From Fidelibacterota bacterium (lineage in GTDB: Bacteria; Pseudomonadota; Alphaproteobacteria; Rhodospirillales; Rhodospirillaceae): a stretch of DNA of 64,000 bases. The stretch is from contig CANJPQ010000008.1 in the NCBI GenBank assembly GCA_947476275.1, positions 62,001-126,000 of the forward strand. Reading direction: 5' to 3'. Position numbers and translations under genes: made by a program. Below, piece after piece: positions 1 through 64,000 of the stretch; position 1 is the first letter of the stretch, and each line of letters starts with the position of its first letter. Under the pieces are notes generated by a model, which saw only the letters and a program-made list of their open reading frames with translations, ran no database searches and was not told the DNA's origin.

Positions 1-1
1 C

Positions 2-823
2 TTTAATCCGACGGTGGTCACCGATCCGCCGATGCGGATCGTCGAAGGCAAGTATTCCTATGGCGTCAACCTCGACGGCACCACGGATGGACAGGCCACG
101 CCCAAAACCTGCCAGCACGAGAAGTTCACCCATCCCGACGGCACGCCCGGCATCGACAACCAGATGTATCGCCTAGTCGGTTGCGTCTATGGCTGGCGCA
201 AAGGCGGGCTGCCCGAACTCAACGCCCATGAAGGGCGGCGCACCAGCGGCCTCGGCATGACGTTAATTGAAATCACCGGTGTCGATGACGCGCGCAACGA
301 CGACGACGTCACCATCACATTCTATCGGTCGGTCGATCAGTTCGCCCTCGATGGCGCGGGCAAGCCGCTCTCGTTCTCGAGCTACAACATCGACACCGAG
401 CAAGACGGCAAGCCGCGTTATGGTGACAGCCTCAAGGGCAAGATCAACGACGGCGTTGTCACCACCGCGCGGGGCGATGTGCGCCTGCCGTTCTATGGCA
501 ATTACAACTTCATGCACCCGGCCATCAAAGATATGGCGCTTAAGCTTGAGATCGCGGCCGACGGTACGTCTGCCAAGGGCCAAGTCACCGGCTACTATGA
601 CGCCGATGAGTTCATCTACTACGTCCAAGGCATGACGGGCCATTCGTCCACAGCGGACGACTGCCCCGCGATGTATGTTGCCGCTCACGAATTGGCAGAC
701 GGATATCCCGATCCCAAGACCGGTGCGTGCACCCACCTTTCGTCGTCGTTCGATGTCACCGCCTACGCCGCCTTCGTGATCCATCCGAAGCAGGAACGGC
801 TGACCGCAGGAGCAAAGCCGTGA
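2..823 (+). CDS. Hypothetical protein, 5' end outside window
   Basis: The frame is open from the first bases, so the gene most likely begins upstream; a GTG at 14 is the first possible start inside the window. About 270 residues are visible. They are rich in Asp, Gly and Tyr, with scattered Cys and no membrane span, which suits an exported beta-rich protein, though the signal peptide would lie outside. I do not recognise the family. Its stop codon overlaps the ATG of the next gene (TGATG), so it is translationally coupled to the DUF1592-group lipoprotein and probably belongs to the same secreted system. Confidence 0.75.
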   Translation, partial: FNPTVVTDPPMRIVEGKYSYGVNLDGTTDGQATPKTCQHEKFTHPDGTPGIDNQMYRLVGCVYGWRKGGLPELNAHEGRRTSGLGMTLIEITGVDDARNDDDVTITFYRSVDQFALDGAGKPLSFSSYNIDTEQDGKPRYGDSLKGKINDGVVTTARGDVRLPFYGNYNFMHPAIKDMALKLEIAADGTSAKGQVTGYYDADEFIYYVQGMTGHSSTADDCPAMYVAAHELADGYPDPKTGACTHLSSSFDVTAYAAFVIHPKQERLTAGAKP

Positions 824-2490
824 TGCGTCGCTGGATTTTCGCCGGTTTCGGCCTTGCTGCCCTCTCGCTGCTGAGCGGATGCGGACCGTCGGAGCCTGTC
901 GCCAAGGGCGCAGCCCCGACCATGCGCCGCTTGAGCAATGACCAGTATCGCAACGTCATTGCGGACGTGTTCGGCGCACACATTGTGGTCTCGGGCCAGG
1001 CAGACGCCCTGACCCGCACCGACGGTCTGTTAGCCGACGGCGCCCGGCTAGCCCGCATCACGCCGTCCGGCGGCGAAAAGTTCTACGGGCTGGCCAAGTC
1101 GATCTCCGCCCAGGTCGTGGCGCCGGAGAACCGCGAGGGTAATTTTACCTGCGCGCCGGCGGACGTGAAAGCGGCTGACGATGCGTGCGCGAAGCAATTC
1201 TTCACGCGCGTGGGCCGACTGCTCTATCGCCGCCCGCTCATTCAGTCGGAACTCGATCTGGCGGTGGAGACATCGCGCGAAGGTGCGAAGACCTACAGCG
1301 ATTTCTATCGCGGTGTCGCGTCGGGCTTGGTCGGCATGCTGACCACGCCGCAGTTCCTCTACATCGTCGATGAAACCGAGGCCGATCCGAAGAAGACGGG
1401 CCAGCAGCGTTTGACCTCATACGCCAAGGCGGCGCGCTTGAGCTTCCTGTTGTGGAATACGGCGCCGAACGAAGTCCTGCTCGATGCGGCGGCAAAGGGC
1501 GAACTCGAAAGCGACTCCGGCCTGCGCAAGCAGGTGGAACGGATGATGGCCTCGCCGCGGCTCGACGTGGGCGTGCGCGCGTTCTTCGAGGACTTCTTGC
1601 GTTTCGACCAGTTCGACACGCTCGAGAAGGACAGCGTGATCTATCCCGCCTTCACGCTGAAGGTAGTGGAAGATTCGCGCGAACAGGTGCTGCGCACCGT
1701 GCTCGATCACCTGATCGAGAACAACAAGGACTACCGCGAGATCTTCACCACCCGGAAAACTTTCGTTACGGGTCCTCTGGCACGCATCTATCACGTGCCG
1801 ACGGCGCGTCCGTCCGGCGGTTGGGAACCTTATGAGTTCGACGCGGACGATCCGCGCGCTGGCATCCTCACGCAGGTAGGCTTTGCCGCGCTCGCGTCGC
1901 ATCCGGGCCGCAGTTCGCCGACGCTTCGCGGCCGCGCGATCCGTGAAGCGATCCTGTGCCAGAAGGTGCCAGATCCGCCGGGTAATGTGGACTTCACCAA
2001 ATTCGAGGATCCCAAGTCCGAGATGAAGACCGCGCGCCAGCGTCTGCAAGCGCACCGCGAGCCGCCGGCTTGCGCCGGTTGTCATGCGATCACCGATCCG
2101 ATCGGACTGGCGCTGGAGAATCTCGATGGGCTCGGACAACTGCGCGAAACCGAGAACGGCGCGCCGATCGATCCGACCGGCGAACTCGACGGCGTGAAGT
2201 TCGCCGATGCGGCTGGTCTCGCCAAGGCGGTCAGCACCAACCCGGCGACGCCCGCTTGTGTGGTCGACCGCCTGGCGTCCTACGCGCTCGGCCGCAAGGC
2301 CGACGACAAAGAATACGTCCAGTACCTGCAGAAGGCCTTCGCCGAAGACGGCTACAAGTTCCCGGCGCTCTTGCGCCGTATTGCGATGAGCGATGCGTTC
2401 TATGCCGTGATACCGCCGGCCGCGAAGAAAGAGTCTGTCGCGACCGCCGACACCGAACATCCCGCGCTGCCTTTGGAGGCCAAGCCATGA
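823..2490 (+). CDS. DUF1592/DUF1588/DUF1585-type lipoprotein with CxxCH motif
   Basis: The 555-residue protein starts at the ATG overlapping the previous stop. It has a lipoprotein signal with lipobox LSGC (Cys20), so it should be membrane-anchored outside the cytoplasm. A RRLSNDQYRNVI stretch near residue 35 matches the DUF1587 opening. It is followed by DUF1595/DUF1592-like sequence (YRRPL, TPQFLYIV, LSFLLWNTAPNE), DUF1588 (ASHPGRSSPTLRGRAI), and a CAGCH at residues 417-421 leading into DUF1585. Such proteins are known mainly from planctomycetes and some proteobacteria and pair with DUF1552 proteins, as here. CAGCH could bind heme c, giving an electron-transfer role, but this is unproven. 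Its 3' end overlaps the DUF1552 gene by four bases. Confidence 0.88.
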   Translation: MRRWIFAGFGLAALSLLSGCGPSEPVAKGAAPTMRRLSNDQYRNVIADVFGAHIVVSGQADALTRTDGLLADGARLARITPSGGEKFYGLAKSISAQVVAPENREGNFTCAPADVKAADDACAKQFFTRVGRLLYRRPLIQSELDLAVETSREGAKTYSDFYRGVASGLVGMLTTPQFLYIVDETEADPKKTGQQRLTSYAKAARLSFLLWNTAPNEVLLDAAAKGELESDSGLRKQVERMMASPRLDVGVRAFFEDFLRFDQFDTLEKDSVIYPAFTLKVVEDSREQVLRTVLDHLIENNKDYREIFTTRKTFVTGPLARIYHVPTARPSGGWEPYEFDADDPRAGILTQVGFAALASHPGRSSPTLRGRAIREAILCQKVPDPPGNVDFTKFEDPKSEMKTARQRLQAHREPPACAGCHAITDPIGLALENLDGLGQLRETENGAPIDPTGELDGVKFADAAGLAKAVSTNPATPACVVDRLASYALGRKADDKEYVQYLQKAFAEDGYKFPALLRRIAMSDAFYAVIPPAAKKESVATADTEHPALPLEAKP

Positions 2491-3860
2491 GCATCCTGAT
2501 CCGCAAGCCGGTGCCGCGCCGCGCGGCGCTGCGCGGCATTTTCAACGGTGCGGCGGTCAGCCTGGCGCTGCCGTTTCTCGACCGCTTCCTCGACGATAAC
2601 GGCACCGCGCTCGCCGCCACCGGGCAGGCGTTGCCGGTGCGTTTCGGCACCTGGTACTGGGGCATGGGACATACGCCCGGTCATGCCATCGCCGACAAAC
2701 CGCAGACAGCACCCGGTATCGGGTTCATGGAAGAAACGAAGGCGCTTCGGCCTTACGAGAAGGAGATCAGTTACTTCGGCGGTTTCGGCATGCCGCTCGA
2801 CGGGCGCTCGAACTACACGCACTTTACCGGTTGGGTGGGCACGCGCACCGGCGTGGTGCCGCAGAAGGAAGGCGATATCCCGGCGCCGACGTTGGATCTC
2901 CTGATCGCAGATGAGATCGGCACGACCACGCGCTTCAAGACCATCGACGCATCGTCCGTCGGCATCGCGCGTGAGAATTACAGCGCGCGCAGTTCCGAAA
3001 GTCGCGCTCAGGCGGAAATTTCACCGGTCGGTCTCTACGCGCGCCTGTTCGGTCCTGGGTTCACCGATCCGAACACTGGCGATTTCAAGCCTGATCCGCG
3101 GATCATGCTCGAGAAGAGCGTGCTGTCGGCCTACACCGAGAACTCAAAGGCCTACATCAAGAACCTTGGCGCGGCCGATCGCGAGCGCATGGACGAGTAC
3201 TTCACTTCCTTGCGCCAGATCGAGAACCAGATGGCCAACGCCCTGCAGAAGCCGGAGCCGAACGCGGCGTGCAAAGTGCCGCAATCGCCGTCGGAGCCGC
3301 CGGCGGACCGTCTCGCCGGTGCGCGCGAGATGCCCAACGTGATCGATAATCACGCGGTGATGGCGAAGATGCTGGCGATGGCCGTGGCCTGCGACCAAAC
3401 CCGTGTGTTCAATATGGTGTTCACCGACAACTTCGCCAACGTGCGCAAGAAGGGCGAGACCTACACTCACCATCTGCTGACGCACTCGGAACTTATTGAC
3501 CCGAACCTCGGCTATCAGCCCCTGGCGTTCTGGTTCAATCAGCGCTGCAGCGAGGGCCTGGCGACCTATATCGAGACCTTGCAAGGCATCAAGGAAGGCG
3601 CGGGCACGCTGCTCGACAACTGCCTGGTGTTCGCGACAACCGAAACCGCCTTTGCCAAGCTGCACACGATCGACGGCATTCCGCTCTATTTCGTCGGCAA
3701 GGCCGGCGGGCGCGTGAAGACCGGCCTGCATGTCGTCGGCGGCGGCGATCCCATCAGCCGCGTCGGATTGACGGCCATGAAGATCATGGGCGTCGGGGCG
3801 CGGAGCTGGGGCGCGAAGTCCCTACAGACGTCCAAACCCGTCACCGACGTGCTGGCCTAG
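2487..3860 (+). CDS. DUF1552 family exported protein
   Basis: The 457-residue protein starts at the ATG that overlaps the upstream stop (ATGA). The N-terminus carries PRRAALRG followed by a hydrophobic stretch (VSLALPFL), a Tat-like exported start. Family hallmarks include FGTWYWGMG near the start, SYFGGF, and a central region ending FNMVFTDNFANVRKKGE. DUF1552 proteins have no established activity; they are regularly encoded next to DUF1592-group proteins, and the four-base overlap here implies joint synthesis. Inference: the two form an envelope redox or hydrolytic pair. The next gene follows after three bases. Confidence 0.88.
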   Translation: MSILIRKPVPRRAALRGIFNGAAVSLALPFLDRFLDDNGTALAATGQALPVRFGTWYWGMGHTPGHAIADKPQTAPGIGFMEETKALRPYEKEISYFGGFGMPLDGRSNYTHFTGWVGTRTGVVPQKEGDIPAPTLDLLIADEIGTTTRFKTIDASSVGIARENYSARSSESRAQAEISPVGLYARLFGPGFTDPNTGDFKPDPRIMLEKSVLSAYTENSKAYIKNLGAADRERMDEYFTSLRQIENQMANALQKPEPNAACKVPQSPSEPPADRLAGAREMPNVIDNHAVMAKMLAMAVACDQTRVFNMVFTDNFANVRKKGETYTHHLLTHSELIDPNLGYQPLAFWFNQRCSEGLATYIETLQGIKEGAGTLLDNCLVFATTETAFAKLHTIDGIPLYFVGKAGGRVKTGLHVVGGGDPISRVGLTAMKIMGVGARSWGAKSLQTSKPVTDVLA

Positions 3861-3863
3861 CTC

Positions 3864-4949
3864 ATGCGCGCGCTCGTCCTGTCCGTGGCTCTGATGCTGA
3901 GTGCGGTCAGCGCGCGCGCGGAAGATCCCACTGTGCCGCCCGAAGTCACCTTGAACCGGCAAGGTCACGGGTGGATCCTCGCGGACGCCAAGGGTAAGAC
4001 GCTTTACGTCACGCTGGCGGACAAGAACGGTAACCCAAGCTGCGAGGGTGCGTGCGCCAAGCAATGGCCACCGGTGATCGCGCCGCCGGGCGCGAGGCCA
4101 TTCGGCGAATGGAGCCTCGCCGCCCGCGCAGACGGCACGAACCAGTGGGCCTTCAACGGCAAACCCCTCTATGCCTACAGCGCGGATGCCGCGCCGGGCG
4201 ACCAGAACGGCGACGACATGGAGCAGCAATGGTCGGTGGCGTTGAAGCCGTTGCAGACGCCGCCGGGCTTTGGCCTTCTGCGCGGACCGCGTGGCCAGCT
4301 GCTGGTCGATCGGCAGCGCATGTCGCTCTACACGTTTGCCGCCGATACCGCGAAAAGCAGCGCCTGCACCGGCGCCTGTGCGCGGCAGTGGAAGCCGGTC
4401 GAAGCCTGGTGGTTGGCGGAGCTGCGTGTGCCGGATTGGTCCGTGGTCGATCGTCCGGACGGCAACCGCCAATGGACTTACAAGTGCAAGCCACTCTATC
4501 GCTATGCTGGCGACGTTAATCCGGGCGACCTACTCGGCGCGAACATCAAGGACTGGCAGCCCGTGGTATTGGAGCCGGCGCCGCCGGTGCCGTCATGGCT
4601 TACCGTTCAGCGATCCGACGGCGGCGAACTTTATGCCGATGCAAACGGAAGGACGGTCTATTTCCACATGGTAAGCGGGCGACCCCAGGCGGGCGTCGGT
4701 TTTGTGCGTCTCAATGAGACGCCGGAGAACTGGAAGCCGTGCCTTGCGTCCGATACCGACAAGCCGGTTGGCTTCTTCTCCATCGTCACCACTGAGAACG
4801 GTCAACGTCAGTGGGCCTACAAGGGCAATCCGATGTTCACCAACGTCTACGACAATGCTCCGGGGGAGATTCACGGCGTACGCAGCATCGACCGGCTTTG
4901 GCGCCCGATCATGACCAATGGCCAGAGCATGCCGGGTACGGGGAGCTAA
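3864..4949 (+). CDS. Exported COG4315-like protein with three repeats
   Basis: The 361-residue protein has a Sec signal peptide ending near ARAED. Three copies of a roughly 105-residue module follow (about 30-130, 135-235 and 240-350). Each has a G-[KR]-x-[LV]-Y core (KTLYVT, MSLYTF, RTVYFH), then W-x-P-V, then a second W-x-[FY]-x-x-[KG]-P-[LM] strand (QWAFNGKPLYAY, QWTYKCKPLYRY, QWAYKGNPMFTN). The first two carry paired cysteines (CEGACAKQW, CTGACARQW); the third has degenerated there. This is the PF03640/COG4315 'secreted repeat' pattern, of unknown function. Three modules in tandem is longer than the usual one or two. Confidence 0.8.
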   Translation: MRALVLSVALMLSAVSARAEDPTVPPEVTLNRQGHGWILADAKGKTLYVTLADKNGNPSCEGACAKQWPPVIAPPGARPFGEWSLAARADGTNQWAFNGKPLYAYSADAAPGDQNGDDMEQQWSVALKPLQTPPGFGLLRGPRGQLLVDRQRMSLYTFAADTAKSSACTGACARQWKPVEAWWLAELRVPDWSVVDRPDGNRQWTYKCKPLYRYAGDVNPGDLLGANIKDWQPVVLEPAPPVPSWLTVQRSDGGELYADANGRTVYFHMVSGRPQAGVGFVRLNETPENWKPCLASDTDKPVGFFSIVTTENGQRQWAYKGNPMFTNVYDNAPGEIHGVRSIDRLWRPIMTNGQSMPGTGS

Positions 4950-5014
4950 AAACCGCGGCCGCGGGGACATTCGGCCGGCGCTACAAACGAATTCAGCGAA
5001 CAAGGGGAACTCCG

Positions 5015-5404
5015 ATGTTCTTGCCGCACATTACCGTCGATGCGACGGGCCATTCCGTATTGAACGAAGTCGATCTGAAGATGACCGGTCCTGGTGGCGC
5101 TGCCGCCGGCGGCGACGTCTATTTCCAGCGCATCCAGGCTGCTCAGCAGCCGGTGATCGACTGGCGCATCGGACACGCGCTGCCCGGCCACTTCGTCGAC
5201 TTCACGCCGTCGGACGCCAACACGTTCATCGCGGTGTTCTCGGGGCAGATGAACGTCATCGTCAGCAACGGCGAGGAGCGTCAGCTTGCCCGCGGCGATA
5301 TGATGCTCATGCAGGACATCGGCGGGCAGGGACACATGACCCGTTTCCTCGGGCAAGAGGCTTGCAACTATCTGATGATTACCATGCCGGGCGGATTCAA
5401 GTAG
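5015..5404 (+). CDS. Small cupin-domain protein
   Basis: The 129-residue protein has its ATG preceded by AAGGGGAA at good spacing. The alternative upstream reading would run back through the 3' end of the preceding gene in another frame and is rejected. The single domain has cupin features: a turn with HALPGHFVDF, an FIAVFSGQMNVIV strand pair, and the second-motif region RGDMMLMQDIGGQGHMTRF. There is no signal peptide. It is part of a + strand run with short gaps, next to CHRD and other cupin genes. The substrate is unknown; it could be a sensor or a metal-dependent enzyme. Confidence 0.8.
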   Translation: MFLPHITVDATGHSVLNEVDLKMTGPGGAAAGGDVYFQRIQAAQQPVIDWRIGHALPGHFVDFTPSDANTFIAVFSGQMNVIVSNGEERQLARGDMMLMQDIGGQGHMTRFLGQEACNYLMITMPGGFK

Positions 5405-5414
5405 GACAGTGCCG

Positions 5415-5927
5415 GTGCGTATTCCCCTCATCCTCGCACTTGCAGCAGCGATTGCGCTGCCTGCTGTGGCTGCGCCCGATCCGCGTCGTCCAAAGGTCGA
5501 CATGTCCTGCGCCTATTTCGCCGCCAACCCGGACGACGACAACGGTCCGCCGATCACCTTCTTCGCCGATCTTTCCCCCGAAGAGGAGAGCTGGGTCGCC
5601 GCAAGTTCAGGCAAGGGTCGTGTCGAATTCACGCTCAATCGTAAAACGCTTGAACTGACCTGGAAGGCGACGTACGGCAATCTCACGTCGCCGGCGAAGT
5701 CCTTTGCGATCCACGGACCGCAGACGCCCGGCGGCGAAGCGGCCGCTTTGTTCGACCTCGCGCCCAAGGGCGTAAAGAGCCCGATGGAAGGCACGTTGAC
5801 CCTCAATCCCGGGACACTGGCGTATCTCGTCCAGGACAGGATGTACGTCCAACTCTCGACCGCGAAGTACCCGCTGGGTGAACTGCGCGCGACGATCCAG
5901 AAAAATCGCCCCAAGTGCTCGAAATAG
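5415..5927 (+). CDS. Exported CHRD-domain protein
   Basis: I chose the GTG at 5415 over the GTG at 5409 because AGGA at 5403-5406 sits eight bases from the former and only two from the latter. The 170-residue product starts with a clear signal peptide (IPLILALAAAIALPAVAA). The rest resembles the CHRD (chordin) fold: GKGRVEFTLNRKTLELTW, IHGPQTPGGEAA, then a C-terminal YVQLSTAKYPLGELRATI strand typical of these small secreted domains. Two Cys residues lie at the ends. CHRD proteins have no defined bacterial function; this one sits among secreted and cupin genes. Confidence 0.82.
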   Translation: MRIPLILALAAAIALPAVAAPDPRRPKVDMSCAYFAANPDDDNGPPITFFADLSPEEESWVAASSGKGRVEFTLNRKTLELTWKATYGNLTSPAKSFAIHGPQTPGGEAAALFDLAPKGVKSPMEGTLTLNPGTLAYLVQDRMYVQLSTAKYPLGELRATIQKNRPKCSK

Positions 5928-5936
5928 GAGCTGACA

Positions 5937-6350
5937 ATGGCAGACCTCCAACTCGCAACGGCCTATCGCATTCCCGGCTACAAGCTCGATCAGAACGGCC
6001 GGTCAACCTGGACGTATTATGATGTGCCGCTGATCGCGCAAGGCCCGACCAGCGCGATGAGCAATCGCCAGGTCGGCATGTCGTGGGGGCTTGGCTTCAG
6101 CCAGAACAGCCCCAAGCCCTACAACATGAACGAGATGCACAAGACCAACCAGATGGGCATCGTTTGGGTGATGTCGGGACATCTGGAAACGACCATTCAG
6201 GTCGGCGAGATGCGCCGCCGTTGCCCGGGCGAGGGCAACTTCGTGCATGGCCATTGCCTGCATCATTCCACCATGCGCTCGATCGTTCCGACGACGACCT
6301 TGAGTCTGAACCTCACCGAAAAGGTCACGCCGACCTATACGTTCAAGTAG
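5937..6350 (+). CDS. Cupin-like small protein
   Basis: The 137-residue protein has AGGAG seven bases before its ATG and follows the CHRD gene by nine bases. It has no signal peptide. A central G-[HI]-x-W-V-M-S-G-H-L strand and HGHCLHHS resemble a cupin core with several His residues that could bind a metal. Similarity to the cupin at 5015 is in fold pattern rather than in residues. Function unknown; probably works with the other cupins of this run. Confidence 0.72.
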   Translation: MADLQLATAYRIPGYKLDQNGRSTWTYYDVPLIAQGPTSAMSNRQVGMSWGLGFSQNSPKPYNMNEMHKTNQMGIVWVMSGHLETTIQVGEMRRRCPGEGNFVHGHCLHHSTMRSIVPTTTLSLNLTEKVTPTYTFK

Positions 6351-6361
6351 GGGAATCGATC

Positions 6362-7291
6362 ATGCGCACGCTTGCCGTCACGGCCTTTGCCGCAACGATC
6401 GCTTTCGGTGGCGCGGCTCTTGCCGATCCGCCGAACCATGCTTTTCGCAACGGCTCGGCCTGGAGTCCGTCGCCGGAATTTCATATTTCCGGCGCGAGCG
6501 TGCTGGTGGAGCAGTTCGCCGAGTGGGATTCCAAGGCCCGCGAAGGCGCGACCGTTCTGATCAACTGGGGTAAGGACACGGCCAAGGCGCCGAAGGAAGC
6601 GGTGAAGTACGAGCAAAAGACTTTCGCGTTTCCAACCGGCACGATCCGCGTCCTCGACTTCAAGAAGGCGAACGGCGGCGTGCTACATATGATCACCATG
6701 GAAAACGAGATCTTCGTGTTGAAGGGCACGGTGACCGTTGATGTGGCGGGGCAGAACGTCACCTTAAATGCCGGCGATGCGGCTTATTATCCGAGCGGTG
6801 TGATGCGCGGCAAAGGCGATGCCACCATTCTCTCCTGGAACGTGACCGGCACGGTGCCGGCGACCGCAGCCAAGGGGCAGGTGGTCCGCGCCAAGGAAGC
6901 GCCGACGTCCATGTCCGCCGAATGGGATGGGCCGGACGGCAAGCGGGTGAGGGCCAACAAGCCCGAAGAACTGAAGAAGATGCCGAAGAACGCGATCAAG
7001 CTGGCGGTCACGCGCTATACCTTCGACGGCAATTCGGTCCGCGTCGCGAAGAACTACAAGGGCGGCCCCACCAGCCCGGCAAGCGGCGGCCTTGATGCTC
7101 TGATCTACGTCACCTCGGGCAAGCTCAAGTTCTTCCAGGACGGCAAGGAAGCGGACGTCGTACCAGGCGATGCGATACGCGAGATCGCCGGCGCGCGGCA
7201 CTATTGGAACCGGCTGGAGGATTCCTCCTTCGTCGCGACCAGCAGTTTGCCCATTGCGGGCGCGAAACCTGGACCGGCGACCGACCGGTAA
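6362..7291 (+). CDS. Exported two-domain cupin protein
   Basis: The 309-residue protein begins at the ATG eleven bases after the preceding gene. A signal peptide (AVTAFAATIAFGGAALA) precedes two cupin modules. The first is at about 80-150 (MITMENEIFVLKGTVTVDV, NAGDAAYYPSGVMRG); the second at about 215-290 (ALIYVTSGKLKFFQDG, VPGDAIREIAGARHYW). Bicupins of this kind include dioxygenases, decarboxylases and binding proteins, and the export signal points to a periplasmic role. It closes the tightly spaced run before a gap of about 100 bases. Confidence 0.82.
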   Translation: MRTLAVTAFAATIAFGGAALADPPNHAFRNGSAWSPSPEFHISGASVLVEQFAEWDSKAREGATVLINWGKDTAKAPKEAVKYEQKTFAFPTGTIRVLDFKKANGGVLHMITMENEIFVLKGTVTVDVAGQNVTLNAGDAAYYPSGVMRGKGDATILSWNVTGTVPATAAKGQVVRAKEAPTSMSAEWDGPDGKRVRANKPEELKKMPKNAIKLAVTRYTFDGNSVRVAKNYKGGPTSPASGGLDALIYVTSGKLKFFQDGKEADVVPGDAIREIAGARHYWNRLEDSSFVATSSLPIAGAKPGPATDR

Positions 7292-7396
7292 CCGAGGACG
7301 TACACTCAATCTGTTTTTCGTTCTGGCTTAGCGCTTGAGCCCGATCCTGCGCGCTCTCATCCTATTGCCCTCAACTTTTTTTATGAGGGGGATGCT

Positions 7397-8584
7397 GTGC
7401 CGGGACCAACCAAGCTAAGCATAGGTTTCACTGCGCTTGCCGCCACGCTGCTCGCGGGCGGGATCGCGACAGCTCAAGTCACCACCGCCACGCCGCCGAG
7501 CACGACGCCGGTCAAGAGTGCCGCGAAGGGCGCGGCCGGAAGTCTCGAGCACTTCAAGATGGTGGGTGAGGGCCTGAAGGGAGGTAGCGCTTTTCCGGCC
7601 TACGAAGTGCCCAACCTGCCTGAGGCCGCGGAAGCTTACTACGCTCCGGATAGCGTCCACCTGATTGCGCAAACGCGCGATCCGGCCGCGCTGAAGACGC
7701 CCTTTGGCACCGCTGGCGCACTCACATACATCTTCGCCGATGACGGCAGCGACGTGTGGCGCGTGAACGATCACGGTCAGGACGGTTGCTCGTTCTTCTT
7801 CCCCAACGGCAAGCGCGTCGTCTGGACCTCGACCCGCGACAATTTGAACCTGCCGGTGGGCAACTGGTCGGCGCCGGAAGACTATCCGCAAGGGGCGGAT
7901 CTGTATGCCTCCGACCTCGACGGTAAGAACATCAAGCGTCTCACCAATACGCCTTACTATGAGGCGGAAGTTTCCGTCTCGCCCGACGGCAAGTGGATCG
8001 TGTTCGGCCGCCAGATCGACGGCAATATGGACCTGTGGGTGATGAAGTCCGACGGCACGGAGGAACGCCAAGTCACGCACACGCTCGACTGGCAGGAAGG
8101 TGCACCGTTCTTCATGCAGGACAACGAGCACATTATTTTTCGCGCCTGGCGCCGGACGGAGATCGGCAAGATCAAGCCGACGCCGATGACGGTGATGACG
8201 ATCAAGAAGGACGGCTCCGATTGGCGCCGGCACACCTACGACTCCGGCATGAACTGGCATCCGTTCCCGGCGCCGGATGGCCACCACTACACCTTCGTCA
8301 AGGCCGTCAGCGCCACAGACTGGCAGGCCTTCATCGGCGACCTTGCCGGCGGGGAGCCCAAGCAGCTGACCTTCGGCGGCAACTTCAACGGCATGGCCCA
8401 CATGTCGCCGAACGGGGAGAAGATGGTGTTCTCTCGCGGCACGGGTAAAGGCTTCATGCAAGGTATTCGGACCTTTGTGATGGCTATGCGCTCCATGAAC
8501 CTGGGTCCGAAGAATTACGTGAAGTGGAACCCGTCATGGGGCCAGCCGATGCAGCCCGATCCGGGCGATCCCAAGGCCAACTGA
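7397..8584 (+). CDS. Exported PD40/TolB-like beta-propeller protein
   Basis: The 395-residue protein starts at a GTG preceded by GAGGGGGA; the ATG at 7392 is out of frame and ends quickly. It has a signal peptide (FTALAATLLAGGIATA). WD40-like PD40 repeats follow: YASDLDGKNIKRLTNTPYYE with VSPDGKWIVF, LWVMKSDGTEERQVTHT with FMQDNEHIIF, and MTIKKDGSDWRRHT. This is the fold of TolB and of the non-catalytic part of prolyl-oligopeptidase-like proteins; no catalytic domain is present. It is followed by a strong terminator, so it probably ends the + strand transcription unit. Confidence 0.85.
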   Translation: MPGPTKLSIGFTALAATLLAGGIATAQVTTATPPSTTPVKSAAKGAAGSLEHFKMVGEGLKGGSAFPAYEVPNLPEAAEAYYAPDSVHLIAQTRDPAALKTPFGTAGALTYIFADDGSDVWRVNDHGQDGCSFFFPNGKRVVWTSTRDNLNLPVGNWSAPEDYPQGADLYASDLDGKNIKRLTNTPYYEAEVSVSPDGKWIVFGRQIDGNMDLWVMKSDGTEERQVTHTLDWQEGAPFFMQDNEHIIFRAWRRTEIGKIKPTPMTVMTIKKDGSDWRRHTYDSGMNWHPFPAPDGHHYTFVKAVSATDWQAFIGDLAGGEPKQLTFGGNFNGMAHMSPNGEKMVFSRGTGKGFMQGIRTFVMAMRSMNLGPKNYVKWNPSWGQPMQPDPGDPKAN

Positions 8585-8615
8585 GCGCGCTAGTCCTTCA
8601 TCTTCGGGTGATGGT

Positions 8616-8650
8616 AAACTCCGGGTCTGTCCTATAGGCCCGGAGTTTTT
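8616..8650 (+). terminator. Rho-independent terminator after PD40 gene
   Basis: A ten-base stem, AAACTCCGGG at 8616-8625 pairing with CCCGGAGTTT at 8639-8648, with a 13-base loop and a T-run at 8646-8650. It lies 32 bases after the PD40 stop and only two bases before the putative ATG of the next gene. Confidence 0.88.
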
Positions 8651-8652
8651 CT

Positions 8653-9429
8653 ATGCGCAGCGCAGCCGAGAGCAAATCCCCCGTGATCTCGACGACCGAA
8701 TGGCGCGTCCGCCTGGAGTTGGCCGCGGCGCACCGCATTGCCAACATGCATGGCTACAACGAGGGCATCTTCAACCATTTCACGGTGAACGTGCCGGGCA
8801 AGCCGGGGCGCTTCTATGTGATCCCGTTCGGCATCCATTGGTCCGAAGCCAAAGCCAGTGCGATCCTCGAAGTCGACTTCGATGGCAACGTTGTCGCGGG
8901 TGAGGGCGAGTGCGAACGCTCGGCATTTTGCATCCACGCCCCGATCCACCGTCTCAATCCGGATGCGACCTGTGTGTTTCATACGCACATGCCCTTCGCG
9001 AGCGCCTTCACGCGCATCGAGAACGGCCGGCTTGAGCCGACGGGGCAGACCGAAGCGGGCATCGCCAGCATGTCGGCCTATGACGATACCTATACGGGTC
9101 TCGCCTTCGATCCCGCCGAAGGCGAGCGCCTCGCCGGCGCTTTGGGAGACAAGAAGATTCTGTTCATGGCGAACCACGGCGTTCTGGTGGTCGGCAAGTC
9201 CGTCGCGGAGACCTATGACCGCCTGTATTACCTTGAGCGCGCCTGCCAAGTGCAGATGTACGCCATGTGGACGGGGCGGCCGTTGAAGAAGATTCCGCAG
9301 GCCGTCGTCGAGCATACGCGCGATCAGTTCCGTGCCGCGCCAACGTACGGTTCGCGCCCGGCCTATGAGCATCATTTCGACGCGCTGATGCGCGTGATCG
9401 ACAAGACCGGAACGGACTACAAGACCTAG
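8653..9429 (+). CDS. Class II aldolase/adducin family protein
   Basis: The 258-residue protein has the family pattern: AAAHRIANMHGYNEGIFNHFTVNV, then FHTHMPFASAF with two metal-binding His residues, and FMANHGVLVVG with a third. Relatives are aldolases, epimerases and decarboxylases acting on small hydroxy or sugar-phosphate substrates; many are uncharacterised. The annotated ATG lies two bases after a terminator T-run and lacks a ribosome site. A GTG at 8683 (30 bases in, before ISTTEW) is a possible alternative start and would put a promoter near the terminator. The stop codon overlaps the convergent gene's stop in the shared CTAG at 9426-9429. Confidence 0.85.
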   Translation: MRSAAESKSPVISTTEWRVRLELAAAHRIANMHGYNEGIFNHFTVNVPGKPGRFYVIPFGIHWSEAKASAILEVDFDGNVVAGEGECERSAFCIHAPIHRLNPDATCVFHTHMPFASAFTRIENGRLEPTGQTEAGIASMSAYDDTYTGLAFDPAEGERLAGALGDKKILFMANHGVLVVGKSVAETYDRLYYLERACQVQMYAMWTGRPLKKIPQAVVEHTRDQFRAAPTYGSRPAYEHHFDALMRVIDKTGTDYKT

Positions 9430-10913
9430 GGCGCGACCGTCAGTATCGGGTAGGAGATGTTGCCGAAGGTCTGCGTGTAGTTCTTGACCTTTGGGCTGAG
9501 GCCGTCGAGGCCGACCGGCTCGAACAGCGGCACCACGGCGGCTTGCTCTTGGGTGCGCCGAAGCACCTTGTGAATCAGTTCCAAACGCCGCTTGGGATCG
9601 AATGTGGTGCGCGCCTCCGCGATCACCGGCGTGAGCGTTTCGTCGCAGTACCAGGGCGCTTGCCAGACGCAGGCATGCAGGCGGAACGGCCAAAGCGTAT
9701 CGCCGGCCGGCAGGTCCTCGAATTCCAATCCGAACGCATGTGCGGTCCAACCGCCGTAGCGTACGTGTTGGACGATCTGCGGCCACGGCGCCGGGCGGAT
9801 CTCCATTTTGATTCCGACCTGCCCAAGCGAATGTGCGATCTGTTCCATGATCGCCGACATGTCTGCGCCGCCGGCATTGTTCATTTCATAGACGAAGGAG
9901 AATCCATCCGGATAACCGGCCTCCTTCAGCAGCGCCTTTGCCTTCGCCGGGTCGTACGGATAAGGCGCAATGCTGGGGTCGTATTCCGGGTTGATGCGTG
10001 CGGTCACCTGGCTCGCCGGCGGCACCAGACCGTTCAGGATTTGCTTGGCGATGGTGTCCCGGTCGATAGCGTAATTGAGCGCCTGACGGACACGCACGTC
10101 CTTGAACGGGGAGTTCGGCAGCAGCGCATTGAGCGTCATGACATCGACGGAAGACACCGGACGTTGAGCGGCGACGAAGCCGGCGGATTTGATCGTGTCG
10201 ATATTCTCCGGGCCGAGGTCGGCGGCGATATCGATGCGGCCCGACAGCAGCGCTTGCACGCGGGTGGTGGCAATCGGGAGATTGAGGATTTCCAGCCTGT
10301 CCGCCACCGGCGCCCGCCAGGATTTCTTGAAGGCGGTGAGGGTGATCCGCGCGGTGTCCCATTTCTCCACGGCGAAGGAGCCGGTGCCGATGGGGGCGAG
10401 GGTGTAGCCGTCTAGGCCGACTTTCTTCCAATGGGCGGGCGCGACGATGGGGATGATCGCGATGCGGCGCGCGAAGCCCGGGTCCGGCAGCTTGGTCTTG
10501 AACTCCACCGTCAGCGGATCGATGGCGCGAACACTGACAATGGTCTGCACCTCCGCCACCATGATCTGGCGGAACGCCTCGGGCGTCTTGAGGATGTTGT
10601 AGGAGAAGACGACCGCGTCGGCGTTCATCGGTTCGCCATTGGAGAACGTCACATTGGGCCGCAAGGTCACGACCCAGGTAAACTGGTCCGTGTTGCGCCA
10701 ACTGGTCGCCAAGGCAGGTTCTGGACGCATGCTATCGCCGAGTTGCGTGAGCGCGTCGAAGATCGCCCGCATGCTCAGCAGGCCGGCGCGCGATGTGGCA
10801 TCGAAAGGGGCGGCGTTGCTGGGGGGGAAGGACGGCAGGCCGATGCGGACGGTCGCGGCAGCGCAGGTCCCGCTCGCCAAGATCATCGCCGCCGTGGCTA
10901 ACGCCCGCAACAT
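9426..10913 (-). CDS. ABC-type peptide/nickel-family substrate-binding protein
   Basis: The 495-residue protein has a signal peptide (ALATAAMILASGTCAAA). It follows the SBP_bac_5 plan: a PEPALATSW entry motif, WVVTLRPNVTFSNGEPMNADAVVFSYN, then PIGTGSF, and VRQALNYAIDRDTIAKQILNG in the C-terminal lobe. It should deliver an oligopeptide or other small solute to an inner-membrane permease, but no permease or ATPase gene lies nearby, so it is an orphan here. Downstream of the FAD hydroxylase on the same strand, with 14 bases between them, it is probably cotranscribed; the ligand may then be an aromatic compound. Confidence 0.87.
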   Translation of the reverse strand: MLRALATAAMILASGTCAAATVRIGLPSFPPSNAAPFDATSRAGLLSMRAIFDALTQLGDSMRPEPALATSWRNTDQFTWVVTLRPNVTFSNGEPMNADAVVFSYNILKTPEAFRQIMVAEVQTIVSVRAIDPLTVEFKTKLPDPGFARRIAIIPIVAPAHWKKVGLDGYTLAPIGTGSFAVEKWDTARITLTAFKKSWRAPVADRLEILNLPIATTRVQALLSGRIDIAADLGPENIDTIKSAGFVAAQRPVSSVDVMTLNALLPNSPFKDVRVRQALNYAIDRDTIAKQILNGLVPPASQVTARINPEYDPSIAPYPYDPAKAKALLKEAGYPDGFSFVYEMNNAGGADMSAIMEQIAHSLGQVGIKMEIRPAPWPQIVQHVRYGGWTAHAFGLEFEDLPAGDTLWPFRLHACVWQAPWYCDETLTPVIAEARTTFDPKRRLELIHKVLRRTQEQAAVVPLFEPVGLDGLSPKVKNYTQTFGNISYPILTVAP

Positions 10914-10927
10914 GCCATGCCTTCTGG

Positions 10928-12139
10928 TCAGGTGATCGCCGCCGAGCGGCGCACGCCCTCGAACATCGACGACTTCATGAGATGGGCCTTCATGCGCGCC
11001 CGGTCCGCGGTGATCGCTTTCATCTCGTCCATGATCTCGCGCCGGCGCTTCGGATCCTTCTCGTTCATCCGCGCTCGGGTCTTGTCGGACTGCAGCAGGA
11101 TTTCGTCATAGGCGATCGGCCGCCGCTTGCGGTCATAGAGATCAAGCTGCGCATCCGAGGCGCCTTGTTTGAGCATCGCGATCAGGCAATCGGCGAGACA
11201 GAAGGCGTCGTGCACGCCGCCATTCAGTCCCATGCCGCCGGACGGGCTGTTGATGTGGGCCGCGTCGCCGGCTACGACCATCCGGCTGTTGCGATAGGTG
11301 GGCACGATGCGCATGTGCACGGTGTAGGCGCGTTTCTCACGCACCTCGTACGGCTCGGGCTTGGCGACGATCTCCTGCAGCTTTTCTTCGATGGACGCCG
11401 GCGTGAGCTGATCCTCCAGCGGCATGTCGTCGCGCGGGAATATCCCGGTGCGCCACTGGCTCGGCACCCGCAGCAGCGAGAAATGCCCGCCGTTCTCGTG
11501 CCAGCAGTACGACACCACCGAGATTTCTTCCAAGTGTTCGTGGAACGGGAAGGGTGTTGTGGCGATGATGGTCGTGCCGGGATAGGTCTTGCCGGTGAGA
11601 CTGAGCCCCGCGGCCTTGCGCACCACGCTGCGCACGCCGTCGCAGCCGACAACATACTTCGCGCGGAACTGTTCGACGTTGCCGTTGTGCTCCGCGTCCA
11701 CGCTCACGCCGTTATCGGACTGCGTGACGCCGGCCACGCGATAGTCGAACTTGATCTGCACGTTTCGGCGCGTATGCGCTTGGGCCAACAGCAGCTTGGA
11801 AAGTTTCCACTGTTCGCACTGTAGCCGAAAAGGATAGCGGGTTTCGTCCGCTAGCACGGACATATCGAACACGGCGCGCTCGCCGCTCGGGTGCCAGCGC
11901 AGTTGCCATGTTGGGCAGACCATGCCCTGGTCGATAAGACTTTGGGTGAGGCCGAGACGCTCCAGCATTTCCAGCGTCGGCGGGTGAAACGTCGAGGCGC
12001 GCAGGTCCGTCGCCTGATCGGTTTCGGCTTCGAGCACGAGTGTGTCGATACCCGCTTCCCCCAGCAGGTTCGCGAGCGTCAACCCGACGGGCCCGGCGCC
12101 GACAATGATCACTTCGGCGGAATTGGGTAAAAGCGGCAT
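10928..12139 (-). CDS. FAD-dependent aromatic hydroxylase (class A)
   Basis: The 403-residue protein has the FAD Rossmann motif VGAGPVGLTLANLLGEAG near the start, an E-x-R-like segment (DLRASTFHPPT), a DG motif (GCDGVRSVVR) near residue 165, and the second FAD motif GDAAHINSPSGGMGLNGGVHDA near residue 290. These are hallmarks of class A flavoprotein monooxygenases (PheA/TfdB/MhpA type), which hydroxylate phenolic rings using NAD(P)H. It is a paralog of the protein at 16345-17550: both share LRASTFHPP and RLQCEQW. It lacks the C-terminal thioredoxin-like domain of phenol hydroxylases. The binding-protein gene follows after 14 bases. Confidence 0.88.
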   Translation of the reverse strand: MPLLPNSAEVIIVGAGPVGLTLANLLGEAGIDTLVLEAETDQATDLRASTFHPPTLEMLERLGLTQSLIDQGMVCPTWQLRWHPSGERAVFDMSVLADETRYPFRLQCEQWKLSKLLLAQAHTRRNVQIKFDYRVAGVTQSDNGVSVDAEHNGNVEQFRAKYVVGCDGVRSVVRKAAGLSLTGKTYPGTTIIATTPFPFHEHLEEISVVSYCWHENGGHFSLLRVPSQWRTGIFPRDDMPLEDQLTPASIEEKLQEIVAKPEPYEVREKRAYTVHMRIVPTYRNSRMVVAGDAAHINSPSGGMGLNGGVHDAFCLADCLIAMLKQGASDAQLDLYDRKRRPIAYDEILLQSDKTRARMNEKDPKRRREIMDEMKAITADRARMKAHLMKSSMFEGVRRSAAIT

Positions 12140-12240
12140 CGAAACCTACCTGCGGTGAAACGGCAGTCTGGCGCATCGCCGCCGCGGCGTGCAGCGCGAA
12201 AAGAAAGCCATTCCATGCTCTGAGACGAAAAATGCATTTG

Positions 12241-12286
12241 AAAAAGTTACCCCGGGCCCAGCCTTTCTGGCCAGAGACCCGGGGGT
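12241..12286 (-). terminator. Terminator-like hairpin on minus strand
   Basis: ACCCCGGG at 12249-12256 pairs with CCCGGGGGT at 12278-12286, with an inner TCTGGCCAGA palindrome. Read on the minus strand the arm is followed by AACTTTTT. It lies about 80 bases beyond the stop of the gene at 12368, so it probably ends that transcript. Confidence 0.5.
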
Positions 12287-12367
12287 GTGGTCACCTCGTT
12301 GAACCCATTTTCGCGGAAGAGACGGGGCGGAGGTGGCCCCGGCCTGACGGGCGTTCTTCCTTTAGGG

Positions 12368-12790
12368 CTATTCCTTCGTCACGCCGCGCACTTCGACCAG
12401 CTGCGAGGCGATGGCTTCGTTGACTTCGTTGTAGGCCGCTTCCAGTTCTTGGATCTTCAGGCGCAGGCCACGCATCTGCTCGAGTTCCGCATCGGTGATC
12501 GGCGTGCGGTTCGAAGCGACGGTCAAGGTGAGGCCGATGTACTTGGCCTTCAGATCGGCGAGCATCTTTGCGAGATCGATCATCTCGCGCGGATCGATCA
12601 CATCCACATGCTTCTTCAAGGAACGCTTCATCTCGTCCTCAACGATATGGCTGATGTGGCGCGTAAACTGGCTCGCAGTCAGGGGAGGCTGCGAAAGTGC
12701 CCGCGCCTTAGCGCCGCCCATAGCGGGGACGGCTTCCGAAACTGACTCGCTATTGCGATGGCGAGCCGCGATGAAATCGATAACGGACAT
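12368..12790 (-). CDS. Conserved-looking hypothetical protein, possible CtrA-regulated gene
   Basis: The 140-residue product is read from the ATG at 12790, where AAGAGA sits eight bases upstream; an in-frame ATG at 12808 would add six residues. It has no signal peptide or membrane span. The C-terminal two thirds is charged and helical (KRSLKKHVDVIDPREMIDLAK, ELEQMRGLRLKIQELEAAYNEV), suggesting a coiled coil. I do not recognise the family. A perfect TTAA-N7-TTAA site 114 bases upstream suggests cell-cycle control by CtrA, which in this class governs motility, division and envelope genes. Confidence 0.68.
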   Translation of the reverse strand: MSVIDFIAARHRNSESVSEAVPAMGGAKARALSQPPLTASQFTRHISHIVEDEMKRSLKKHVDVIDPREMIDLAKMLADLKAKYIGLTLTVASNRTPITDAELEQMRGLRLKIQELEAAYNEVNEAIASQLVEVRGVTKE

Positions 12791-13104
12791 TTCCAAATCT
12801 CTTCTCATTCATGGCCAGGGCCGCTTGGAGGCGGCTCGTGCCTGATGAAGAGCAACATCCGTGCCAATTCAAAAATGCCAAAAAATTACGCGATTTCAGA
12901 TGGTTAATGAGGTCTTAAGAGTACCGAAGCAGCGCTTACTGCCGGGCGCGTCGCACAGCTAGGCAAGCTCTGCCGAGTGTGGGGCGCGTGATGGCGACGC
13001 CGCTCGCACGCCGGCGCGCTTTAGCCTTGCCGATCCTCAGACGCGACCGCATCCTGCCGCGCAGGGACGCACACCGTGCGGCATTCGCGTGAGGGGAACG
13101 TTTG
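12791..13104. other. Divergent intergenic region with AT-rich segment
   Basis: About 310 bases separate the divergent hypothetical gene and the APC permease. The part at 12865-12920 is AT-rich and contains the CtrA-type site. The permease ribosome site (GAGGGGAA) is at 13091-13098. Nothing else is visible. Confidence 0.6.
12904..12918. promoter_or_regulatory. CtrA-type binding site TTAA-N7-TTAA
   Basis: TTAA at 12904-12907 and TTAA at 12915-12918 are separated by exactly seven bases. This is the full consensus for the alphaproteobacterial cell-cycle regulator CtrA. In DNA of this base composition it should rarely occur by chance (eight fixed A/T positions). It lies 114 bases upstream of the minus-strand hypothetical gene and 187 bases upstream of the permease. 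Confidence 0.6.
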
Positions 13105-14667
13105 ATGGCTGAGTCACTTGGTGGGCGACTGTTGCGCAAGAAGTCCGTCGCGCAAACGCAACGGGAGGCGACCTCCCACAGCCTCAAGCGGACCCTCGGT
13201 CCGGTCAATCTCGTCATGCTCGGTGTCGGCTGCATCATTGGCGCCGGCATCTATGTCATGACCGGCCAGGCGGCTGCGACCTTCGCCGGCCCGGCCGTGC
13301 TGCTGTCATTCGTGATCGCCGGGATCGCCTGCGGGTTCGCAGGCCTGTGCTACGCCGAACTCGCCTCGACCATGCCCGTCGCCGGCTCAGCCTATACCTA
13401 TTCCTACACGAGCATGGGCGAGGTGTTCGCCTGGATCATGGGATGGCTCCTGGTGCTCGAATACGGCGTGGCTGCGGCAACGGTTGCTGCCGGCTGGTCG
13501 GGCTACGTCGCCAGCTTTTTGAACGACTTCGGCATCACGCTCTCATCCGCGGTATCCACATCCTTTGTGCAATCCAGCGCCGATGCGGCGGGCCACCTGA
13601 CATTTTCGACCACCGGCAACATCAACTTCGTCGCCGCCGGTGGAATCCTCATGGTGACGGCGTTGCTGGTCATCGGGATTTCGGAATCCGCCGCGGTCAA
13701 CAACGTGATCGTGTTCATCAAGGTCGGCGTGTTGCTGGCGTTCATCCTGATGGGCGTTGGCTTCGTCAATCCGGCGAACTGGACGCCGTTCATTCCGCCC
13801 AATCAAGGCGGGTTTACCTACGGCGTTCCGGGCGTCTTCCGCGCCGCGTCGGTGATCTTCTTCGCTTATGTCGGGTTCGAGGCCGTATCCACCGCCGCAG
13901 GTGAATCGCGGAACCCCAACAAGGATATGCCGATCGGGATCCTCGGCTCGCTGGCGCTCTGCACCGTCATCTATATGGCGGTTGCCGCGGTCCTGACGGG
14001 CATCGTGCCATATGCCCAACTCGGCGTGCGCGAACCGATTGCCCTGGCCGTCGACCGCATGGGCATGCCGTGGTTCTCGTTCCTGATCAAGGTCGGCGCC
14101 ATTGCCGGCTTGTCGTCCGTGATGTTGATCCTCACCTATGGCCAGTCGCGCGTGTTCTACGCGATGGCGCGGGACGGACTGCTGCCGCGGGCTTTCGCCA
14201 CCATCCACGCGAAGTTCCGTACGCCATGGATCGGCACGATCCTGCTCGGCTCCCTGATCGCGCTTGCATCATCGCTCCTGCCGATCACCATCCTGGGCGA
14301 TCTCGTCAGTCTCGGGACCGCGTTCGCGTTTGCCATGGTGTGCGTCAGCGTTATTTGGCTGCGCAAGGCGCGTCCGGATCTTAAGCGTCCGTTCACGGCG
14401 CCCTGGGGGATGTGGACACCGGTGTTGGGGATCGTGTTTGCCGCGATCATGGCCGCACCGTTGATCATCGACATCATCGCCAAGGCGATGAACGACGATC
14501 CGATCCCGGCCTACATTCTGGGCAGCTATCTGCTGCTGGGCACGGCGATCTATGTCTTCTACGGGTATTCGAATTCCCGCCTCGGCAAAGGCCTTGATGT
14601 GTTGGACGACACGGCCCTGCAGGGACCGTTGGAAGCGATCGCCCACGGCGTGGACGATCGCCGCTAG
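13105..14667 (+). CDS. APC superfamily amino acid permease
   Basis: The 520-residue integral membrane protein starts at the ATG seven bases after GAGGGGAA, not the adjacent TTG. SLKRTLGPVNLVMLGVG leads into TM1 with the APC substrate motif GCIIGAGIYVMTG. About twelve to thirteen hydrophobic spans follow, with the conserved FFAYVGFEAVSTAAGESRNP segment of TM6. This most resembles the cationic amino acid transporter-like branch (CAT/YfnA), which imports amino acids by proton symport. It stands alone, convergent with the IclR gene two bases away. Confidence 0.88.
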   Translation: MAESLGGRLLRKKSVAQTQREATSHSLKRTLGPVNLVMLGVGCIIGAGIYVMTGQAAATFAGPAVLLSFVIAGIACGFAGLCYAELASTMPVAGSAYTYSYTSMGEVFAWIMGWLLVLEYGVAAATVAAGWSGYVASFLNDFGITLSSAVSTSFVQSSADAAGHLTFSTTGNINFVAAGGILMVTALLVIGISESAAVNNVIVFIKVGVLLAFILMGVGFVNPANWTPFIPPNQGGFTYGVPGVFRAASVIFFAYVGFEAVSTAAGESRNPNKDMPIGILGSLALCTVIYMAVAAVLTGIVPYAQLGVREPIALAVDRMGMPWFSFLIKVGAIAGLSSVMLILTYGQSRVFYAMARDGLLPRAFATIHAKFRTPWIGTILLGSLIALASSLLPITILGDLVSLGTAFAFAMVCVSVIWLRKARPDLKRPFTAPWGMWTPVLGIVFAAIMAAPLIIDIIAKAMNDDPIPAYILGSYLLLGTAIYVFYGYSNSRLGKGLDVLDDTALQGPLEAIAHGVDDRR

Positions 14668-14669
14668 GA

Positions 14670-15488
14670 CTAAGGCGTGCTCTCGAAGGCCTTGCCGATT
14701 TCGTCGGCGGTGCGCTTCATGAACGGCACGTATTTCTCCACCGCCTGATCAGGCGTCATGGCGGAGCGGATGAACCGCATCACCAGGCCGGCCAGCACGC
14801 GGCCTTTGGCGAACACCGGCACGGCGAGGTTGAGTTCAGCCAAAGCGGGATTGTCGTACAGCGCCCAGCCGTTTTTGCGTACCTCGGCGAGGATCCGGCT
14901 CACAAGCGCCTTGTCGCGGGCAAGTTTGTCCTCAGGGCGCTCGGATCGCGCCAGCACCTCGAGCATCGTGGCGCGTTGCTCGTCGCTGCACATGGCGAGG
15001 TGCACGCGTCCCGATGAGCTTCCCAGCACCGGCACGCGCACGCCGGCGGAGTAGCGTTCCAGGGCCAGGGGGCTATCCTTGTCCGTGGTCTCCCGTACCA
15101 GCATGGAGGTGCCGTGGAGCGTGGAGATGGCCAACGGCCACACGACCTCCTTGCCTAGTTTGGTGATCAGGGGCTTTGCGATGTCATGCACCCAGGCTTC
15201 GTCGTCGAAGCCGTCCGACAGGGAGCGGACCTTTAGGGTCAGGCGGTAGCGGTCGTCGCTGGGGTCGCGCAGGGCGAAGCCGGACACACACAGGGTCTCC
15301 AGCACCCGATAGGCGGTTGTGCGCGGCAGTTTCACGGCCTTGGCGATATCCGTAACGGTTGCACCGTTATGGCGATTAAGTTCCTGGAGGGTCTCCAGAC
15401 CTCGCATGAGGGCCCGTATCGGGCGTACGGAATCCGTCCCACCGCCGTCATCGGCGAGGTCGTCGTCTTGGTCCTGAACGTCAGACAT
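14670..15488 (-). CDS. IclR-family transcriptional regulator
   Basis: The 272-residue protein is read from the ATG at 15488; a TTG at 15512 is a less likely start. After an acidic tail, an N-terminal winged helix-turn-helix (RGLETLQELNRHNGATVTDIAKAVKLPRT...) occupies about residues 25-85. An IclR effector domain follows (VPVLGSSSGRVHLA, NPALAELNLAVPVFAKGRVLAGLVM). It resembles MhpR-like regulators of phenylpropanoid and hydroxyaromatic catabolism. It is divergent from the flavin reductase at 15681, so it probably controls the reductase-hydroxylase-deacetylase unit. Confidence 0.87.
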   Translation of the reverse strand: MSDVQDQDDDLADDGGGTDSVRPIRALMRGLETLQELNRHNGATVTDIAKAVKLPRTTAYRVLETLCVSGFALRDPSDDRYRLTLKVRSLSDGFDDEAWVHDIAKPLITKLGKEVVWPLAISTLHGTSMLVRETTDKDSPLALERYSAGVRVPVLGSSSGRVHLAMCSDEQRATMLEVLARSERPEDKLARDKALVSRILAEVRKNGWALYDNPALAELNLAVPVFAKGRVLAGLVMRFIRSAMTPDQAVEKYVPFMKRTADEIGKAFESTP

Positions 15489-15680
15489 TGAGCTGAAAGT
15501 CCCCCCTGGCAAAGTCGACCGCAGTATGGCCGTAAGTCAGGCGCTTCAAACCGTTCGTGATCGCCACTGTAGCCGAGCGTCCGTCAGGTGGACATTCCTT
15601 TCTGTTCGGAAGCCGGGCCGGAAGTATGTAAGCCTAGCCTAGGGATAGCGGTCCCTGTATGCCGGTCTAGGCGAGGCCGT

Positions 15681-16241
15681 ATGACCGAGACCTTTGAAAA
15701 AGACGTGACTGGAAGCATTCTCAGTATCGCGGGACAGCTAGGGATCGACCCAGCCGCCGGCCCGGACGCACGGCGTATGTTCCGGGATGCTCTGGGTCAG
15801 TTTGCGACCGGCGTCACGATCATGACCTGCTGCCGCCCGAATGGCGCCACGGCCGGGGTGACGGTCAACTCGTTCAATTCGCTGTCCTTAGACCCGCCTC
15901 TGATCCTTTGGAGCATCGCGAGCACTTCGACCTATTTCGGATGCTTCCAGCCGGGCGACCCGTTTGCGGTCAATGTTCTGTCGGGCGACCAGCAGGCGCT
16001 TGCGCTGCATTTCGCCAAGTCTGCCCCGGACAAGTTTCAAGGGATCGCCACCCACCCTGGGCTCGATGGCGTACCGCTGCTCGACGGGTGCGTCGCCTAC
16101 CTCGAATGTGCCACGGAAGCGCGCTATCCGGGTGGCGACCATGAAATCATCGTGGGCCGTGTGCGGCGCATCTTCAACGTCGGCCGGCGGCCTTTGCTGT
16201 TCCACGGCGGCAACTTCCATGGCCTTGCCAATACAGCGTGA
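15681..16241 (+). CDS. Flavin reductase-domain protein (HpaC type)
   Basis: The 186-residue protein is read from the ATG at 15681; a GTG 93 bases upstream is in frame but poorly supported. The core has the flavin reductase pattern: RDALGQFATGVTIMTCC, GVTVNSFNSLSLDPPLILWSIA, FAVNVLSGDQQALA, and a C-terminal HGGNFHGL. The family supplies reduced FMN or FAD to two-component monooxygenases, or acts as a flavin-binding oxidoreductase. Here it precedes a class A FAD hydroxylase by 103 bases; that class normally reduces its own flavin, so the partner is unclear. IclR lies divergent. Confidence 0.85.
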   Translation: MTETFEKDVTGSILSIAGQLGIDPAAGPDARRMFRDALGQFATGVTIMTCCRPNGATAGVTVNSFNSLSLDPPLILWSIASTSTYFGCFQPGDPFAVNVLSGDQQALALHFAKSAPDKFQGIATHPGLDGVPLLDGCVAYLECATEARYPGGDHEIIVGRVRRIFNVGRRPLLFHGGNFHGLANTA

Positions 16242-16344
16242 ATGATCGCTGGTCGAACACTTGGGGTGGGGGTCTTGCCACTCCCCCGACCGTCTGGCAC
16301 ACCCCGCACATCAACGAAAATTCAGCGCGCGACAGGAGAGTATC

Positions 16345-17550
16345 ATGGCGTTTCCCGGCAAAGATCCGGTGATCGTCGCGGGGGCCGGTCCGGTTGGCGG
16401 CACCTTCGCGCTGTATCTCGCCCAAGAAGGCTTCAACGTCGTCCTTATCGAAAAGTGCGCCGTCCTGCCGGAGGACCTGCGCGCGAGCACCTTTCATCCG
16501 CCCAGTCTCGATATGCTCGATCGGCTGAACTTGACCACCCGACTGATCAACATGGGTCTAGTCGTGCCCAAGTACCAGTTTCGGGAACGCAGTTCGGGCG
16601 ATTACGCCGAATTCGACCTCGCGGTGCTGAAGAACGACACGAAACATCCATATCGCCTGCAATGCGAGCAATGGCGTCTCAACCAGTTGTGCGTCGAGGA
16701 ACTGCAGAAAATTCCTAACGCGCAGGTATTGTTCTCCCACGAAGTCGAAGACGTCTCTCAGGATGCCGATGGCGTCAACGTCGTGGTGAAGTCGCCCGAA
16801 GGTCGCAAGACGATCCGCGGGTCGTATGTGATCGGTGCGGAAGGCGCCAACAGTTACGTCCGCCAGAAATCCGGGCTTGAGTACGAAGGCTTCACCTATC
16901 CGGAGAAGTTCCTCGTCGCGTCGACCTCATTCCCGCTTGAGATCTATCTCAAGAACATCGCTGGCGTGAACTACATCGCCGATCCCGCGGAATGGTGCAT
17001 CGTTCTGAGATGTGCCGATCTGTGGCGCGTGCTGTTTCCGACCAAGCCGGGAACAGACGAAAAAGTTCTGCTTTCCGACGAGTACATTCAAAGCGAAATG
17101 CACAAGGTCGCGCCGAAGAAGGGCGACTTTCACATCGGTCACCGGACGCTTTACAACGTGCATCAGCGCGTCGCATCCACGTACCGCAAAGGGCGCGTTC
17201 TGCTCGCCGGTGATGCGGCGCACATCAACAATCCGATCGGCGGAATGGGCATGAACGGCGGTCTGCATGACGCGTTCAATCTCGCGGAGAAGTTCCTCGA
17301 CATGCGCGCGGGCAAGGCGGACGAAAGCGTGCTTGACGTTTACGACCGTCAACGCCGCCTGACCGCGACCAAATTCGTGCAGGAACACACGATCGCCAAC
17401 AAGAAGATGCTTGAGGATACGGATCCGAATTCGTCGAAGAAGCGCCTCGCCGAGATGAAGAAGATGGCCGACGACCCGAAGTTGCTGCACGACTTCTTGA
17501 TCCGCACGTCGATGATCAGCGTTGTGCGCGAGTCCTACCAAATTACCTGA
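16345..17550 (+). CDS. FAD-dependent aromatic hydroxylase (class A), second copy
   Basis: The 401-residue protein has AGGAGAG upstream of its ATG. It has FAD motif AGAGPVGGTFALYLAQEG, a modified DG-region (GAEGANSYVR, with Glu-Gly in place of Asp-Gly near residue 160), and GDAAHINNPIGGMGMNGGLHDAFN near residue 290. It is a paralog of the 10928-12139 gene, sharing LRASTFHPP, RLQCEQW and the whole C-terminal helix. A ring hydroxylase role is likely. It overlaps no neighbour, and the deacetylase-like gene follows after 19 bases, so they are probably cotranscribed. Confidence 0.88.
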   Translation: MAFPGKDPVIVAGAGPVGGTFALYLAQEGFNVVLIEKCAVLPEDLRASTFHPPSLDMLDRLNLTTRLINMGLVVPKYQFRERSSGDYAEFDLAVLKNDTKHPYRLQCEQWRLNQLCVEELQKIPNAQVLFSHEVEDVSQDADGVNVVVKSPEGRKTIRGSYVIGAEGANSYVRQKSGLEYEGFTYPEKFLVASTSFPLEIYLKNIAGVNYIADPAEWCIVLRCADLWRVLFPTKPGTDEKVLLSDEYIQSEMHKVAPKKGDFHIGHRTLYNVHQRVASTYRKGRVLLAGDAAHINNPIGGMGMNGGLHDAFNLAEKFLDMRAGKADESVLDVYDRQRRLTATKFVQEHTIANKKMLEDTDPNSSKKRLAEMKKMADDPKLLHDFLIRTSMISVVRESYQIT

Positions 17551-17569
17551 GACGCAGGAGCGTTCCCCC

Positions 17570-18487
17570 GTGACGATGAAATATCCCTTTTCCGCGATCC
17601 CGAAGCGCGGCCCGCTCAAATGGCCGAACGGGAAGAAGGTCGCGCTGATCTGCACCTTCAACCTCGAGACCTGGGACATGGTGAAGGACACGGACAAGGC
17701 GTACTACGCCGGTGGCCCGCCGATCCTGCCGGACGTGCTGCCGGGTAACGTCGCCGACTTCCCGAACTTCACCTGGCGCGAATACGGCCAGCGCGTCGGT
17801 ATCTGGCGTCTGTTCGACGCCTTCGACAAGGCGAAGGTGCCGGCAAGCTGCACCATCAACGCCAAGACCGCGCTGATCCGCCCGGATATCGCCAATGCGC
17901 CGAAAGAGCGCGGGTGGGAAGTGGTCGCCCACAACTATGAACAGGGCGAGTTGCTGACCGATTTCGCGAAGGACCCGAAAAAGGAGCGCGAGATCATCGA
18001 GGCGACCTTGAAGGTCTACAAGGAATTCTACGGCAAGCCGGCCAAGGGCTGGCTGTCGTCGTCTCTGCGCGGCACGGTGAACACGCCGGGCATCCTGAAA
18101 GAGCACGGGCTGATCTTCTACTGCGACATCATGAACGACGATCAGCCGTACCTGCTGGAGACCGATCACGGTCCGATCGTGTCGACGCCGTACACGAACG
18201 AGATCAACGACTTCACGATCCTCACCCGCCGCGGCCATAACACGGATGAGTTCCGCGACATCCTGAAGGAAGAACTCTCCACGCTGTTGAGCGAAGCGGA
18301 AGAGCAGGGGACCGGCCGTATGATGAACGTCGGCCTGCACCCCCACGTCGCCGGCCGCGCCTATCGCATCCGTGCGGTGAAGGAGTTCTTAGAATTCGCC
18401 AAATCCCAGCCCGGCGTGTGGTTTGCCACCCGCGAAGAGATCGCGGCCTGGTATCTCGAGACCGGCCACAAGGGTCACATCGTCTAA
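17570..18487 (+). CDS. PuuE-like polysaccharide deacetylase-family protein
   Basis: I chose the GTG at 17570, nine bases after CAGGAG; the ATG at 17576 has poorer spacing. The 305-residue product has a NodB-like barrel. ALICTFNLETWDM carries the early acidic position, WEVVAHNYEQGE the second motif, and NVGLHPHVAGRAYRI the late His motif. This layout is closer to PuuE-type allantoinases and to the cyclic-amide or ester hydrolases in this superfamily than to chitin deacetylases. There is no signal peptide, so it works in the cytoplasm. It follows the hydroxylase gene closely, suggesting it acts on a hydroxylated ring product. Confidence 0.82.
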   Translation: MTMKYPFSAIPKRGPLKWPNGKKVALICTFNLETWDMVKDTDKAYYAGGPPILPDVLPGNVADFPNFTWREYGQRVGIWRLFDAFDKAKVPASCTINAKTALIRPDIANAPKERGWEVVAHNYEQGELLTDFAKDPKKEREIIEATLKVYKEFYGKPAKGWLSSSLRGTVNTPGILKEHGLIFYCDIMNDDQPYLLETDHGPIVSTPYTNEINDFTILTRRGHNTDEFRDILKEELSTLLSEAEEQGTGRMMNVGLHPHVAGRAYRIRAVKEFLEFAKSQPGVWFATREEIAAWYLETGHKGHIV

Positions 18488-18520
18488 GCCTGTTGTAACC
18501 TAAGGTTCATCGGCTACCAT

Positions 18521-18541
18521 CCCCGGCAGACAATGCCGGGG
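18521..18541 (+). promoter_or_regulatory. Hairpin overlapping the M61 ribosome-binding region
   Basis: CCCCGGCA at 18521-18528 pairs with TGCCGGGG at 18534-18541 around a five-base loop. Its 3' arm runs into GGGAGGGG at 18538-18545, the likely ribosome site for the GTG at 18551. It may be a weak terminator of the preceding unit (there is no T-run) or mask the ribosome site. Confidence 0.45.
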
Positions 18542-18550
18542 AGGGGTGCC

Positions 18551-20455
18551 GTGTCTCGTTTCGCCGTCTTGATTGCCGTCCTTGGCTGGGCCGCCGCCGC
18601 CCAGGTTCCCGAGGCGCAGCCGTTCCCGGCCAATCCGCCCATTCCCGCGCCCGTCGATACGCCCTATCCGGGTACGCTGTCCGTCAAAGTCGATGCGACC
18701 GACACCGATCGCCGCGTGCTGTCGGTGCAGGAGCGCATCCCCGTCAATGCCGGGCCGCTCACGCTGCTGTTTCCGGAATGGCTGCCGGGTCAGCACGCGC
18801 CAAACGGCCGGGTGGATCGTCTCGCAGGCTTGATGATCAGCGCCAACGGGCAGCCTGTCTCCTGGCGTCGCGATTCCGCAGACGTCTACGCGTTCCATCT
18901 CGACGTGCCGCAAGGCGCCACAGTGCTCGATCTGACCTTCCAGTACCTCTCCGCACTCGCCGGAAATCAGGGTCGCATCATCATGTCGGCTGATCTGATG
19001 AATGTGCAGTGGCACGATGTGGTGCTGTACCCGGCGGGCTACTTCGCGCGGCAGATTCCGGTCGCGCTGGAAGTAAAGGTGCCGGACGGCTGGTCGATCG
19101 CAACCGCCCTGGACCGGGCCTCAAGCGAGGGTGGCCGGACCGTGTTCAGGACTGTGCCCTTGGATACGGTTGTGGACTCGCCGATGTTCGCCGGCCGCTA
19201 CAACAAGACCATCGATCTCGATCCGGGTGGACGTTCGCGGGTGACGCTGAATGTATTCGCGGACAAGGAAGATCTGCTCGACGCAAAACCCGCGCATATC
19301 GAAGCGCATCGCACCCTGGTGAAACAGACCGACAAGCTGTTCGGTGCGCGCCACTACGATCACTACGACTTCCTGCTGATGCTCACCGACAAGATCGGCG
19401 GCGTCGGTCTGGAACATCATCGCTCCAGCGAGAACGGCACCAATCCCAAATACTTCACTGAGTGGGACAAGGCGCCCGCCGGCCGCGATCTCCTGGCGCA
19501 CGAGTTCACACATTCGTGGAACGGCAAGTTCCGCCGGCCCGCGGACCTGTGGACGCCGAACTTCAACGTGCCCATGCGGGATTCACTGCTGTGGCTTTAC
19601 GAAGGACAGACCCAGTACTGGGGGTATGTGCTCGCGGCACGATCCGGCCTGCTATCCAAGCAGAACGTGATCGATGCCTTCGCCGGTATCGCCGCGTCCT
19701 ATGACGCGCAGCCTGGTCGGCAATGGAAGACGCTCCAGGATACCACCAACGACCCGATCTCCTCCAATCGTCGCCCGCAGCCGTGGGCAAGCTGGCAGCG
19801 CAGTGAGGACTACTACAACGAGGGCCTGTTGGTATGGCTGGATGCGGACACGCTCATCCGCGAAATGTCGGGCGGCAAGAAGTCGCTGGACGATTTTGCG
19901 CGCGCGTTCTTTGGCATCGAGGACGGCCGCTGGTCGCCGGTGACCTATACCTTCGACGACATCGTCAAGACGTTGTACGGCGTGCAGCCTTACGATTGGG
20001 CGAAGTTTCTGCGGGATCGTCTGGATAGTCACGGCCCCGGTGCGCCGCTTGCCGGCCTCGCCCGCGGCGGCTATCGCCTCGCCTTCGCCGACAAGCCGAC
20101 GGATTACGCCAAGGGCGTCGAGACGCAGAGCAAGATCGCAAATTTCACATATTCGCTCGGGTTCACCCTGCGCCAGGACGGCGAAGTCGCCGCCGTGATG
20201 TGGGACAGCGCGGCTTTCAAGGCCGGGCTGGCCACCGGCGTTCGTATCGTCGCGGTCAATAACATCGCTTACGATGCGGATCGGCTGAAAGAGGCGATCA
20301 AGGCAAAGGAAAAGGTCGATCTCTTGATTCGCCGCGGCGACAAGTTCACCACCGTCAGCTTCGAAAACAAGGATGGCTTGCGGTATCCCATGCTTGAAAA
20401 GGTCGGCGGCAAGGCGCCGGGTCGCCTCGACGAGATTCTCGCGACGAAGAAATAG
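18551..20455 (+). CDS. M61 family metallopeptidase with PDZ domain
   Basis: The 634-residue exported protein uses the GTG after GGGAGGGG, which gives a clean signal peptide (FAVLIAVLGWAAAA); the ATG at 18533 lies in a hairpin and lacks a ribosome site. HEFTH at residues 317-321 is the zinc site of M61 glycyl aminopeptidases, with RDSLLWLYEGQTQYWGY following with the third-ligand Glu. A C-terminal PDZ-like segment (FTLRQDGEVAAVMWDSAAFKAG) ends the protein. It probably cleaves peptides with N-terminal Gly or Ala in the periplasm. It is convergent with the antiporter, three bases apart. Confidence 0.87.
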   Translation: MSRFAVLIAVLGWAAAAQVPEAQPFPANPPIPAPVDTPYPGTLSVKVDATDTDRRVLSVQERIPVNAGPLTLLFPEWLPGQHAPNGRVDRLAGLMISANGQPVSWRRDSADVYAFHLDVPQGATVLDLTFQYLSALAGNQGRIIMSADLMNVQWHDVVLYPAGYFARQIPVALEVKVPDGWSIATALDRASSEGGRTVFRTVPLDTVVDSPMFAGRYNKTIDLDPGGRSRVTLNVFADKEDLLDAKPAHIEAHRTLVKQTDKLFGARHYDHYDFLLMLTDKIGGVGLEHHRSSENGTNPKYFTEWDKAPAGRDLLAHEFTHSWNGKFRRPADLWTPNFNVPMRDSLLWLYEGQTQYWGYVLAARSGLLSKQNVIDAFAGIAASYDAQPGRQWKTLQDTTNDPISSNRRPQPWASWQRSEDYYNEGLLVWLDADTLIREMSGGKKSLDDFARAFFGIEDGRWSPVTYTFDDIVKTLYGVQPYDWAKFLRDRLDSHGPGAPLAGLARGGYRLAFADKPTDYAKGVETQSKIANFTYSLGFTLRQDGEVAAVMWDSAAFKAGLATGVRIVAVNNIAYDADRLKEAIKAKEKVDLLIRRGDKFTTVSFENKDGLRYPMLEKVGGKAPGRLDEILATKK

Positions 20456-20458
20456 CGC

Positions 20459-22270
20459 TTAGGAAAGCCGCCGCGTCAGTAAGCGCCGTGCCTTCACCAG
20501 TCCGGCACGGATGGTGGACACGGCCGCGTCTTCGGGCGTCGCCGCCAGTTGTAAGCCGGCGCGGGTGATGTGGCCGTCCGCCACTTCGCGCGCGACGATC
20601 ACGGCCGCGCCAAGCCGCAAATGGTCGCCCACTTCCGGCGCATTGTCGAAGCGTGATGCGAACAGCGCATCGATCGTCATCTCGCCGGTGGCGGGGCCAA
20701 GTTTCAGGTCGTAAAACGCGGCAACCTCGCGCAAAGCGACATTGCCGTTGAACATGAACTCGCCGAAGAACGGCTCGTCCGTTATCAGAAGTTCCTCGTG
20801 TGCGGCAAAGAAGCCGTCGAGTTGGGCGGCGCGTTCGGGCGGGGCGAGATAATATGCCGTGTCGCCGTCACGCAAGGGACCCGCGTCGGCGGGCATCACG
20901 ACGACTTCGTCGCGGATCACGAATGCGGGGCGCGCCCAGCGCGGTACCGTCGCGCCGTTCATCACCGCGCTCTCCGCCAGTACCGGATAGCCCACCATCT
21001 CGAGAGTGAGCTGGCCGGGCAAATCGAGTTCCACGCGGCGCACCGGGGCGCTCACGCGGGGCAGGGCGATTTCAAGCTTGCGGGCGGTGAAGGTCAGGCT
21101 CCAGCCTTGAATCAGCAGCGACAACAGCACCACGACGAAGGCGACGTTAAAGTACAGGTCAGCTCCCGGTACGCCGGCGAGGGTTGGAATGGCGGCCAGA
21201 AAGATGCTGACGGCCCCACGCAAGCCCACCCAGGAGACGAACGTCTTCTCGCGCCACGAGAACCCGAACGGCGTGAGGCACAGCCAAACAGCGACCGGCC
21301 GCGCGATCAATATCAGGATCGCGGCCAAGATCGCGGCCGGCGCCAGTACGGTCACCAGGCGTGTCGGCGTGACCAGCAGTCCCAGCACCAGGAACATGAC
21401 GATCTGGCACAGCCATGTAGCGGCGTCGTTGACGGTCACGATGCTGGCGGCTGCGCGCAAGGGTCGGTTGCCGAGGATGAGACCCGCCAAATAGACGGCG
21501 AGGAGGCCGCTGCCGTGGAGAACCGCCGTCAGGGCGTAGATTACCACGGCCGTGGCGATGACCAGGAGCGGATGCAGACCGCCGGGAAGGGCAACTTTAT
21601 TGAGCGTCCATGAGGCCAGCAGCCCGCCGATCACACCGCCGAGGACGCCGATGGCCCCTTCGATAGCAAGCTTCGTCAGGATGACCGTGCCCGCGTCCCA
21701 CATGCTGCCCGTGCTTACGGTCCCCTGGGCCATGATCAATTCCACCAGGATGACCGTGAGGAACACCGCGACCGGATCGTTGGTGGCGGATTCCATCTCG
21801 ATCGCCGCGCCGACCCTTTGCTTAAGCTGCATGCCGCCGGCGTGAAGCAGGAAAAACACCGCCGCCGCGTCCGTGGATGCGACGATGGCGCCCAGGAGGA
21901 ACCCCTGCGTCAGTGGTATTTTGAAGATGTAGCTCGCAGCCGCTCCCGCCAACGCCGTTGTGATCAACACCCCGACAGTCGCCAGCATGGTGGCGGGCAT
22001 GACGGCGCCGCGCAGTTTGCTCAGTTGGGTGCGCAAGCCGCCGTCGAACAGGATGATCGCCAGGGCGAAGGAGCCGATCATGTAGGTCAGGCGGTAGTCG
22101 CTGAAATGGAACGCGCCCGGCCCATCCTCCCCGGCCAGCATGCCGATCACCAGGAAGACCAGCAGCAATGGTGCGCCGAATCGGGTCGCGACCAGGCTCG
22201 AGAAGATCCCCAGCAGCACCAAAGCGCCGCCGGCGAGCAAAAACAGATTGGTGACAGCAATGCTCTCCAT
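20459..22270 (-). CDS. CPA1-type potassium/proton antiporter (NhaP2/CvrA-like)
   Basis: The 603-residue membrane protein has about twelve spans in the N-terminal 400 residues, with the conserved ion-binding pair in ESATNDPVAVFLT near residue 160 and GLRGAVSIFLA near residue 345. A cytoplasmic tail carries a TrkA-C-like domain (LTLEMVGYPVLAESAVMNG...) and a C-terminal CorC/HlyC-associated domain (ATGEMTIDALFASRF). This arrangement matches NhaP2/CvrA potassium or sodium/proton antiporters, which protect against high internal K+ or Na+. It is divergent from the PNPOx-like gene at 22346. Confidence 0.87.
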   Translation of the reverse strand: MESIAVTNLFLLAGGALVLLGIFSSLVATRFGAPLLLVFLVIGMLAGEDGPGAFHFSDYRLTYMIGSFALAIILFDGGLRTQLSKLRGAVMPATMLATVGVLITTALAGAAASYIFKIPLTQGFLLGAIVASTDAAAVFFLLHAGGMQLKQRVGAAIEMESATNDPVAVFLTVILVELIMAQGTVSTGSMWDAGTVILTKLAIEGAIGVLGGVIGGLLASWTLNKVALPGGLHPLLVIATAVVIYALTAVLHGSGLLAVYLAGLILGNRPLRAAASIVTVNDAATWLCQIVMFLVLGLLVTPTRLVTVLAPAAILAAILILIARPVAVWLCLTPFGFSWREKTFVSWVGLRGAVSIFLAAIPTLAGVPGADLYFNVAFVVVLLSLLIQGWSLTFTARKLEIALPRVSAPVRRVELDLPGQLTLEMVGYPVLAESAVMNGATVPRWARPAFVIRDEVVVMPADAGPLRDGDTAYYLAPPERAAQLDGFFAAHEELLITDEPFFGEFMFNGNVALREVAAFYDLKLGPATGEMTIDALFASRFDNAPEVGDHLRLGAAVIVAREVADGHITRAGLQLAATPEDAAVSTIRAGLVKARRLLTRRLS

Positions 22271-22345
22271 TGAGCCAATGGTAGACGGCGCGGTCTTGCG
22301 ATAAAACCTTTAATCGCGTTGAGTCAGCGAGTCGTAAGGTGTCCG

Positions 22346-22972
22346 ATGACAGCAAGCCCCTACATCATCTCTGATCGAGACGCTTTGCGGCGTGTCTACA
22401 AGACGCCGGGCGAGAGTGCGGTCAAGAAGGACATTGGGCATATCGATGCCCACTCGCGGCACTTTCTCGCAAAGAGCCCCTTCGCGGTGATCGCGACCTC
22501 GAACGCAGCCGGTGTGCAGGATGCCTCGCCAAAAGGTGGGCCACCGGGTTTCATCAAGGCCGTGGACGACCGCACGCTTCTCATCCCGGATTGGCCAGGG
22601 AACAATCGTCTCGACAGCCTGGAGAACATCCTCGTCAATCCCCGTGTCGGGATTCTTTCATTCCTGCCGGGCGTGAACGAGATGCTGCGGATGAATGGCC
22701 GCGCCGAGATCACCACGGACCCTGATGTTCGCGCGCGGCTCTCGACCGACGGCAAGCTGCCGATCAGCGTGATCGTGGTGACGGTGGAGGAGGTCTATCT
22801 CCACTGCGCCCGCGCACTGCAGCGCTCCGCCTTGTGGGACGTCACGACGCAGATCGACCGCAAGAGTTTCCCGACGCTCGGCGCGATCCTCGCAGATCAG
22901 ATCGCCGGCTATGACGGCCCGGGGGCGGATCAGCGGTTGGCGGCGCGAACGGGCGACCTTTACGGCGCCTAG
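22346..22972 (+). CDS. PNPOx-like flavin-binding family protein
   Basis: The 208-residue protein is read from the ATG after AAGG; a TTG at 22319 is rejected. A split-barrel pattern is clear: FLAKSPFAVIATSNAAGVQDASPKGG, then LLIPDWPGNNRLDSLENILVNPRVGILSF and INGRAEI-type strand MNGRAEITTD. This matches the MSMEG_1061-type branch of the pyridoxamine-5'-phosphate oxidase superfamily, often linked to F420, FMN or heme. Substrate unknown. The TPR gene begins three bases after its stop. Confidence 0.84.
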   Translation: MTASPYIISDRDALRRVYKTPGESAVKKDIGHIDAHSRHFLAKSPFAVIATSNAAGVQDASPKGGPPGFIKAVDDRTLLIPDWPGNNRLDSLENILVNPRVGILSFLPGVNEMLRMNGRAEITTDPDVRARLSTDGKLPISVIVVTVEEVYLHCARALQRSALWDVTTQIDRKSFPTLGAILADQIAGYDGPGADQRLAARTGDLYGA

Positions 22973-22975
22973 ACA

Positions 22976-25354
22976 ATGGCGGGCCAATCCATCCCCACAA
23001 CCACTGAACTTCTGTCGGCCGCGACACAGGCGCTTACCGCGGGGCAAGCAGTCGCCGCGCTGGACTTCGCGCGCCAAGCGCTTGCGTCGGCGCCGGCGCA
23101 TGTCGAAGCGCTGAATATCGCTGGCAATGCGGCGTTGCAGACGTCGGACTTCGCCGCGGCCGCCGAATACTTCTCCGTGGCTGTGCGGGTTGCACCGGCC
23201 TCCAAGGAACTCCACTTCAACCTGGGTGTGTCCTTTGACCGCGCCGGCAACGGGGCGGATGCTGCCGATGCCTACAGCAAAGCGCTCAGCATCGACCCGT
23301 CATATGTTCCGGCATGCCTGAATATGGCGAACGCTTACGCCGTTCAGCGCGATTTTGCGGGTGCGCGACAAATCCTCGAGACCTGCGCGGCTCGTATGCC
23401 CGCGCCTGACCTACGTGTCCTTCGTGGCCTTGGCGCTATTTCTCGCGCAGAAGGACGCACGGCGGACGCCGTGCACTGGTTCCGACGCGCCAATGAATTG
23501 CAACCGAGTATCCCAATCCTTTCGGAGATCGCCCAGCTGCATCTGGCAGATTGCGATATCGAGGCCGCCGCGCATACCTTTTCCGACGCGCTCGCGCTGG
23601 AGGGCGATGCCGGTAGCGCGCGTCTCGCCGAAGTCCAAGCGCTCTTTGCCGCCGGCCGTTACCAGGAAGCCTATGCAGGCCTGTCTTTCGCAAAGGTGCC
23701 GCTTCCAGGGATTGCGGCAATCCTGAACATGTTTGGCGTCCTGTGGGAGAGACTGGGAAAGCGCGATGAGGCGCTCCTTGCCTATGAAGCACTGGCGGTT
23801 GCGCAGCCAGATCACGGCGATGCTCTCCGTGGGCTGGTGCGGTTGGGGCGGTCAGCGGTGCCGCTTCACCAGCACCTCCGCCACCATCCGCGCGACGACC
23901 AGGGCTGGCTTGCCGTGAGCGACGCGGCGTATCGGCAGGCCCGATACGGCGAGGCGATATCGGTTCTTGAGGAAGGAATCACCCGCAGCGGAAGTACAGC
24001 CCTGCGCTTGCACCGCGCGATGCTGTTGCCGAAGGTTCCGACCTCGCTTGCCGAAATCGTCGACGCCCGGCGAACCATGGCCGACCAACTCGACGCTATC
24101 ATCCACGGTGATGGTCGCGTGAATGACGTGACGAAACAGCTCAATCGGGTGCAGAGCTTGCTACCCTATGCGGGACTGCCCAACCGGGATCTTCAACGCA
24201 AGTTTGCGGCGGCTCATCGTGCTGCCGCACCGGATCTGACATGGACCGCGCCACATTGCACGAAGCCGCGCGCACCGCGCGCGCGCATTCGTATCGGTTT
24301 TGTCTCGCATTACCTCACTTTGCATCACACGATCCGCCGGCTGTTTATTGCAATGATCGGCGGTCTGGATCGCAAGCGCTTTGAGGTGATCGCGGTCGCA
24401 CCCGCGGCGAAAGGCGAGCCGGCGGAGACCGTGCGCTATTTTGCGGACCGTGTGGTCGCATTGCCGCCAACCCTTGAGGATGCACGCCGAACAATCGCCG
24501 ATCTTGAACTCGACCTATTGATCTATCCCGACATTGGAATGACGGCGTCGACCTATTACCTCGCCTTTGCGCGACTTGCCCCAGTTCAGGCGGTTTTTTT
24601 CGGTCACCCGATGACCACGGGTCTGGACACGATCGACTATTTTATCTCCAGCGACCTCAAAGAGCCTGCTGACGGTCATGACCACTACAGTGAGAAGCTT
24701 GTCCTGGTGCCGCGCATGCCGGTGTTCTACCCACGGCCCTCGCGCGATTTTCTAAATTCGCATGGCCCCGCGATCGATCTTCCGCCCAAGGCGACGCTCT
24801 ATGCCTGCCCGCAGACGGTGATTAAGTTCCATCCGGATTTCGACCGTATGCTCGCAGGTATCTTGGCGGCGGACCCTCACGGCAAGCTGGCGCTGATCAA
24901 GATCGGCGACGAAGCGTGGTTCGATCTGCTGTTCGCGCGCATGGCAGAGTCGATTCCGGACCTTCAAAGCCGGCTTGTGCTTCTGCCGCCGCTTCCGGTC
25001 GAGGAGTACTACGGCCTGCTTGGGCGTGCGGACGCGGTGCTGGATCCCTATCCATTCTGCGGCGGCAACTCGAGCTATGAGGCTTTCGCGGTAGGGGCGC
25101 CGGTTGTTACGTTGCCCGGACCAACCATGTGCGGCCGGCTGACCGATGCATTCTATCGGCAGATGGGCTTGCCGGAAATGGTGTCCACATCGCCGGAAGA
25201 TTATGTCGCGCGCGCCGTTCGCATCGCCAACGATAAGGTCTACCGCCGCGAACAGTCTGCCGCGATTGCAGCGCGCGATCACGAAATCTTCGACGACAGG
25301 AAAGCGCTGGCATTGATCGAAGATGTCTTCGCGGAAGTATCGAGAGTCGCCTAG
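22976..25354 (+). CDS. TPR protein with OGT/GT41-like C-terminal domain
   Basis: The 792-residue protein has an N-terminal half of about eight TPR-like helical repeats (for example AVAALDFARQALASAPAHVEAL, ADAYSKALSIDPSYVPAC) to about residue 340. The C-terminal half begins with RIRIGFVSHYLTLHHTIRRL and continues through VQAVFFGHPMTTGLDTIDYF, KFHPDFDRMLAGIL, and DPYPFCGGNSSYEAFAVGAPVVTLPG, the GT-B pattern shared by O-GlcNAc transferase-like (GT41) and related glycosyltransferases. It probably modifies proteins or surface glycans from a nucleotide sugar. It is predicted cytoplasmic. It overlaps the 3' end of a doubtful minus-strand ORF by four bases. Confidence 0.85.
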   Translation: MAGQSIPTTTELLSAATQALTAGQAVAALDFARQALASAPAHVEALNIAGNAALQTSDFAAAAEYFSVAVRVAPASKELHFNLGVSFDRAGNGADAADAYSKALSIDPSYVPACLNMANAYAVQRDFAGARQILETCAARMPAPDLRVLRGLGAISRAEGRTADAVHWFRRANELQPSIPILSEIAQLHLADCDIEAAAHTFSDALALEGDAGSARLAEVQALFAAGRYQEAYAGLSFAKVPLPGIAAILNMFGVLWERLGKRDEALLAYEALAVAQPDHGDALRGLVRLGRSAVPLHQHLRHHPRDDQGWLAVSDAAYRQARYGEAISVLEEGITRSGSTALRLHRAMLLPKVPTSLAEIVDARRTMADQLDAIIHGDGRVNDVTKQLNRVQSLLPYAGLPNRDLQRKFAAAHRAAAPDLTWTAPHCTKPRAPRARIRIGFVSHYLTLHHTIRRLFIAMIGGLDRKRFEVIAVAPAAKGEPAETVRYFADRVVALPPTLEDARRTIADLELDLLIYPDIGMTASTYYLAFARLAPVQAVFFGHPMTTGLDTIDYFISSDLKEPADGHDHYSEKLVLVPRMPVFYPRPSRDFLNSHGPAIDLPPKATLYACPQTVIKFHPDFDRMLAGILAADPHGKLALIKIGDEAWFDLLFARMAESIPDLQSRLVLLPPLPVEEYYGLLGRADAVLDPYPFCGGNSSYEAFAVGAPVVTLPGPTMCGRLTDAFYRQMGLPEMVSTSPEDYVARAVRIANDKVYRREQSAAIAARDHEIFDDRKALALIEDVFAEVSRVA

Positions 25355-25602
25355 TGCCTTACGCCGACGTCTTTAGCTATGGGAGAACGCCAATAGCAAG
25401 ATGATCGGGAGGGGCACACCCTGCATCCGCAGCAGTAATTCGCGACTACGCGTACCAACGCGGCTTTGTTCTCAGCGGTCAAATCTCCCTTGGCCATGCC
25501 GTACATCAGAAGACGACGCGCCTCACTCTTATCGTCGCGCTCCGATCCCATCCGAGGTGCTACGCCTTTTTTGGCTGCCTGTGCCTCACTCGCATCGGTC
25601 AC
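25351..25602 (-). CDS. Small Cys-rich hypothetical protein (uncertain)
   Basis: Read from the GTG at 25602 (AGG five bases upstream), this would give 83 residues; longer reading to 25692 looks non-coding. A charged helical part (ERDDKSEARRLLMYGMAKGDLTAENK) is followed by a CCGCRVC cluster that could bind metal. No family recognised. It is placed at the convergent end of the TPR gene, overlapping it by four bases. Support is weak. Confidence 0.35.
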   Translation of the reverse strand: MTDASEAQAAKKGVAPRMGSERDDKSEARRLLMYGMAKGDLTAENKAALVRVVANYCCGCRVCPSRSSCYWRSPIAKDVGVRH

Positions 25603-25627
25603 GGTGACCTGGCCATTCTGAGGTGGT

Positions 25628-25913
25628 CTACGGAAAAAAGCTGTTGATCGCGAAGGCCATGCGATCGTCCTGGGCCGACGCCGCGGCCGCACGCCCGGCT
25701 GCCGCGCCGACAGTTTTCGTTGCGGTCCGGAGAATGCCCGTGATGCCGGACCCCATCAGCCAAAAGGCGAGACCGATGCGAAGCGCCCAGACAACCACCC
25801 GGTCCGCGCCCTCGCGCACGTCGACTTCGTACTTGGTCCCGTCGCCGACGCGGCGCCCCATGAAGCGCAGGCGCCGGATCTCCAGCGCCGTCAGCGGTCG
25901 GCTGGAGGGCCAT
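25628..25913 (-). pseudogene. Small membrane protein with frame break near its start
   Basis: The frame from 25628 reads convincingly: ALEIRRLRFMGRRVGDGTKYEVDVREG, then a membrane-span-like VVVWALRIGLAFWLMGSGITGIL, with strong G/C at third positions. However, the only ribosome site with an ATG (GGGAGG then ATG at 25913) is in a different frame (MALQPTADG). One extra base between 25913 and about 25895 would explain this. Alternatives are a non-AUG start, an internal ATG (MGRRVGD), or a read error. Function unknown. Confidence 0.4.
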
Positions 25914-25938
25914 GCGAACCTCCCGAGGTGTATCGGGA

Positions 25939-26013
25939 CTACCGAAGGCCCAGGAAGGACAAAATGAACAAAACAACGACCACGAGTCCGACGAGATGGA
26001 TGAGGCCGTTCAT
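25939..26013 (-). CDS. Tiny membrane peptide (24 residues)
   Basis: MNGLIHLVGLVVVVLFILSF ends in a short tail (LGLR). It is one membrane span with almost nothing else. Small hydrophobic peptides with this ending are common unannotated ORFs in alphaproteobacteria, as far as I recall. It lies 26 bases before the ribosome-site ATG of the broken small membrane gene on the same strand. The ribosome site is weak. Confidence 0.45.
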   Translation of the reverse strand: MNGLIHLVGLVVVVLFILSFLGLR

Positions 26014-26154
26014 GCACGTTCTGCCGGCTCGCATCACAACCCGGCGAGGGGAGGAATGTTCTTGGGGCGCGCAAGAATCGTTACCCAGGGCGTGCGGGTG
26101 CCATTGCGCTTCCACCGAGCGCCGTGCTGCCATGAGCAAACAGAAGGGGGCGAT

Positions 26155-26808
26155 TTAGCGCTCGGCCTTGATCTGTTCCAGCCGCGCCGCCATCGCCGCG
26201 AAGATCGGCTTGGCGATTTTGTCCTTGTGCAGAGCGGCAAAGTAGCTCTTCAACTTCTTGCGACCGCCGATCGGGTCGGCAATTCCGTTGAGCTTCGCGC
26301 TTTCCACTGCAAACCAAATCGCCGGGGCTGCGAACACGTCGGCAATGGAGAAATTGGCGCCGCCAGCGTACTTGCCCTTGACCAGAACCTTATCCAGCAC
26401 ATCGAGGCCTTTCGCCAGCGCGGCCTGGTTCTGCTCGATAACCGTCGTATCCGCGCTCTTGCTGCGCCAGTGACGGAACAGATTGAGGCCCGGCGCTTGC
26501 ACGTATTCGCCAGCGATCGCGGCGATCAGACGCAAGGGTGCTGCGGCCTTGGCGCTCTTCGGCACCAGCGGCTTTGGTTTCTGCTTGGCGTCCAGGTACT
26601 CGACGATCACTGCAGATTCATAGAGTGAGAAGTTCCCGTCGACGATCACGGGAATCTTGCCGAACGGATTGAGCCGCAGGTGCTCCGGGCCCTTCATGCC
26701 GCCCTCGGGCATGCACACGTCGTGCTTGATGCCCTTTGCCGCTGCGGCGAATACCACGCGGGCGACATAAGGCGAAAACGGCGAGCCGTAGATTTTCAAT
26801 TTTGCCAT
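26155..26808 (-). CDS. Glutathione S-transferase family protein
   Basis: The 217-residue protein has the thioredoxin-fold N-terminal GST domain (KIYGSPFSPYVARVVFAAAAKG with the candidate catalytic Ser, NPFGKIPVIVDGNFSLYESAVIVEYLD with the cis-Pro and the ES motif binding the glutathione Glu). A helical C-terminal domain follows with NFSIADVFAAPAIWF. It probably conjugates or isomerises electrophiles with glutathione. The neighbouring upstream gene is a frameshifted paralog on the same strand; the two look like a tandem duplication. Confidence 0.88.
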   Translation of the reverse strand: MAKLKIYGSPFSPYVARVVFAAAAKGIKHDVCMPEGGMKGPEHLRLNPFGKIPVIVDGNFSLYESAVIVEYLDAKQKPKPLVPKSAKAAAPLRLIAAIAGEYVQAPGLNLFRHWRSKSADTTVIEQNQAALAKGLDVLDKVLVKGKYAGGANFSIADVFAAPAIWFAVESAKLNGIADPIGGRKKLKSYFAALHKDKIAKPIFAAMAARLEQIKAER

Positions 26809-26832
26809 GAAGCAATCCTCGTAAAGTGTTTG

Positions 26833-27461
26833 TCAGCGGGTGCGGTAAGCCTGAAGACTTTCCGCCATTTCTTGCAGGACGCGGCCGGTCAGCTTGTCCT
26901 TCTGGAGCTTCGCCCAATAGGCCGTCAACTTCGGCCGGCCGGCGAGGGGGGGGGCGATGCCAAAAGCCGGCAACATCGCGTGCGCGAAGAAGAGCGCCGG
27001 CACCGCAAAGCAATCGGCGAGGGAAAACTTTCCCGCCGCAAAGGGCTTGCCGATCAGGCTCTCCGCGACGTCCAACCCCATTGCGACGTCGATCAGCTTT
27101 GCGTCCACGAGCGCGTGGTCGCGGGATCGCGCTGCCGAAGGATCGCAATGATGGGCGGTTGGACATACTCCGAGAAGATCGCCGCAATCTGGCGCACCTT
27201 GGCCGCAGCCTTGGCATTCGTCGGCACGAGCGGCTTCGTTTTGCTTTTGGCGTTGAGGTACTCGACGATGACGGTGGACTCGAACAGCACAAGCTTGCCG
27301 TCCTTCATCGCCGGCACCTTGCCAAGCGGATTGATTTTCAAATACGCGGGGCTCTTGCTGCCGTCCTTGAGCATCGAAAGGGTGTGCTTGACGCCTTTGA
27401 AGCGGGCGGCCAGCACGCATCGCGCCACATATGGCGACAGGATGCTTCCGTAGATGTTCAT
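26833..27461 (-). pseudogene. Frameshifted glutathione S-transferase paralog
   Basis: The N-terminal GST domain is read from the ATG at 27461 (MNIYGSILSPYVARCVLAAR, NPLGKVPAMKDGKLVLFES) to IAILRQRDPATT. The frame then runs into a stop, while the C-terminal helical domain continues in another frame from DHALVDAKLIDV to 26833 (KFSLADCFAVPALFF, QKDKLTGRVLQEM). A single missing base near 27118-27128 joins them into one GST of about 208 residues that aligns end to end with the intact paralog next to it. This is either a recent inactivating mutation or a read error. Confidence 0.8.
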
Positions 27462-27540
27462 GTTTAGCCCCCGGACGGCCGCGTGCGCGAAGCTGTGGCG
27501 AGGGCCGTATCTTACCGGGCGTTCCAGGCTTGTCACGGGC

Positions 27541-27577
27541 CCAAAGGAAACGGCCCTCCCCTGGGTGGGGAGGGCCG
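27541..27577 (-). terminator. Terminator of the dienelactone hydrolase gene
   Basis: CGGCCCTCCCC at 27551-27561 pairs with GGGGAGGGCCG at 27567-27577 around five bases. On the minus strand it is followed by TTTCCTTT. It lies 19 bases beyond the hydrolase stop at 27596. Confidence 0.65.
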
Positions 27578-27595
27578 CGTCGCGGGATAAATTAG

Positions 27596-28297
27596 CTATG
27601 CCAGCGTATTCTGGAATAACTCCAAGGTCCGCTGGTGGGCAAGCTTGGCCGCCGCCGGATCGAAGTGGCTGGGGTCGTTCTCGCGGGCAAAACCGTGGCC
27701 CGCATCGTCATACACATAGACGTGGATATTTTCGTCGTGAGCAAAGGCGTCGCGCATCGTCGCCTGCACCGCCGGCGGCGTGTAGCTATCCTGGCCTCCG
27801 AGATGGAAGATCGCGGGCACTTTGATCTTCTTGGCTTCCTCGATCTTGGTCTCCATGCCGACGCCGTAGTAGCTGGCGTGGGATTGCGCATTGGTACGTG
27901 CACCGGAAAGGAAGCAGAGCATGCCGCCGAGACAGAAGCCTGTGGTGCCGACATTGCCGTTGCAGCCCGGCACCTTCCGCAGCGTGTCGATAGACGACTG
28001 GATGTCGACGACGCCGTGGTCGAGGTCGAACTTTTGATAATAGCCGAGCGCTTCCTGGAACTGCTCCGGCTTGGTGGGGTCGAGCACGATGCCGTGCGTC
28101 TGGCGCCAGAACAGGTCGGGCGCGAGAGCGAAGTAGCCGTGGGAGGCGAAGAAGTCCGTGATCTGCCGAAGCCATGGGTTGATGCCGAAAATCTCCTGGA
28201 TCACGATCACGCCGCCGCCTTTGCCGGACGCCGGGCTCGCGAGATAGCCTTGGAAATCCCCATCCTTGATGGGGATCGTGATCATCTTGCCGCTCAT
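27596..28297 (-). CDS. Dienelactone hydrolase family protein
   Basis: The 233-residue alpha/beta hydrolase carries the DLH triad: Cys in GFCLGGMLCF near residue 122, Asp in GGQDSYTPP, and His in DAGHGFARE. EIFGINPWLRQI is the family's substrate-side Glu region. Family members open lactone rings in the modified ortho-cleavage of chloro- or methyl-catechols, though many act on other esters. It lies 84 bases downstream of the GntR gene on the same strand, so it is probably the last gene of the UbiD operon. Confidence 0.87.
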   Translation of the reverse strand: MSGKMITIPIKDGDFQGYLASPASGKGGGVIVIQEIFGINPWLRQITDFFASHGYFALAPDLFWRQTHGIVLDPTKPEQFQEALGYYQKFDLDHGVVDIQSSIDTLRKVPGCNGNVGTTGFCLGGMLCFLSGARTNAQSHASYYGVGMETKIEEAKKIKVPAIFHLGGQDSYTPPAVQATMRDAFAHDENIHVYVYDDAGHGFARENDPSHFDPAAAKLAHQRTLELFQNTLA

Positions 28298-28381
28298 GAG
28301 TGGTCCTTGGCGCTTAGGGGAAAGGAGGGCAGCAGTCTTCTTGCCCCGGCAGGCGGCGTCAAGTCCGACCGCATGACAGTA

Positions 28382-29176
28382 TCACTTCTCGACAGCCTGC
28401 CACGTGCTGCGGCGACCCACGGTCTCCTGCGTGAGCGTGGTGCGGTACTCGTAGCGGTCCGCCCGATACAGAGCCACCAGCCACTCCACCGGATGTTCGC
28501 TGCGGTCGAACACCAGACGGCTGAGTTTGATCAGTGGCGCGCCGACCTCGATGCCCAGCGCCGACGCCGAGATCGGATCCGCCAGCGTCGCGGTGATCGC
28601 CTGATCTGCCCGGGCCACGGCCACGCCGGCCTTCTGCACTTGCGCCAGCATCGGCATGGACGTGGTGGTCCATTCCGTCAGTTTGGCGGCAACGGCGGCC
28701 GGCACATGCGCCGTCACATAGGCGATGGGCTCGCCGCGCGACATGCGGACCTGGACGGAGCGCAACACTTTCTCGCCCGGATCGCTGCCGAGCTTGGCAG
28801 CGACATCCGCCGACGGCACGACCATGCCGTTCTCGATGCGCTTCATCTCCGTGGCCGCGCCGATCGCCATAACGTTTTGCAATAGATCGTCGAGCGGATC
28901 GCTCGCGCGCGACTGGGGCAGGGCCGGGGCGGCGAACGTGCCGCGTCCACGTTGGCGCAACACCAGGCCTTCCGAGGCCAGGTTGCGCATGGCGCGCTTC
29001 ACCGTGATGCGAGATACGCCGAAGGCATCGCACAGTTCTGGCTCCGTGGGCAGGGCACCGCCGACCGGATAGGTGCCGTTGCGGATATTTTCCCGCAGGA
29101 CCAGATAAACCTGATGATACAGGGGGACCGCCAAATTCTCGTCGGCGGCAGGAATGGCACGAGCTTGTCTGTTCAT
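28382..29176 (-). CDS. GntR/HutC-family regulator with UTRA domain
   Basis: The 264-residue protein has an N-terminal winged helix-turn-helix (PLYHQVYLVLRENIRNG, then ELCDAFGVSRITVKRAMRNL and GLVLRQRGRGTFA, about residues 20-90). A UTRA effector domain follows (VLRSVQVRMSRGEPIAYVTAHVP, APLIKLSRLVFDRSEHPVEWL, YRADRYEYR). This is the HutC subfamily, typically a repressor released by a pathway intermediate. It is 21 bases downstream of the SDR gene and probably controls the UbiD operon and perhaps ubiX. Confidence 0.88.
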   Translation of the reverse strand: MNRQARAIPAADENLAVPLYHQVYLVLRENIRNGTYPVGGALPTEPELCDAFGVSRITVKRAMRNLASEGLVLRQRGRGTFAAPALPQSRASDPLDDLLQNVMAIGAATEMKRIENGMVVPSADVAAKLGSDPGEKVLRSVQVRMSRGEPIAYVTAHVPAAVAAKLTEWTTTSMPMLAQVQKAGVAVARADQAITATLADPISASALGIEVGAPLIKLSRLVFDRSEHPVEWLVALYRADRYEYRTTLTQETVGRRSTWQAVEK

Positions 29177-29197
29177 GGTCCCGTCCTCACTGACAAA

Positions 29198-29944
29198 CTA
29201 TCGATCAAGAACTAGTCCGCTGGAAATATTGGTATTGGTGCCGGTCATGCTGGCGGCGTGGCTAGAGCAGAGAAACAGCGTTGCCGCCGCGCATTCATCG
29301 GCCGTGGCGTAGCGGCCGAGCGGCAAACCGGCCTTGAGAGCGGTGTGCTGCTCGGAACTCAAGCGATCCAACATGGGCGTATCGACCGGACCCGGCGAGA
29401 TCATGTTCACGCGAATCCCGTCCGGCGCCCATTCCTTGGCGCAATAGCGCGTAAGGTTGTTGAGCGCGGCTTTCGATGACGCATAAGCGGCACCGGAGAG
29501 ATAGCTCCCGCCGTTGGTGCCGTTCGACGATCCGCACAACACCACCGCGCCACCGGGTTTTCGCAGCAGCGGATAGGCGTGCTTCAGCAGTAAGAATGCG
29601 GACGTTAGATTGGTATCCACAACCGTGTGCCAATCCTTGAGGTCCATCTGGTCGAGCCTGCCTTTGCCGACCATCCCGGCCATATGGATGACGTAGTCGA
29701 TTGCGCCGAAGCGGTCCTTGGTCATGGCGATGGCCGCTTGCACCTGCGCTTCGTCGGTCACCTGGAGGCTGAGTTTCAGCAGCTTCGGATGATCCGCGAT
29801 CTCCACCTCGCGCCGTCCAGTGGCGACCACCGACGCGCCCGCCGCCAGCAACTGCGCCACGCACGCGCCGCCAATGCCGCCGGCCGCGCCCGTCACGAAG
29901 GCGACGCGGTCGGTGGCATCGATCAAGGGGAGCGGCGCGTTCAA
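29198..29944 (-). CDS. SDR family NAD(P)-dependent oxidoreductase
   Basis: The 248-residue protein has TGAAGGIGGACVAQLL, the classical TGxxxGIG cofactor motif, and the catalytic YASSK near residue 155. GPVDTPML and the terminal GTNTNISSG complete the classical SDR pattern. It probably oxidises an alcohol or reduces a ketone intermediate. It is three bases from the PqqC-like gene and 21 from the regulator, in the UbiD operon; the neighbouring aldehyde dehydrogenase could act on its product. Confidence 0.88.
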   Translation of the reverse strand: MNAPLPLIDATDRVAFVTGAAGGIGGACVAQLLAAGASVVATGRREVEIADHPKLLKLSLQVTDEAQVQAAIAMTKDRFGAIDYVIHMAGMVGKGRLDQMDLKDWHTVVDTNLTSAFLLLKHAYPLLRKPGGAVVLCGSSNGTNGGSYLSGAAYASSKAALNNLTRYCAKEWAPDGIRVNMISPGPVDTPMLDRLSSEQHTALKAGLPLGRYATADECAAATLFLCSSHAASMTGTNTNISSGLVLDR

Positions 29945-29947
29945 GCG

Positions 29948-30667
29948 TTACTCCGCAGCCTTGCGCATCACGACAGCATCATGGATGCCGTCCAGCATGC
30001 GCCAGCGCATTTCCGTTGACGCACGCACGGCGGCCAGCGCCTTCTGCTGCAGTTCCGGGTTATGGGCGTAGTGATGCGTGATGCGCAGCCCGACGTCCGC
30101 ATGCTCAACGTCGCCGACGATATGCACATGGAAGAATTCCATATCGTCGTCGGTCAGGCCCATCTTCTTCATCGCCTCGACGTATTTCGGGTACAGCGTC
30201 GGCAGCTGGCCTTCGAGCGCGACCATGATGCCGGCGGCGGCTTCCGCGAGGTGGCGCACATTCACCATTTCCCAAATCCACGCGCGCATCGCACGGGTGG
30301 ACGGCAGGACATTGCCCTTCAATTCCGCGCCGTAGAAATCATCGTCCGTCAGGCCGCAGGCCTTCCCGAACTTCACCAGTAGCGCGGGGTGGCGCTTTTC
30401 CGGGAACGCGGGGTTCTCTTCGCCCAGCAGGTTCTCAAGCATGTGCTGGCGCGCTTCGAGATCGTCCAGGCGGCAGAAGAAGTGGCCGAACTGCTGCGGG
30501 ATCGGATCGATGTAGTAGAAGTGCTGCACGGCCCAGAAGCCGATCTGCTTAAGGCTCAGTTCGCCGTTCGCCCAGGCGCGGCTGAACGGATGGCCGCCGG
30601 AATGCACGGGGGAGCGGGCTTGCTCCAGCGCGGCAAAGAAGTCTTTCTGGTTCATCAGTGTAGCCAT
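29948..30667 (-). CDS. PqqC/TenA-like (heme-oxygenase-fold) protein
   Basis: The 239-residue helical protein starts with HPFSRAWANGELSLKQIGFWAVQHFYY. It has NLLGEENP near residue 80 and FFHVHIVGDVEHADVG near residue 185. Several Glu, His and Asp residues lie where diiron members of this fold place their metal ligands. Relatives are PqqC (a cofactor oxidase) and diiron oxygenases such as UndA. No other pqq genes are near, so a role in PQQ synthesis is unlikely; the operon suggests an oxidative step on an organic acid. Confidence 0.75.
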   Translation of the reverse strand: MATLMNQKDFFAALEQARSPVHSGGHPFSRAWANGELSLKQIGFWAVQHFYYIDPIPQQFGHFFCRLDDLEARQHMLENLLGEENPAFPEKRHPALLVKFGKACGLTDDDFYGAELKGNVLPSTRAMRAWIWEMVNVRHLAEAAAGIMVALEGQLPTLYPKYVEAMKKMGLTDDDMEFFHVHIVGDVEHADVGLRITHHYAHNPELQQKALAAVRASTEMRWRMLDGIHDAVVMRKAAE

Positions 30668-30694
30668 GTTTTTTCTCCGATCATGAATAGGAAC

Positions 30695-32212
30695 TCAGGC
30701 GCCCCACTTCGCCATGGGGAAGTCCTCGAGCGGGATGGTCGTGGTCTTAGCTTCGGTAAAGAACATCTTGCAGTCTTCGGCGCTGTCGCGGCCGATGCCG
30801 GAATTCTTATAGCCACCAAAGGGCGCGCGCAGTTCTCGCGTGAGCGGCGTGTTCACCCAGATGGTCCCGGCGCGCACATTCTGCGACACCTTCATCGCGG
30901 TAGGCAGATGTTCCGACCACACGTAGCCCACCAGACCGAACTCGGACTCATTGGCGAGGGCGATGGCCTCGTCGATCTCGTCGTACACCAGGAAGGTGGC
31001 GAAGGGCCCGAAGATCTCTTCCCGGCAGACGCGGGCGTCGTTGGATTTTGCCATCACCGCCGTGGGCTGCATATAGAAGCCCTTGTTGAATTCGGTATGG
31101 CGCCCGCCGCCGGTCAGCAGCTCCGCGCCTTCCTTGCGCGCGATGTCGACATAGCCGAGCACGCGTTTCATGTGGGCTTCGTAGGCGAGGGGGCCGACCT
31201 CGGTCTTGGTTTCGAGCGGGTCGCCCACGGCGATCTTTTCGCTGCGCTTGACGAACTTGGAAACGAATTCGTCCGCGATCTTGCGGTCCACCAGGATGCG
31301 GGAACCGGCCAGGCACTGCTGGCCGTTGTTGCTGTAGATCGCGAGCAGGGACCCGTTGAGGGCGCGCTCCATGTTGGCGCTGGCGGTGACGATATTGGCG
31401 GACTTTCCGCCGAGTTCCAGCGCGACCGGCTTCAGGTTTTGGCCGGCACGCGACGCTATCGCGCGGCCCGTGGTTGTGCCGCCGGTGAAGGACACCACAT
31501 CCACTTCCGGATGGCTGATGAGCGCGTCGCCCGTCACCTGGCCGCGGCCGTTCACGAGATTGACCACGCCTTTGGGGAGGTCGGTCTGATTGATCAGTTC
31601 CACCACGCGCAATAGTGAAAGCGGCGTGAACTCCGACGGCTTCAGCACGCAGGTGTTGCCGAACGCAATCGCGCTCGCGATCTTCATGCTGCACAGGGCG
31701 AGCGGCGCGTTCCACGGACCGATCAGCGCGCACACACCGATCGGCTCGCGCGTCACGATGGACAGATACGGCTTGGTCTGCAGATACGCAGCGCCAGAGT
31801 CCTGGCTCGCCACCTCGGCGAAGAACTCGAAATTGAACCCCATGCGCGGCACATGGAAGTTCCGCACATGGTTGGTGGAAATGCCGGCATTCATGGTCTC
31901 GAGGTAGGCAAGCTCATCTGCGTGATCGAGCAGAATCTGCTTGATCTGCAGCATGATTTTCTTGCGCTGGTCGACGCTCATGCGCGGCCATGGGCCTTTG
32001 GCGAAGGCCTCGCGTGCGGCCATCACGGCCTGATCGACTTCCTGCGCATCGGCCTCGCGCAACGTAGAGATCAGTTCTTCCGTTGCCGGGCAGATCACCG
32101 GAATGCGCTCGCCGGTGCCGTCGGACGGCAGGGCGCGGCCGGCGATGAAGCTAGTCGCGACCTCGGGGATCGGAAACTTGGCCTTGCTGCGATCGAATGT
32201 GATGGCGTTCAT
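30695..32212 (-). CDS. Aldehyde dehydrogenase family protein
   Basis: The 505-residue protein has the ALDH signatures: GPWNAPLALCSMKIASAIAFGN, FTGGTTTGRAIA for NAD+ binding, Glu in ALELGGKSANIV (about residue 265), and the catalytic Cys in NGQQCLAGSRIL (about residue 300). EIFGPFATFLVYDEIDEA and FGGYKNSGIGRD close the pattern. It oxidises an aldehyde to the acid, which would supply a substrate for the UbiD-type decarboxylase two genes upstream. The zinc-ribbon gene is 18 bases before it, the PqqC-like gene 27 bases after it. Confidence 0.9.
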   Translation of the reverse strand: MNAITFDRSKAKFPIPEVATSFIAGRALPSDGTGERIPVICPATEELISTLREADAQEVDQAVMAAREAFAKGPWPRMSVDQRKKIMLQIKQILLDHADELAYLETMNAGISTNHVRNFHVPRMGFNFEFFAEVASQDSGAAYLQTKPYLSIVTREPIGVCALIGPWNAPLALCSMKIASAIAFGNTCVLKPSEFTPLSLLRVVELINQTDLPKGVVNLVNGRGQVTGDALISHPEVDVVSFTGGTTTGRAIASRAGQNLKPVALELGGKSANIVTASANMERALNGSLLAIYSNNGQQCLAGSRILVDRKIADEFVSKFVKRSEKIAVGDPLETKTEVGPLAYEAHMKRVLGYVDIARKEGAELLTGGGRHTEFNKGFYMQPTAVMAKSNDARVCREEIFGPFATFLVYDEIDEAIALANESEFGLVGYVWSEHLPTAMKVSQNVRAGTIWVNTPLTRELRAPFGGYKNSGIGRDSAEDCKMFFTEAKTTTIPLEDFPMAKWGA

Positions 32213-32230
32213 TACAATGTCCTTCGCTGC

Positions 32231-32434
32231 TTATCCGGCCTTGATCACGCGGGCAGAGTCGGCAGCGACAAATTCACGATGGCAATGTGGGCAATGCAGT
32301 TTCACTTCCTGGCGGGCGAGCAGGCTCGGGCCGACAGGGAACCAGCTCTTGCACGGGTCGCACTGCACCCATGAGGTGTTGCCGGTCTTTTCCCACGATG
32401 CACCGGCGGCGATGGTTTCGATTTTGCTTTTCAT
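32231..32434 (-). CDS. Small zinc-ribbon protein coupled to UbiD (D-subunit-like)
   Basis: The 67-residue product is read from the ATG whose bases overlap the UbiD stop (ATGA), a coupling that favours this start over the ATG at 32446. Two CxxC pairs, CDPCKSW and CPHCHREF, are spaced for a zinc ribbon. Non-oxidative hydroxyarylic acid decarboxylases (for example vanillate decarboxylase) have a UbiX-like B, a UbiD-like C and a tiny Cys-rich D subunit; this gene sits where D would, though I see no residue-level similarity and the assignment is inferred. Confidence 0.65.
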   Translation of the reverse strand: MKSKIETIAAGASWEKTGNTSWVQCDPCKSWFPVGPSLLARQEVKLHCPHCHREFVAADSARVIKAG

Positions 32435-33894
32435 AGGGTCGGCCATCCGTCCGTCAGGACGCCGTCCAAAATCTTCTCGGCCGCAGCACGGGCGGCTTCC
32501 GGCACACTGGAACGCGGCGGCACCGGGCTCGGCGCACCGGGCGAGGGCGGCAGCGGCGTCGTCGCATCGATCGCCATTTTGGAAAGCGTCTTGGCACCCA
32601 TGGGTGTCGACGGGTCGAGGAGCGATCCCGACAGGCCATCGATGGTGAAACTGTCGCGGCTCCATTGCACGCGTGTCGCCAGCGCGAAGAACATTTCGCT
32701 GTCATCGAACAGGTCGATGTCCTCGTCCACGGCGATGGCAAGCTTCAAACGGCGATACGCCAACGCAGCGGTCAAGGCGTCGCGCACTTCGCCGGGACCG
32801 GCTTTGGCGAATTGCATATAGGCATGAAAGCGGCGGCCCTGCGCCGGCACGTAGACATTTTGCAAACTCGGTGCGACCGACTTTGCGAGGCTATAGACCT
32901 TTCCTTCCATCGCCATATTGTCGGGCACCAGCATGTCGGTCAGGCCCGAGCCGTAGTCGTGATAGATCGCGTTCTTGCGCATGGTGATGCAGGTGACGTC
33001 GCACACGGGGGCCGCGACCTGCGGTCCGAGATAACCGGTGTATTCACCGAACGGTCCGTCGGCTTCGAATACCTCCCGCGGTACGGTGCCTTCGATCACA
33101 ATCTCCGCGTCTGCCGGCACCATGATCTTGTCGCCGAAGGTGCGGCTGGGCACGACGCGCAGCGGTTCACCGATCAGGCCGCCGCAAGCCGACCAGTGGC
33201 TTTCCGGGTAGCCGAGCTTGGCTTGCGTTCCCATCAGCACGGCCGGGTGATGGCCGATCCAGAACACGACCGGGCAATCCTCGCCCTTCGCCCAGAATTT
33301 GCGCATGTTGCGATTGTTGTGGGACGCCGGGTACGGGTAGTAGGTCATGCGCCGCTTGCTCTTGACCCAGCAGCGCTGGATCGCGGTGTTGTCCACACCC
33401 GTGTCGGGATCGTAGGTGGTCGCGTGGGCGGCGGTGAGATAGGGGCCAGGGTCGCCGCTGTGTTGGGTGACGACCGGCAGGGCTGTCAGGTCGACATCGG
33501 CGCCTTCGATCACGATCTCCTGCACCGGTGCAGTCCCTGCAGGCAGGATTGTCGGTGCGATTGGGCTGCCGGTACGTTTGGCGTAGATCGCGGCGGCGCG
33601 GCGGTGATCGTTGATGCCCAGGGCCTTCGCCACGAGGGCACGGCTGGCGGTGAGGTTGCACACGACCGGCATATCCGAGATCTGGCCGTTGGCCAGCAGC
33701 GGCTTCTCCACCACGACGATCGGGCGGCGGTTCTGCTTCTCAAGGGCGTATTGGAGCGCGGTGATGCCGTGCACGGTCGCTACCGGCTGCGACGGGCGGT
33801 ACACCGCGTCTTTCTCGGCGCTCAGGAAGGCGCGCAGGTCGAGAATGAGAGCCTCCCGTATAGGACCGGTGTGTATGCTTGTCGTAAAAGGCAT
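32431..33894 (-). CDS. UbiD-family prenyl-FMN decarboxylase
   Basis: The 487-residue protein has the UbiD pattern: AHATTYDPDTGVDNTAIQR, a middle barrel with VFWIGHHPAVLMG, and the prenyl-FMN-site Glu in EADGPFGEYTGYLGP near residue 280, followed by VTCITMRKNAIYHDYGSGL. The family decarboxylates (or carboxylates) aromatic or alpha,beta-unsaturated acids. It has a divergent UbiX to supply the cofactor. The ATG at 33894 is preceded by AAAGG at nine bases. A C-terminal Pro/Ala-rich tail (PPSPGAPSPVPPRSS) may be a flexible linker. Confidence 0.9.
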   Translation of the reverse strand: MPFTTSIHTGPIREALILDLRAFLSAEKDAVYRPSQPVATVHGITALQYALEKQNRRPIVVVEKPLLANGQISDMPVVCNLTASRALVAKALGINDHRRAAAIYAKRTGSPIAPTILPAGTAPVQEIVIEGADVDLTALPVVTQHSGDPGPYLTAAHATTYDPDTGVDNTAIQRCWVKSKRRMTYYPYPASHNNRNMRKFWAKGEDCPVVFWIGHHPAVLMGTQAKLGYPESHWSACGGLIGEPLRVVPSRTFGDKIMVPADAEIVIEGTVPREVFEADGPFGEYTGYLGPQVAAPVCDVTCITMRKNAIYHDYGSGLTDMLVPDNMAMEGKVYSLAKSVAPSLQNVYVPAQGRRFHAYMQFAKAGPGEVRDALTAALAYRRLKLAIAVDEDIDLFDDSEMFFALATRVQWSRDSFTIDGLSGSLLDPSTPMGAKTLSKMAIDATTPLPPSPGAPSPVPPRSSVPEAARAAAEKILDGVLTDGWPTL

Positions 33895-33897
33895 GTA

Positions 33898-33913
33898 AGT
33901 ATACCTTTATACT
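33898..33913. promoter_or_regulatory. Palindrome between ubiD and ubiX, candidate operator
   Basis: AGTATA at 33898-33903 and TATACT at 33908-33913 form a perfect inverted repeat around CCTT. It lies just upstream of the UbiD ATG in the 122-base divergent promoter region, embedding TATAAA-like sequence. A nearby regulator, the GntR protein at 28382, is a candidate to bind it. Confidence 0.45.
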
Positions 33914-34016
33914 CTTAGTCAACCGTCCTTTCTACTGAGCCGCCAAACCGTGGTAAGTCTTTGCGCGGAAAGGGTAGTGGGCCGCCAAGCCTTTCTAGTC
34001 CTTTGTTGAGGGTGAG

Positions 34017-34664
34017 ATGCCGCCGACCAAAAAATCCGTCCGCGAGTCGATCCCGCGCCGCCTGATTGTCGGCATCAGCGGTGCGTCGGGCATCGTCTAC
34101 GGGGTCCGTCTGCTCGAGGTGTTGCGGGACACCGACATCGAGACCCATCTCGTCATTTCACGCTCTGCAGAACTTACGCTGACCTACGAGACCACACGTA
34201 AGATCGCGGCGGTGAAGGACTTGGCGGACGTGGTCTATCCCATCAGCGACATCGGCGCGGCGATCTCCTCGGGTTCGTTCAAGACCCTCGGGATGGTGAT
34301 CGCCCCCTGTTCCATTCGATCTGCCTCCGAGATCGCCACTGGCGTCACCTCCACGCTGCTCAGTCGTGCCGCCGATGTGGTGCTGAAAGAGCGCCGCCGG
34401 CTGGTGCTGATGGTGCGCGAAAGCCCGCTGCATCTCGGGCACCTCCGCACGCTGACCCAGTTGGCCGAGATGGGTGCGATCATCGCGCCCCCGATGCCCG
34501 CGTTCTATTCTCACCCAGCCTCCCTGGACGAGATGGTGGACCACACGGTTGGGCGGATGCTTGACCTTTTCGACATCGACTCAGGTCTGGTCCGGCGGTG
34601 GGGTGAGGACAGCGCACCGAACAGCAAACGCGGTCGCAAGCCAGTGCGCGCGAAAGCACGTTAG
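34017..34664 (+). CDS. ubiX: UbiX-like flavin prenyltransferase
   Basis: The 215-residue protein has GAGG before its ATG. IVGISGASGIVYGVRLLEVL is the FMN-binding GASG motif; ISDIGAAISSGSF, MVIAPCSIRSASEIATG and RESPLHLGHLRTL complete the UbiX fold and the phosphate-site residues. It transfers a dimethylallyl group to FMN to make the prenyl-FMN used by UbiD-type decarboxylases. It is divergent from the UbiD gene here, so it probably serves that enzyme; a role in ubiquinone synthesis is also possible. The C-terminus is a Lys/Arg-rich tail. Confidence 0.9.
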   Translation: MPPTKKSVRESIPRRLIVGISGASGIVYGVRLLEVLRDTDIETHLVISRSAELTLTYETTRKIAAVKDLADVVYPISDIGAAISSGSFKTLGMVIAPCSIRSASEIATGVTSTLLSRAADVVLKERRRLVLMVRESPLHLGHLRTLTQLAEMGAIIAPPMPAFYSHPASLDEMVDHTVGRMLDLFDIDSGLVRRWGEDSAPNSKRGRKPVRAKAR

Positions 34665-34733
34665 CGGAAACACCACTTGGGCGGCGCGGTCGTCTTGCGT
34701 ATCCTTCGCGGAGTTCACTTAAGGGGGTTATTC

Positions 34734-36263
34734 GTGCGTGTCGTTTTCGCAGCCATCCTGGCGATGGCTGCCTCTTTCGCTCTTTCCCCGGTGCAGGCCG
34801 CGCCGGTAGCCGCTTGTGCCGATCTCGCCAAGCTTTCGTTCGCTTCGCTGCCGGACGCGCCGACAACAATCGTTTCAGCGGCGCTCGTCGCCGCCACCGA
34901 CAAACTGCCAGGCTATTGCCGCGTGCGCGGCGTTGTGAACCCGCGTGTCGGCTTTGAGCTGCGCCTGCCGCTGGAAACCTGGAATGCCAAGTTCCTCATG
35001 CAGGGCTGCCGCGCCTACTGCGGCGTCATCCAGATCGAAGAAGCCGATGACGCCCTTGCGAAAGGTTATGCCGTCGTCGCCACGGACATGGGCCACACCT
35101 CCGGCGCTGTGATGGACACGACCTGGGCTTACAACAATCGCGAGGCTGAGATCGACTACGGCTTCCGCGCGACCCACGTCGTCGCACTCGCGTCCAAGGC
35201 TATCCTCAGCGCGTTTCAAGGCAAGGGCCCGACACGGTCCTACTTCCGCGGCTGCTCCACCGGTGGACGGCAAGGTCTTGTTGAGGCGGAGCGCTTTCCG
35301 AGCGACTTTGAGGGCATCGTCGCCGGCGCTCCGGTTGCGACCAAGGCGGGGCTGCTGAATTTCTACTGGTCCGGCAGCGCCAATCTCGACAGCCAGAAGC
35401 GGGCGATCCTCACCACACAGCACATCTACCTTCTCCGCGGCGCGGTGATGGCGAAGTGCGATGCGCTCGATGGGCTGCGCGACGGTGTGCTGGAAGATCC
35501 GCGCGCCTGTAATTTCGATCCGGCCGAGTTGGCGTGCAAAGGCTTCAGCGTCGGCTTCGGCACGCGCACCGATTGCCTGAATCCGGCGCAGGTGGAGGCG
35601 GTGCGAAAGCTTTACGCCGCGCCCGCCACCAGCGATGGCGCGCAACTGACGCCCGGCGGGCACATGTTCGGCAGCGAACTCAATTGGCTCGGTGCCATTG
35701 TCGCCGCGGATGGCGGGGCCGGCCAATTTGTCAAATACGCCGAGGACAGTTTCCGTTTTCTCGCCTTCGCCGATGATCCAGGACCGAACTACACCATCGA
35801 CCAGTTCAACCTGGACCGCGACACGGACCGGCTGAATTTCATGCTGCACCTCGCCACCGGCTTCAACCCGGACCTCCGCGGATTTCGCGATCGGGGTGCA
35901 CGGCTGATTCTATATCACGGCTGGCAGGATGGACCTGCGCTCAACACCGTCGATTTCTACGAAGCTGCGGCGAACGTCGTCGGCGGTGTCGACGAGGCGG
36001 TCGGATTCGCGCGGCTGTTCATGGTCCCCGGCATGAACCACTGCGGCGGCGGCCCCGGCGTGAACAGCTTCGACTTCCTGGGCGCACTTGAGGATTGGGT
36101 GGAGTTCGGCAAGGCGCCGGATAGCCTGATGGGCACCCATGTCGAGGACAACGGCAACAAGGGCTTCTCACGCCCCGTGTACGCCTATCCCAACTACGCG
36201 AAATACGAAGGCAAGGCCGATCGCGTCGTGCCGGAGAACTTCAAGCGCCAAGTGCCGAAGTAG
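34734..36263 (+). CDS. Exported tannase/feruloyl esterase family protein
   Basis: The GTG at 34734 follows AAGGGGG at six bases and gives a signal peptide (VVFAAILAMAASFALSPVQA). The 509-residue protein has the tannase-family catalytic region GCSTGGRQGLVEAERFP (Ser175, flanked by a paired Cys in GCRAYCG at about residue 85), Asp in YHGWQDGPAL, and His in PGMNHCGGGPG with its Cys partner. Family members cleave gallate or ferulate esters. It sits 69 bases after ubiX on the same strand and next to exported hydrolases and a TonB receptor, which suits plant-phenolic breakdown. Confidence 0.85.
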   Translation: MRVVFAAILAMAASFALSPVQAAPVAACADLAKLSFASLPDAPTTIVSAALVAATDKLPGYCRVRGVVNPRVGFELRLPLETWNAKFLMQGCRAYCGVIQIEEADDALAKGYAVVATDMGHTSGAVMDTTWAYNNREAEIDYGFRATHVVALASKAILSAFQGKGPTRSYFRGCSTGGRQGLVEAERFPSDFEGIVAGAPVATKAGLLNFYWSGSANLDSQKRAILTTQHIYLLRGAVMAKCDALDGLRDGVLEDPRACNFDPAELACKGFSVGFGTRTDCLNPAQVEAVRKLYAAPATSDGAQLTPGGHMFGSELNWLGAIVAADGGAGQFVKYAEDSFRFLAFADDPGPNYTIDQFNLDRDTDRLNFMLHLATGFNPDLRGFRDRGARLILYHGWQDGPALNTVDFYEAAANVVGGVDEAVGFARLFMVPGMNHCGGGPGVNSFDFLGALEDWVEFGKAPDSLMGTHVEDNGNKGFSRPVYAYPNYAKYEGKADRVVPENFKRQVPK

Positions 36264-36272
36264 TCAGGCGCA

Positions 36273-37049
36273 TCACCACGGAATCGTCGTTCCGTCCCAT
36301 TCAATTGGAACGGCCGTCAACTCCATGGTGCACTTGTCGATCAGGCCAATCATGGCTTTGGTGCGATCTGCAGGATTGCCGAGCGGCATGCGGCCACGCA
36401 CTTCCGCCATGAAGTCGGTATCCGTTGCGCCCGGCGCGACCATGCAGATCATCACGCCCTTGTCCTTCACGGCGAGGGCGACATTGCGCAGCGCCATGTT
36501 CACCGCCGATTTTGACGCCCGATAGAAGTACAGGCTCGGGCGGTTCACAGACGCAATGGATCCTTGGCTCGACGTCACCAGCACCACCTTCTTCAGGCGG
36601 CTGGCCATGACGTGGGGCATGAACGCCTCGGTCATCTTCAGCGGCCCCTGCACGTTCGTCTTCATGACGTCGTCGAACACGGCATAGTTGATCGTGCCGA
36701 AGTTCTGGTTATTGCCGCCGCCGCCGATGCCGGCATTGTTCACCAACAGATCGATCGGCGTGCCTTTGAGCTTGGCGGCCAGCGCATCGATAGCCACGAG
36801 GTCGGTCACGTCGAGTTTCTCGATAGAGACCAGCTTGTGCGCTTTGGCCAGTGCTTGGAGGTCCGTCGCCTTGGACGGATCGCGTGCGGTGGCGATCACG
36901 CGATAGCCGCGCTCCGCGTGCTGCTTGGCGAACTCAAAGCCAATGCCGCGATTGGCCCCGGTGATCAGCGCCACCGTCGGCGCCTCCGCCGCAAACGCGG
37001 ACGACGCGGCCAAAGTCATGGCGACTGCTGCGCGACGCGAAAGCACCAT
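36273..37049 (-). CDS. SDR oxidoreductase with exported N-terminus
   Basis: The 258-residue protein is read from the ATG at 37049, giving SRRAAVAMTLAASSAFA, a Tat-like signal. TGANRGIGFEFA is the cofactor motif, NNAGIGG the structural motif, and YRASK the catalytic Tyr/Lys. Exported SDRs are uncommon because NAD(P)H is scarce in the periplasm; Tat export could carry the folded protein with bound cofactor. It is 20 bases downstream of a paralog on the same strand. Confidence 0.85.
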   Translation of the reverse strand: MVLSRRAAVAMTLAASSAFAAEAPTVALITGANRGIGFEFAKQHAERGYRVIATARDPSKATDLQALAKAHKLVSIEKLDVTDLVAIDALAAKLKGTPIDLLVNNAGIGGGGNNQNFGTINYAVFDDVMKTNVQGPLKMTEAFMPHVMASRLKKVVLVTSSQGSIASVNRPSLYFYRASKSAVNMALRNVALAVKDKGVMICMVAPGATDTDFMAEVRGRMPLGNPADRTKAMIGLIDKCTMELTAVPIEWDGTTIPW

Positions 37050-37069
37050 GGTGAGTCTCCCTCTGGATT

Positions 37070-37882
37070 CTAGAACGGCTGCTTTTCGCCATTGTAGCGG
37101 ATGATGGAACCCGACTCCGCGAGTGTCGCGTTCTCGAGCACCTTGGTCATGCCGCCGATGGCTTCCGGCGTTTCGATCATGCCGGAGATGCGGGCGTTTG
37201 CGATCTTCTCCACGCGGACCTGGCCCGGCGACAGCAGGATAACGATCACGCCGTCCTTCTTCCCGTCCGTGGCGATATTGGCCATGGCGGCATTCAGCGC
37301 CGCCTTGCTCAGCTTGTACCAATAGCCGCCCGGCACCATGCCGTAGTTGGCCCCGTGCACACCGGCGAGCGACGTGACGGCAGCGATCTTCTTCTGCTCG
37401 CTCATCTTCACATTCTCATACAGCGCTTCGGTCAGCTGCAGCGGGCCAAGCACGTTGGTATGCATGAAGTCGTCGGCCATTTTGTGGTCGAGCGTGCCGA
37501 AGCTCTGCGGCTTTGGATTCATGAAGTCGTTGACGATACCGGCATTGTTGATCAGCAGGTCGATCGGCTTGCCCTTATACTTCGCCGCGAGCGCGGCGAT
37601 GTCCGCCGCATTGGTGACATCGAGCTTCTCGACCACGACCTTCTTGTTGGCAGCGGCGAGTTTCTTCAGTTCCTGGGCGTCCTCTGGCTTGCGGGTGGTG
37701 GCGATTACGTTCCAGCCTTTCGCCGCGTAGTCTTTCGCGAAGCCGAGGCCGATGCCCCGGTTTGCGCCCGTGATCAATACGGTCGGCGATGCGGCTTGCG
37801 CGGCTTCGGCGCCCCCAGCGGCAGCGGCAACTGCAAGGCCCGCGGCGGACGTCGCGAGCACGGAACGGCGGCTGATGGTCAT
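37070..37882 (-). CDS. SDR oxidoreductase with Tat-type signal
   Basis: The 270-residue protein begins MTISRRSVLATSAAGLAVAA, a twin-arginine signal. TGANRGIGLGFAKDYAAKG is the cofactor site, NNAGIV the structural motif, and YKLSK the catalytic Tyr/Lys. It is a paralog of the downstream gene (shared ANRGIG and SKAAVN-type helices) and 88 bases downstream of the Tat nitrilase-like gene. Substrate unknown. Confidence 0.86.
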   Translation of the reverse strand: MTISRRSVLATSAAGLAVAAAAGGAEAAQAASPTVLITGANRGIGLGFAKDYAAKGWNVIATTRKPEDAQELKKLAAANKKVVVEKLDVTNAADIAALAAKYKGKPIDLLINNAGIVNDFMNPKPQSFGTLDHKMADDFMHTNVLGPLQLTEALYENVKMSEQKKIAAVTSLAGVHGANYGMVPGGYWYKLSKAALNAAMANIATDGKKDGVIVILLSPGQVRVEKIANARISGMIETPEAIGGMTKVLENATLAESGSIIRYNGEKQPF

Positions 37883-37970
37883 GATTCCTCCCCAAATGGC
37901 GTAGGGATGATAGCTGCACCCTCACGCCGGCGAAAAAATGTCTCGCCGCCGTTCACCTCTTGGTCGCGGC

Positions 37971-39113
37971 TTAGTATCTCTTGACCGCGTCCATGGCCTT
38001 CTTCGCCGCGCTCAGGTCGTCGGGCGGGGTCTTGCTGTAGTGGCTGGGCGGATACTGTCCGACGTACTGGTCATACACAGGCTTGTAGAGGTCCCAGGCG
38101 ACGGCAGGTTGGCGATGGGTGCGGCGATATTGTGCCAGCGGAATGTTGGCCACGATCTCCTGCTCGAAGGCCGAGTTCGCCTCCGCCAGCACCTCCCCGC
38201 GCGGGCCATAGATCGCCGACTTTCCGCCGCCGGCATCCTCCAGCACGCCCAACTCGATCGCACCCGGCGAGATCGCATTGTTAGAGACCGCGGTGTACAT
38301 CTGATTATAGGACGCGTTCGCCTGGATATCCCACGGCGTGAAGCCGCCTGTGGCGGTGCGGAGACAGATCTCCGCCCCCTTGAAAGCGAAGGCGCGAATC
38401 AGTTCCGGCTCGCGCTGCACCGAGGTGGTCGCGATGTTGCCGCGCGGCGTACGCGCCACCGGGATCACCGCATCGGCGCCGTACATTTCCGTGTAACGAT
38501 CCAGCGCGCCGAAAATGGTGGTCGTGAACAATTCGATCTGGCCGAACACGCCCATGATATTCCGCGCCTTCCATTGCTTCGCAATGATCGCGCCTTTGTT
38601 GTCCATGATGGTCGTGATCGACAGCACGTGGCCCGGCCAATCCTTGTCGCGCACATAGGACCCGAACACGATGTAGGCGTTGTATTCCTTCGCCTTCTTC
38701 GCGAGGGCCTCGGTCTCTTCGCCCGGCAGCTCGATCGCGATCTTGTCGTGTAGGTCTTTGCGCGACCACGAACTGGCAAACCCGGTGATCGGGAACTCGT
38801 GGAAGAACAGGATGTCTTTCGGCCGCGACAGCAGCCCGTGCGCCGCATCGATACCGGCGATCATGTGATCGAGATTGGCCTTGCGGCTCTGCTTGACGTT
38901 CTTGATGTCGACCGGCCGCACACGGAGCTGCATCACGCCCAGCGCGACGTTGTCCTTCTCCAGCGGCACGGTTTCATACGTGCCGTCCTGCTTTACCGAG
39001 AGCGCGGCAGGCGCTGCGGCGGTCGCGGGTGCGGCGCCAATGGCCGCCCCGGCGAGGGCCGCACCCTTCATCAGTCCGCGGCGCGAAAGCTTGGCTTCTG
39101 TGTGATCGGTCAT
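37971..39113 (-). CDS. Tat-exported nitrilase/carbon-nitrogen hydrolase family protein
   Basis: The 380-residue protein has the Tat motif KLSRRGLMKGAALAG. The nitrilase-superfamily triad is visible as Glu in FHEFPITG, Lys in KQWKARN, and Cys in EICLRTATGG. Family members hydrolyse nitriles, amides or carbamoyl groups. Its exported location is unusual; most family members are cytoplasmic. It lies upstream of two exported SDRs on the same strand and probably shares their transcript. Confidence 0.85.
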   Translation of the reverse strand: MTDHTEAKLSRRGLMKGAALAGAAIGAAPATAAAPAALSVKQDGTYETVPLEKDNVALGVMQLRVRPVDIKNVKQSRKANLDHMIAGIDAAHGLLSRPKDILFFHEFPITGFASSWSRKDLHDKIAIELPGEETEALAKKAKEYNAYIVFGSYVRDKDWPGHVLSITTIMDNKGAIIAKQWKARNIMGVFGQIELFTTTIFGALDRYTEMYGADAVIPVARTPRGNIATTSVQREPELIRAFAFKGAEICLRTATGGFTPWDIQANASYNQMYTAVSNNAISPGAIELGVLEDAGGGKSAIYGPRGEVLAEANSAFEQEIVANIPLAQYRRTHRQPAVAWDLYKPVYDQYVGQYPPSHYSKTPPDDLSAAKKAMDAVKRY

Positions 39114-39205
39114 GGTTGGTCCCCCCGATGATCAGAGTGGGAATGGTAGGCCGGGACGGGGAGGCGGGGGAAGCGGTGCGAGGTGACCGACCCCAGAAAC
39201 ACGAA

Positions 39206-39231
39206 CGCCGCGGTCCCGAAGGACCGCGGCG
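39206..39231 (-). terminator. Terminator of the TonB-receptor gene
   Basis: CGCCGCGGTCC at 39206-39216 pairs with GGACCGCGGCG at 39221-39231 around a CGAA loop. On the minus strand it is followed by a T-rich stretch (TTCGTGTTTCT). It lies 27 bases beyond the receptor stop at 39259. Confidence 0.7.
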
Positions 39232-39258
39232 CGGTTGTCGCGTTAGACGATGTCGAGC

Positions 39259-41721
39259 TTAGAACTTGACGCCGGCGCGAAGGCCGAACTGACGCTTATC
39301 CGCCGGATAGGCCGTCAGTACGAGTTGCGGCGGGATCAGAGCGTAGTTGTCGCCGCCGGTTTGGCCCGACTTCGGCTTCAGGTCGTTGAACACGTTGTTG
39401 ACGTAGAGCAGCACGTTATAGGCGCCGTTATCCACGCCGATCTTGAAGTCCGCGTTGATGAAGCCCGGCAGAGCCAGCAAGTTGTTCGCTTCGACGAAGC
39501 GCTTGCTGCGACCCTGCACGTCGATGGACGTGTTGAGGTTCCAGTCCGCGCTCAACGGCGTCGTGTAGTTGATCGACCCCGAGAACGAGTGCTTGGAGTT
39601 GAAGTCGAGCTGCTTGCCGTTGGTATTGGTGACGCACACGACCTGCGGGCCGACCGTCGCGACCGTGCAAACGCCCGGGCCGGCGATGGCGAACGCGGTG
39701 GTCTGCGGCGCATCGGAGGACGTGTAGCGCGCGTTCACATACGAATAGGCGGCTGACAGGGTGAGGCCTTCGGCCACCGCCACGTTGGCTTCCAATTCGA
39801 TGCCGTCGATCTTCACTTCGCCGATGTTGACTGCCTGGGTGACGACACCCTGCGGGCTGGTCGCATCGGGGATCAGGACCTGGTTCAAGCGATCCTTGTT
39901 GATGGCGTGGAAGTAGGCGCCATTCACCCGAAGGCGATTTTCAAGCCATGTGGACTTAAAGCCGGCCTCATAGCTGTAGATCTTTTCGGGGTTGTAGCGC
40001 GCCAGCTTGGAGTCGGTGACCACGGCCACGTTCAGATAGCCGCCCGGCTTCATGCCCTTCGAGAACGACACGTACACATTGTTGTTGTCGTCGAACTTGT
40101 ACTTCAGCACCGCGCGCGGGGTGAACATGTTCGTCGTGTACGTCGGCGTCGGATTGATCGGCACCGCTCCGAATGCATAGAACGGTTGGCCGCTGGCGTT
40201 GAACAGCATGCTCAGCGCCTGGCCGAGGACGGAATCGACCTTTTCGTGCGCGTAACGCGCTTCAACGTTGCCTTCGATCTGGTCCGTGAAGCCGTAGGTC
40301 AGCGATGCGTAACCCGAGGTGTGGTTGGTGTTTCGCACGCTGCGCGCGGAGGGCTGCTGGCCAAGGATCTGGTGAGCGCGCGCCACGGACACGCCCGCCG
40401 GCTTCGCCTGGCTGGCTGCGACCGAGAGCGACGCGTTATCCGACTTGTAACGCTCCAGCCAGTAAAGGCCACCGACCGCCCACTTCAGACGACCTTCGTC
40501 GTTCCCGAGGCGAAGTTCCTGACTGAACTGGCTCGCCTTCACCTTGATATCCGAGATGAAGAAAGCGGGCAGGTTTTCCGCAGTGCCCGGCGTGGGCAGG
40601 GTCACCGCCGTGACGGGTGCACCGTAGAAGTCGGCATCGGCACGACCCGAAGCGCGCGCCGTGGTGTAGCCAGTCCAGGAGGACAGCTTCACGCCGCCGA
40701 AGTCGATGTCGCCGACCAAGGTATTCACGACCGGACGAAGACGACCGCCCTCGAAATCCTTGTTGGTCAACGGATCGACGCTGATGGCAACCTGGTTGCC
40801 GGTGACGTCGATGGTGCCGATGCGCGGGAACAGCCAGGTCGCGGGCAGGGCGGCGCCGCCCGGCGGCGTGCCAAGGCGGAGGCCAACCGCATTCGCCGGC
40901 AACGCGCGGGTGGAGGTCAGGCCGTTCGCGGTGCCCAGGTAGTAGGATGGGCGCGATTCCGATTTGTCGTCGGAGTAGGACGAACGGAACGTGAAGTCCA
41001 CGTTCTCGGCCGGCTTGAAGCGGATCGCGAACGTACCGCCAGCGAACTTGTCGCCGCCGATGACGTTGCCGCTCACCGTGTTACGCCAGAAACCGTCGAA
41101 GTAGCTGTACACGCCGTTCAGGCGAACCGCGACCTTGTCTTGCACAACCGGGAAGCTGACGGCGGCGCGGCCTTCGTAGAAATTGTGCGAGGCTATGTCG
41201 ACTTGCGCGTTGCCTTCGACCTTTTCGAGATTGGGCTTGCGCGAGGTGTAGACCACCGCGCCGCCGAACGCGCTACGTCCGTACAATGCGCTCTGCGGGC
41301 CCTTCACCACGGCAATGTTGTCGACGTCGACCATCTTGAGGTTGACGAGGCTCGAGCCGCCGGCGGTCGAGATCGATTCTGAGGAAATGTCGATGCCGTC
41401 GACCAGCACGCCGACCGGCGGCTTCCCGCGCAGCACCGGCAAACCGCGGATGCTGATGCGCGTATCCTGCGGCGCAAAGCCCTTGTCGTAATTCAGGCCG
41501 GGGGTGAACTTTACGACATCCTGCACGCTCTTGATGCCCGCGCGTTCGACCGCTTCTGAGGTGAACGCGGTAATGCTCAGCGGAATCTCTTGCAGGTTTT
41601 CAGCCCGCTTACGCGCGGTGACGGTGATTTCTTCGAGCTGCTGCGCGGCAACGTCCGCGGCCGAAAGTCCGATAACCGTGGTGGCCAGGATCGCGGCCTT
41701 AAATGACGTACGCAGTGTCAT
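39259..41721 (-). CDS. TonB-dependent outer-membrane receptor
   Basis: The 820-residue protein is read from the ATG at 41721 after GGGGGAAG, giving a signal peptide (FKAAILATTVIGLSAADVAA). EITVTARKRAENLQEIPLSI is the TonB-box and plug start; VVKGPQSALYGRSAFGGAV is the plug hallmark. A long beta-barrel follows and ends in FGLRAGVKF with the C-terminal Phe. This broad 'TonB receptor, sugar/aromatic type' family imports oligosaccharides, phenolics or chelates. The ligand is unknown; the neighbouring exported enzymes suggest an ester or amide substrate. An AT-rich promoter zone lies upstream. Confidence 0.9.
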   Translation of the reverse strand: MTLRTSFKAAILATTVIGLSAADVAAQQLEEITVTARKRAENLQEIPLSITAFTSEAVERAGIKSVQDVVKFTPGLNYDKGFAPQDTRISIRGLPVLRGKPPVGVLVDGIDISSESISTAGGSSLVNLKMVDVDNIAVVKGPQSALYGRSAFGGAVVYTSRKPNLEKVEGNAQVDIASHNFYEGRAAVSFPVVQDKVAVRLNGVYSYFDGFWRNTVSGNVIGGDKFAGGTFAIRFKPAENVDFTFRSSYSDDKSESRPSYYLGTANGLTSTRALPANAVGLRLGTPPGGAALPATWLFPRIGTIDVTGNQVAISVDPLTNKDFEGGRLRPVVNTLVGDIDFGGVKLSSWTGYTTARASGRADADFYGAPVTAVTLPTPGTAENLPAFFISDIKVKASQFSQELRLGNDEGRLKWAVGGLYWLERYKSDNASLSVAASQAKPAGVSVARAHQILGQQPSARSVRNTNHTSGYASLTYGFTDQIEGNVEARYAHEKVDSVLGQALSMLFNASGQPFYAFGAVPINPTPTYTTNMFTPRAVLKYKFDDNNNVYVSFSKGMKPGGYLNVAVVTDSKLARYNPEKIYSYEAGFKSTWLENRLRVNGAYFHAINKDRLNQVLIPDATSPQGVVTQAVNIGEVKIDGIELEANVAVAEGLTLSAAYSYVNARYTSSDAPQTTAFAIAGPGVCTVATVGPQVVCVTNTNGKQLDFNSKHSFSGSINYTTPLSADWNLNTSIDVQGRSKRFVEANNLLALPGFINADFKIGVDNGAYNVLLYVNNVFNDLKPKSGQTGGDNYALIPPQLVLTAYPADKRQFGLRAGVKF

Positions 41722-42058
41722 ATCTTCCCCCTGTGAGCGTGCGCCCGAGATATTCGGTGTCGCACGAGTTTGCATGAACCGGGATACCGTCGCAGCCCCC
41801 TGCGGGTATCTCCTATTGATCAGCTTATAATATAGTTCTGGGCCCGTATCGCACCCAGGCGTTCCGGGGCCATTCCTCACAATGGGCAAACCTTGAGTTT
41901 TCCTCATATGGGCTCAACAAACGCCGTGAAACCGGGCCTTGGCGTCGGTGTGTCGGAATCGCCACAGGCCGTTGGATTCCGAGGCCGGATCTCAGCGTTG
42001 ACGGGTGTGGTGGGCGTCTAAGCCCTTGTCGCGGATGTGAAGTTGGCGCTGCTCGCGC
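41722..42058. other. Intergenic region upstream of the TonB receptor
   Basis: About 340 bases hold no gene. An AT-rich patch at about 41815-41835 (TTATAATATAG on the + strand) is the likely promoter zone for the receptor. I see no clear operator. Confidence 0.5.
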
Positions 42059-43300
42059 CTAGGTGTCAGCGACACTCTGTGTCCGCAGATGCGGCGGGAG
42101 GACGTCCTCACGATTTGCCCGCAAGATCGCCGGCACGTTGAGCAGGATGGTAAGCAGCCAGGCCGCCGTTCCGAACGCCAATATGCCTGGAATCCAGCCT
42201 TCCCGGCCGGTGACACCGAGAGCTGCAAATCCAAATGCAAAAAAGTCGCGTTTGAACAGCGCATTCAAATACAGGAACCCGTGACGGAAGCGCGGCCACG
42301 CGGCTAGCCGCCGCTGGATTGTCAGTTGCAACACGTCGAAGCTTCCGCCGCCCGGTCCAAAGCGCAACGCCATCACCATTGTCGCGATGGCGGCGATGGC
42401 CGTTGCGGCGGTGAAAGCGCCCATCCAAAGGTACGTGGACCCGAAGACGCGCGCGCAGCCGACCGAGACGCCGATCATGAAGAGCAGGTTGCTGGCCATG
42501 TCGACGCCGGTGTCGAGGGCTGCGCCGGACTTGCTTGACATGAATTTGGCGCGGGCGACTTCGCCGTCGAGCCCGTCCACCACGGACGTCACATGGTACA
42601 GCACGCAGCCTGCGATCAAGCCCAGCGGCGTTCCGATAATCAGGCAGGCAAATGTCGCCAACGCCAGCGCGGCAGTGACGGCGGTCAATTGGCGCGGAGC
42701 GATATCGAGGTGCGAAAGGTGCCGGCTGATCCGCGTCGAGATCGGCCGGTTCAACGTGCGTGAGACCAAGCCATCTGTCTCTTTGATACACCAACTGAAC
42801 AGCGCGCGTTCTGCTGCGTCGACATCCTTGTCCGACAGTACCGGGTGATAGTCATCCGTCCGGGCCTGTAGGAGGTCGTAGGGGACGTCTTCGCCACGGG
42901 TCAAGGCGGCGTGGTCAGGCGCGCTGAGCATCAGCAGGCCGGCATCGGCGCAGGCGAATGCCATGAACACGTTGCCCATGCGTCCGCGCGCGAGCAGCCG
43001 GCTGACCAGGGAACCGCGGAAGATGCCGTTGATGCGCGCCGTCACCACGCGTGTGCCGGCTTGGGCGTGAGGGTCGGCATCGTCTGGGCCGATCCAACTG
43101 ATTGTCGTGTCGCCGAGCCGGCTGGCCACCTCCGTCTGGGCGGTCGCAAGCGCTTCAGGCGCCAGATCTTCGCGGACCACGGTGATCGTGCGGACCCCGG
43201 CGCTGGCCAGCGTGAGCACGGTCCGCGCGACGACGGACAAGCCGGCAACAGTTAGGGGCGTCAGCGGACTCGCGTGAACGACGGCACGAACCGGATGCAA
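42059..43300 (-). CDS. CDP-alcohol phosphatidyltransferase with N-terminal nucleotidyltransferase-like domain
   Basis: The 413-residue product is read from the TTG at 43300, five bases after GAGG; a TTG at 43321 is possible. The C-terminal half has the full CDP-alcohol phosphotransferase motif DGLDGEVAR followed by GAALDTGVDMASN (near residue 240) and six to eight membrane spans. The N-terminal 190 residues follow the Rossmann-like plan of sugar-nucleotidyltransferases (PLTPLTVAGLSVVARTVLTL) but lack the GxGxRL loop, so that domain may be inactive. The plan matches bifunctional inositol-phosphate cytidylyltransferase/phosphoinositide synthases. Confidence 0.8.
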   Translation of the reverse strand: MHPVRAVVHASPLTPLTVAGLSVVARTVLTLASAGVRTITVVREDLAPEALATAQTEVASRLGDTTISWIGPDDADPHAQAGTRVVTARINGIFRGSLVSRLLARGRMGNVFMAFACADAGLLMLSAPDHAALTRGEDVPYDLLQARTDDYHPVLSDKDVDAAERALFSWCIKETDGLVSRTLNRPISTRISRHLSHLDIAPRQLTAVTAALALATFACLIIGTPLGLIAGCVLYHVTSVVDGLDGEVARAKFMSSKSGAALDTGVDMASNLLFMIGVSVGCARVFGSTYLWMGAFTAATAIAAIATMVMALRFGPGGGSFDVLQLTIQRRLAAWPRFRHGFLYLNALFKRDFFAFGFAALGVTGREGWIPGILAFGTAAWLLTILLNVPAILRANREDVLPPHLRTQSVADT

Positions 43301-43669
43301 TAAACCCTCGACACAACGCAAGGTGGCTTGGCTACAACGCGCGGTGACCCCTTACGGCTGCCACAACGTTCGATATTGCGAAAGCACTCCAAGAAACTAG
43401 GATGCTTTCGCGCGGGGGTTGACGCACGCGAAAATTGGAAACGGACGGTAACGACCTGTAATTTAATTCAATAATGAAATGAATTCGTGTCAAAACGCCG
43501 CTCAAACTCGAAAAGCTTGCGCATGCCTTTCTCCAGGTTGTGTCGCGTGGGGACAGCATTCCGTGGTGGGTTGAGGCGGACCAAAAAAAGAGGCGGTGGT
43601 TACCCACCGCCCCAAGTTTCAGGGACGCACCTTTGCACGCCCGCCGGGATCCGGCGGGGGTGTCGATCC
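43301..43669. other. Intergenic region with inverted repeat
   Basis: No gene. A nine-base inverted repeat (GCGAAAGCA at 43378-43386, TGCTTTCGC at 43403-43411) surrounds a 16-base loop. The PhoH terminator is at 43583-43611. Confidence 0.55.
43583..43611 (-). terminator. Rho-independent terminator of phoH-like gene
   Basis: GGCGGTGG at 43592-43599 pairs with CCACCGCC at 43604-43611. Read on the minus strand it is followed by a seven-T run (complement of 43583-43589). It lies 58 bases after the PhoH stop. Confidence 0.85.
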
Positions 43670-44434
43670 TTAGAGCGCGGCCAACATGCAGGCCACCAAC
43701 GGATGGCGGACCACGTCCTGCTGGCTTAAGCGCACAACTTTGATATCCGCCACGGTCGAAAGGCGGTTGGCGATGTCGGCAAGGCCGGAGACGCCGGGCA
43801 ATAGATCGCTTTGGTCCGGATCGCCGGTGATCACCATGGTCGAATGCCAGCCCAAGCGCGTGAGCAGCATCTTGATCTGACCGTAGGTACAGTTCTGCGC
43901 CTCATCGATCACGACGAAGGCATTGTTGAGCGTGCGACCTCGCATATACGCAATCGGCGCGATCTCGATCGTCCCGTCCGCGAGGGCCGCACGTAGGCGT
44001 TTACCGCCCATGCGATCGGCCAGCGCGTCGTATAACGGGCGCAAATACGGGGACATCTTCTCTTCCATCGTGCCCGGCAGATAGCCAAGCGTTTCCCCGG
44101 CTTCGATCGCCGGGCGCGAGAGAATGATGCGGTCGATGGTGCCCGCCTCCAGGGCCTTCACGGCGCAGGCGATGGCAAGATAGGTCTTGCCGGTACCGGC
44201 CGGGCCGAGGGCGAGGCTGAGTGCGCTGCTTTCTATCGCCTCCATCAGGACGGCTTGGTTCTCGCTGCGCGGTTTGACATGGCGGATGTAGCTCTGGTCA
44301 CGGTTCTCATCGATCGGATCCCAACCGCCTGAGCCTTCGTCTCCGCGGACTGTCGGGAGGGCATGAAGTTGAAAAGCGCTCGATTTGTCGTCGTCTCGGT
44401 ACTGCTTCTTTGACCGGGCTGACTTCTTTCCCAT
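43670..44434 (-). CDS. PhoH family ATPase
   Basis: The 254-residue product is read from the ATG at 44434 (MGKKSARSKKQYRDDD); AGGAG lies 12 bases upstream. The reading frame extends to 44695 but that part looks non-coding. Walker A is GPAGTGKTYLA near residue 75 and Walker B is FVVIDEAQNC near residue 165, with RGRTLNNAF between. PhoH proteins are P-loop ATPases thought to act as RNA helicases or in RNA turnover. This is a stand-alone copy, away from ybeY. Confidence 0.88.
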   Translation of the reverse strand: MGKKSARSKKQYRDDDKSSAFQLHALPTVRGDEGSGGWDPIDENRDQSYIRHVKPRSENQAVLMEAIESSALSLALGPAGTGKTYLAIACAVKALEAGTIDRIILSRPAIEAGETLGYLPGTMEEKMSPYLRPLYDALADRMGGKRLRAALADGTIEIAPIAYMRGRTLNNAFVVIDEAQNCTYGQIKMLLTRLGWHSTMVITGDPDQSDLLPGVSGLADIANRLSTVADIKVVRLSQQDVVRHPLVACMLAAL

Positions 44435-45035
44435 CGGGATATCTCGCTCCTGAAAGCTGATGTCTCGCAACGGCCCGTGCCGACGGGTGCCGGCATGCGG
44501 GTAGTTTTTCCCTTGAGATGCTCCTTGGTCATCCGCGCCTGTGGTTGACGAAAATGCAGTGCCCGGCGCCGGTGGGGGCGCCGTCAGAAATGCGGGTGGG
44601 GTGTTGGTGCCGAAGCCGCGAAGAGGGTCGAAATTAGGCGCTGGGTCCTGGTGGACCGCTGGGGTCGTCTGACCTTGATCGCGCGCTAGCTTCATTGAAC
44701 CTGAGCGGCTGCTACGAAAGAAAGTGTCTCAGACCCGCCGTTGCTTGTCACGTATTTTGTGGAAAGTCATTGAACAGACACAATACCTAGTAACGCCGCT
44801 GAACATGTGGAAAACTGCGGCGTTGCTGGGGATCGAGGCGCGGTTGCCCTGGCGCCAAATGCGTCGATTGCGTGAAATCGGCATTTGCACGCCGGCCTTC
44901 GGTGTCATCGACCCACGCTGTGCACGTTTGCGGGGGGCTGACTTGTCACCTAGGTCTTCGCGTATACAATGACCGCTGGCAGAAATTTTTTTGCGCCGTT
45001 TCGCGGACGCGCGGCGGCTAACGGAGGCGATCCCC
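44435..45035. other. Intergenic region, no gene recognised
   Basis: About 600 bases separate the divergent PhoH gene and the [2Fe-2S] subunit. The extended PhoH frame (44435-44695) and ORFs at 44724-44972 do not look like proteins. The ribosome site GGAGG for the next gene is at 45023-45027. No clear promoter. Confidence 0.5.
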
Positions 45036-45491
45036 ATGGCCATCACCCTCAAAGTGAACGGCGTCGATAAGACCGTCGATGTCGACCCGGAAACCCCGCT
45101 TCTGTGGGTGTTGCGCGATAGCTTGGGCCTGACCGGTACCAAGTTCGGCTGCGGCATCGCCGCGTGTGGCGCTTGCACAGTGCATATCGACGGCGTGGCG
45201 GAGCGGTCGTGCTCGATCCCGCTGCAATATGCCGCCGGTCGCAACATCACCACCATCGAAGGTCTCTCGACCGACCGCAGCCATCCGGTTCAGAAGGCCT
45301 GGATCGCCGAGGACGTGCCGCAGTGCGGCTACTGTCAATCCGGCATGATCATGGCCACCGTCGCGATGCTGAAGGAAATCCCGAAGCCGACGGACGACGA
45401 TATCAACACCCACATCACAAACATCTGCCGCTGCGGCACTTACAATCGCATCCGCAAAGCGATCAAGCGCGCCGCCGACACCGCCGCCTAG
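45036..45491 (+). CDS. [2Fe-2S] small subunit of a molybdenum hydroxylase
   Basis: The 151-residue protein is read from the ATG eight bases after GGAGG. An N-terminal plant-ferredoxin cluster ([16 protein letters not shown]) and a C-terminal four-helix cluster ([20 protein letters not shown]) give the two [2Fe-2S] sites of xanthine-oxidase-family small subunits. It most resembles the IorA/aldehyde dehydrogenase type. It should shuttle electrons from a molybdopterin large subunit, but none is found in the window; the following genes are all maturation factors. Confidence 0.9.
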
Positions 45492-45566
45492 GTCTTCAGG
45501 CTTCATCGAGCGACGACGCGCCGGCCTTTTCAAGCTGGCGCGTTTCGTTTTTAGGGATAGGCCGTT

Positions 45567-46451
45567 GTGACTGCTGTGCCGTCTTCCATCGAAGGTACCG
45601 TGACGTTGCTCGCCGGTGGCGGCTACGTGGCCGACCGGGCGCTGGCGACGTCGGTCTTTCTCGCGATGACGCTGAGGCGGCCTCTGCTGCTGGAGGGCGA
45701 GGCGGGGGTCGGCAAGACCGAGATCGCCAAGACGCTTGCCGCCACCCTCGGCCGCGATCTGGTGCGCCTCCAATGCTACGAAGGTCTTGACGTCGCTTCC
45801 GCGGTCTATGAGTGGAACTATCCGCGCCAGATGATGGCGATCCGATTGGCCGAGGCGGCCGGCGACAAGGCCGTCGCTGCGGACATCTATAGCCCTGCCT
45901 TCCTGATCAAGCGGCCGTTGCTGCAGGCCCTTGAGCCGCACGCCAATGGCGCTCCGATCCTGCTGATCGACGAACTCGACCGGACCGACGAGCCGTTCGA
46001 GGCGTTCCTTCTGGAGATACTGTCCGACTATCAGATTACGATCCCGGAGTTGGGCACGGTAAAGGCCGCCGAACCGCCGCTCGTGATCATTACCTCCAAC
46101 CGCACGCGCGAAATCCACGACGCGTTGAAACGGCGCTGTCTCTATCACTGGGTCGACTACCCCAGCGCCGAGCGCGAGCGGCAGATCCTGAAGTCCCGTG
46201 TGCCTGCGGCCGCCGACAGCTTGCGCGACCAAGTCGTCGCCTTCGTGCAGACCCTGCGCGGCATGGAATTGTTCAAGCCGCCCGGCATCGCCGAATCCAT
46301 CGACTGGGCGCAAGCCCTGATCGCCTTGGACGCCGCCGAACTCGATCGCGGCGCGCTCGAGAGCACGCTTGGCGTCGTGCTCAAGTATCAGGACGACATC
46401 GCCCGCGTGCGCACGGAGATCGCCGCAGGCTCTCTGCTCAAGACGGCATGA
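45567..46451 (+). CDS. MoxR-type AAA+ ATPase (CoxD-like)
   Basis: The 294-residue protein uses a GTG start. Walker A is GEAGVGKTEIAKTLA near residue 45 and Walker B is ILLIDELDRTDE near residue 130; the sensor segment is VIITSNRTREIHDALKRRC. MoxR ATPases work with a VWA protein to mature enzymes; the CoxD type inserts sulfur/copper or cofactor into molybdenum hydroxylases. The CoxE-like gene overlaps its stop by four bases, so the pair is coupled. Confidence 0.9.
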   Translation: MTAVPSSIEGTVTLLAGGGYVADRALATSVFLAMTLRRPLLLEGEAGVGKTEIAKTLAATLGRDLVRLQCYEGLDVASAVYEWNYPRQMMAIRLAEAAGDKAVAADIYSPAFLIKRPLLQALEPHANGAPILLIDELDRTDEPFEAFLLEILSDYQITIPELGTVKAAEPPLVIITSNRTREIHDALKRRCLYHWVDYPSAERERQILKSRVPAAADSLRDQVVAFVQTLRGMELFKPPGIAESIDWAQALIALDAAELDRGALESTLGVVLKYQDDIARVRTEIAAGSLLKTA

Positions 46452-47614
46452 GCGGCGCGGTCACAAGCGGATTCTTGGCGTTCAATGTCATGCGCTTCGC
46501 CCGGTTGCTGCGCCGGGCCGGGCTCGCCATCGGGACCGGGCAGATCATGACAGCTCTGGAAGCGCTTCAAGTCATCGACATCGGCCGCCGCGAGGATGTC
46601 TATTGGGCGCTGCATGCGACCTTGGTGGATCGTCATTCCCAGAGCGAAATGTTCCGCATGGCGTTCGAGCGCTTCTGGCGCACCGCTTCATCCGCCGACT
46701 CGCTCGCGGAGAAGAAGCCGGCACTTCAGCTTGTGCAGCCTGAAGCGACAATGGCGCCGCGGCGCTTGGACGATGCTTTCGGCACCACTGCGTCTTCCGA
46801 GATCGAGACCAGCGAAGAGACGCAAGGTGCCAGTTGGTCCGGGGCGGAGATTCTCCGGCGGCGGGATTTCGAGACGATGACCGCGGCGGAACTCGCCGAA
46901 GCACGTCACCTCATGCGCATGCTCCGCTTGCCGATCCCCGTCGCGCCGACACGCCGGTTCCGTCCTGCGCCATCCGGTGAACGCATCGACATGCGCGCCA
47001 CGCTGCGCGCGATGGTGCGCACCGGCGCCATCGACCTGCGCCATCGCCGCCGCGTGTTCAAACACCCGCCGCTGGTCGTGCTCTGCGACATCTCCGGCTC
47101 CATGGGCGTCTACGCCCGCATGTTGCTGCACTTCCTGCACGCCATCACCAATGATCGCGACCGCGTGCACACGTTTTTGTTCGGCACGCGTCTGACGAAC
47201 GTCACGCGCGAAATGACGCATCGCGATCCTGACGAAGCCATCGCGCGGGTGACCCGGGCGGCGGAGGATTGGTCCGGCGGCACCCGCATCGGCCAGGTGC
47301 TGCATACGTTCAATCGGCTGTGGTCGCGCCGCGTGTTGGGGCAGGGGGCGACGCTGCTGCTGATTACCGACGGCCTGGATCGCGACGGCGGCGCCGGCTT
47401 ACCCGAGGAGATGGAACGTCTCCACCGGTCCTGTCGCCGCCTGATCTGGCTCAATCCCCTGTTGCGTTTCGACGCGTTCGAGCCCAAATCGGCAGGGATC
47501 CGCGCCATGCTGCCCTACGTGGACGACTTCCGTCCGGTCCACTCTCTCGACAGCTTGGCGCAGTTGGTCGCGGCGCTGAAGGCGCCACCGAACCGCATGC
47601 AGCGCGCCGCGTAA
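46448..47614 (+). CDS. VWA-containing CoxE-like protein
   Basis: The 388-residue protein starts at the ATG overlapping the MoxR stop. After a helical N-terminus it has the CoxE-type VWA domain, with the metal-site DISGSMGVYARMLLHFL near residue 215 and the family's YTHRDP-like stretch (MTHRDPDEAIARV). It partners the upstream MoxR ATPase in activating a molybdenum hydroxylase. The XdhC-like gene follows after 20 bases. Confidence 0.88.
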   Translation: MSGAVTSGFLAFNVMRFARLLRRAGLAIGTGQIMTALEALQVIDIGRREDVYWALHATLVDRHSQSEMFRMAFERFWRTASSADSLAEKKPALQLVQPEATMAPRRLDDAFGTTASSEIETSEETQGASWSGAEILRRRDFETMTAAELAEARHLMRMLRLPIPVAPTRRFRPAPSGERIDMRATLRAMVRTGAIDLRHRRRVFKHPPLVVLCDISGSMGVYARMLLHFLHAITNDRDRVHTFLFGTRLTNVTREMTHRDPDEAIARVTRAAEDWSGGTRIGQVLHTFNRLWSRRVLGQGATLLLITDGLDRDGGAGLPEEMERLHRSCRRLIWLNPLLRFDAFEPKSAGIRAMLPYVDDFRPVHSLDSLAQLVAALKAPPNRMQRAA

Positions 47615-47634
47615 GCCCAGGGAAGAATGAAGTC

Positions 47635-47954
47635 ATGGCCATCGCCCCCGACCCCCTCGCACAAATCGAACGCTGGCAGGCCGACGGCCGCAAGACGGCG
47701 CTCGCCACGGTCGTGACCACCTGGGGCTCGAGCCCGCGCCCCGTCGGCAGTCATTTAGCCGTCGCGGACACGGGCGATTTCACCGGTTCAGTCTCGGGCG
47801 GATGCATCGAAGGCGCGGTCGTCGCCGCCGCGCAGGAAGCCATCGCGACCGGTAAATCCAAGCTGCTCGATTTCGGCGTCACGAACGAAATGGCCTGGGA
47901 AGTCGGTCTCGCCTGCGGCGGACGAATCCAAGTGCTGGTGGAGCCTGTCACCAT

Positions 47955-47958
<4 letters not shown>
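47635..47958 (+). CDS. XdhC/CoxI N-terminal domain protein
   Basis: The 107-residue protein has the CoxI pattern TALATVVTTWGSSPRPVGSHLAV and SVSGGCIEGAVV, with a second Cys in GLACGGRIQVLVEP. XdhC-type proteins bind molybdenum cofactor, deliver it to apo-hydroxylases and help sulfurate it. In many genomes this domain is fused to the Rossmann domain now encoded by the next gene; here they are split, with ATG overlapping TGA. Confidence 0.88.
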
Positions 47959-48646
<688 letters not shown>

Positions 48647-48647
<1 letters not shown>

Positions 48648-50269
48648 TGAAGTTCGGCGCCTTTCCGCTTGCGCAAGCCGAGGGCGTGCTTCTCGCGCAC
48701 ACGTTCCGTCACGGCAAAACCACGCTCAAGAAGGGTCACATGCTCACGGCCGCCGACCTCGCGCTATTTCGGGAGGCAGGCGTCTCCGAAGTCACCGGGG
48801 CGCGGCTCGATCCGGGCGACGTGACCGAGGATGCTGCGGCTCATCGTATCGCCGCGCGGTTGGTGGGGTCTCATGTGCGCCTCAGCGCGGCACACACGGG
48901 CCGCTGCAATGTGGAGGCCGACGCGGACGGCGTCGTGCTTGTAGATGCGGCCGCGATCACCGCGGCCAATATTGCCGATGAGTCTGTCACCATCGCCACG
49001 CTGCCGGACAAGGCGGCTGTGCGCAAAGGGCAGATTGTCGCCACGGTGAAGATCATTCCGTTCGCGGTCTCGTCTCAGGTGCTGACCTTGGTGGAAGGTG
49101 CGCTCGGCACGCCGGCGCTTGCGGTGAAAGTCTTTCATCCGCGTCGCTTTGCGCTGATCTCCACCATGCTGCCGACCGTGAAGCCGTCGGTCATCGCCAA
49201 CACCGAAGATCTCACCGCGCAGCGCGTCGCGGCCTGCGGCGGCACCATGTCTGCCCCAACGCGCTGCGACCACACCGCTGCCGCCGTCGCGGAGCAAATC
49301 AATCGTGCGCGCGCCGACAAGGTCGATATCATCCTCATTGCCGCAGCGTCCGCCACCGTGGATCGCGACGACAACGTGCCCGCGGGCGTGGTCGCGGCCG
49401 GCGGGACCATCGAGCACTTCGGCATGCCGGTCGACCCCGGCAATCTTCTGGTGCTCGCACATGTGGGCGACACGCCGGTTCTCGTGCTCCCGGGCTGTGC
49501 CCGCTCGCCCAAGCTCAACGGTTTCGATTGGGTGCTGCAGCGCTTGGCGGCAGGTGTGCCCGTGCGTCGCGCAGACATCATGGCCATGGGCGTCGGCGGC
49601 CTTCTGGTCGACACCCCGGCGCGGCCTCTCCCGCGGGAAAGTGCGGTCAAACCGTTCCCGCCTGAGAAACCGAATGTCGCTGCCATCGTGCTCGCCGCGG
49701 GCCAGTCGCGGCGTATGGGCGGCGACAACAAACTTACGCGCGCGCTCGATGGCACTGCGCTGATCCGTCGCACGGTCGAGACCGTGCTCGCTGCCTCCGC
49801 CCGTCCCGTCATCGTCGTGACTGGCCATCAGTCGGCCGATGTCCGCGCGCTCCTCGACGGCCTGCCGGTGACCTTCGTGCACAATCCGCGCTATGCGGAG
49901 GGATTGTCCACCTCCCTCAAGGCCGGCCTCGATGCCATCACGGCGGATGCGGACGGGGCCTTGATCTGCCTGGGCGATATGCCCGCCGTCTCGACCGCCC
50001 ACCTCGATGCCCTGATCGCCGGCTTCGATCCGGCGCACGGAAAATGCATCGGCGTTCCCACTCACGAGCGCAAACGCGGAAATCCGACGCTCTGGTCGCG
50101 ATTGCTATTCGACGACATGCGCGAGGTCGCTGGAGATGTGGGTGCGCGCCACCTGATCGGCGCCAATGAGTCCCTTGTCTACGAAGTGGAATTTGGAGAC
50201 ACTGGCGTGCTCACTGATCTAGATACGCCGGCGCAATGGTCGGACTATCTGTCACGCAAGACGCCATAG
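48647..50269 (+). CDS. Fused molybdopterin-binding/MobA-like nucleotidyltransferase
   Basis: The 540-residue protein has an N-terminal MoeA/MoaB-type molybdopterin-binding half (ATVKIIPFAVSSQVL, IILIAAASATVDRDDNVP, LVLPGCARSPKLNGFDWVL) to about residue 340. A MobA/MocA-like half follows with the signature AAIVLAAGQSRRMGGDNKL and CLGDMPAVS. Such fusions are common in this class and make the dinucleotide (MCD) form of the molybdenum cofactor used by xanthine-oxidase-family enzymes. The start is coupled to the CoxF-like gene, so the whole run from 45567 is one maturation operon. Confidence 0.88.
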
Positions 50270-50347
50270 CCCGGCATCGTTCGTTCCTGGCTTTTTGGCG
50301 CAACCGTTGAATCGCCGGCGCGTCCGTCTCTTTTCGGGGAGGGAACG

Positions 50348-51394
50348 ATGCCAGATGCTGGAGGCGCCGACCAAGGGGACACCACCCCCGGCGCGAATAC
50401 GCACACGACCGATGTCGTGATCATTGGCGCTGGCCCCGTGGGACTGTTCGCGGTGTTCGAACTTGGCCTGCTCGGCCTTTCGGCCCACGTCATCGACATC
50501 CTCGACCGACCCGGCGGCCAATGCGCCGAGTTGTATCCGGAAAAAATCATTCTCGACATCCCGAGCCGCACGAAGGTCACCGGGCAGCAACTCACGAACG
50601 ACTTGATGGAGCAAATCGCCCCGTTCAAGCCCACCTTTCATTTCCAGGAAATGGGCACGAGCCTCGTCAAACTCGACAGCGGCCGCTGGCGGCTCACGAC
50701 CGACATGGGCACGGTGATCGACGCGGCTGCGGTGGTGATCTCCGGCGGCGGCGGGTCCTTCACGCCGAAGAAGCCGAAGATTGAGCGCCTCGACGAGTTC
50801 GAGGGTAAGTCGCTGTTCTACGCGGTGCGCAAGAAGGATCACTTCAAGGGCAAGAACGTGCTGATCGCGGGCGGCGGCGATTCCGCGCTCGATTGGACCG
50901 TCAATCTGCAGGACGTCGTTTCGGCGGTCACGCTTGTCCATCGGCGCGACGACTTCCGCGGCATGCAGGCCACGGTCGACCAGATGCGTGCCCTGGTGAA
51001 CCAGGGCAAAGTGAATCTACAAATCGCCGACATCGTGCGCATCAACGGCGAGAATGGGCAGATCAAGTCGGTCACGCTGAAGAGTACCGCGAAGGGCGAG
51101 TACGACGTGCCCTGCGATACTATGCTGCCATTCTACGGGCTCACCATGAAACTCGGGCCCATCGCCGATTGGGGCATCCAACTCGACGAACACGAGCGCA
51201 TTCCGGTGTCCACGGCCACATTTGAAACCGCCGTGCCGGGCATCTTCTGCATCGGCGACATGTGCGCGTATCCGGGCAAGCTGAAGCTGATCCTGTCCGG
51301 CTTCCATGAGGCCGCGCTCATGGCGCACGGCTGCTTTCACTATGCCCGCCCGAATCAAAAGCTGAAGTTCGAGCACACGACGAGCCGGAGTTAA
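50348..51394 (+). CDS. Ferredoxin-NADP+ reductase (thioredoxin-reductase-like)
   Basis: The 348-residue protein starts after GGGAGGGA. FAD motif VVIIGAGPVGLFAVFELGLLG lies near residue 28, the NADPH motif LIAGGGDSALDWTVNL near residue 175, and the late FAD motif CIGDMCAYPGKLKLILSGFHEAA near residue 300. There is no CxxC redox pair, which separates it from thioredoxin reductase and matches TrxR-like ferredoxin-NADP+ reductases. It should move electrons between NADPH and ferredoxin; a [2Fe-2S] ferredoxin is encoded two genes downstream. Confidence 0.88.
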   Translation: MPDAGGADQGDTTPGANTHTTDVVIIGAGPVGLFAVFELGLLGLSAHVIDILDRPGGQCAELYPEKIILDIPSRTKVTGQQLTNDLMEQIAPFKPTFHFQEMGTSLVKLDSGRWRLTTDMGTVIDAAAVVISGGGGSFTPKKPKIERLDEFEGKSLFYAVRKKDHFKGKNVLIAGGGDSALDWTVNLQDVVSAVTLVHRRDDFRGMQATVDQMRALVNQGKVNLQIADIVRINGENGQIKSVTLKSTAKGEYDVPCDTMLPFYGLTMKLGPIADWGIQLDEHERIPVSTATFETAVPGIFCIGDMCAYPGKLKLILSGFHEAALMAHGCFHYARPNQKLKFEHTTSRS

Positions 51395-51607
51395 GGGCAG
51401 GGCTTTCATTGATCGCCCATCGCGCGCGATCCGGGGTCCAGGCTGATGGAACGCCTGCGCTCGCAACCCGGGATCCCAGCTCACGCTTCACTTGGCCGGC
51501 AGCCTGTATATGAGACGCAGCGCACGCTGGGACCTTCGCGCCCCGCGCGGCGTTGGTACAAGACCAGTCCGCAGTTTACGTGCGTGGACGTGCAAGGAGT
51601 TACACCC

Positions 51608-51949
51608 ATGTTCAGAGTCTTTATCTCCGGTATTGCGCTGTGCGCGCTGATGGCCGGAACCGTCGTCGCGCAAGTCAGTCGCACCGAATCTACGACCACC
51701 GTCGAAAATCCGATGACTCCGGACGCGACCGTGTCGAAGTCCGTGAAGCAGGAGACGTACAGCAGCGACGGCAGCGAGACCCGCAGCAGCAAGAACGTCA
51801 CCCGCAGCGCCGGCGGCGTCAGCGCCCAGTCCCGCTCGAAGACCATCGCGCCCGATGGCTCCGAAGTGATGAAGGAGCACGAACAGACCGTCTCTCCCGA
51901 CGGCTCGTCTTCCACGACCACCCGCACGACCGAGAAATCGGGCCGATAA
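51608..51949 (+). CDS. Exported Ser/Thr-rich hypothetical protein
   Basis: The 113-residue protein uses the ATG eight bases after AAGGAG; the longer frame from 51446 lacks support. A signal peptide (VFISGIALCALMAGTVVA) precedes a low-complexity Ser/Thr/Lys-rich body with three DGS units (SSDGSETRS, APDGSEVMK, SPDGSSSTT) spaced 28 and 18 residues apart. I do not recognise it; it may be a cell-surface or periplasmic stress protein. A strong hairpin follows. Confidence 0.7.
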   Translation: MFRVFISGIALCALMAGTVVAQVSRTESTTTVENPMTPDATVSKSVKQETYSSDGSETRSSKNVTRSAGGVSAQSRSKTIAPDGSEVMKEHEQTVSPDGSSSTTTRTTEKSGR

Positions 51950-51957
51950 AGCGCGCC

Positions 51958-51986
51958 CCCCACCCCCTGGCAGCCAGGGGGTGGGG
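51958..51986 (+). terminator. Strong hairpin after the Ser/Thr-rich gene
   Basis: A 13-base stem (CCCCACCCCCTGG at 51958-51970 with CCAGGGGGTGGGG at 51974-51986) with a CAG loop lies eight bases after the stop. There is no T-run, so it may be a Rho-aided terminator or a stabilising 3' end. Confidence 0.6.
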
Positions 51987-52048
51987 TCGCGCCGCTGTCT
52001 CACCCGAGGGTGACAGTAAGTGCCTGGGGCGCTATAAGCCCGCCCACC

Positions 52049-52369
52049 ATGAAGATCCTCGTAAAATTGCCGGATGGCAGCCTGCGTGAGGCGGTCGGGA
52101 CCCCCGGCCCATCCGTGATGCAGTTCCTGCGCGATGCTGGGATTCCCATCACCGCGGCCTGTGGCGGCGCCATGGCCTGCGCCACCTGCCATGTGGACGT
52201 GGCACCCGAATGGCGCGCGAAGGTTGGCCCCGCGGGGGATGAGGAATCCGATCTGCTGGACGGATCCGACTACCGCACGGAAGGCTCGCGCTTGTCCTGC
52301 CAGATCACGGCCACGGCCGCGCTCGACGGCCTGACCGTGGAACTTCAGCTCGATGCGATCGAGGGCTAG
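52049..52369 (+). CDS. [2Fe-2S] ferredoxin (adrenodoxin type)
   Basis: The 106-residue protein is read from the ATG at 52049. ACGGAMACATCHVDV gives the C-x5-C-x2-C part of the cluster site and RLSCQITAT the fourth Cys, the spacing typical of adrenodoxin-like ferredoxins. It carries one electron at a time, for hydroxylases or iron-sulfur assembly. prfC begins three bases after its stop. Confidence 0.88.
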   Translation: MKILVKLPDGSLREAVGTPGPSVMQFLRDAGIPITAACGGAMACATCHVDVAPEWRAKVGPAGDEESDLLDGSDYRTEGSRLSCQITATAALDGLTVELQLDAIEG

Positions 52370-52372
52370 CCG

Positions 52373-53959
<1,587 letters not shown>

Positions 53960-53970
53960 GAGAGGCAACT

Positions 53971-54315
53971 ATGAGCATTCAGCGTTTCGACACCAATGCG
54001 CGCATGAGCCAGATGGTGACCCACGGCGACACCGTGTACCTCGCCGGTCAGGTCGCCGATAAGCCGTCGGACGTGCAGGGCCAAACCGCCGCCGTTCTGA
54101 AGCAGATCGATGACCTGCTGGAACGTGCCGGATCGGACAAGACCAAGATTTTGAGTGCGACCATCTACCTCGCCGACATCCGCACCTTCGGTGAGATGAA
54201 CAAGGCGTGGGAAGCCTGGGTCGCCAAGGGCCAAGGCCCCGCCCGCGCCACCGTCGAGGCGAAGCTCGCCGGCCCGGAATACCTGGTCGAGATCGCCGTC
54301 ATCGCGGCGAAGTAA
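53971..54315 (+). CDS. RidA/YjgF family protein
   Basis: The 114-residue protein has AGGAGAGG upstream of its ATG. It has the trimeric RidA pattern: VYLAGQVADKPSDVQGQTAAVLKQIDDLLERAG, TIYLADIRTFGEMNKAWEAWV, and PARATVEAKLAGPEYLVEI with the imine-binding Arg. It probably hydrolyses reactive enamines such as 2-aminoacrylate; several family members differ. It follows prfC by 11 bases and is convergent with egtD, one base apart. Confidence 0.9.
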   Translation: MSIQRFDTNARMSQMVTHGDTVYLAGQVADKPSDVQGQTAAVLKQIDDLLERAGSDKTKILSATIYLADIRTFGEMNKAWEAWVAKGQGPARATVEAKLAGPEYLVEIAVIAAK

Positions 54316-55323
54316 TTACCGCGGTACGCTGAGGAAGTGGATGCTGAACAACCGGTCGGCATCCACCCAGCAGCGCACCGGACGCAATCCGGCGCGCTTG
54401 GCCAGCGCCTGGAAATCCTCGACGTCGTATTTGTGCGAATTCTCGCTGTGGATGGTCTCGCCCGCGGCAAAGCGGAAAGTGCGCCCGTTAATGCGCACCT
54501 CCTGATCTATCGCGCTGCGCAAGTGCATCTCGACACGTCCGGCGGCGGCATTGTAGTGGGCCGCGTGTTCGAATGACGTCATGTCGAACGTGCCGTCCAG
54601 TTCGCGATTGATGCGCGACAGCAGGTTCATGTTGAACGCCGCGGTGATGCCCGCCGTATCGTTATAGGCGGCGTGTAGGATCTCCGGCTCCTTCTTCAAA
54701 TCCACGCCGATCAGGAGATGCCCGCCGGGACGCAGTACCGTAGCGGCATGGCGAAGGAACGCTTCCGCTTCCACATGGCTCAAGTTGCCGATCGTCGAGC
54801 CGGGGAAGAACCCGAGCCGCGCGCCGCGGCCCGGCAGGGTCGGAACCCGGAATGGTTTGGTGAAGTCCGCGCACACCGCGATCACGGGTAGGTCGGGATT
54901 ATCCTGGGCCAGGCCTTGCGTGGCGTGGATCAGGTACTCGCGGGAGATATCTACGCCGACATAGGACGCGGGCGTGTCGAGTGCTTGAATCAGCAAACGC
55001 ACCTTCGCGCTCGCGCCGCTGCCGAATTCGATCAATTGCGCGCCGCGCCCGGCGAGTTGCGCCACTTCCGGCGCGCGCGCCTTCAACAGTGCTATCTCGG
55101 TGCGCGTGAGGTAGTACTCCGGCAACCGGCAAATGGCGTCGAACAGCTCCGAGCCATGGCGGTCGTAAAAATACTTGGCCGGGATCGCCTTCTGCGGAGC
55201 GGATAGCCCGGTCAGCACATCCGCCAGGAACGCCTCGCGACCCGGCGCGTCCGCATGATTGTCGATCACGCGCAGATTGAAGGGTGAGCGCGCAACGGGA
55301 ATTTCGGCAACAAACTGTTTCAT
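54316..55323 (-). CDS. egtD: L-histidine N-alpha-methyltransferase
   Basis: The 335-residue product is read from the ATG that overlaps the egtB stop (55320-55323). The SAM site LIEFGSGASAKVRLLI is near residue 85, and GFFPGSTIGNLSHVEAEAFL and NRELDGTFDM are EgtD hallmarks. EgtD trimethylates histidine to hercynine, the first step of ergothioneine synthesis. It is coupled to egtB by a four-base overlap. The longer frame to 55425 is rejected. No egtA or egtC lies nearby. Confidence 0.92.
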   Translation of the reverse strand: MKQFVAEIPVARSPFNLRVIDNHADAPGREAFLADVLTGLSAPQKAIPAKYFYDRHGSELFDAICRLPEYYLTRTEIALLKARAPEVAQLAGRGAQLIEFGSGASAKVRLLIQALDTPASYVGVDISREYLIHATQGLAQDNPDLPVIAVCADFTKPFRVPTLPGRGARLGFFPGSTIGNLSHVEAEAFLRHAATVLRPGGHLLIGVDLKKEPEILHAAYNDTAGITAAFNMNLLSRINRELDGTFDMTSFEHAAHYNAAAGRVEMHLRSAIDQEVRINGRTFRFAAGETIHSENSHKYDVEDFQALAKRAGLRPVRCWVDADRLFSIHFLSVPR

Positions 55324-56609
55324 GCAGCATCGTCCGCAAGGCGCACGCCGGCGAACTGCCAACGCATGTGGGGGTAAAAGAAATTGCGATAGGTCGCTCG
55401 GATATGATCTGCAGGTGTGACGCAAGCGCCACCGCGCAGGATCATCTGATTGACCATGAACTTGCCGTTGTACTCGCCGGCGGCCCCTTCGAAGGGTCTG
55501 AAGCCAGGGTAGGGGCTATACGCGCTTTGCGTCCACTCCCACACGTCGCCGAACATTTGCGTAAGGGAGCCCTCTACGGCCGCACGCGATTGCAAGACAT
55601 CGTCGTCGAGGAAGTTGCCGACGATCGGCTGCGCTTGCGCCGCGGCTTCCCACTCGGCCTCTGTCGGCAGACGTTTGCCGGCCCAGCGCGCGTAGGCGTC
55701 GGCTTCGTAGTAACTCACGTGACACACCGGCGCCGCATCGCAGATCGGTTGAACGCCGTTGAGCGTGAACAGTGTGCCCGGATTCTCCACGCCCGACCAA
55801 TACAGCGGCGCGGTCCAGCGCTCGTCCTGCGCCCGTGCCCAGCCGTCCGCGAGCCATAGCTCGGGCCGGCGGTAGCCGCCGTCCGCCATGAACGCGCGCC
55901 ATTCGCCGTTGGTGACCAGGCGCGATGCGAGACGATAGGGCTCAAGGAAAACGCGATGCCGTGGACGTTCATTGTCGAACGCAAAGTCCGGCGCGGATGT
56001 GCCGATCTGCGCAAGTCCGCCGTCGAACGCATACCACGTCAGCGGTGTGGTCTCCGCGTTCATCACGGCGGCGCCGTTCCCGTAGCGCGGCTTCGTGATG
56101 TTGCACGAGAACGCATGGAGGATGTCCATCAAGATCAATTCTTGATGCTGCTGCTCGTGATGCAGTCCCAGGGTCAGCATCGCGTGGGTGGCGGCAAGCA
56201 CGTCCATGCGCGCGGTCTGAATCAGTTCTTCCATCGCCGCATCGACGAACGCGCGATAGGCGCCAACCTCTTCGCAGGACGGCCGGCTGATCATGCCCCG
56301 CTGCGGCCGCGGATGCCGCGGGCCGACAGCTTCGTAATAGGAATTGAACAGAAAGCCGAAGCGATCGTCGTAGACACGATAGCCCGCAAGATGCGGAGTC
56401 AGCAGGAACGTCTCGAAGAACCATGTGGTGTGCGCACGATGCCACTTCGTCGGGCTGGCATCGGGCATCGACTGCAGCATCTGGTCTTCGGGCGAGATGG
56501 GGGCCGCCAGCGCTTCGGTCTTCGCGCGCACCGTGCGATAGCGCAACAGCAGCGCGTCGCGGCTGAGGCGCGCTCCGCTGGCCGCAGTATTGTCGAGACT
56601 TCCGTCCAC
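55320..56609 (-). CDS. egtB: Ergothioneine biosynthesis sulfoxide synthase EgtB
   Basis: The 429-residue protein has an N-terminal DinB-like helical domain with the iron-site HHEQQHQE (H-x3-H-x-E) near residue 150, and a C-terminal FGE-sulfatase-like domain. Conserved stretches include NEWR-like TNGEWRAFM, AWCGKR-like YARWAGKRLPTEAEWE, and TYRNFFYPHMRWQF. EgtB joins hercynine with (gamma-glutamyl)cysteine through an oxygen-dependent C-S bond. It is the first gene of the egtB-egtD unit on the minus strand. Confidence 0.92.
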   Translation of the reverse strand: MDGSLDNTAASGARLSRDALLLRYRTVRAKTEALAAPISPEDQMLQSMPDASPTKWHRAHTTWFFETFLLTPHLAGYRVYDDRFGFLFNSYYEAVGPRHPRPQRGMISRPSCEEVGAYRAFVDAAMEELIQTARMDVLAATHAMLTLGLHHEQQHQELILMDILHAFSCNITKPRYGNGAAVMNAETTPLTWYAFDGGLAQIGTSAPDFAFDNERPRHRVFLEPYRLASRLVTNGEWRAFMADGGYRRPELWLADGWARAQDERWTAPLYWSGVENPGTLFTLNGVQPICDAAPVCHVSYYEADAYARWAGKRLPTEAEWEAAAQAQPIVGNFLDDDVLQSRAAVEGSLTQMFGDVWEWTQSAYSPYPGFRPFEGAAGEYNGKFMVNQMILRGGACVTPADHIRATYRNFFYPHMRWQFAGVRLADDAA

Positions 56610-56779
56610 CGGCGAGGCGCTCCTAGGTGCTTTGGCGCAACCGCCAAAGCGAAAACGTCGTTAAATCAAATAGGTTCCAGCAGCGGGCAAGCCAACGCGA
56701 TCTGCTTGGAAAAAGTGTAGGCCCTGCCCGATACGCTTCGCCACGACTGGAATTTGCCGCGATGGCGCGCCTATGATAT

Positions 56780-56794
56780 GTTCTTCTTTTGTTC
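56780..56794. promoter_or_regulatory. GTTC-N7-GTTC (LexA-type) motif
   Basis: GTTC at 56780-56783 and GTTC at 56791-56794 with seven bases between (TTCTTTT) match the alphaproteobacterial SOS consensus. It lies 171 bases upstream of egtB and 459 upstream of rpoH. A motif of eight fixed bases is expected once or twice by chance in 64 kb over both strands, so it needs testing. Confidence 0.45.
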
Positions 56795-56969
56795 TTATGG
56801 CAAGGGGCCGCGGATCGCAGAGGCCGCCGAAATTTCCGCGCGTATTTCGCGCGATAAAACGCGCGAAATCCGGCCGGAACTTTCCACCGCGTCCTTCGTT
56901 GATATCTTTGAAATCACGAGCTTTTGTTCTCGGCTGCGCTTTAGGCGGGGCAGGAATGCTCGCGCGTTA

Positions 56970-56999
56970 TTGCACGCGGCTAAGCCGGTGCCGTATAAT
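56970..56999 (+). promoter_or_regulatory. Candidate sigma-70-type promoter upstream of rpoH
   Basis: TATAAT at 56994-56999 is a perfect -10 box. TTGCAC at 56970-56975 is a partial -35 box at 18-base spacing. Transcription would run towards rpoH with a leader of about 245 bases. Confidence 0.4.
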
Positions 57000-57252
57000 T
57001 TATCTCGCTGGAGGGTGCCCATCGCGGGGCCCTCTGTAGCGAAGAGGCTTGGCCTTCGGGCAGGTCGCTGCGTCGTGTGCCTCGTGGAGGATATGACTGT
57101 CTGCCGTATCGGCGCGCCCTATGCACATCAATGTGAGCTGACATGCACGGATCGAAAGGTCCGGTTTGGGGCGTTGTACGTAGACTGTCATGTGAGAAGA
57201 CACGCGGATTGACGCAAGGGGGCGCCTTGTCGCGCCCTAGAAGGAGGAAGTT

Positions 57253-58182
57253 ATGGGTAATGTTGTTTCCAGCCTGAATCGCGTTCCGGTATTGGCGTCG
57301 GAGAGCGGACTCTCCGCTTACCTGAACGAGATCAAGAAATTCCCGATGTTGGCGCCGGAAGAGGAATACATGCTCGCGAAGCGTCTCGTTGAGCACGGCG
57401 ACACCGAAGCGGCGCACAAGATGGTCACCAGCCATCTGCGCTTGGTGGCGAAGATCGCCATGGGCTATCGCTTTTACGGGTTGCCGGTCTCGGATCTGAT
57501 CTCCGAAGGCAACGTCGGTTTGATGCGTGCCGTGAAGAAGTTCGAGCCGGAGCGCGGCTTCCGCCTGGCGACCTATGCCATGTGGTGGATCAAGGCCGCC
57601 ATCAACGAGTACGTGCTGAACTCGTGGTCGTTGGTGAAGGTCGGCACGGTCGCGGCCCAGAAGAAGCTGTTCTTCAATCTGCGCAAGATGAAGGCGAAGC
57701 TCGGCGTGTACGAGGATGGCGACATCCCGATCGAGAAGGCGGAACTGATCGCGAAGCGGCTCGACGTGACCACGCAAGAGGTCATCGACATGAACCGCCG
57801 TCTGTCGCGCTCGGACGCGTCCTTGAACGCACCGGTCGCGGAAGACGGCGACCTGCAGCGCCAGGACATGCTGGTCGACACCACCCCGAACCAGGAGCAG
57901 GTTCTGGGCGACAACGAAGACCGCAAGCTTGGCCTGAAGCTGTTGACCGAAGCGATGACCATGCTCACGGAGCGTGAGCGGAAGATCATCCAGGAACGCC
58001 GCCTGGCCGAGAATCCGCGGACGCTCGAAGAGATCGGCGCGGAATACGGCATCAGCCGCGAGCGCGTGCGCCAGATCGAGAACCGCGCTTTCGCCAAGCT
58101 CCAGGCCGCTGTGGTCAAAGCCATGGCGCTTCTGCAGGCGAATGTGGCGGCGAAGGCCTTGCCGAATTACGCGGCAGTCTAA
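57253..58182 (+). CDS. rpoH: RNA polymerase heat-shock sigma factor (sigma-32 family)
   Basis: The 309-residue protein has AAGGAGGAAG before its ATG. ETGLSAYLNEIKK-type region 1.2, SHLRLVAKIAMGYRFYGLPVSDLISEGNVGLMRAV, FEPERGFRLATYAMWWIKAAINEYVL and the RpoH box in SWSLVKVGTVAAQKKLFFNL are all present. Region 4 (ERERKIIQERRLAENPRTLEEIG, then ISRERVRQIENRAF) closes it. It directs RNA polymerase to heat-shock promoters. A strong terminator follows. Confidence 0.94.
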   Translation: MGNVVSSLNRVPVLASESGLSAYLNEIKKFPMLAPEEEYMLAKRLVEHGDTEAAHKMVTSHLRLVAKIAMGYRFYGLPVSDLISEGNVGLMRAVKKFEPERGFRLATYAMWWIKAAINEYVLNSWSLVKVGTVAAQKKLFFNLRKMKAKLGVYEDGDIPIEKAELIAKRLDVTTQEVIDMNRRLSRSDASLNAPVAEDGDLQRQDMLVDTTPNQEQVLGDNEDRKLGLKLLTEAMTMLTERERKIIQERRLAENPRTLEEIGAEYGISRERVRQIENRAFAKLQAAVVKAMALLQANVAAKALPNYAAV

Positions 58183-58196
58183 CGCCGGAACGTCCT

Positions 58197-58227
58197 AAGC
58201 CCCGCTCCCACAAGGAGCGGGGTTTTT
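58197..58227 (+). terminator. Rho-independent terminator of rpoH
   Basis: CCCCGCTCC at 58200-58208 pairs with GGAGCGGGG at 58214-58222 around CACAA, followed by TTTTT at 58223-58227. It lies 15 bases after the rpoH stop. Confidence 0.92.
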
Positions 58228-58268
58228 CTTTTGGGTGGGCCTGGGTTACAAGATCGCACCGCGAGGGG

Positions 58269-59135
58269 ATGATGATCACAACTGCCGGCAAATACATTCT
58301 CACGATCACCTGCCCGGATGCCACCGGGCTGGTGGCCGCCGTCTCCGGATTCCTGCGCGATGAGAATTGCTTCATCGATCAGTCGTCCCAGTACGGCGAT
58401 CCCTCCACGCAGCGCTTTTTCATGCGCGCGCTTTTCACCCGCGGCGACAACAGCGCGCCGATTGACATCATCGAAAGCCGCTTCGCCGCCATTGCCACCA
58501 AGTTCAACATGGTCGTCCATATCGTGCCGGCGGACTACAAGCCGCGCGTGCTGATCGCCGTGTCGCGTTTCGGGCACTGCCTGAACGATCTGCTGCACCG
58601 CTGGGAGACCGACCAAATCGCCATCGACGTCGCAGGCGTGTTCTCCAATCATGAGGACATGCGCCGGCTGGTCGAATGGAACGAGATTCCGTTCCACTAC
58701 CTTCCGGTCACGCCGGAGACGAAGGCGCAGCAGGAAGCGCAGTGGCTGGCGTTGATCGACGCGCTCAACATCGATTTCGTCGTACTCGCGCGCTATATGC
58801 AGGTGCTGAGTCCGGAAACTTGCCGCGCGCTCGAAGGGCGCTGCATCAACATCCATCACTCGTTCCTGCCGAGTTTCAAAGGTGCGACGCCCTATCAGCA
58901 GGCCTTCGCCCGCGGCGTGAAGATCATCGGCGCTACCGCGCACTACGTCACCGGTACCCTCGACGAGGGGCCGATCATCGAGCAGGCGGTAGAGCGGGTC
59001 GATCACACCCATTCGCCGGCGGATCTCGTCGCCATCGGCCGCGACCTCGAAACCGTCGTCCTCGCCCGGGCCGTGCGCTGGCATGCGGAGCGACGTGTGC
59101 TGCTAAACGGTTCAAAAACCGTCGTATTCCGCTAA
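58269..59135 (+). CDS. purU: Formyltetrahydrofolate deformylase
   Basis: The 288-residue protein starts at ATG 58269 or 58272 (adjacent), after GAGGGG at unusually short spacing. An N-terminal ACT domain ([20 protein letters not shown]) precedes the formyltransferase-fold domain. Catalytic residues are in [13 protein letters not shown] (Asn, His) and GTLDEGPII (Asp). It releases formate from 10-formyl-THF to balance one-carbon pools. Confidence 0.92.
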
Positions 59136-59238
59136 CTTAGATACCCGTGCAGGGAGGTTGCTCGAACGCGTCGCGCTCTCTATATTCGAGTCAAAACAAC
59201 CACCCGCCGTGAAGGCGATGGTGGGGGGAACCAGCAGC

Positions 59239-59619
59239 ATGTCGAAAACAATTTTGATCGTTGAGGACAATGAGTTGAACATGAAGCTGTTCAACGATTT
59301 GCTCCAGGCGCACGGGTACAACACCCTGCAGACCAAGGACGGTCGCGAGGTGATGGAGATCACCCGCAAGAACAAGCCCGACCTCATCCTCATGGACATT
59401 CAGCTGCCAGAGATTTCCGGCCTGGAGATCACCAAGATGCTGAAGGCGGACGACGATCTGCGCGAGATTCCTGTCGTGGCGGTGACGGCGTTCGCGATGA
59501 AGGGCGATGAGCAGAAGATCCGCTCCGGCGGGTGCGACGGCTACATCGCCAAACCGATCTCGGTCGCGAGCTTCCTGCAGACCGTGTCGAAGTTCCTGGT
59601 CCCGGCGACCGTCAACTAA
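59239..59619 (+). CDS. divK: Single-domain response regulator DivK
   Basis: The 126-residue product is read from the ATG ten bases after [25 protein letters not shown], Asp53 in [13 protein letters not shown], the Thr switch in [16 protein letters not shown], and YIAKPIS give the full receiver pattern with DivK-typical residues. DivK controls the CckA-CtrA phosphorelay through DivJ/PleC/DivL. The usual partner pleD is not next to it here; a VOC gene follows on the other strand. Confidence 0.92.
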
Positions 59620-60048
59620 CTACTTCGCGAACAACGAGCGCCGGTCGGCGAACGCCTTGAACTCAAGCGCGTTGCCGCTGGGATCGCGGAAGAACATCGT
59701 CGCTTGTTCGCCGGGCTGGCCCTTAAACCGGATTGTCGGCGCAATCCCGAACGTGACGCCGGCCGCTTTTAGTTTTTCAGCCAGCGCTTCCCACCGCGCC
59801 ATCGTCAGCACGACGCCGAAGTGGGGGACGGGCACATCATGACCGTCAACAGGGTTGGTGTGATCGTTTTCCCCGCGCGGCGCGAGATGGGCCACGATCT
59901 GGTGACCGTAGAGATCGAAGTCTACCCATTCGGCGGAGGACCGGCCCTCGGGACATCCCAACAGTTCACCATAGAACGCCCGCGCTGCAGCGAGGTCATG
60001 AACTGGAATGGCGAGGTGGAACGGATCGGCGGCGTGATGGTCGGTCAT
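59620..60048 (-). CDS. VOC (glyoxalase/bleomycin resistance) family protein
   Basis: The 142-residue protein is read from the ATG at 60048. [38 protein letters not shown] and [15 protein letters not shown] place the paired-beta-alpha-beta metal site (His, then Glu). It could be a lyase, dioxygenase or isomerase; no specific relative is obvious. Its stop abuts the divK stop; the rpmG terminator lies just upstream, so it has its own promoter or reads through. Confidence 0.85.
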
Positions 60049-60061
60049 GAATTGACTCAAC

Positions 60062-60094
60062 AAAAAACCCGCCGGGCGGAGCCGCAGCGGGTTT
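60062..60094 (-). terminator. Rho-independent terminator of rpmG
   Basis: AAACCCGC at 60065-60072 pairs with GCGGGTTT at 60087-60094 around 14 bases. On the minus strand it is followed by a six-T run (complement of 60062-60067). It lies 28 bases after the rpmG stop. Confidence 0.88.
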
Positions 60095-60122
60095 GTTTGA
60101 TCGTTCGTGCGAGAAAGCGATC

Positions 60123-60290
60123 CTACTTGATCTTGCCTTCTTTGAAATCGACGTGCTTGCGCACAACCGGGTCGTACTTCTTCTGCACCATCTTCTCAGT
60201 GATGTTCCGAGGGTTCTTCTTGGTGGTGTAGTAGTAGCCCGTGCCCGCCGTGCTCTCGAGCTTGATCTGAATGGTGGTCGGCTTCGCCAT
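60123..60290 (-). CDS. rpmG: Large-subunit ribosomal protein L33
   Basis: The 55-residue protein has the expected length. [26 protein letters not shown] starts it; [19 protein letters not shown] ends it. There is no zinc-binding CxxC pair, so it is the zinc-free form. Single gene with its own terminator. Confidence 0.95.
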
Positions 60291-60403
60291 GGCGGTTTCC
60301 GTAATGTAGTTCGAGGGCGGTGGGCCCCCTTGAATAAGGCGCGCACAATACACTGCCGTACCCCTAAGTCAAGACAGGGGTGGGGTCAGATATTGAAGTT
60401 AGA

Positions 60404-61888
60404 TCAAGGGCTTGTTGCCAATTGACCCGCCTCCGGCAGGTGCAGCGCGGTGCGCAGGGCGCTATCGTCGATCAAGCGCCGGGCCACTTCCGCATCCACC
60501 GCGGCGCCCGCATGTGGCTCCGGACGGCAGGTTGTTCGTGCCGCTTCCGCCGCCATGCGCCGCCGCGGGCCGGCTTTGACGAGGGTGTCGAGCAATTGCC
60601 CACCCTCGGTTTGCGCGCCGCTGGTGCAAACGTCGGGCACCACGCCACGGCCGGCGAGGATCGCGCCGGCGGGTGTGAAGACGCGCGCCCAGGTGAGGGC
60701 GAGTTCGCCACCATTGGCCAGCGGTACGATGGTTTGCACGGTTCCCTTGCCGACGCTCGCCGTCCCGACCGCGATGGCGCGGCCGTTCTCCTGCAAGGCG
60801 GCGGCGAGAATTTCCGACGCCGAGGCTGAGCGGCCGTCCAACAGCATCACGATCGGCGCACCGAGGGAGATGTCGCCGCCGGTGGCGGCGTAGAACTGCA
60901 TCGCGCCGGGATGTCGCCCGCGCAATGTGGCGATGACGCCTTTTTCCATGAACAGGTCCGCGACCGCGACGGCCTGATCGAGCAATCCGCCCGGATCGCC
61001 ACGTAGGTCGAGCACGATGCCGCGCACCGGACCAGCGGCGGCGACTTTCTCGGCGATGGTCGATGCGGTGCGTTGATTGAAGCTCTTCACCGAGAGTTCC
61101 AACACGCCGTTGATGACTTCGCCCTTCACCGTTTCGGGAATGATGAGGGAGCGGCGCGCGCTGACGGCGATCTCGTCGTCGCCACGCTTCACGATCATGC
61201 GCACCAGCATGTCTTTCGGGCCGTCGAGCCGGCGCAGGATCGCCGCAAGCGGCTGTCCGGCGAGACGCTGGCCCTGCGCGCGCACGATAATGTCGTCCGG
61301 AAGGATACCGCCGTCGTCGGCGGGCCCATCCTTGAGGGTGAGGCGTACGCGTGCGCCTTCCGGCACGGACTCCAGGTCCATCCCGAGGCCGACGAACCCG
61401 TTTCGCATGACGCCGTTGCGCTGGGCGTCGCGCCGGCCGGAATACCGAGAATAGTTATCCAGCTGCGGCATGATCGCTTCGTACATCGACTGCAGCAGCG
61501 TTTCCGATGTCGACGTTCCCAGCGGCTTGGACACCTTGCGGGCGGACTCGATCAGGCGCTGCGTCGTCTCCACCCAGCCGGCGATGTCTTGCGGACGCGG
61601 GCGCGGGGCTTGGGCGATCGCCACTTCGCCATAATAGAAAGCCACCTCGTTACCTATCGCTTCGACGCGCATGTCGGGATCGATCACCGAGAGATGGCCG
61701 AGGGCGGCGAGGAAAAGGCGGTCGATGTCCGGCGGATCTATCGCCTTATCCCGTATCTGCGTGATCCCGCCGCCGAGCGGCGCGGCGATGGCGGCCACTT
61801 CCGGCTCCAGCCGCGCGCGCTGCGCGCTGCGCGGATCGGTCGCGCAGCCGGCGAGCAGCAGGGCAGAGGCGAGCAGGACCCGCTTCAA
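60404..61888 (-). CDS. S41 family (CtpA/Prc-like) lipoprotein peptidase
   Basis: The 494-residue protein uses a TTG start overlapping the rnr stop (TTGA), so it is translationally coupled. LLLAGC is a lipobox. A PDZ region (GLGMDLESVPEGARVRLTLKDGPADDGGILPDDIIVRAQG) sits near residue 170. The S41 catalytic core follows: LRGDPGGLLDQAVAVADLF, then the Ser in GRSASASEILAAALQENGRA and Lys in SVGKGTVQ. It probably trims periplasmic proteins. Confidence 0.9.
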   Translation of the reverse strand: MKRVLLASALLLAGCATDPRSAQRARLEPEVAAIAAPLGGGITQIRDKAIDPPDIDRLFLAALGHLSVIDPDMRVEAIGNEVAFYYGEVAIAQAPRPRPQDIAGWVETTQRLIESARKVSKPLGTSTSETLLQSMYEAIMPQLDNYSRYSGRRDAQRNGVMRNGFVGLGMDLESVPEGARVRLTLKDGPADDGGILPDDIIVRAQGQRLAGQPLAAILRRLDGPKDMLVRMIVKRGDDEIAVSARRSLIIPETVKGEVINGVLELSVKSFNQRTASTIAEKVAAAGPVRGIVLDLRGDPGGLLDQAVAVADLFMEKGVIATLRGRHPGAMQFYAATGGDISLGAPIVMLLDGRSASASEILAAALQENGRAIAVGTASVGKGTVQTIVPLANGGELALTWARVFTPAGAILAGRGVVPDVCTSGAQTEGGQLLDTLVKAGPRRRMAAEAARTTCRPEPHAGAAVDAEVARRLIDDSALRTALHLPEAGQLATSP

Positions 61889-64000
61889 CGGCGCCTCCGC
61901 TTGAATTTGTGGCCGCCTTTTGGCGGGTGGGCGTTTGCCTTGAACTTGCGCTCGTGGCGCTGCGGCCCCTCGACCGGCGGTGCGGACGAACCCTCTTTCC
62001 CGGCAAATTCGAACACGATGGAGCCCGCGATCTCGTTGGTCTCGGTGAGTTTCACGGTCACCTTATCGCCAACGCGCAAGCTCAATCCATGGCGTTGTCC
62101 AACCAGGCGATGGGCGCGTTCGTCGAGATTGTAGTAATCCGGCGGCAGGGCGCGCATCGGCATGATGCCGTCGGCCCCGGTCTCGTCCAGGTTCACGAAC
62201 ACGCCAAACCGGCTGACACCGCTGACGCGGCCGCCGAACGTCGCGCCGACGCGATCGGCGAGGTAGCCGGCGGTGAAGCGATCGACCGTCTGGCGTTCCG
62301 CCAAGGCGGCGCGGCGTTCGGTCATGGAGATGTGCTCCGTCGCCGGCACCAGATCCGGGTTACGGCCATGATGCCAGCCGCCGTCGCCGAGTTTGCACGC
62401 CGCGACCAGTCCACGGTGCACCAGGAGGTCCGAGTAGCGGCGGATCGGCGAGGTGAAGTGCACATATTTCCGCAAACCCAGGCCGAAGTGGCCCTGATTG
62501 TTGGGACTATAGACCGCCTGGGATTGTGTCCGCAGGACAAGGGTGTTGACCATCCCCTCATTCGGGGTGCCGCGCACAATTCCCAACACGCGATTGAAAT
62601 CGGCCGGTTTGATGCTCCCGCCATGCGGGAGCTTTATGTCCAGGGTCTGGAGATTCTCGCGCAAGACCATGACCCGTTCCGGATCGGGCGGCTCGTGGAC
62701 GCGATACACCGCCGGATAGGACGAGGCCGCCAGGGTTTCCGCCGCCGCGACGTTGGCCGCGATCATGAACTCTTCGATCAGCTTGTGGCTGTCGTAGCGT
62801 TCGCGCTTGGACACGCCGGTCACGCGGCCTTTGGCATCGACAATAATCTTGCGTTCTACGAGGTCGAGCTCAAGGGTGCCGCGCTTGGCGCGGGCATCGT
62901 CGAGGGCCGCATAGGCGCCGTAGAGCGGCTTGATCACCAGGTCCATGAGCGTGCCGGTGATGTCGTCCGGGGTGCCGTCTTTTGCGGCCTGGACTTGCGT
63001 GTAGGTCAGCCGCGCGACCGAACGCATCAGCCCGCGGATGATCTTGTGGCGGATCAGTCTGCCGTGGGCGTTGATCCACATGTGGGCGGCGAGGCAGGGC
63101 CGGTCTTCTTTCGGCTTGAGGGAGCACCAGCCGTTGGAGAGCGCCTCCGGCAGCATCGGCACGACCCGGTCCGGGAAGTAGACCGAGTTGCCGCGGTCAT
63201 AGGCTTCGCGGTCCAGCGCGTCGCCCTCGCGCACGTACCAGGACACATCGGCGATGGCGACCAGCAGGTGCCAGCCGCCGGGGTTGGCGGGATCGTCGTC
63301 GGGCTCGGCGAACACCGCGTCGTCGAAGTCGCGGGCGTCCTCACCGTCGATGGTGACCAAGGGCACATTGCGCAGGTCGACCCGGTTGCCCAGCGGGGCG
63401 CCGGTGGCGTTGGCGGCCAGCGCCAAGGCCTCGTCGGAGAAGATGTGCGGCAGGCCGGCGGCGTGGATCGCGATTAGGCTCAGGTTACGGGCGGCGGTAA
63501 TTGAGTCCCCAAGCGCGCCCAGGTTTTCCAGGACGCGGGCCTTCTGAGGTCCGAACTTCGGCGCCTTGGTGATCTCCGCCGCAACCAGGTCGCCGGGCTT
63601 GGCGGTGCCGCGCTCCTCCGGCGGGATGATGACCTCGTAGCGATACTTCTTATCGACCGGCTGCAGATGGCCGTCGGCCTGGTAGACGCCGACCAGTTTG
63701 ACCGCTGCGGGCGCGATCAGTTTGAGGGGCCGGGCCTCGTAGGCGTTGTCCCCAGCGGGGGAGAGTTTCGCGAGCACCTGATCGCCGACGCCGACGGTAA
63801 GTTGGCGGGTGTCCTTCTTCTTCATACCGCGCGCGGCGCGCGGCTGGATGACGAGGATGACCGGCGGGGGAGAGTCGTGGTCCCACTTGAGAGGTTTGGC
63901 GAAGAGGTCGCCGTCCTTGTCGGTGTGCGTAATGAAGATGCCGTCGACGGCGGGCAGGACATCGCCGGTCGACATTTTGCGATTGCCGGTGCGGTCGACC
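61885..64000 (-). CDS. rnr: Ribonuclease R, N-terminus outside window
   Basis: About 705 residues are visible; the frame is open to the window edge, so roughly the first 60-100 residues are missing. Visible parts include a cold-shock-like start (GIFITHTDKDGDLFAKPLKWDHD), the RNB catalytic region (IDGEDARDFDDAVFAEPDDD, with the Mg-binding Asp residues), and a C-terminal S1 domain (GATFGGRVSGVSRFGVFVNLDETGADG). A Lys/Arg-rich tail ends it (KFKRRRR). RNase R degrades structured RNA 3' to 5'. The S41 gene is coupled to it. Confidence 0.93.
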   Translation of the reverse strand, partial: VDRTGNRKMSTGDVLPAVDGIFITHTDKDGDLFAKPLKWDHDSPPPVILVIQPRAARGMKKKDTRQLTVGVGDQVLAKLSPAGDNAYEARPLKLIAPAAVKLVGVYQADGHLQPVDKKYRYEVIIPPEERGTAKPGDLVAAEITKAPKFGPQKARVLENLGALGDSITAARNLSLIAIHAAGLPHIFSDEALALAANATGAPLGNRVDLRNVPLVTIDGEDARDFDDAVFAEPDDDPANPGGWHLLVAIADVSWYVREGDALDREAYDRGNSVYFPDRVVPMLPEALSNGWCSLKPKEDRPCLAAHMWINAHGRLIRHKIIRGLMRSVARLTYTQVQAAKDGTPDDITGTLMDLVIKPLYGAYAALDDARAKRGTLELDLVERKIIVDAKGRVTGVSKRERYDSHKLIEEFMIAANVAAAETLAASSYPAVYRVHEPPDPERVMVLRENLQTLDIKLPHGGSIKPADFNRVLGIVRGTPNEGMVNTLVLRTQSQAVYSPNNQGHFGLGLRKYVHFTSPIRRYSDLLVHRGLVAACKLGDGGWHHGRNPDLVPATEHISMTERRAALAERQTVDRFTAGYLADRVGATFGGRVSGVSRFGVFVNLDETGADGIMPMRALPPDYYNLDERAHRLVGQRHGLSLRVGDKVTVKLTETNEIAGSIVFEFAGKEGSSAPPVEGPQRHERKFKANAHPPKGGHKFKRRRR

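What the first reader, a model, noticed from the sequence alone, without database searches (positions are those of the whole stretch)
2..8584. Undescribed DUF1592/DUF1552 envelope system with a triple COG4315 repeat, CHRD and three cupins
Eight genes are packed head to tail, several with overlapping stop/start codons, and a ninth follows after about 100 bases. Six of the nine have export signals. The core DUF1592-DUF1552 pair is known as a co-occurring pair of unknown function. The addition of a CAGCH-bearing lipoprotein, a triple-repeat electron-transfer-like protein and bicupin proteins suggests an extracellular redox or oxidative degradation machine.
Basis: partly seen in the sequence, partly recalled or inferred. 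Interest (0 to 1): 0.62.

Follow-up and report, generated by a model that had tools for sequence, protein, structure and literature searches.

The report
Repeated haem-protein gene module
A block of neighbouring genes for mostly exported proteins, one of them a haem-type protein of unknown job, is one of twenty related copies in this bacterium, and relatives of the block sit on plasmids of bacteria linked to the breakdown of toxic plant steroids, which makes its function testable.

Summary
The operon is real and is one of 20 copies of a module: G1 (gene 1, no Pfam model), DUF1592/DUF1588 c-haem-type lipoprotein, DUF1552, COG4315 repeat protein, usually CHRD. The genome's 20 DUF1588 and 20 DUF1552 genes pair one to one; every pair has G1 and COG4315 near. 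Cupins accompany only some copies. Paralogous modules co-diverge. G1 is fused to COG4315 in five proteins, to CHRD in four. G1 and DUF1588 occur in the same 24 of 59 genomes of the family. On plasmids of 12 Sphingobium strains a cytochrome c' follows DUF1552; where looked at, b561 comes next and COG4315 is missing. One Novosphingobium plasmid has all three. Eleven of the 12 Sphingobium strains bear isolate names of an alpha-tomatine study (four seen named there); the twelfth degrades tomatine partly. KshA-like steroid oxygenases lie near two copies. Best reading: an envelope unit that oxidises hydrophobic, probably plant-derived compounds and passes electrons to COG4315 and/or cytochrome c'. 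The unit is shown; chemistry and substrate are inferred.

The parts
2..823 (+). G1: C-terminal 273 aa of a 387 aa protein with signal-peptide-like start (full frame C8:61660-62823, starts 341 bases upstream of the window); family without Pfam or NCBIfam match, predicted beta-barrel with conserved cysteines
   Evidence: the folded and searched sequence is the relative L076
823..2490 (+). DUF1592/DUF1588 (PSCyt3) lipoprotein, 555 aa, one CAGCH site, mostly helical model
   Evidence: lipobox LSGC at residues 17-20 read by eye
2071..2085 (+). CAGCH haem-c motif (residues 417-421); C417, G419, C420 and H421 invariant in 19 own copies and in an alignment of 59
2487..3860 (+). DUF1552 (HXXSHH), Tat-type N-terminus (by eye), H112, H328, H329, H333, E335, H393 invariant in 20 own copies
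3864..4949 (+). COG4315 / Lipoprotein_15 repeat protein, three repeats with paired cysteines; partial match to the SCO0930 lipoprotein model
5015..5404 (+). small cupin of type cup8, no signal peptide seen (accessory)
5409..5927 (+). CHRD-domain protein with signal-peptide-like start (usual fifth member)
5937..6350 (+). small cupin-like protein of type cup9, no signal peptide seen (accessory)
   Evidence: a bicupin-cup9 fusion in L041
6362..7291 (+). bicupin with signal-peptide-like start (accessory)
7397..8584 (+). PD40/TolB-like beta-propeller protein after a 105-base gap; forms a cluster of one among the neighbour genes, so probably not part of the module
8653..9429 (+). class II aldolase/adducin family enzyme, possible catabolic companion

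Best explanation
The region is one of twenty paralogous copies of a four-to-five-gene oxidation unit in the cell envelope: G1, DUF1592/DUF1588 c-haem-type lipoprotein, DUF1552, COG4315, usually CHRD. Proposed working: G1, a predicted beta-barrel, binds or presents a hydrophobic substrate. The Tat-type DUF1552 protein and the DUF1592 lipoprotein oxidise it. Electrons leave through COG4315 and/or a cytochrome c' with cytochrome b561 towards the respiratory chain. The product enters ordinary catabolism encoded next door (hydrolases, flavin and PQQ dehydrogenases, CoA ligases, aldolases), which differs from copy to copy, so the copies probably serve different plant-derived or humic compounds. Shown: module, recurrence, co-divergence, fusions, co-occurrence, cytochrome c' and b561 as alternative or additional members in sphingomonads. 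Inferred: bound haem, redox role, direction of electrons, substrate class, the roles of G1, DUF1552 and CHRD.
For: 20 DUF1588 and 20 DUF1552 in pairs; G1 and COG4315 with 20 of 20, CHRD within 9.5 kb of 18 of 20. 16 of 18 CHRD genes within 10 kb of a module, 1.3 expected. Distance matrices of 19 paralogous modules of this one genome agree for all six pairs of the four families, Spearman 0.51-0.90, p 0.0005, the smallest value 2000 permutations can give; 43 related modules 0.65-0.82. Fusions G1-COG4315 x5, CHRD-G1 x4. Same 24 of 59 genomes carry G1 and DUF1588, copy numbers rho 0.97; same 3 of 152 in the class. A cytochrome c' follows DUF1552 by about 110 bases in 12 of 12 Sphingobium plasmid records and is in exactly the 13 records that hold G1; b561 beside it where looked at. 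Neighbours of various copies: tannase/feruloyl esterase, FAD dehydrogenases, BBE flavoenzyme, PQQ dehydrogenases, CoA ligase. In S. herbicidovorans HsaA-like, HsaC-like and a KshA_C Rieske protein, in TomTYG64 another KshA_C protein. Link to tomatine-degrading strains.
Against: No activity is known to me for DUF1592 or DUF1552, and haem was not observed. Neither folded model has a confident PDB match; no PDB sequence matches the four families at E 0.01 or better. COG4315 is not simply swapped for cytochromes: Novosphingobium RL4 has COG4315, cytochrome c' and b561 together, and a Sphingobium copy (L109) has neither COG4315 nor, after DUF1552, a cytochrome but a VOC protein. The window's genome has no HsaA over cut-off, so steroids are not shown as substrates here. 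TonB receptors are weakly enriched (12 of 51 within 12 kb, p 0.0009; 6 of 51 within 7 kb, p 0.06). The tomatine strains are mostly one clade from one study, so the link may be descent. In TomTYG65 the pair stands without G1 beside it. G1 stands without DUF1592 in 10 of 72 loci, some cut by contig ends, two of them fusions. Exported proteins are only slightly commoner among neighbours (77 of 311 within 6 kb, 12 of 76 beyond 8 kb, 8 of 44 in the rest of the window; crude test).
Confidence: 0.5

Rival explanations
1. A carbohydrate-oxidising system: the c-haem protein and DUF1552 act on poly- or oligosaccharides, as proposed for PSCyt proteins of Verrucomicrobia.
For: PMC5615132 (passages): PSCyt genes near sulfatases, some carry carbohydrate-binding modules. 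A table row in PMC6004670 lists a Cellvibrio DUF1592 protein under CBM2. Glycosidase genes lie near Sphingobium copies.
Against: No carbohydrate-binding domain was found in the window's ten proteins. Of 30 neighbour proteins scanned, of 110 listed, none matches a glycoside hydrolase family. In Sphingobium the glycosidases could serve saponin sugars.
Confidence: 0.15
2. An envelope-building or surface-structure system in which DUF1552/DUF1592 modify cell-surface polymers.
For: The loosely similar DUF1501-DUF1800 pair travels with bacterial chitin synthase (PMC5122149, passages). A weak DUF1800 match in the DUF1592 protein, E 0.0007, below cut-off. CHRD is known from extracellular proteins such as chordin (recalled).
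Against: 20 copies here, 22 in one and none found in another genome of the genus do not fit housekeeping. Copies sit beside differing catabolic genes. Profile comparison found no relation of the two pairs, with shallow profiles.
Confidence: 0.12
3. A metal- or electron-handling system at the cell surface (extracellular electron transfer or metal reduction) rather than substrate oxidation.
For: A c-haem site, COG4315 and cytochrome c'/b561 are all electron-transfer-like.
Against: One CxxCH in the DUF1592 protein and no multihaem protein or porin in the module; regulators nearby are partly of IclR type (5 of 24 matches within 10 kb, 1.8 expected, p 0.03), a type common for catabolic genes (recalled).
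Confidence: 0.1
4. The genes are neighbours by descent only: an old operon duplicated many times, without a common biochemical job.
For: The copies look descended from one ancestor, so shared order is partly inherited.
Against: Order kept through strong divergence (COG4315 31-44 percent identity to the window's), two kinds of fusion, exact co-occurrence of G1 and DUF1588 in 59 genomes (related genomes, so not 59 independent tests), other carriers in the same operon in sphingomonads.
Confidence: 0.05

Closest known systems
PSCyt3/PSD genes next to a conserved unknown gene family in Verrucomicrobia (PMC5615132; passages read)
   Same: Same c-haem domain family, paired with a conserved unknown neighbour, many copies per genome, function unknown.
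   Different: No G1, COG4315 or CHRD partners in the passages read; here the pair is part of a fixed module in Alphaproteobacteria.
DUF1501-DUF1800 pairs (PMC5122149; passages read)
   Same: Two-gene pair with a Tat-type partner; a weak DUF1800 match in the window's DUF1592 protein.
   Different: Six DUF1501 genes of this genome, three checked to have a DUF1800 frame beside them, lie apart from the modules: 0 of 6 within 12 kb. Profile comparison showed no homology.
SCO0930-family lipoprotein / COG4315 (NCBIfam NF040526)
   Same: The window's COG4315 protein matches at 181 bits, best stretch 199 residues.
   Different: Below the curated cut-off of 275 bits, so not a member of that equivalog; three repeats.
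SusCD-like paralogue expansions of Bacteroidetes (recalled)
   Same: Works like: many paralogous envelope modules per genome, each with its own neighbours.
   Different: No SusD search was made; TonB receptors lie within 10 kb of only 7 of 20 copies.
Periplasmic oxidations that hand electrons to cytochrome c, such as p-cresol methylhydroxylase or steroid C25 dehydrogenase (recalled)
   Same: Proposed electron route from an apolar substrate to a c-type cytochrome.
   Different: No flavin or molybdenum domain was found in the module's own proteins.

Membership tests
PSCyt3/DUF1588-DUF1592 cytochrome c family | DUF1588, DUF1592, DUF1585, DUF1595 domains over cut-off | tested here: met
   (DUF1587 at 21.3 bits just under its 23)
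PSCyt3/DUF1588-DUF1592 cytochrome c family | CxxCH haem attachment site | tested here: met
   C417, C420 and H421 invariant
PSCyt3/DUF1588-DUF1592 cytochrome c family | bound haem | not testable with these tools
   needs purified protein and spectra
DUF1552 (HXXSHH) | Pfam PF07586 over cut-off | tested here: met
   117.6 bits, cut-off 30
SCO0930 lipoprotein family | NCBIfam NF040526 over 275 bits | tested here: not met
   180.9 bits
COG4315 / Lipoprotein_15 | PF03640 repeats over cut-off | tested here: met
CHRD | PF07452 over cut-off | tested here: met
   42.7 bits, cut-off 24.1
DUF1501-DUF1800 pair | PF08811 over cut-off in the haem-type protein | tested here: not met
   19.3 bits under 26.1
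DUF1501-DUF1800 pair | distant homology of DUF1552 to DUF1501 and of DUF1592 to DUF1800 | tested here: inconclusive
   hhalign probability 0.2 and 0.1 percent with profiles of 6 and 3 sequences; the 65 columns aligned are about the stretch of the weak Pfam match
avidin/lipocalin-like barrels (G1) | clear fold match | tested here: inconclusive
   best Z 6.1, rmsd 3.1 over 99 residues; no E below 0.001
9,10-seco steroid pathway (neighbours of the Sphingobium copies) | HsaA and HsaC equivalogs over cut-off | tested here: not met
   398 and 269 bits, cut-offs 450; own genome HsaA 271 bits
9,10-seco steroid pathway (neighbours of the Sphingobium copies) | KshA C-terminal domain (PF19298) over cut-off | tested here: met
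   196.5 bits (S. herbicidovorans) and 90.2 bits (TomTYG64), cut-off 23.3
cupins (three claimed) | Cupin family over cut-off | tested here: inconclusive
   bicupin met; the 5015 and 5937 proteins not on their own, some relatives match

The most novel reading that the evidence does not exclude
The module is a new class of c-haem-dependent envelope oxidase for polycyclic plant compounds (in Sphingobium perhaps part of the attack on steroidal sapogenins after sugar removal), diversified into some twenty substrate-specific copies in some Alphaproteobacteria, with COG4315 repeat proteins working in the same electron route as cytochrome c' and b561. This would give a first function to the 'planctomycete-specific' PSCyt3/DUF1552 proteins.
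Probability: 0.25. Interest if true: 0.85.

Novelty: new variant of a known kind. Interest (0 to 1): 0.6.

Why it matters
DUF1592/DUF1588 and DUF1552 are widespread, often multiplied families for which the searches named here found no known job. This work gives them fixed partners (G1, COG4315, CHRD), fusions and cytochrome companions, and places relatives on plasmids of cultured Sphingobium strains, at least one with a published tomatine phenotype. That turns an open question about a dark protein group into a knockout and growth experiment. If the copies are substrate-specific, their number per genome would also report on which organic compounds a bacterium can attack.

Tried and rejected
Fold searches: the G1 model (sequence of L076, pLDDT 90) and the DUF1592 model (pLDDT 92) gave no Foldseek match below E 0.001; VIA-align best Z 6.1 (small barrels) and 5.2 (phycobilisome linker), both in the range the tool calls common arrangements. 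No claim of a new fold is made. DUF1552, COG4315 and CHRD were not folded (both jobs used).

Sequence against PDB: no match at E 1 for G1 and DUF1552, chance-like rows for DUF1592 (E 0.5) and COG4315 (best E 0.025); DUF1501 and DUF1800 likewise; cup8 weakly matches cupin-type structures such as TM1112, E 0.0007, cup9 only at E 0.4.

Homology of the pair to DUF1501-DUF1800: suspected, not shown.

A clean swap of COG4315 for cytochromes: my first wording; one search found no COG4315 in the Sphingobium pair loci L108, L109, L110 and L114, but one search found COG4315, cytochrome c' and b561 together in Novosphingobium RL4, so it is now called alternative or additional carriers.

TonB-receptor link as a defining part: rejected, enrichment weak. 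Steroid role of the window copy: not supported (three FAD proteins near other copies reach no 3-ketosteroid dehydrogenase cut-off).

Literature: searches for DUF1592/DUF1552 (4 papers), PSCyt3 and DUF terms, COG4315 with lipoprotein and cytochrome (none), SCO0930 (listing only), Sphingobium tomatine, DUF1552 with steroid (none), PSCyt with terpenoid. In these listings and the passages opened I saw no assigned function; the library holds open-licence PMC papers only. Read: passages of PMC5615132, PMC5122149, PMC6004670, PMC7789669 (a table row naming DUF1588/1587/1592/1595 in a design of anaerobic P. putida); passages and the discussion of PMC10653915, whose main text holds neither DUF1592 nor DUF1552; its supplements could not be opened.

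Counting limits: Mantel used 19 of 20 own modules (one DUF1592 gene call was short) and 43 of 59 related ones. The nearest CHRD can be shared by two modules (16 CHRD gene calls, for 18 modules). Related-locus gene starts come from my own codon-usage caller. IclR: one search used 20 of the 24 matches, dropping the four weakest; one search repeats it with 24. Pfam neighbours: 30 proteins of 110, chosen by me. Export judged by eye or a crude rule. The G1 scan kept the best 80 of 122 relatives, 72 loci, so it leans to close ones. The five G1-COG4315 and four CHRD-G1 fusions may be few events.


Full report
What is there. The window is G000:C8:62001-126000 of a 4.48 Mb genome. Gene 1 is cut by the window edge and is 387 aa in full by my gene call. 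Upstream, outside the window, come a bicupin and a small cupin on the same strand (C8:60071-61066 and 61079-61501), so the transcription unit may start there. Downstream follow a PD40 protein, a class II aldolase and, on the other strand, a binding protein of peptide-ABC type by look and an aromatic-hydroxylase-like FAD protein.

It is one of twenty. A search of the whole genome finds 20 DUF1588 matches and 20 DUF1552 matches, place by place in pairs. COG4315 repeats (98 matches in 25 frames) and CHRD (18 matches) cluster at the same places. I fetched the regions around the pairs, called genes, grouped them and measured the order. Every pair has its own G1 and COG4315 gene near: 20 of 20 each; CHRD lies within 9.5 kb of 18 of 20. 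In 17 of 20 G1 is the gene directly upstream of DUF1592 on the same strand, and in 19 of 20 COG4315 is directly downstream of DUF1552. In 14 of 20 DUF1592 and DUF1552 overlap by 4 bases. Of 18 CHRD matches 16 lie within 10 kb of a module where 1.3 are expected.

It is conserved elsewhere. A G1 profile scanned over one genome per species gave 122 relatives; the best 80 make 72 loci, nearly all titled as MAGs, most labelled Rhodospirillaceae or Alphaproteobacteria, four labelled Gammaproteobacteria or Steroidobacteraceae. Of the 72 loci, many cut by contig ends, 62 hold DUF1592, 60 COG4315, 59 DUF1552, 53 CHRD, 22 the bicupin, 18 and 13 the two small cupins. Loci L029 and L076 repeat the window's order including all three cupin genes. 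So the cupins are a conserved accessory of a subset, not of the system.

It behaves as a unit. (1) Within the single genome of the window, distance matrices of 19 paralogous modules agree for all six pairs of the four core families (Spearman 0.51 to 0.90, p 0.0005, the smallest value 2000 permutations can give); CHRD agrees more loosely (0.28 to 0.56, p 0.002 to 0.024). Because these are paralogues in one genome, a species tree cannot cause this. (2) G1 is fused to COG4315 in five proteins (C36:16579-18378 here, and L037, L039, L062, L094) and CHRD to G1 in four (L070, L077, L086, L096); a bicupin is fused to the cup9 type in L041. These may be few events. (3) In 59 genomes of the family, G1 and DUF1588 are found in the same 24 and not found in the same 35; copy numbers correlate with rho 0.97. 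The 24 fall in 7 of 23 genera, so they are not independent. In 152 genomes of the class both occur in the same 3.

Proteins. DUF1592: lipoprotein by look with one CAGCH whose C417, C420 and H421 are invariant in the alignments of 19 and 59. DUF1552: Tat-like start, many invariant histidines and acids. COG4315: three repeats with paired cysteines, related to but below the cut-off of the SCO0930 lipoprotein model. G1: invariant or near-invariant cysteines, predicted beta-barrel with a long N-terminal insert. No member has a convincing relative of known structure by sequence, and the two proteins that were folded, G1 and DUF1592, have none by fold.

A lead to function. In a collection of 72,556 plasmid records G1 rings in 13 and DUF1552 in 14: 12 Sphingobium, one Novosphingobium, and for DUF1552 a weak Planctomyces; DUF1592 rings in 16. 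Eleven of the 12 Sphingobium records bear TomTYG or TomMM names, the isolate naming of PMC10653915; four of the eleven (TomTYG65, TomTYG72, TomTYG74, TomMM15) I saw named in its text among the isolates of that study, the others I infer from the name. That paper says that all its alpha-tomatine-degrading isolates carry the catabolic genes. The twelfth is S. herbicidovorans MH, which the paper shows to degrade tomatine incompletely. A TonB-receptor query rings in 73 Sphingobium plasmid records, so the module is not general on plasmids of the genus; chromosomes were not searched.

Carriers. In S. herbicidovorans and TomTYG64 the order is TonB receptor, AraC-type or unnamed gene, G1, DUF1592, DUF1552, cytochrome c', cytochrome b561. 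A cytochrome c' lies about 110 bases after DUF1552 in all 12 Sphingobium records, and this cytochrome c' occurs in exactly the 13 records that hold G1. No COG4315 is found in the four Sphingobium pair loci examined, L108, L109, L110, L114. Novosphingobium RL4 has cytochrome c', COG4315, G1, DUF1592, DUF1552 and b561 in this order. So cytochrome c' and b561 stand in place of, or together with, COG4315. I take this as the best evidence that COG4315 belongs to an electron route; a strict swap is not shown. A second copy in TomTYG72 has a VOC-fold protein with a signal-peptide-like start after DUF1552.

Neighbours. About 4 to 6 kb beyond DUF1552 S. herbicidovorans has HsaC-like and HsaA-like proteins, both under their cut-offs, and a Rieske protein with a KshA C-terminal domain (196 bits, cut-off 23). 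TomTYG64 has another KshA_C Rieske protein 8.6 kb away (90 bits), acyl-CoA dehydrogenases and, some 56 kb off, an annotated 3-alpha-hydroxysteroid dehydrogenase; TomTYG65 has an annotated 7-alpha-hydroxysteroid dehydrogenase about 10 kb away. PMC10653915 does not mention either DUF in its main text. In the window's genome the neighbours are catabolic but mixed: tannase/feruloyl esterase, Amidohydro_2, arylmalonate-decarboxylase-like (just under cut-off), carbon-nitrogen hydrolases, three FAD dehydrogenases, berberine-bridge-type flavoprotein, PQQ dehydrogenases, molybdopterin enzymes, luciferase-like monooxygenase, CoA ligase, acyl-CoA dehydrogenase; the 30 scanned also include transporters, methyltransferases and unassigned proteins. 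IclR matches are mildly enriched (5 of 24 within 10 kb, p 0.03), TonB receptors weakly. I read this as different compounds for different copies. That is inference.

Results against. The window's own genome shows no HsaA over cut-off, so steroids are a lead from relatives only. The tomatine strains are mainly one clade and one study. TomTYG65 has no G1 beside its pair. In one genome of the same genus (97 percent complete) no copy was found while another has 22, which fits an accessory, quickly gained and lost trait.

Verdict. The mechanism, envelope oxidation of apolar plant-type compounds with electrons leaving through c-haem and COG4315 and/or cytochrome c', is the best-supported guess at about one half. 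The pair is a known kind of unknown; the module, its partners, the cytochrome companions and the link to saponin degraders were not met in the searches named.

Noticed in passing
G000:C6:151227-153337 (outside the window): A G1 gene directly before a COG4315 gene, with no DUF1588 or DUF1552 match nearby: a half module, matching the G1-COG4315 fusions.
   Followed up: partly
L011:12112-12843 (G000:C28:55112-55843): A bicupin-related protein with a C-terminal cytochrome c domain (Cytochrome_CBB3, E 9e-14), 4.5 kb from a module.
   Followed up: partly
G025, G002, G000 (same genus): DUF1588 matches per genome: 0, 22 and 20 within one genus.
   Followed up: no
L101-L106: Six DUF1501 genes in the same genome, three of them checked to have a DUF1800 frame beside them, none within 12 kb of a module.
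   Followed up: partly
L023:13735-16145, L043:11071-12045, L109:16168-16647: Proteins with signal-peptide-like starts and glyoxalase/dioxygenase-superfamily fold recur near modules or lone G1 genes; the L043 pair was judged by look only.
   Followed up: partly
H57 (NZ_CP063446.1) and L110:9700-12117: The TonB receptor beside the Sphingobium module is 58 percent identical to one on a plasmid of Novosphingobium sp. ES2-1, recalled as an oestrogen degrader.
   Followed up: no
window 10928-12139 (-): FAD hydroxylase resembling 3-(3-hydroxyphenyl)propionate hydroxylases, below all cut-offs, near the cluster.
   Followed up: no
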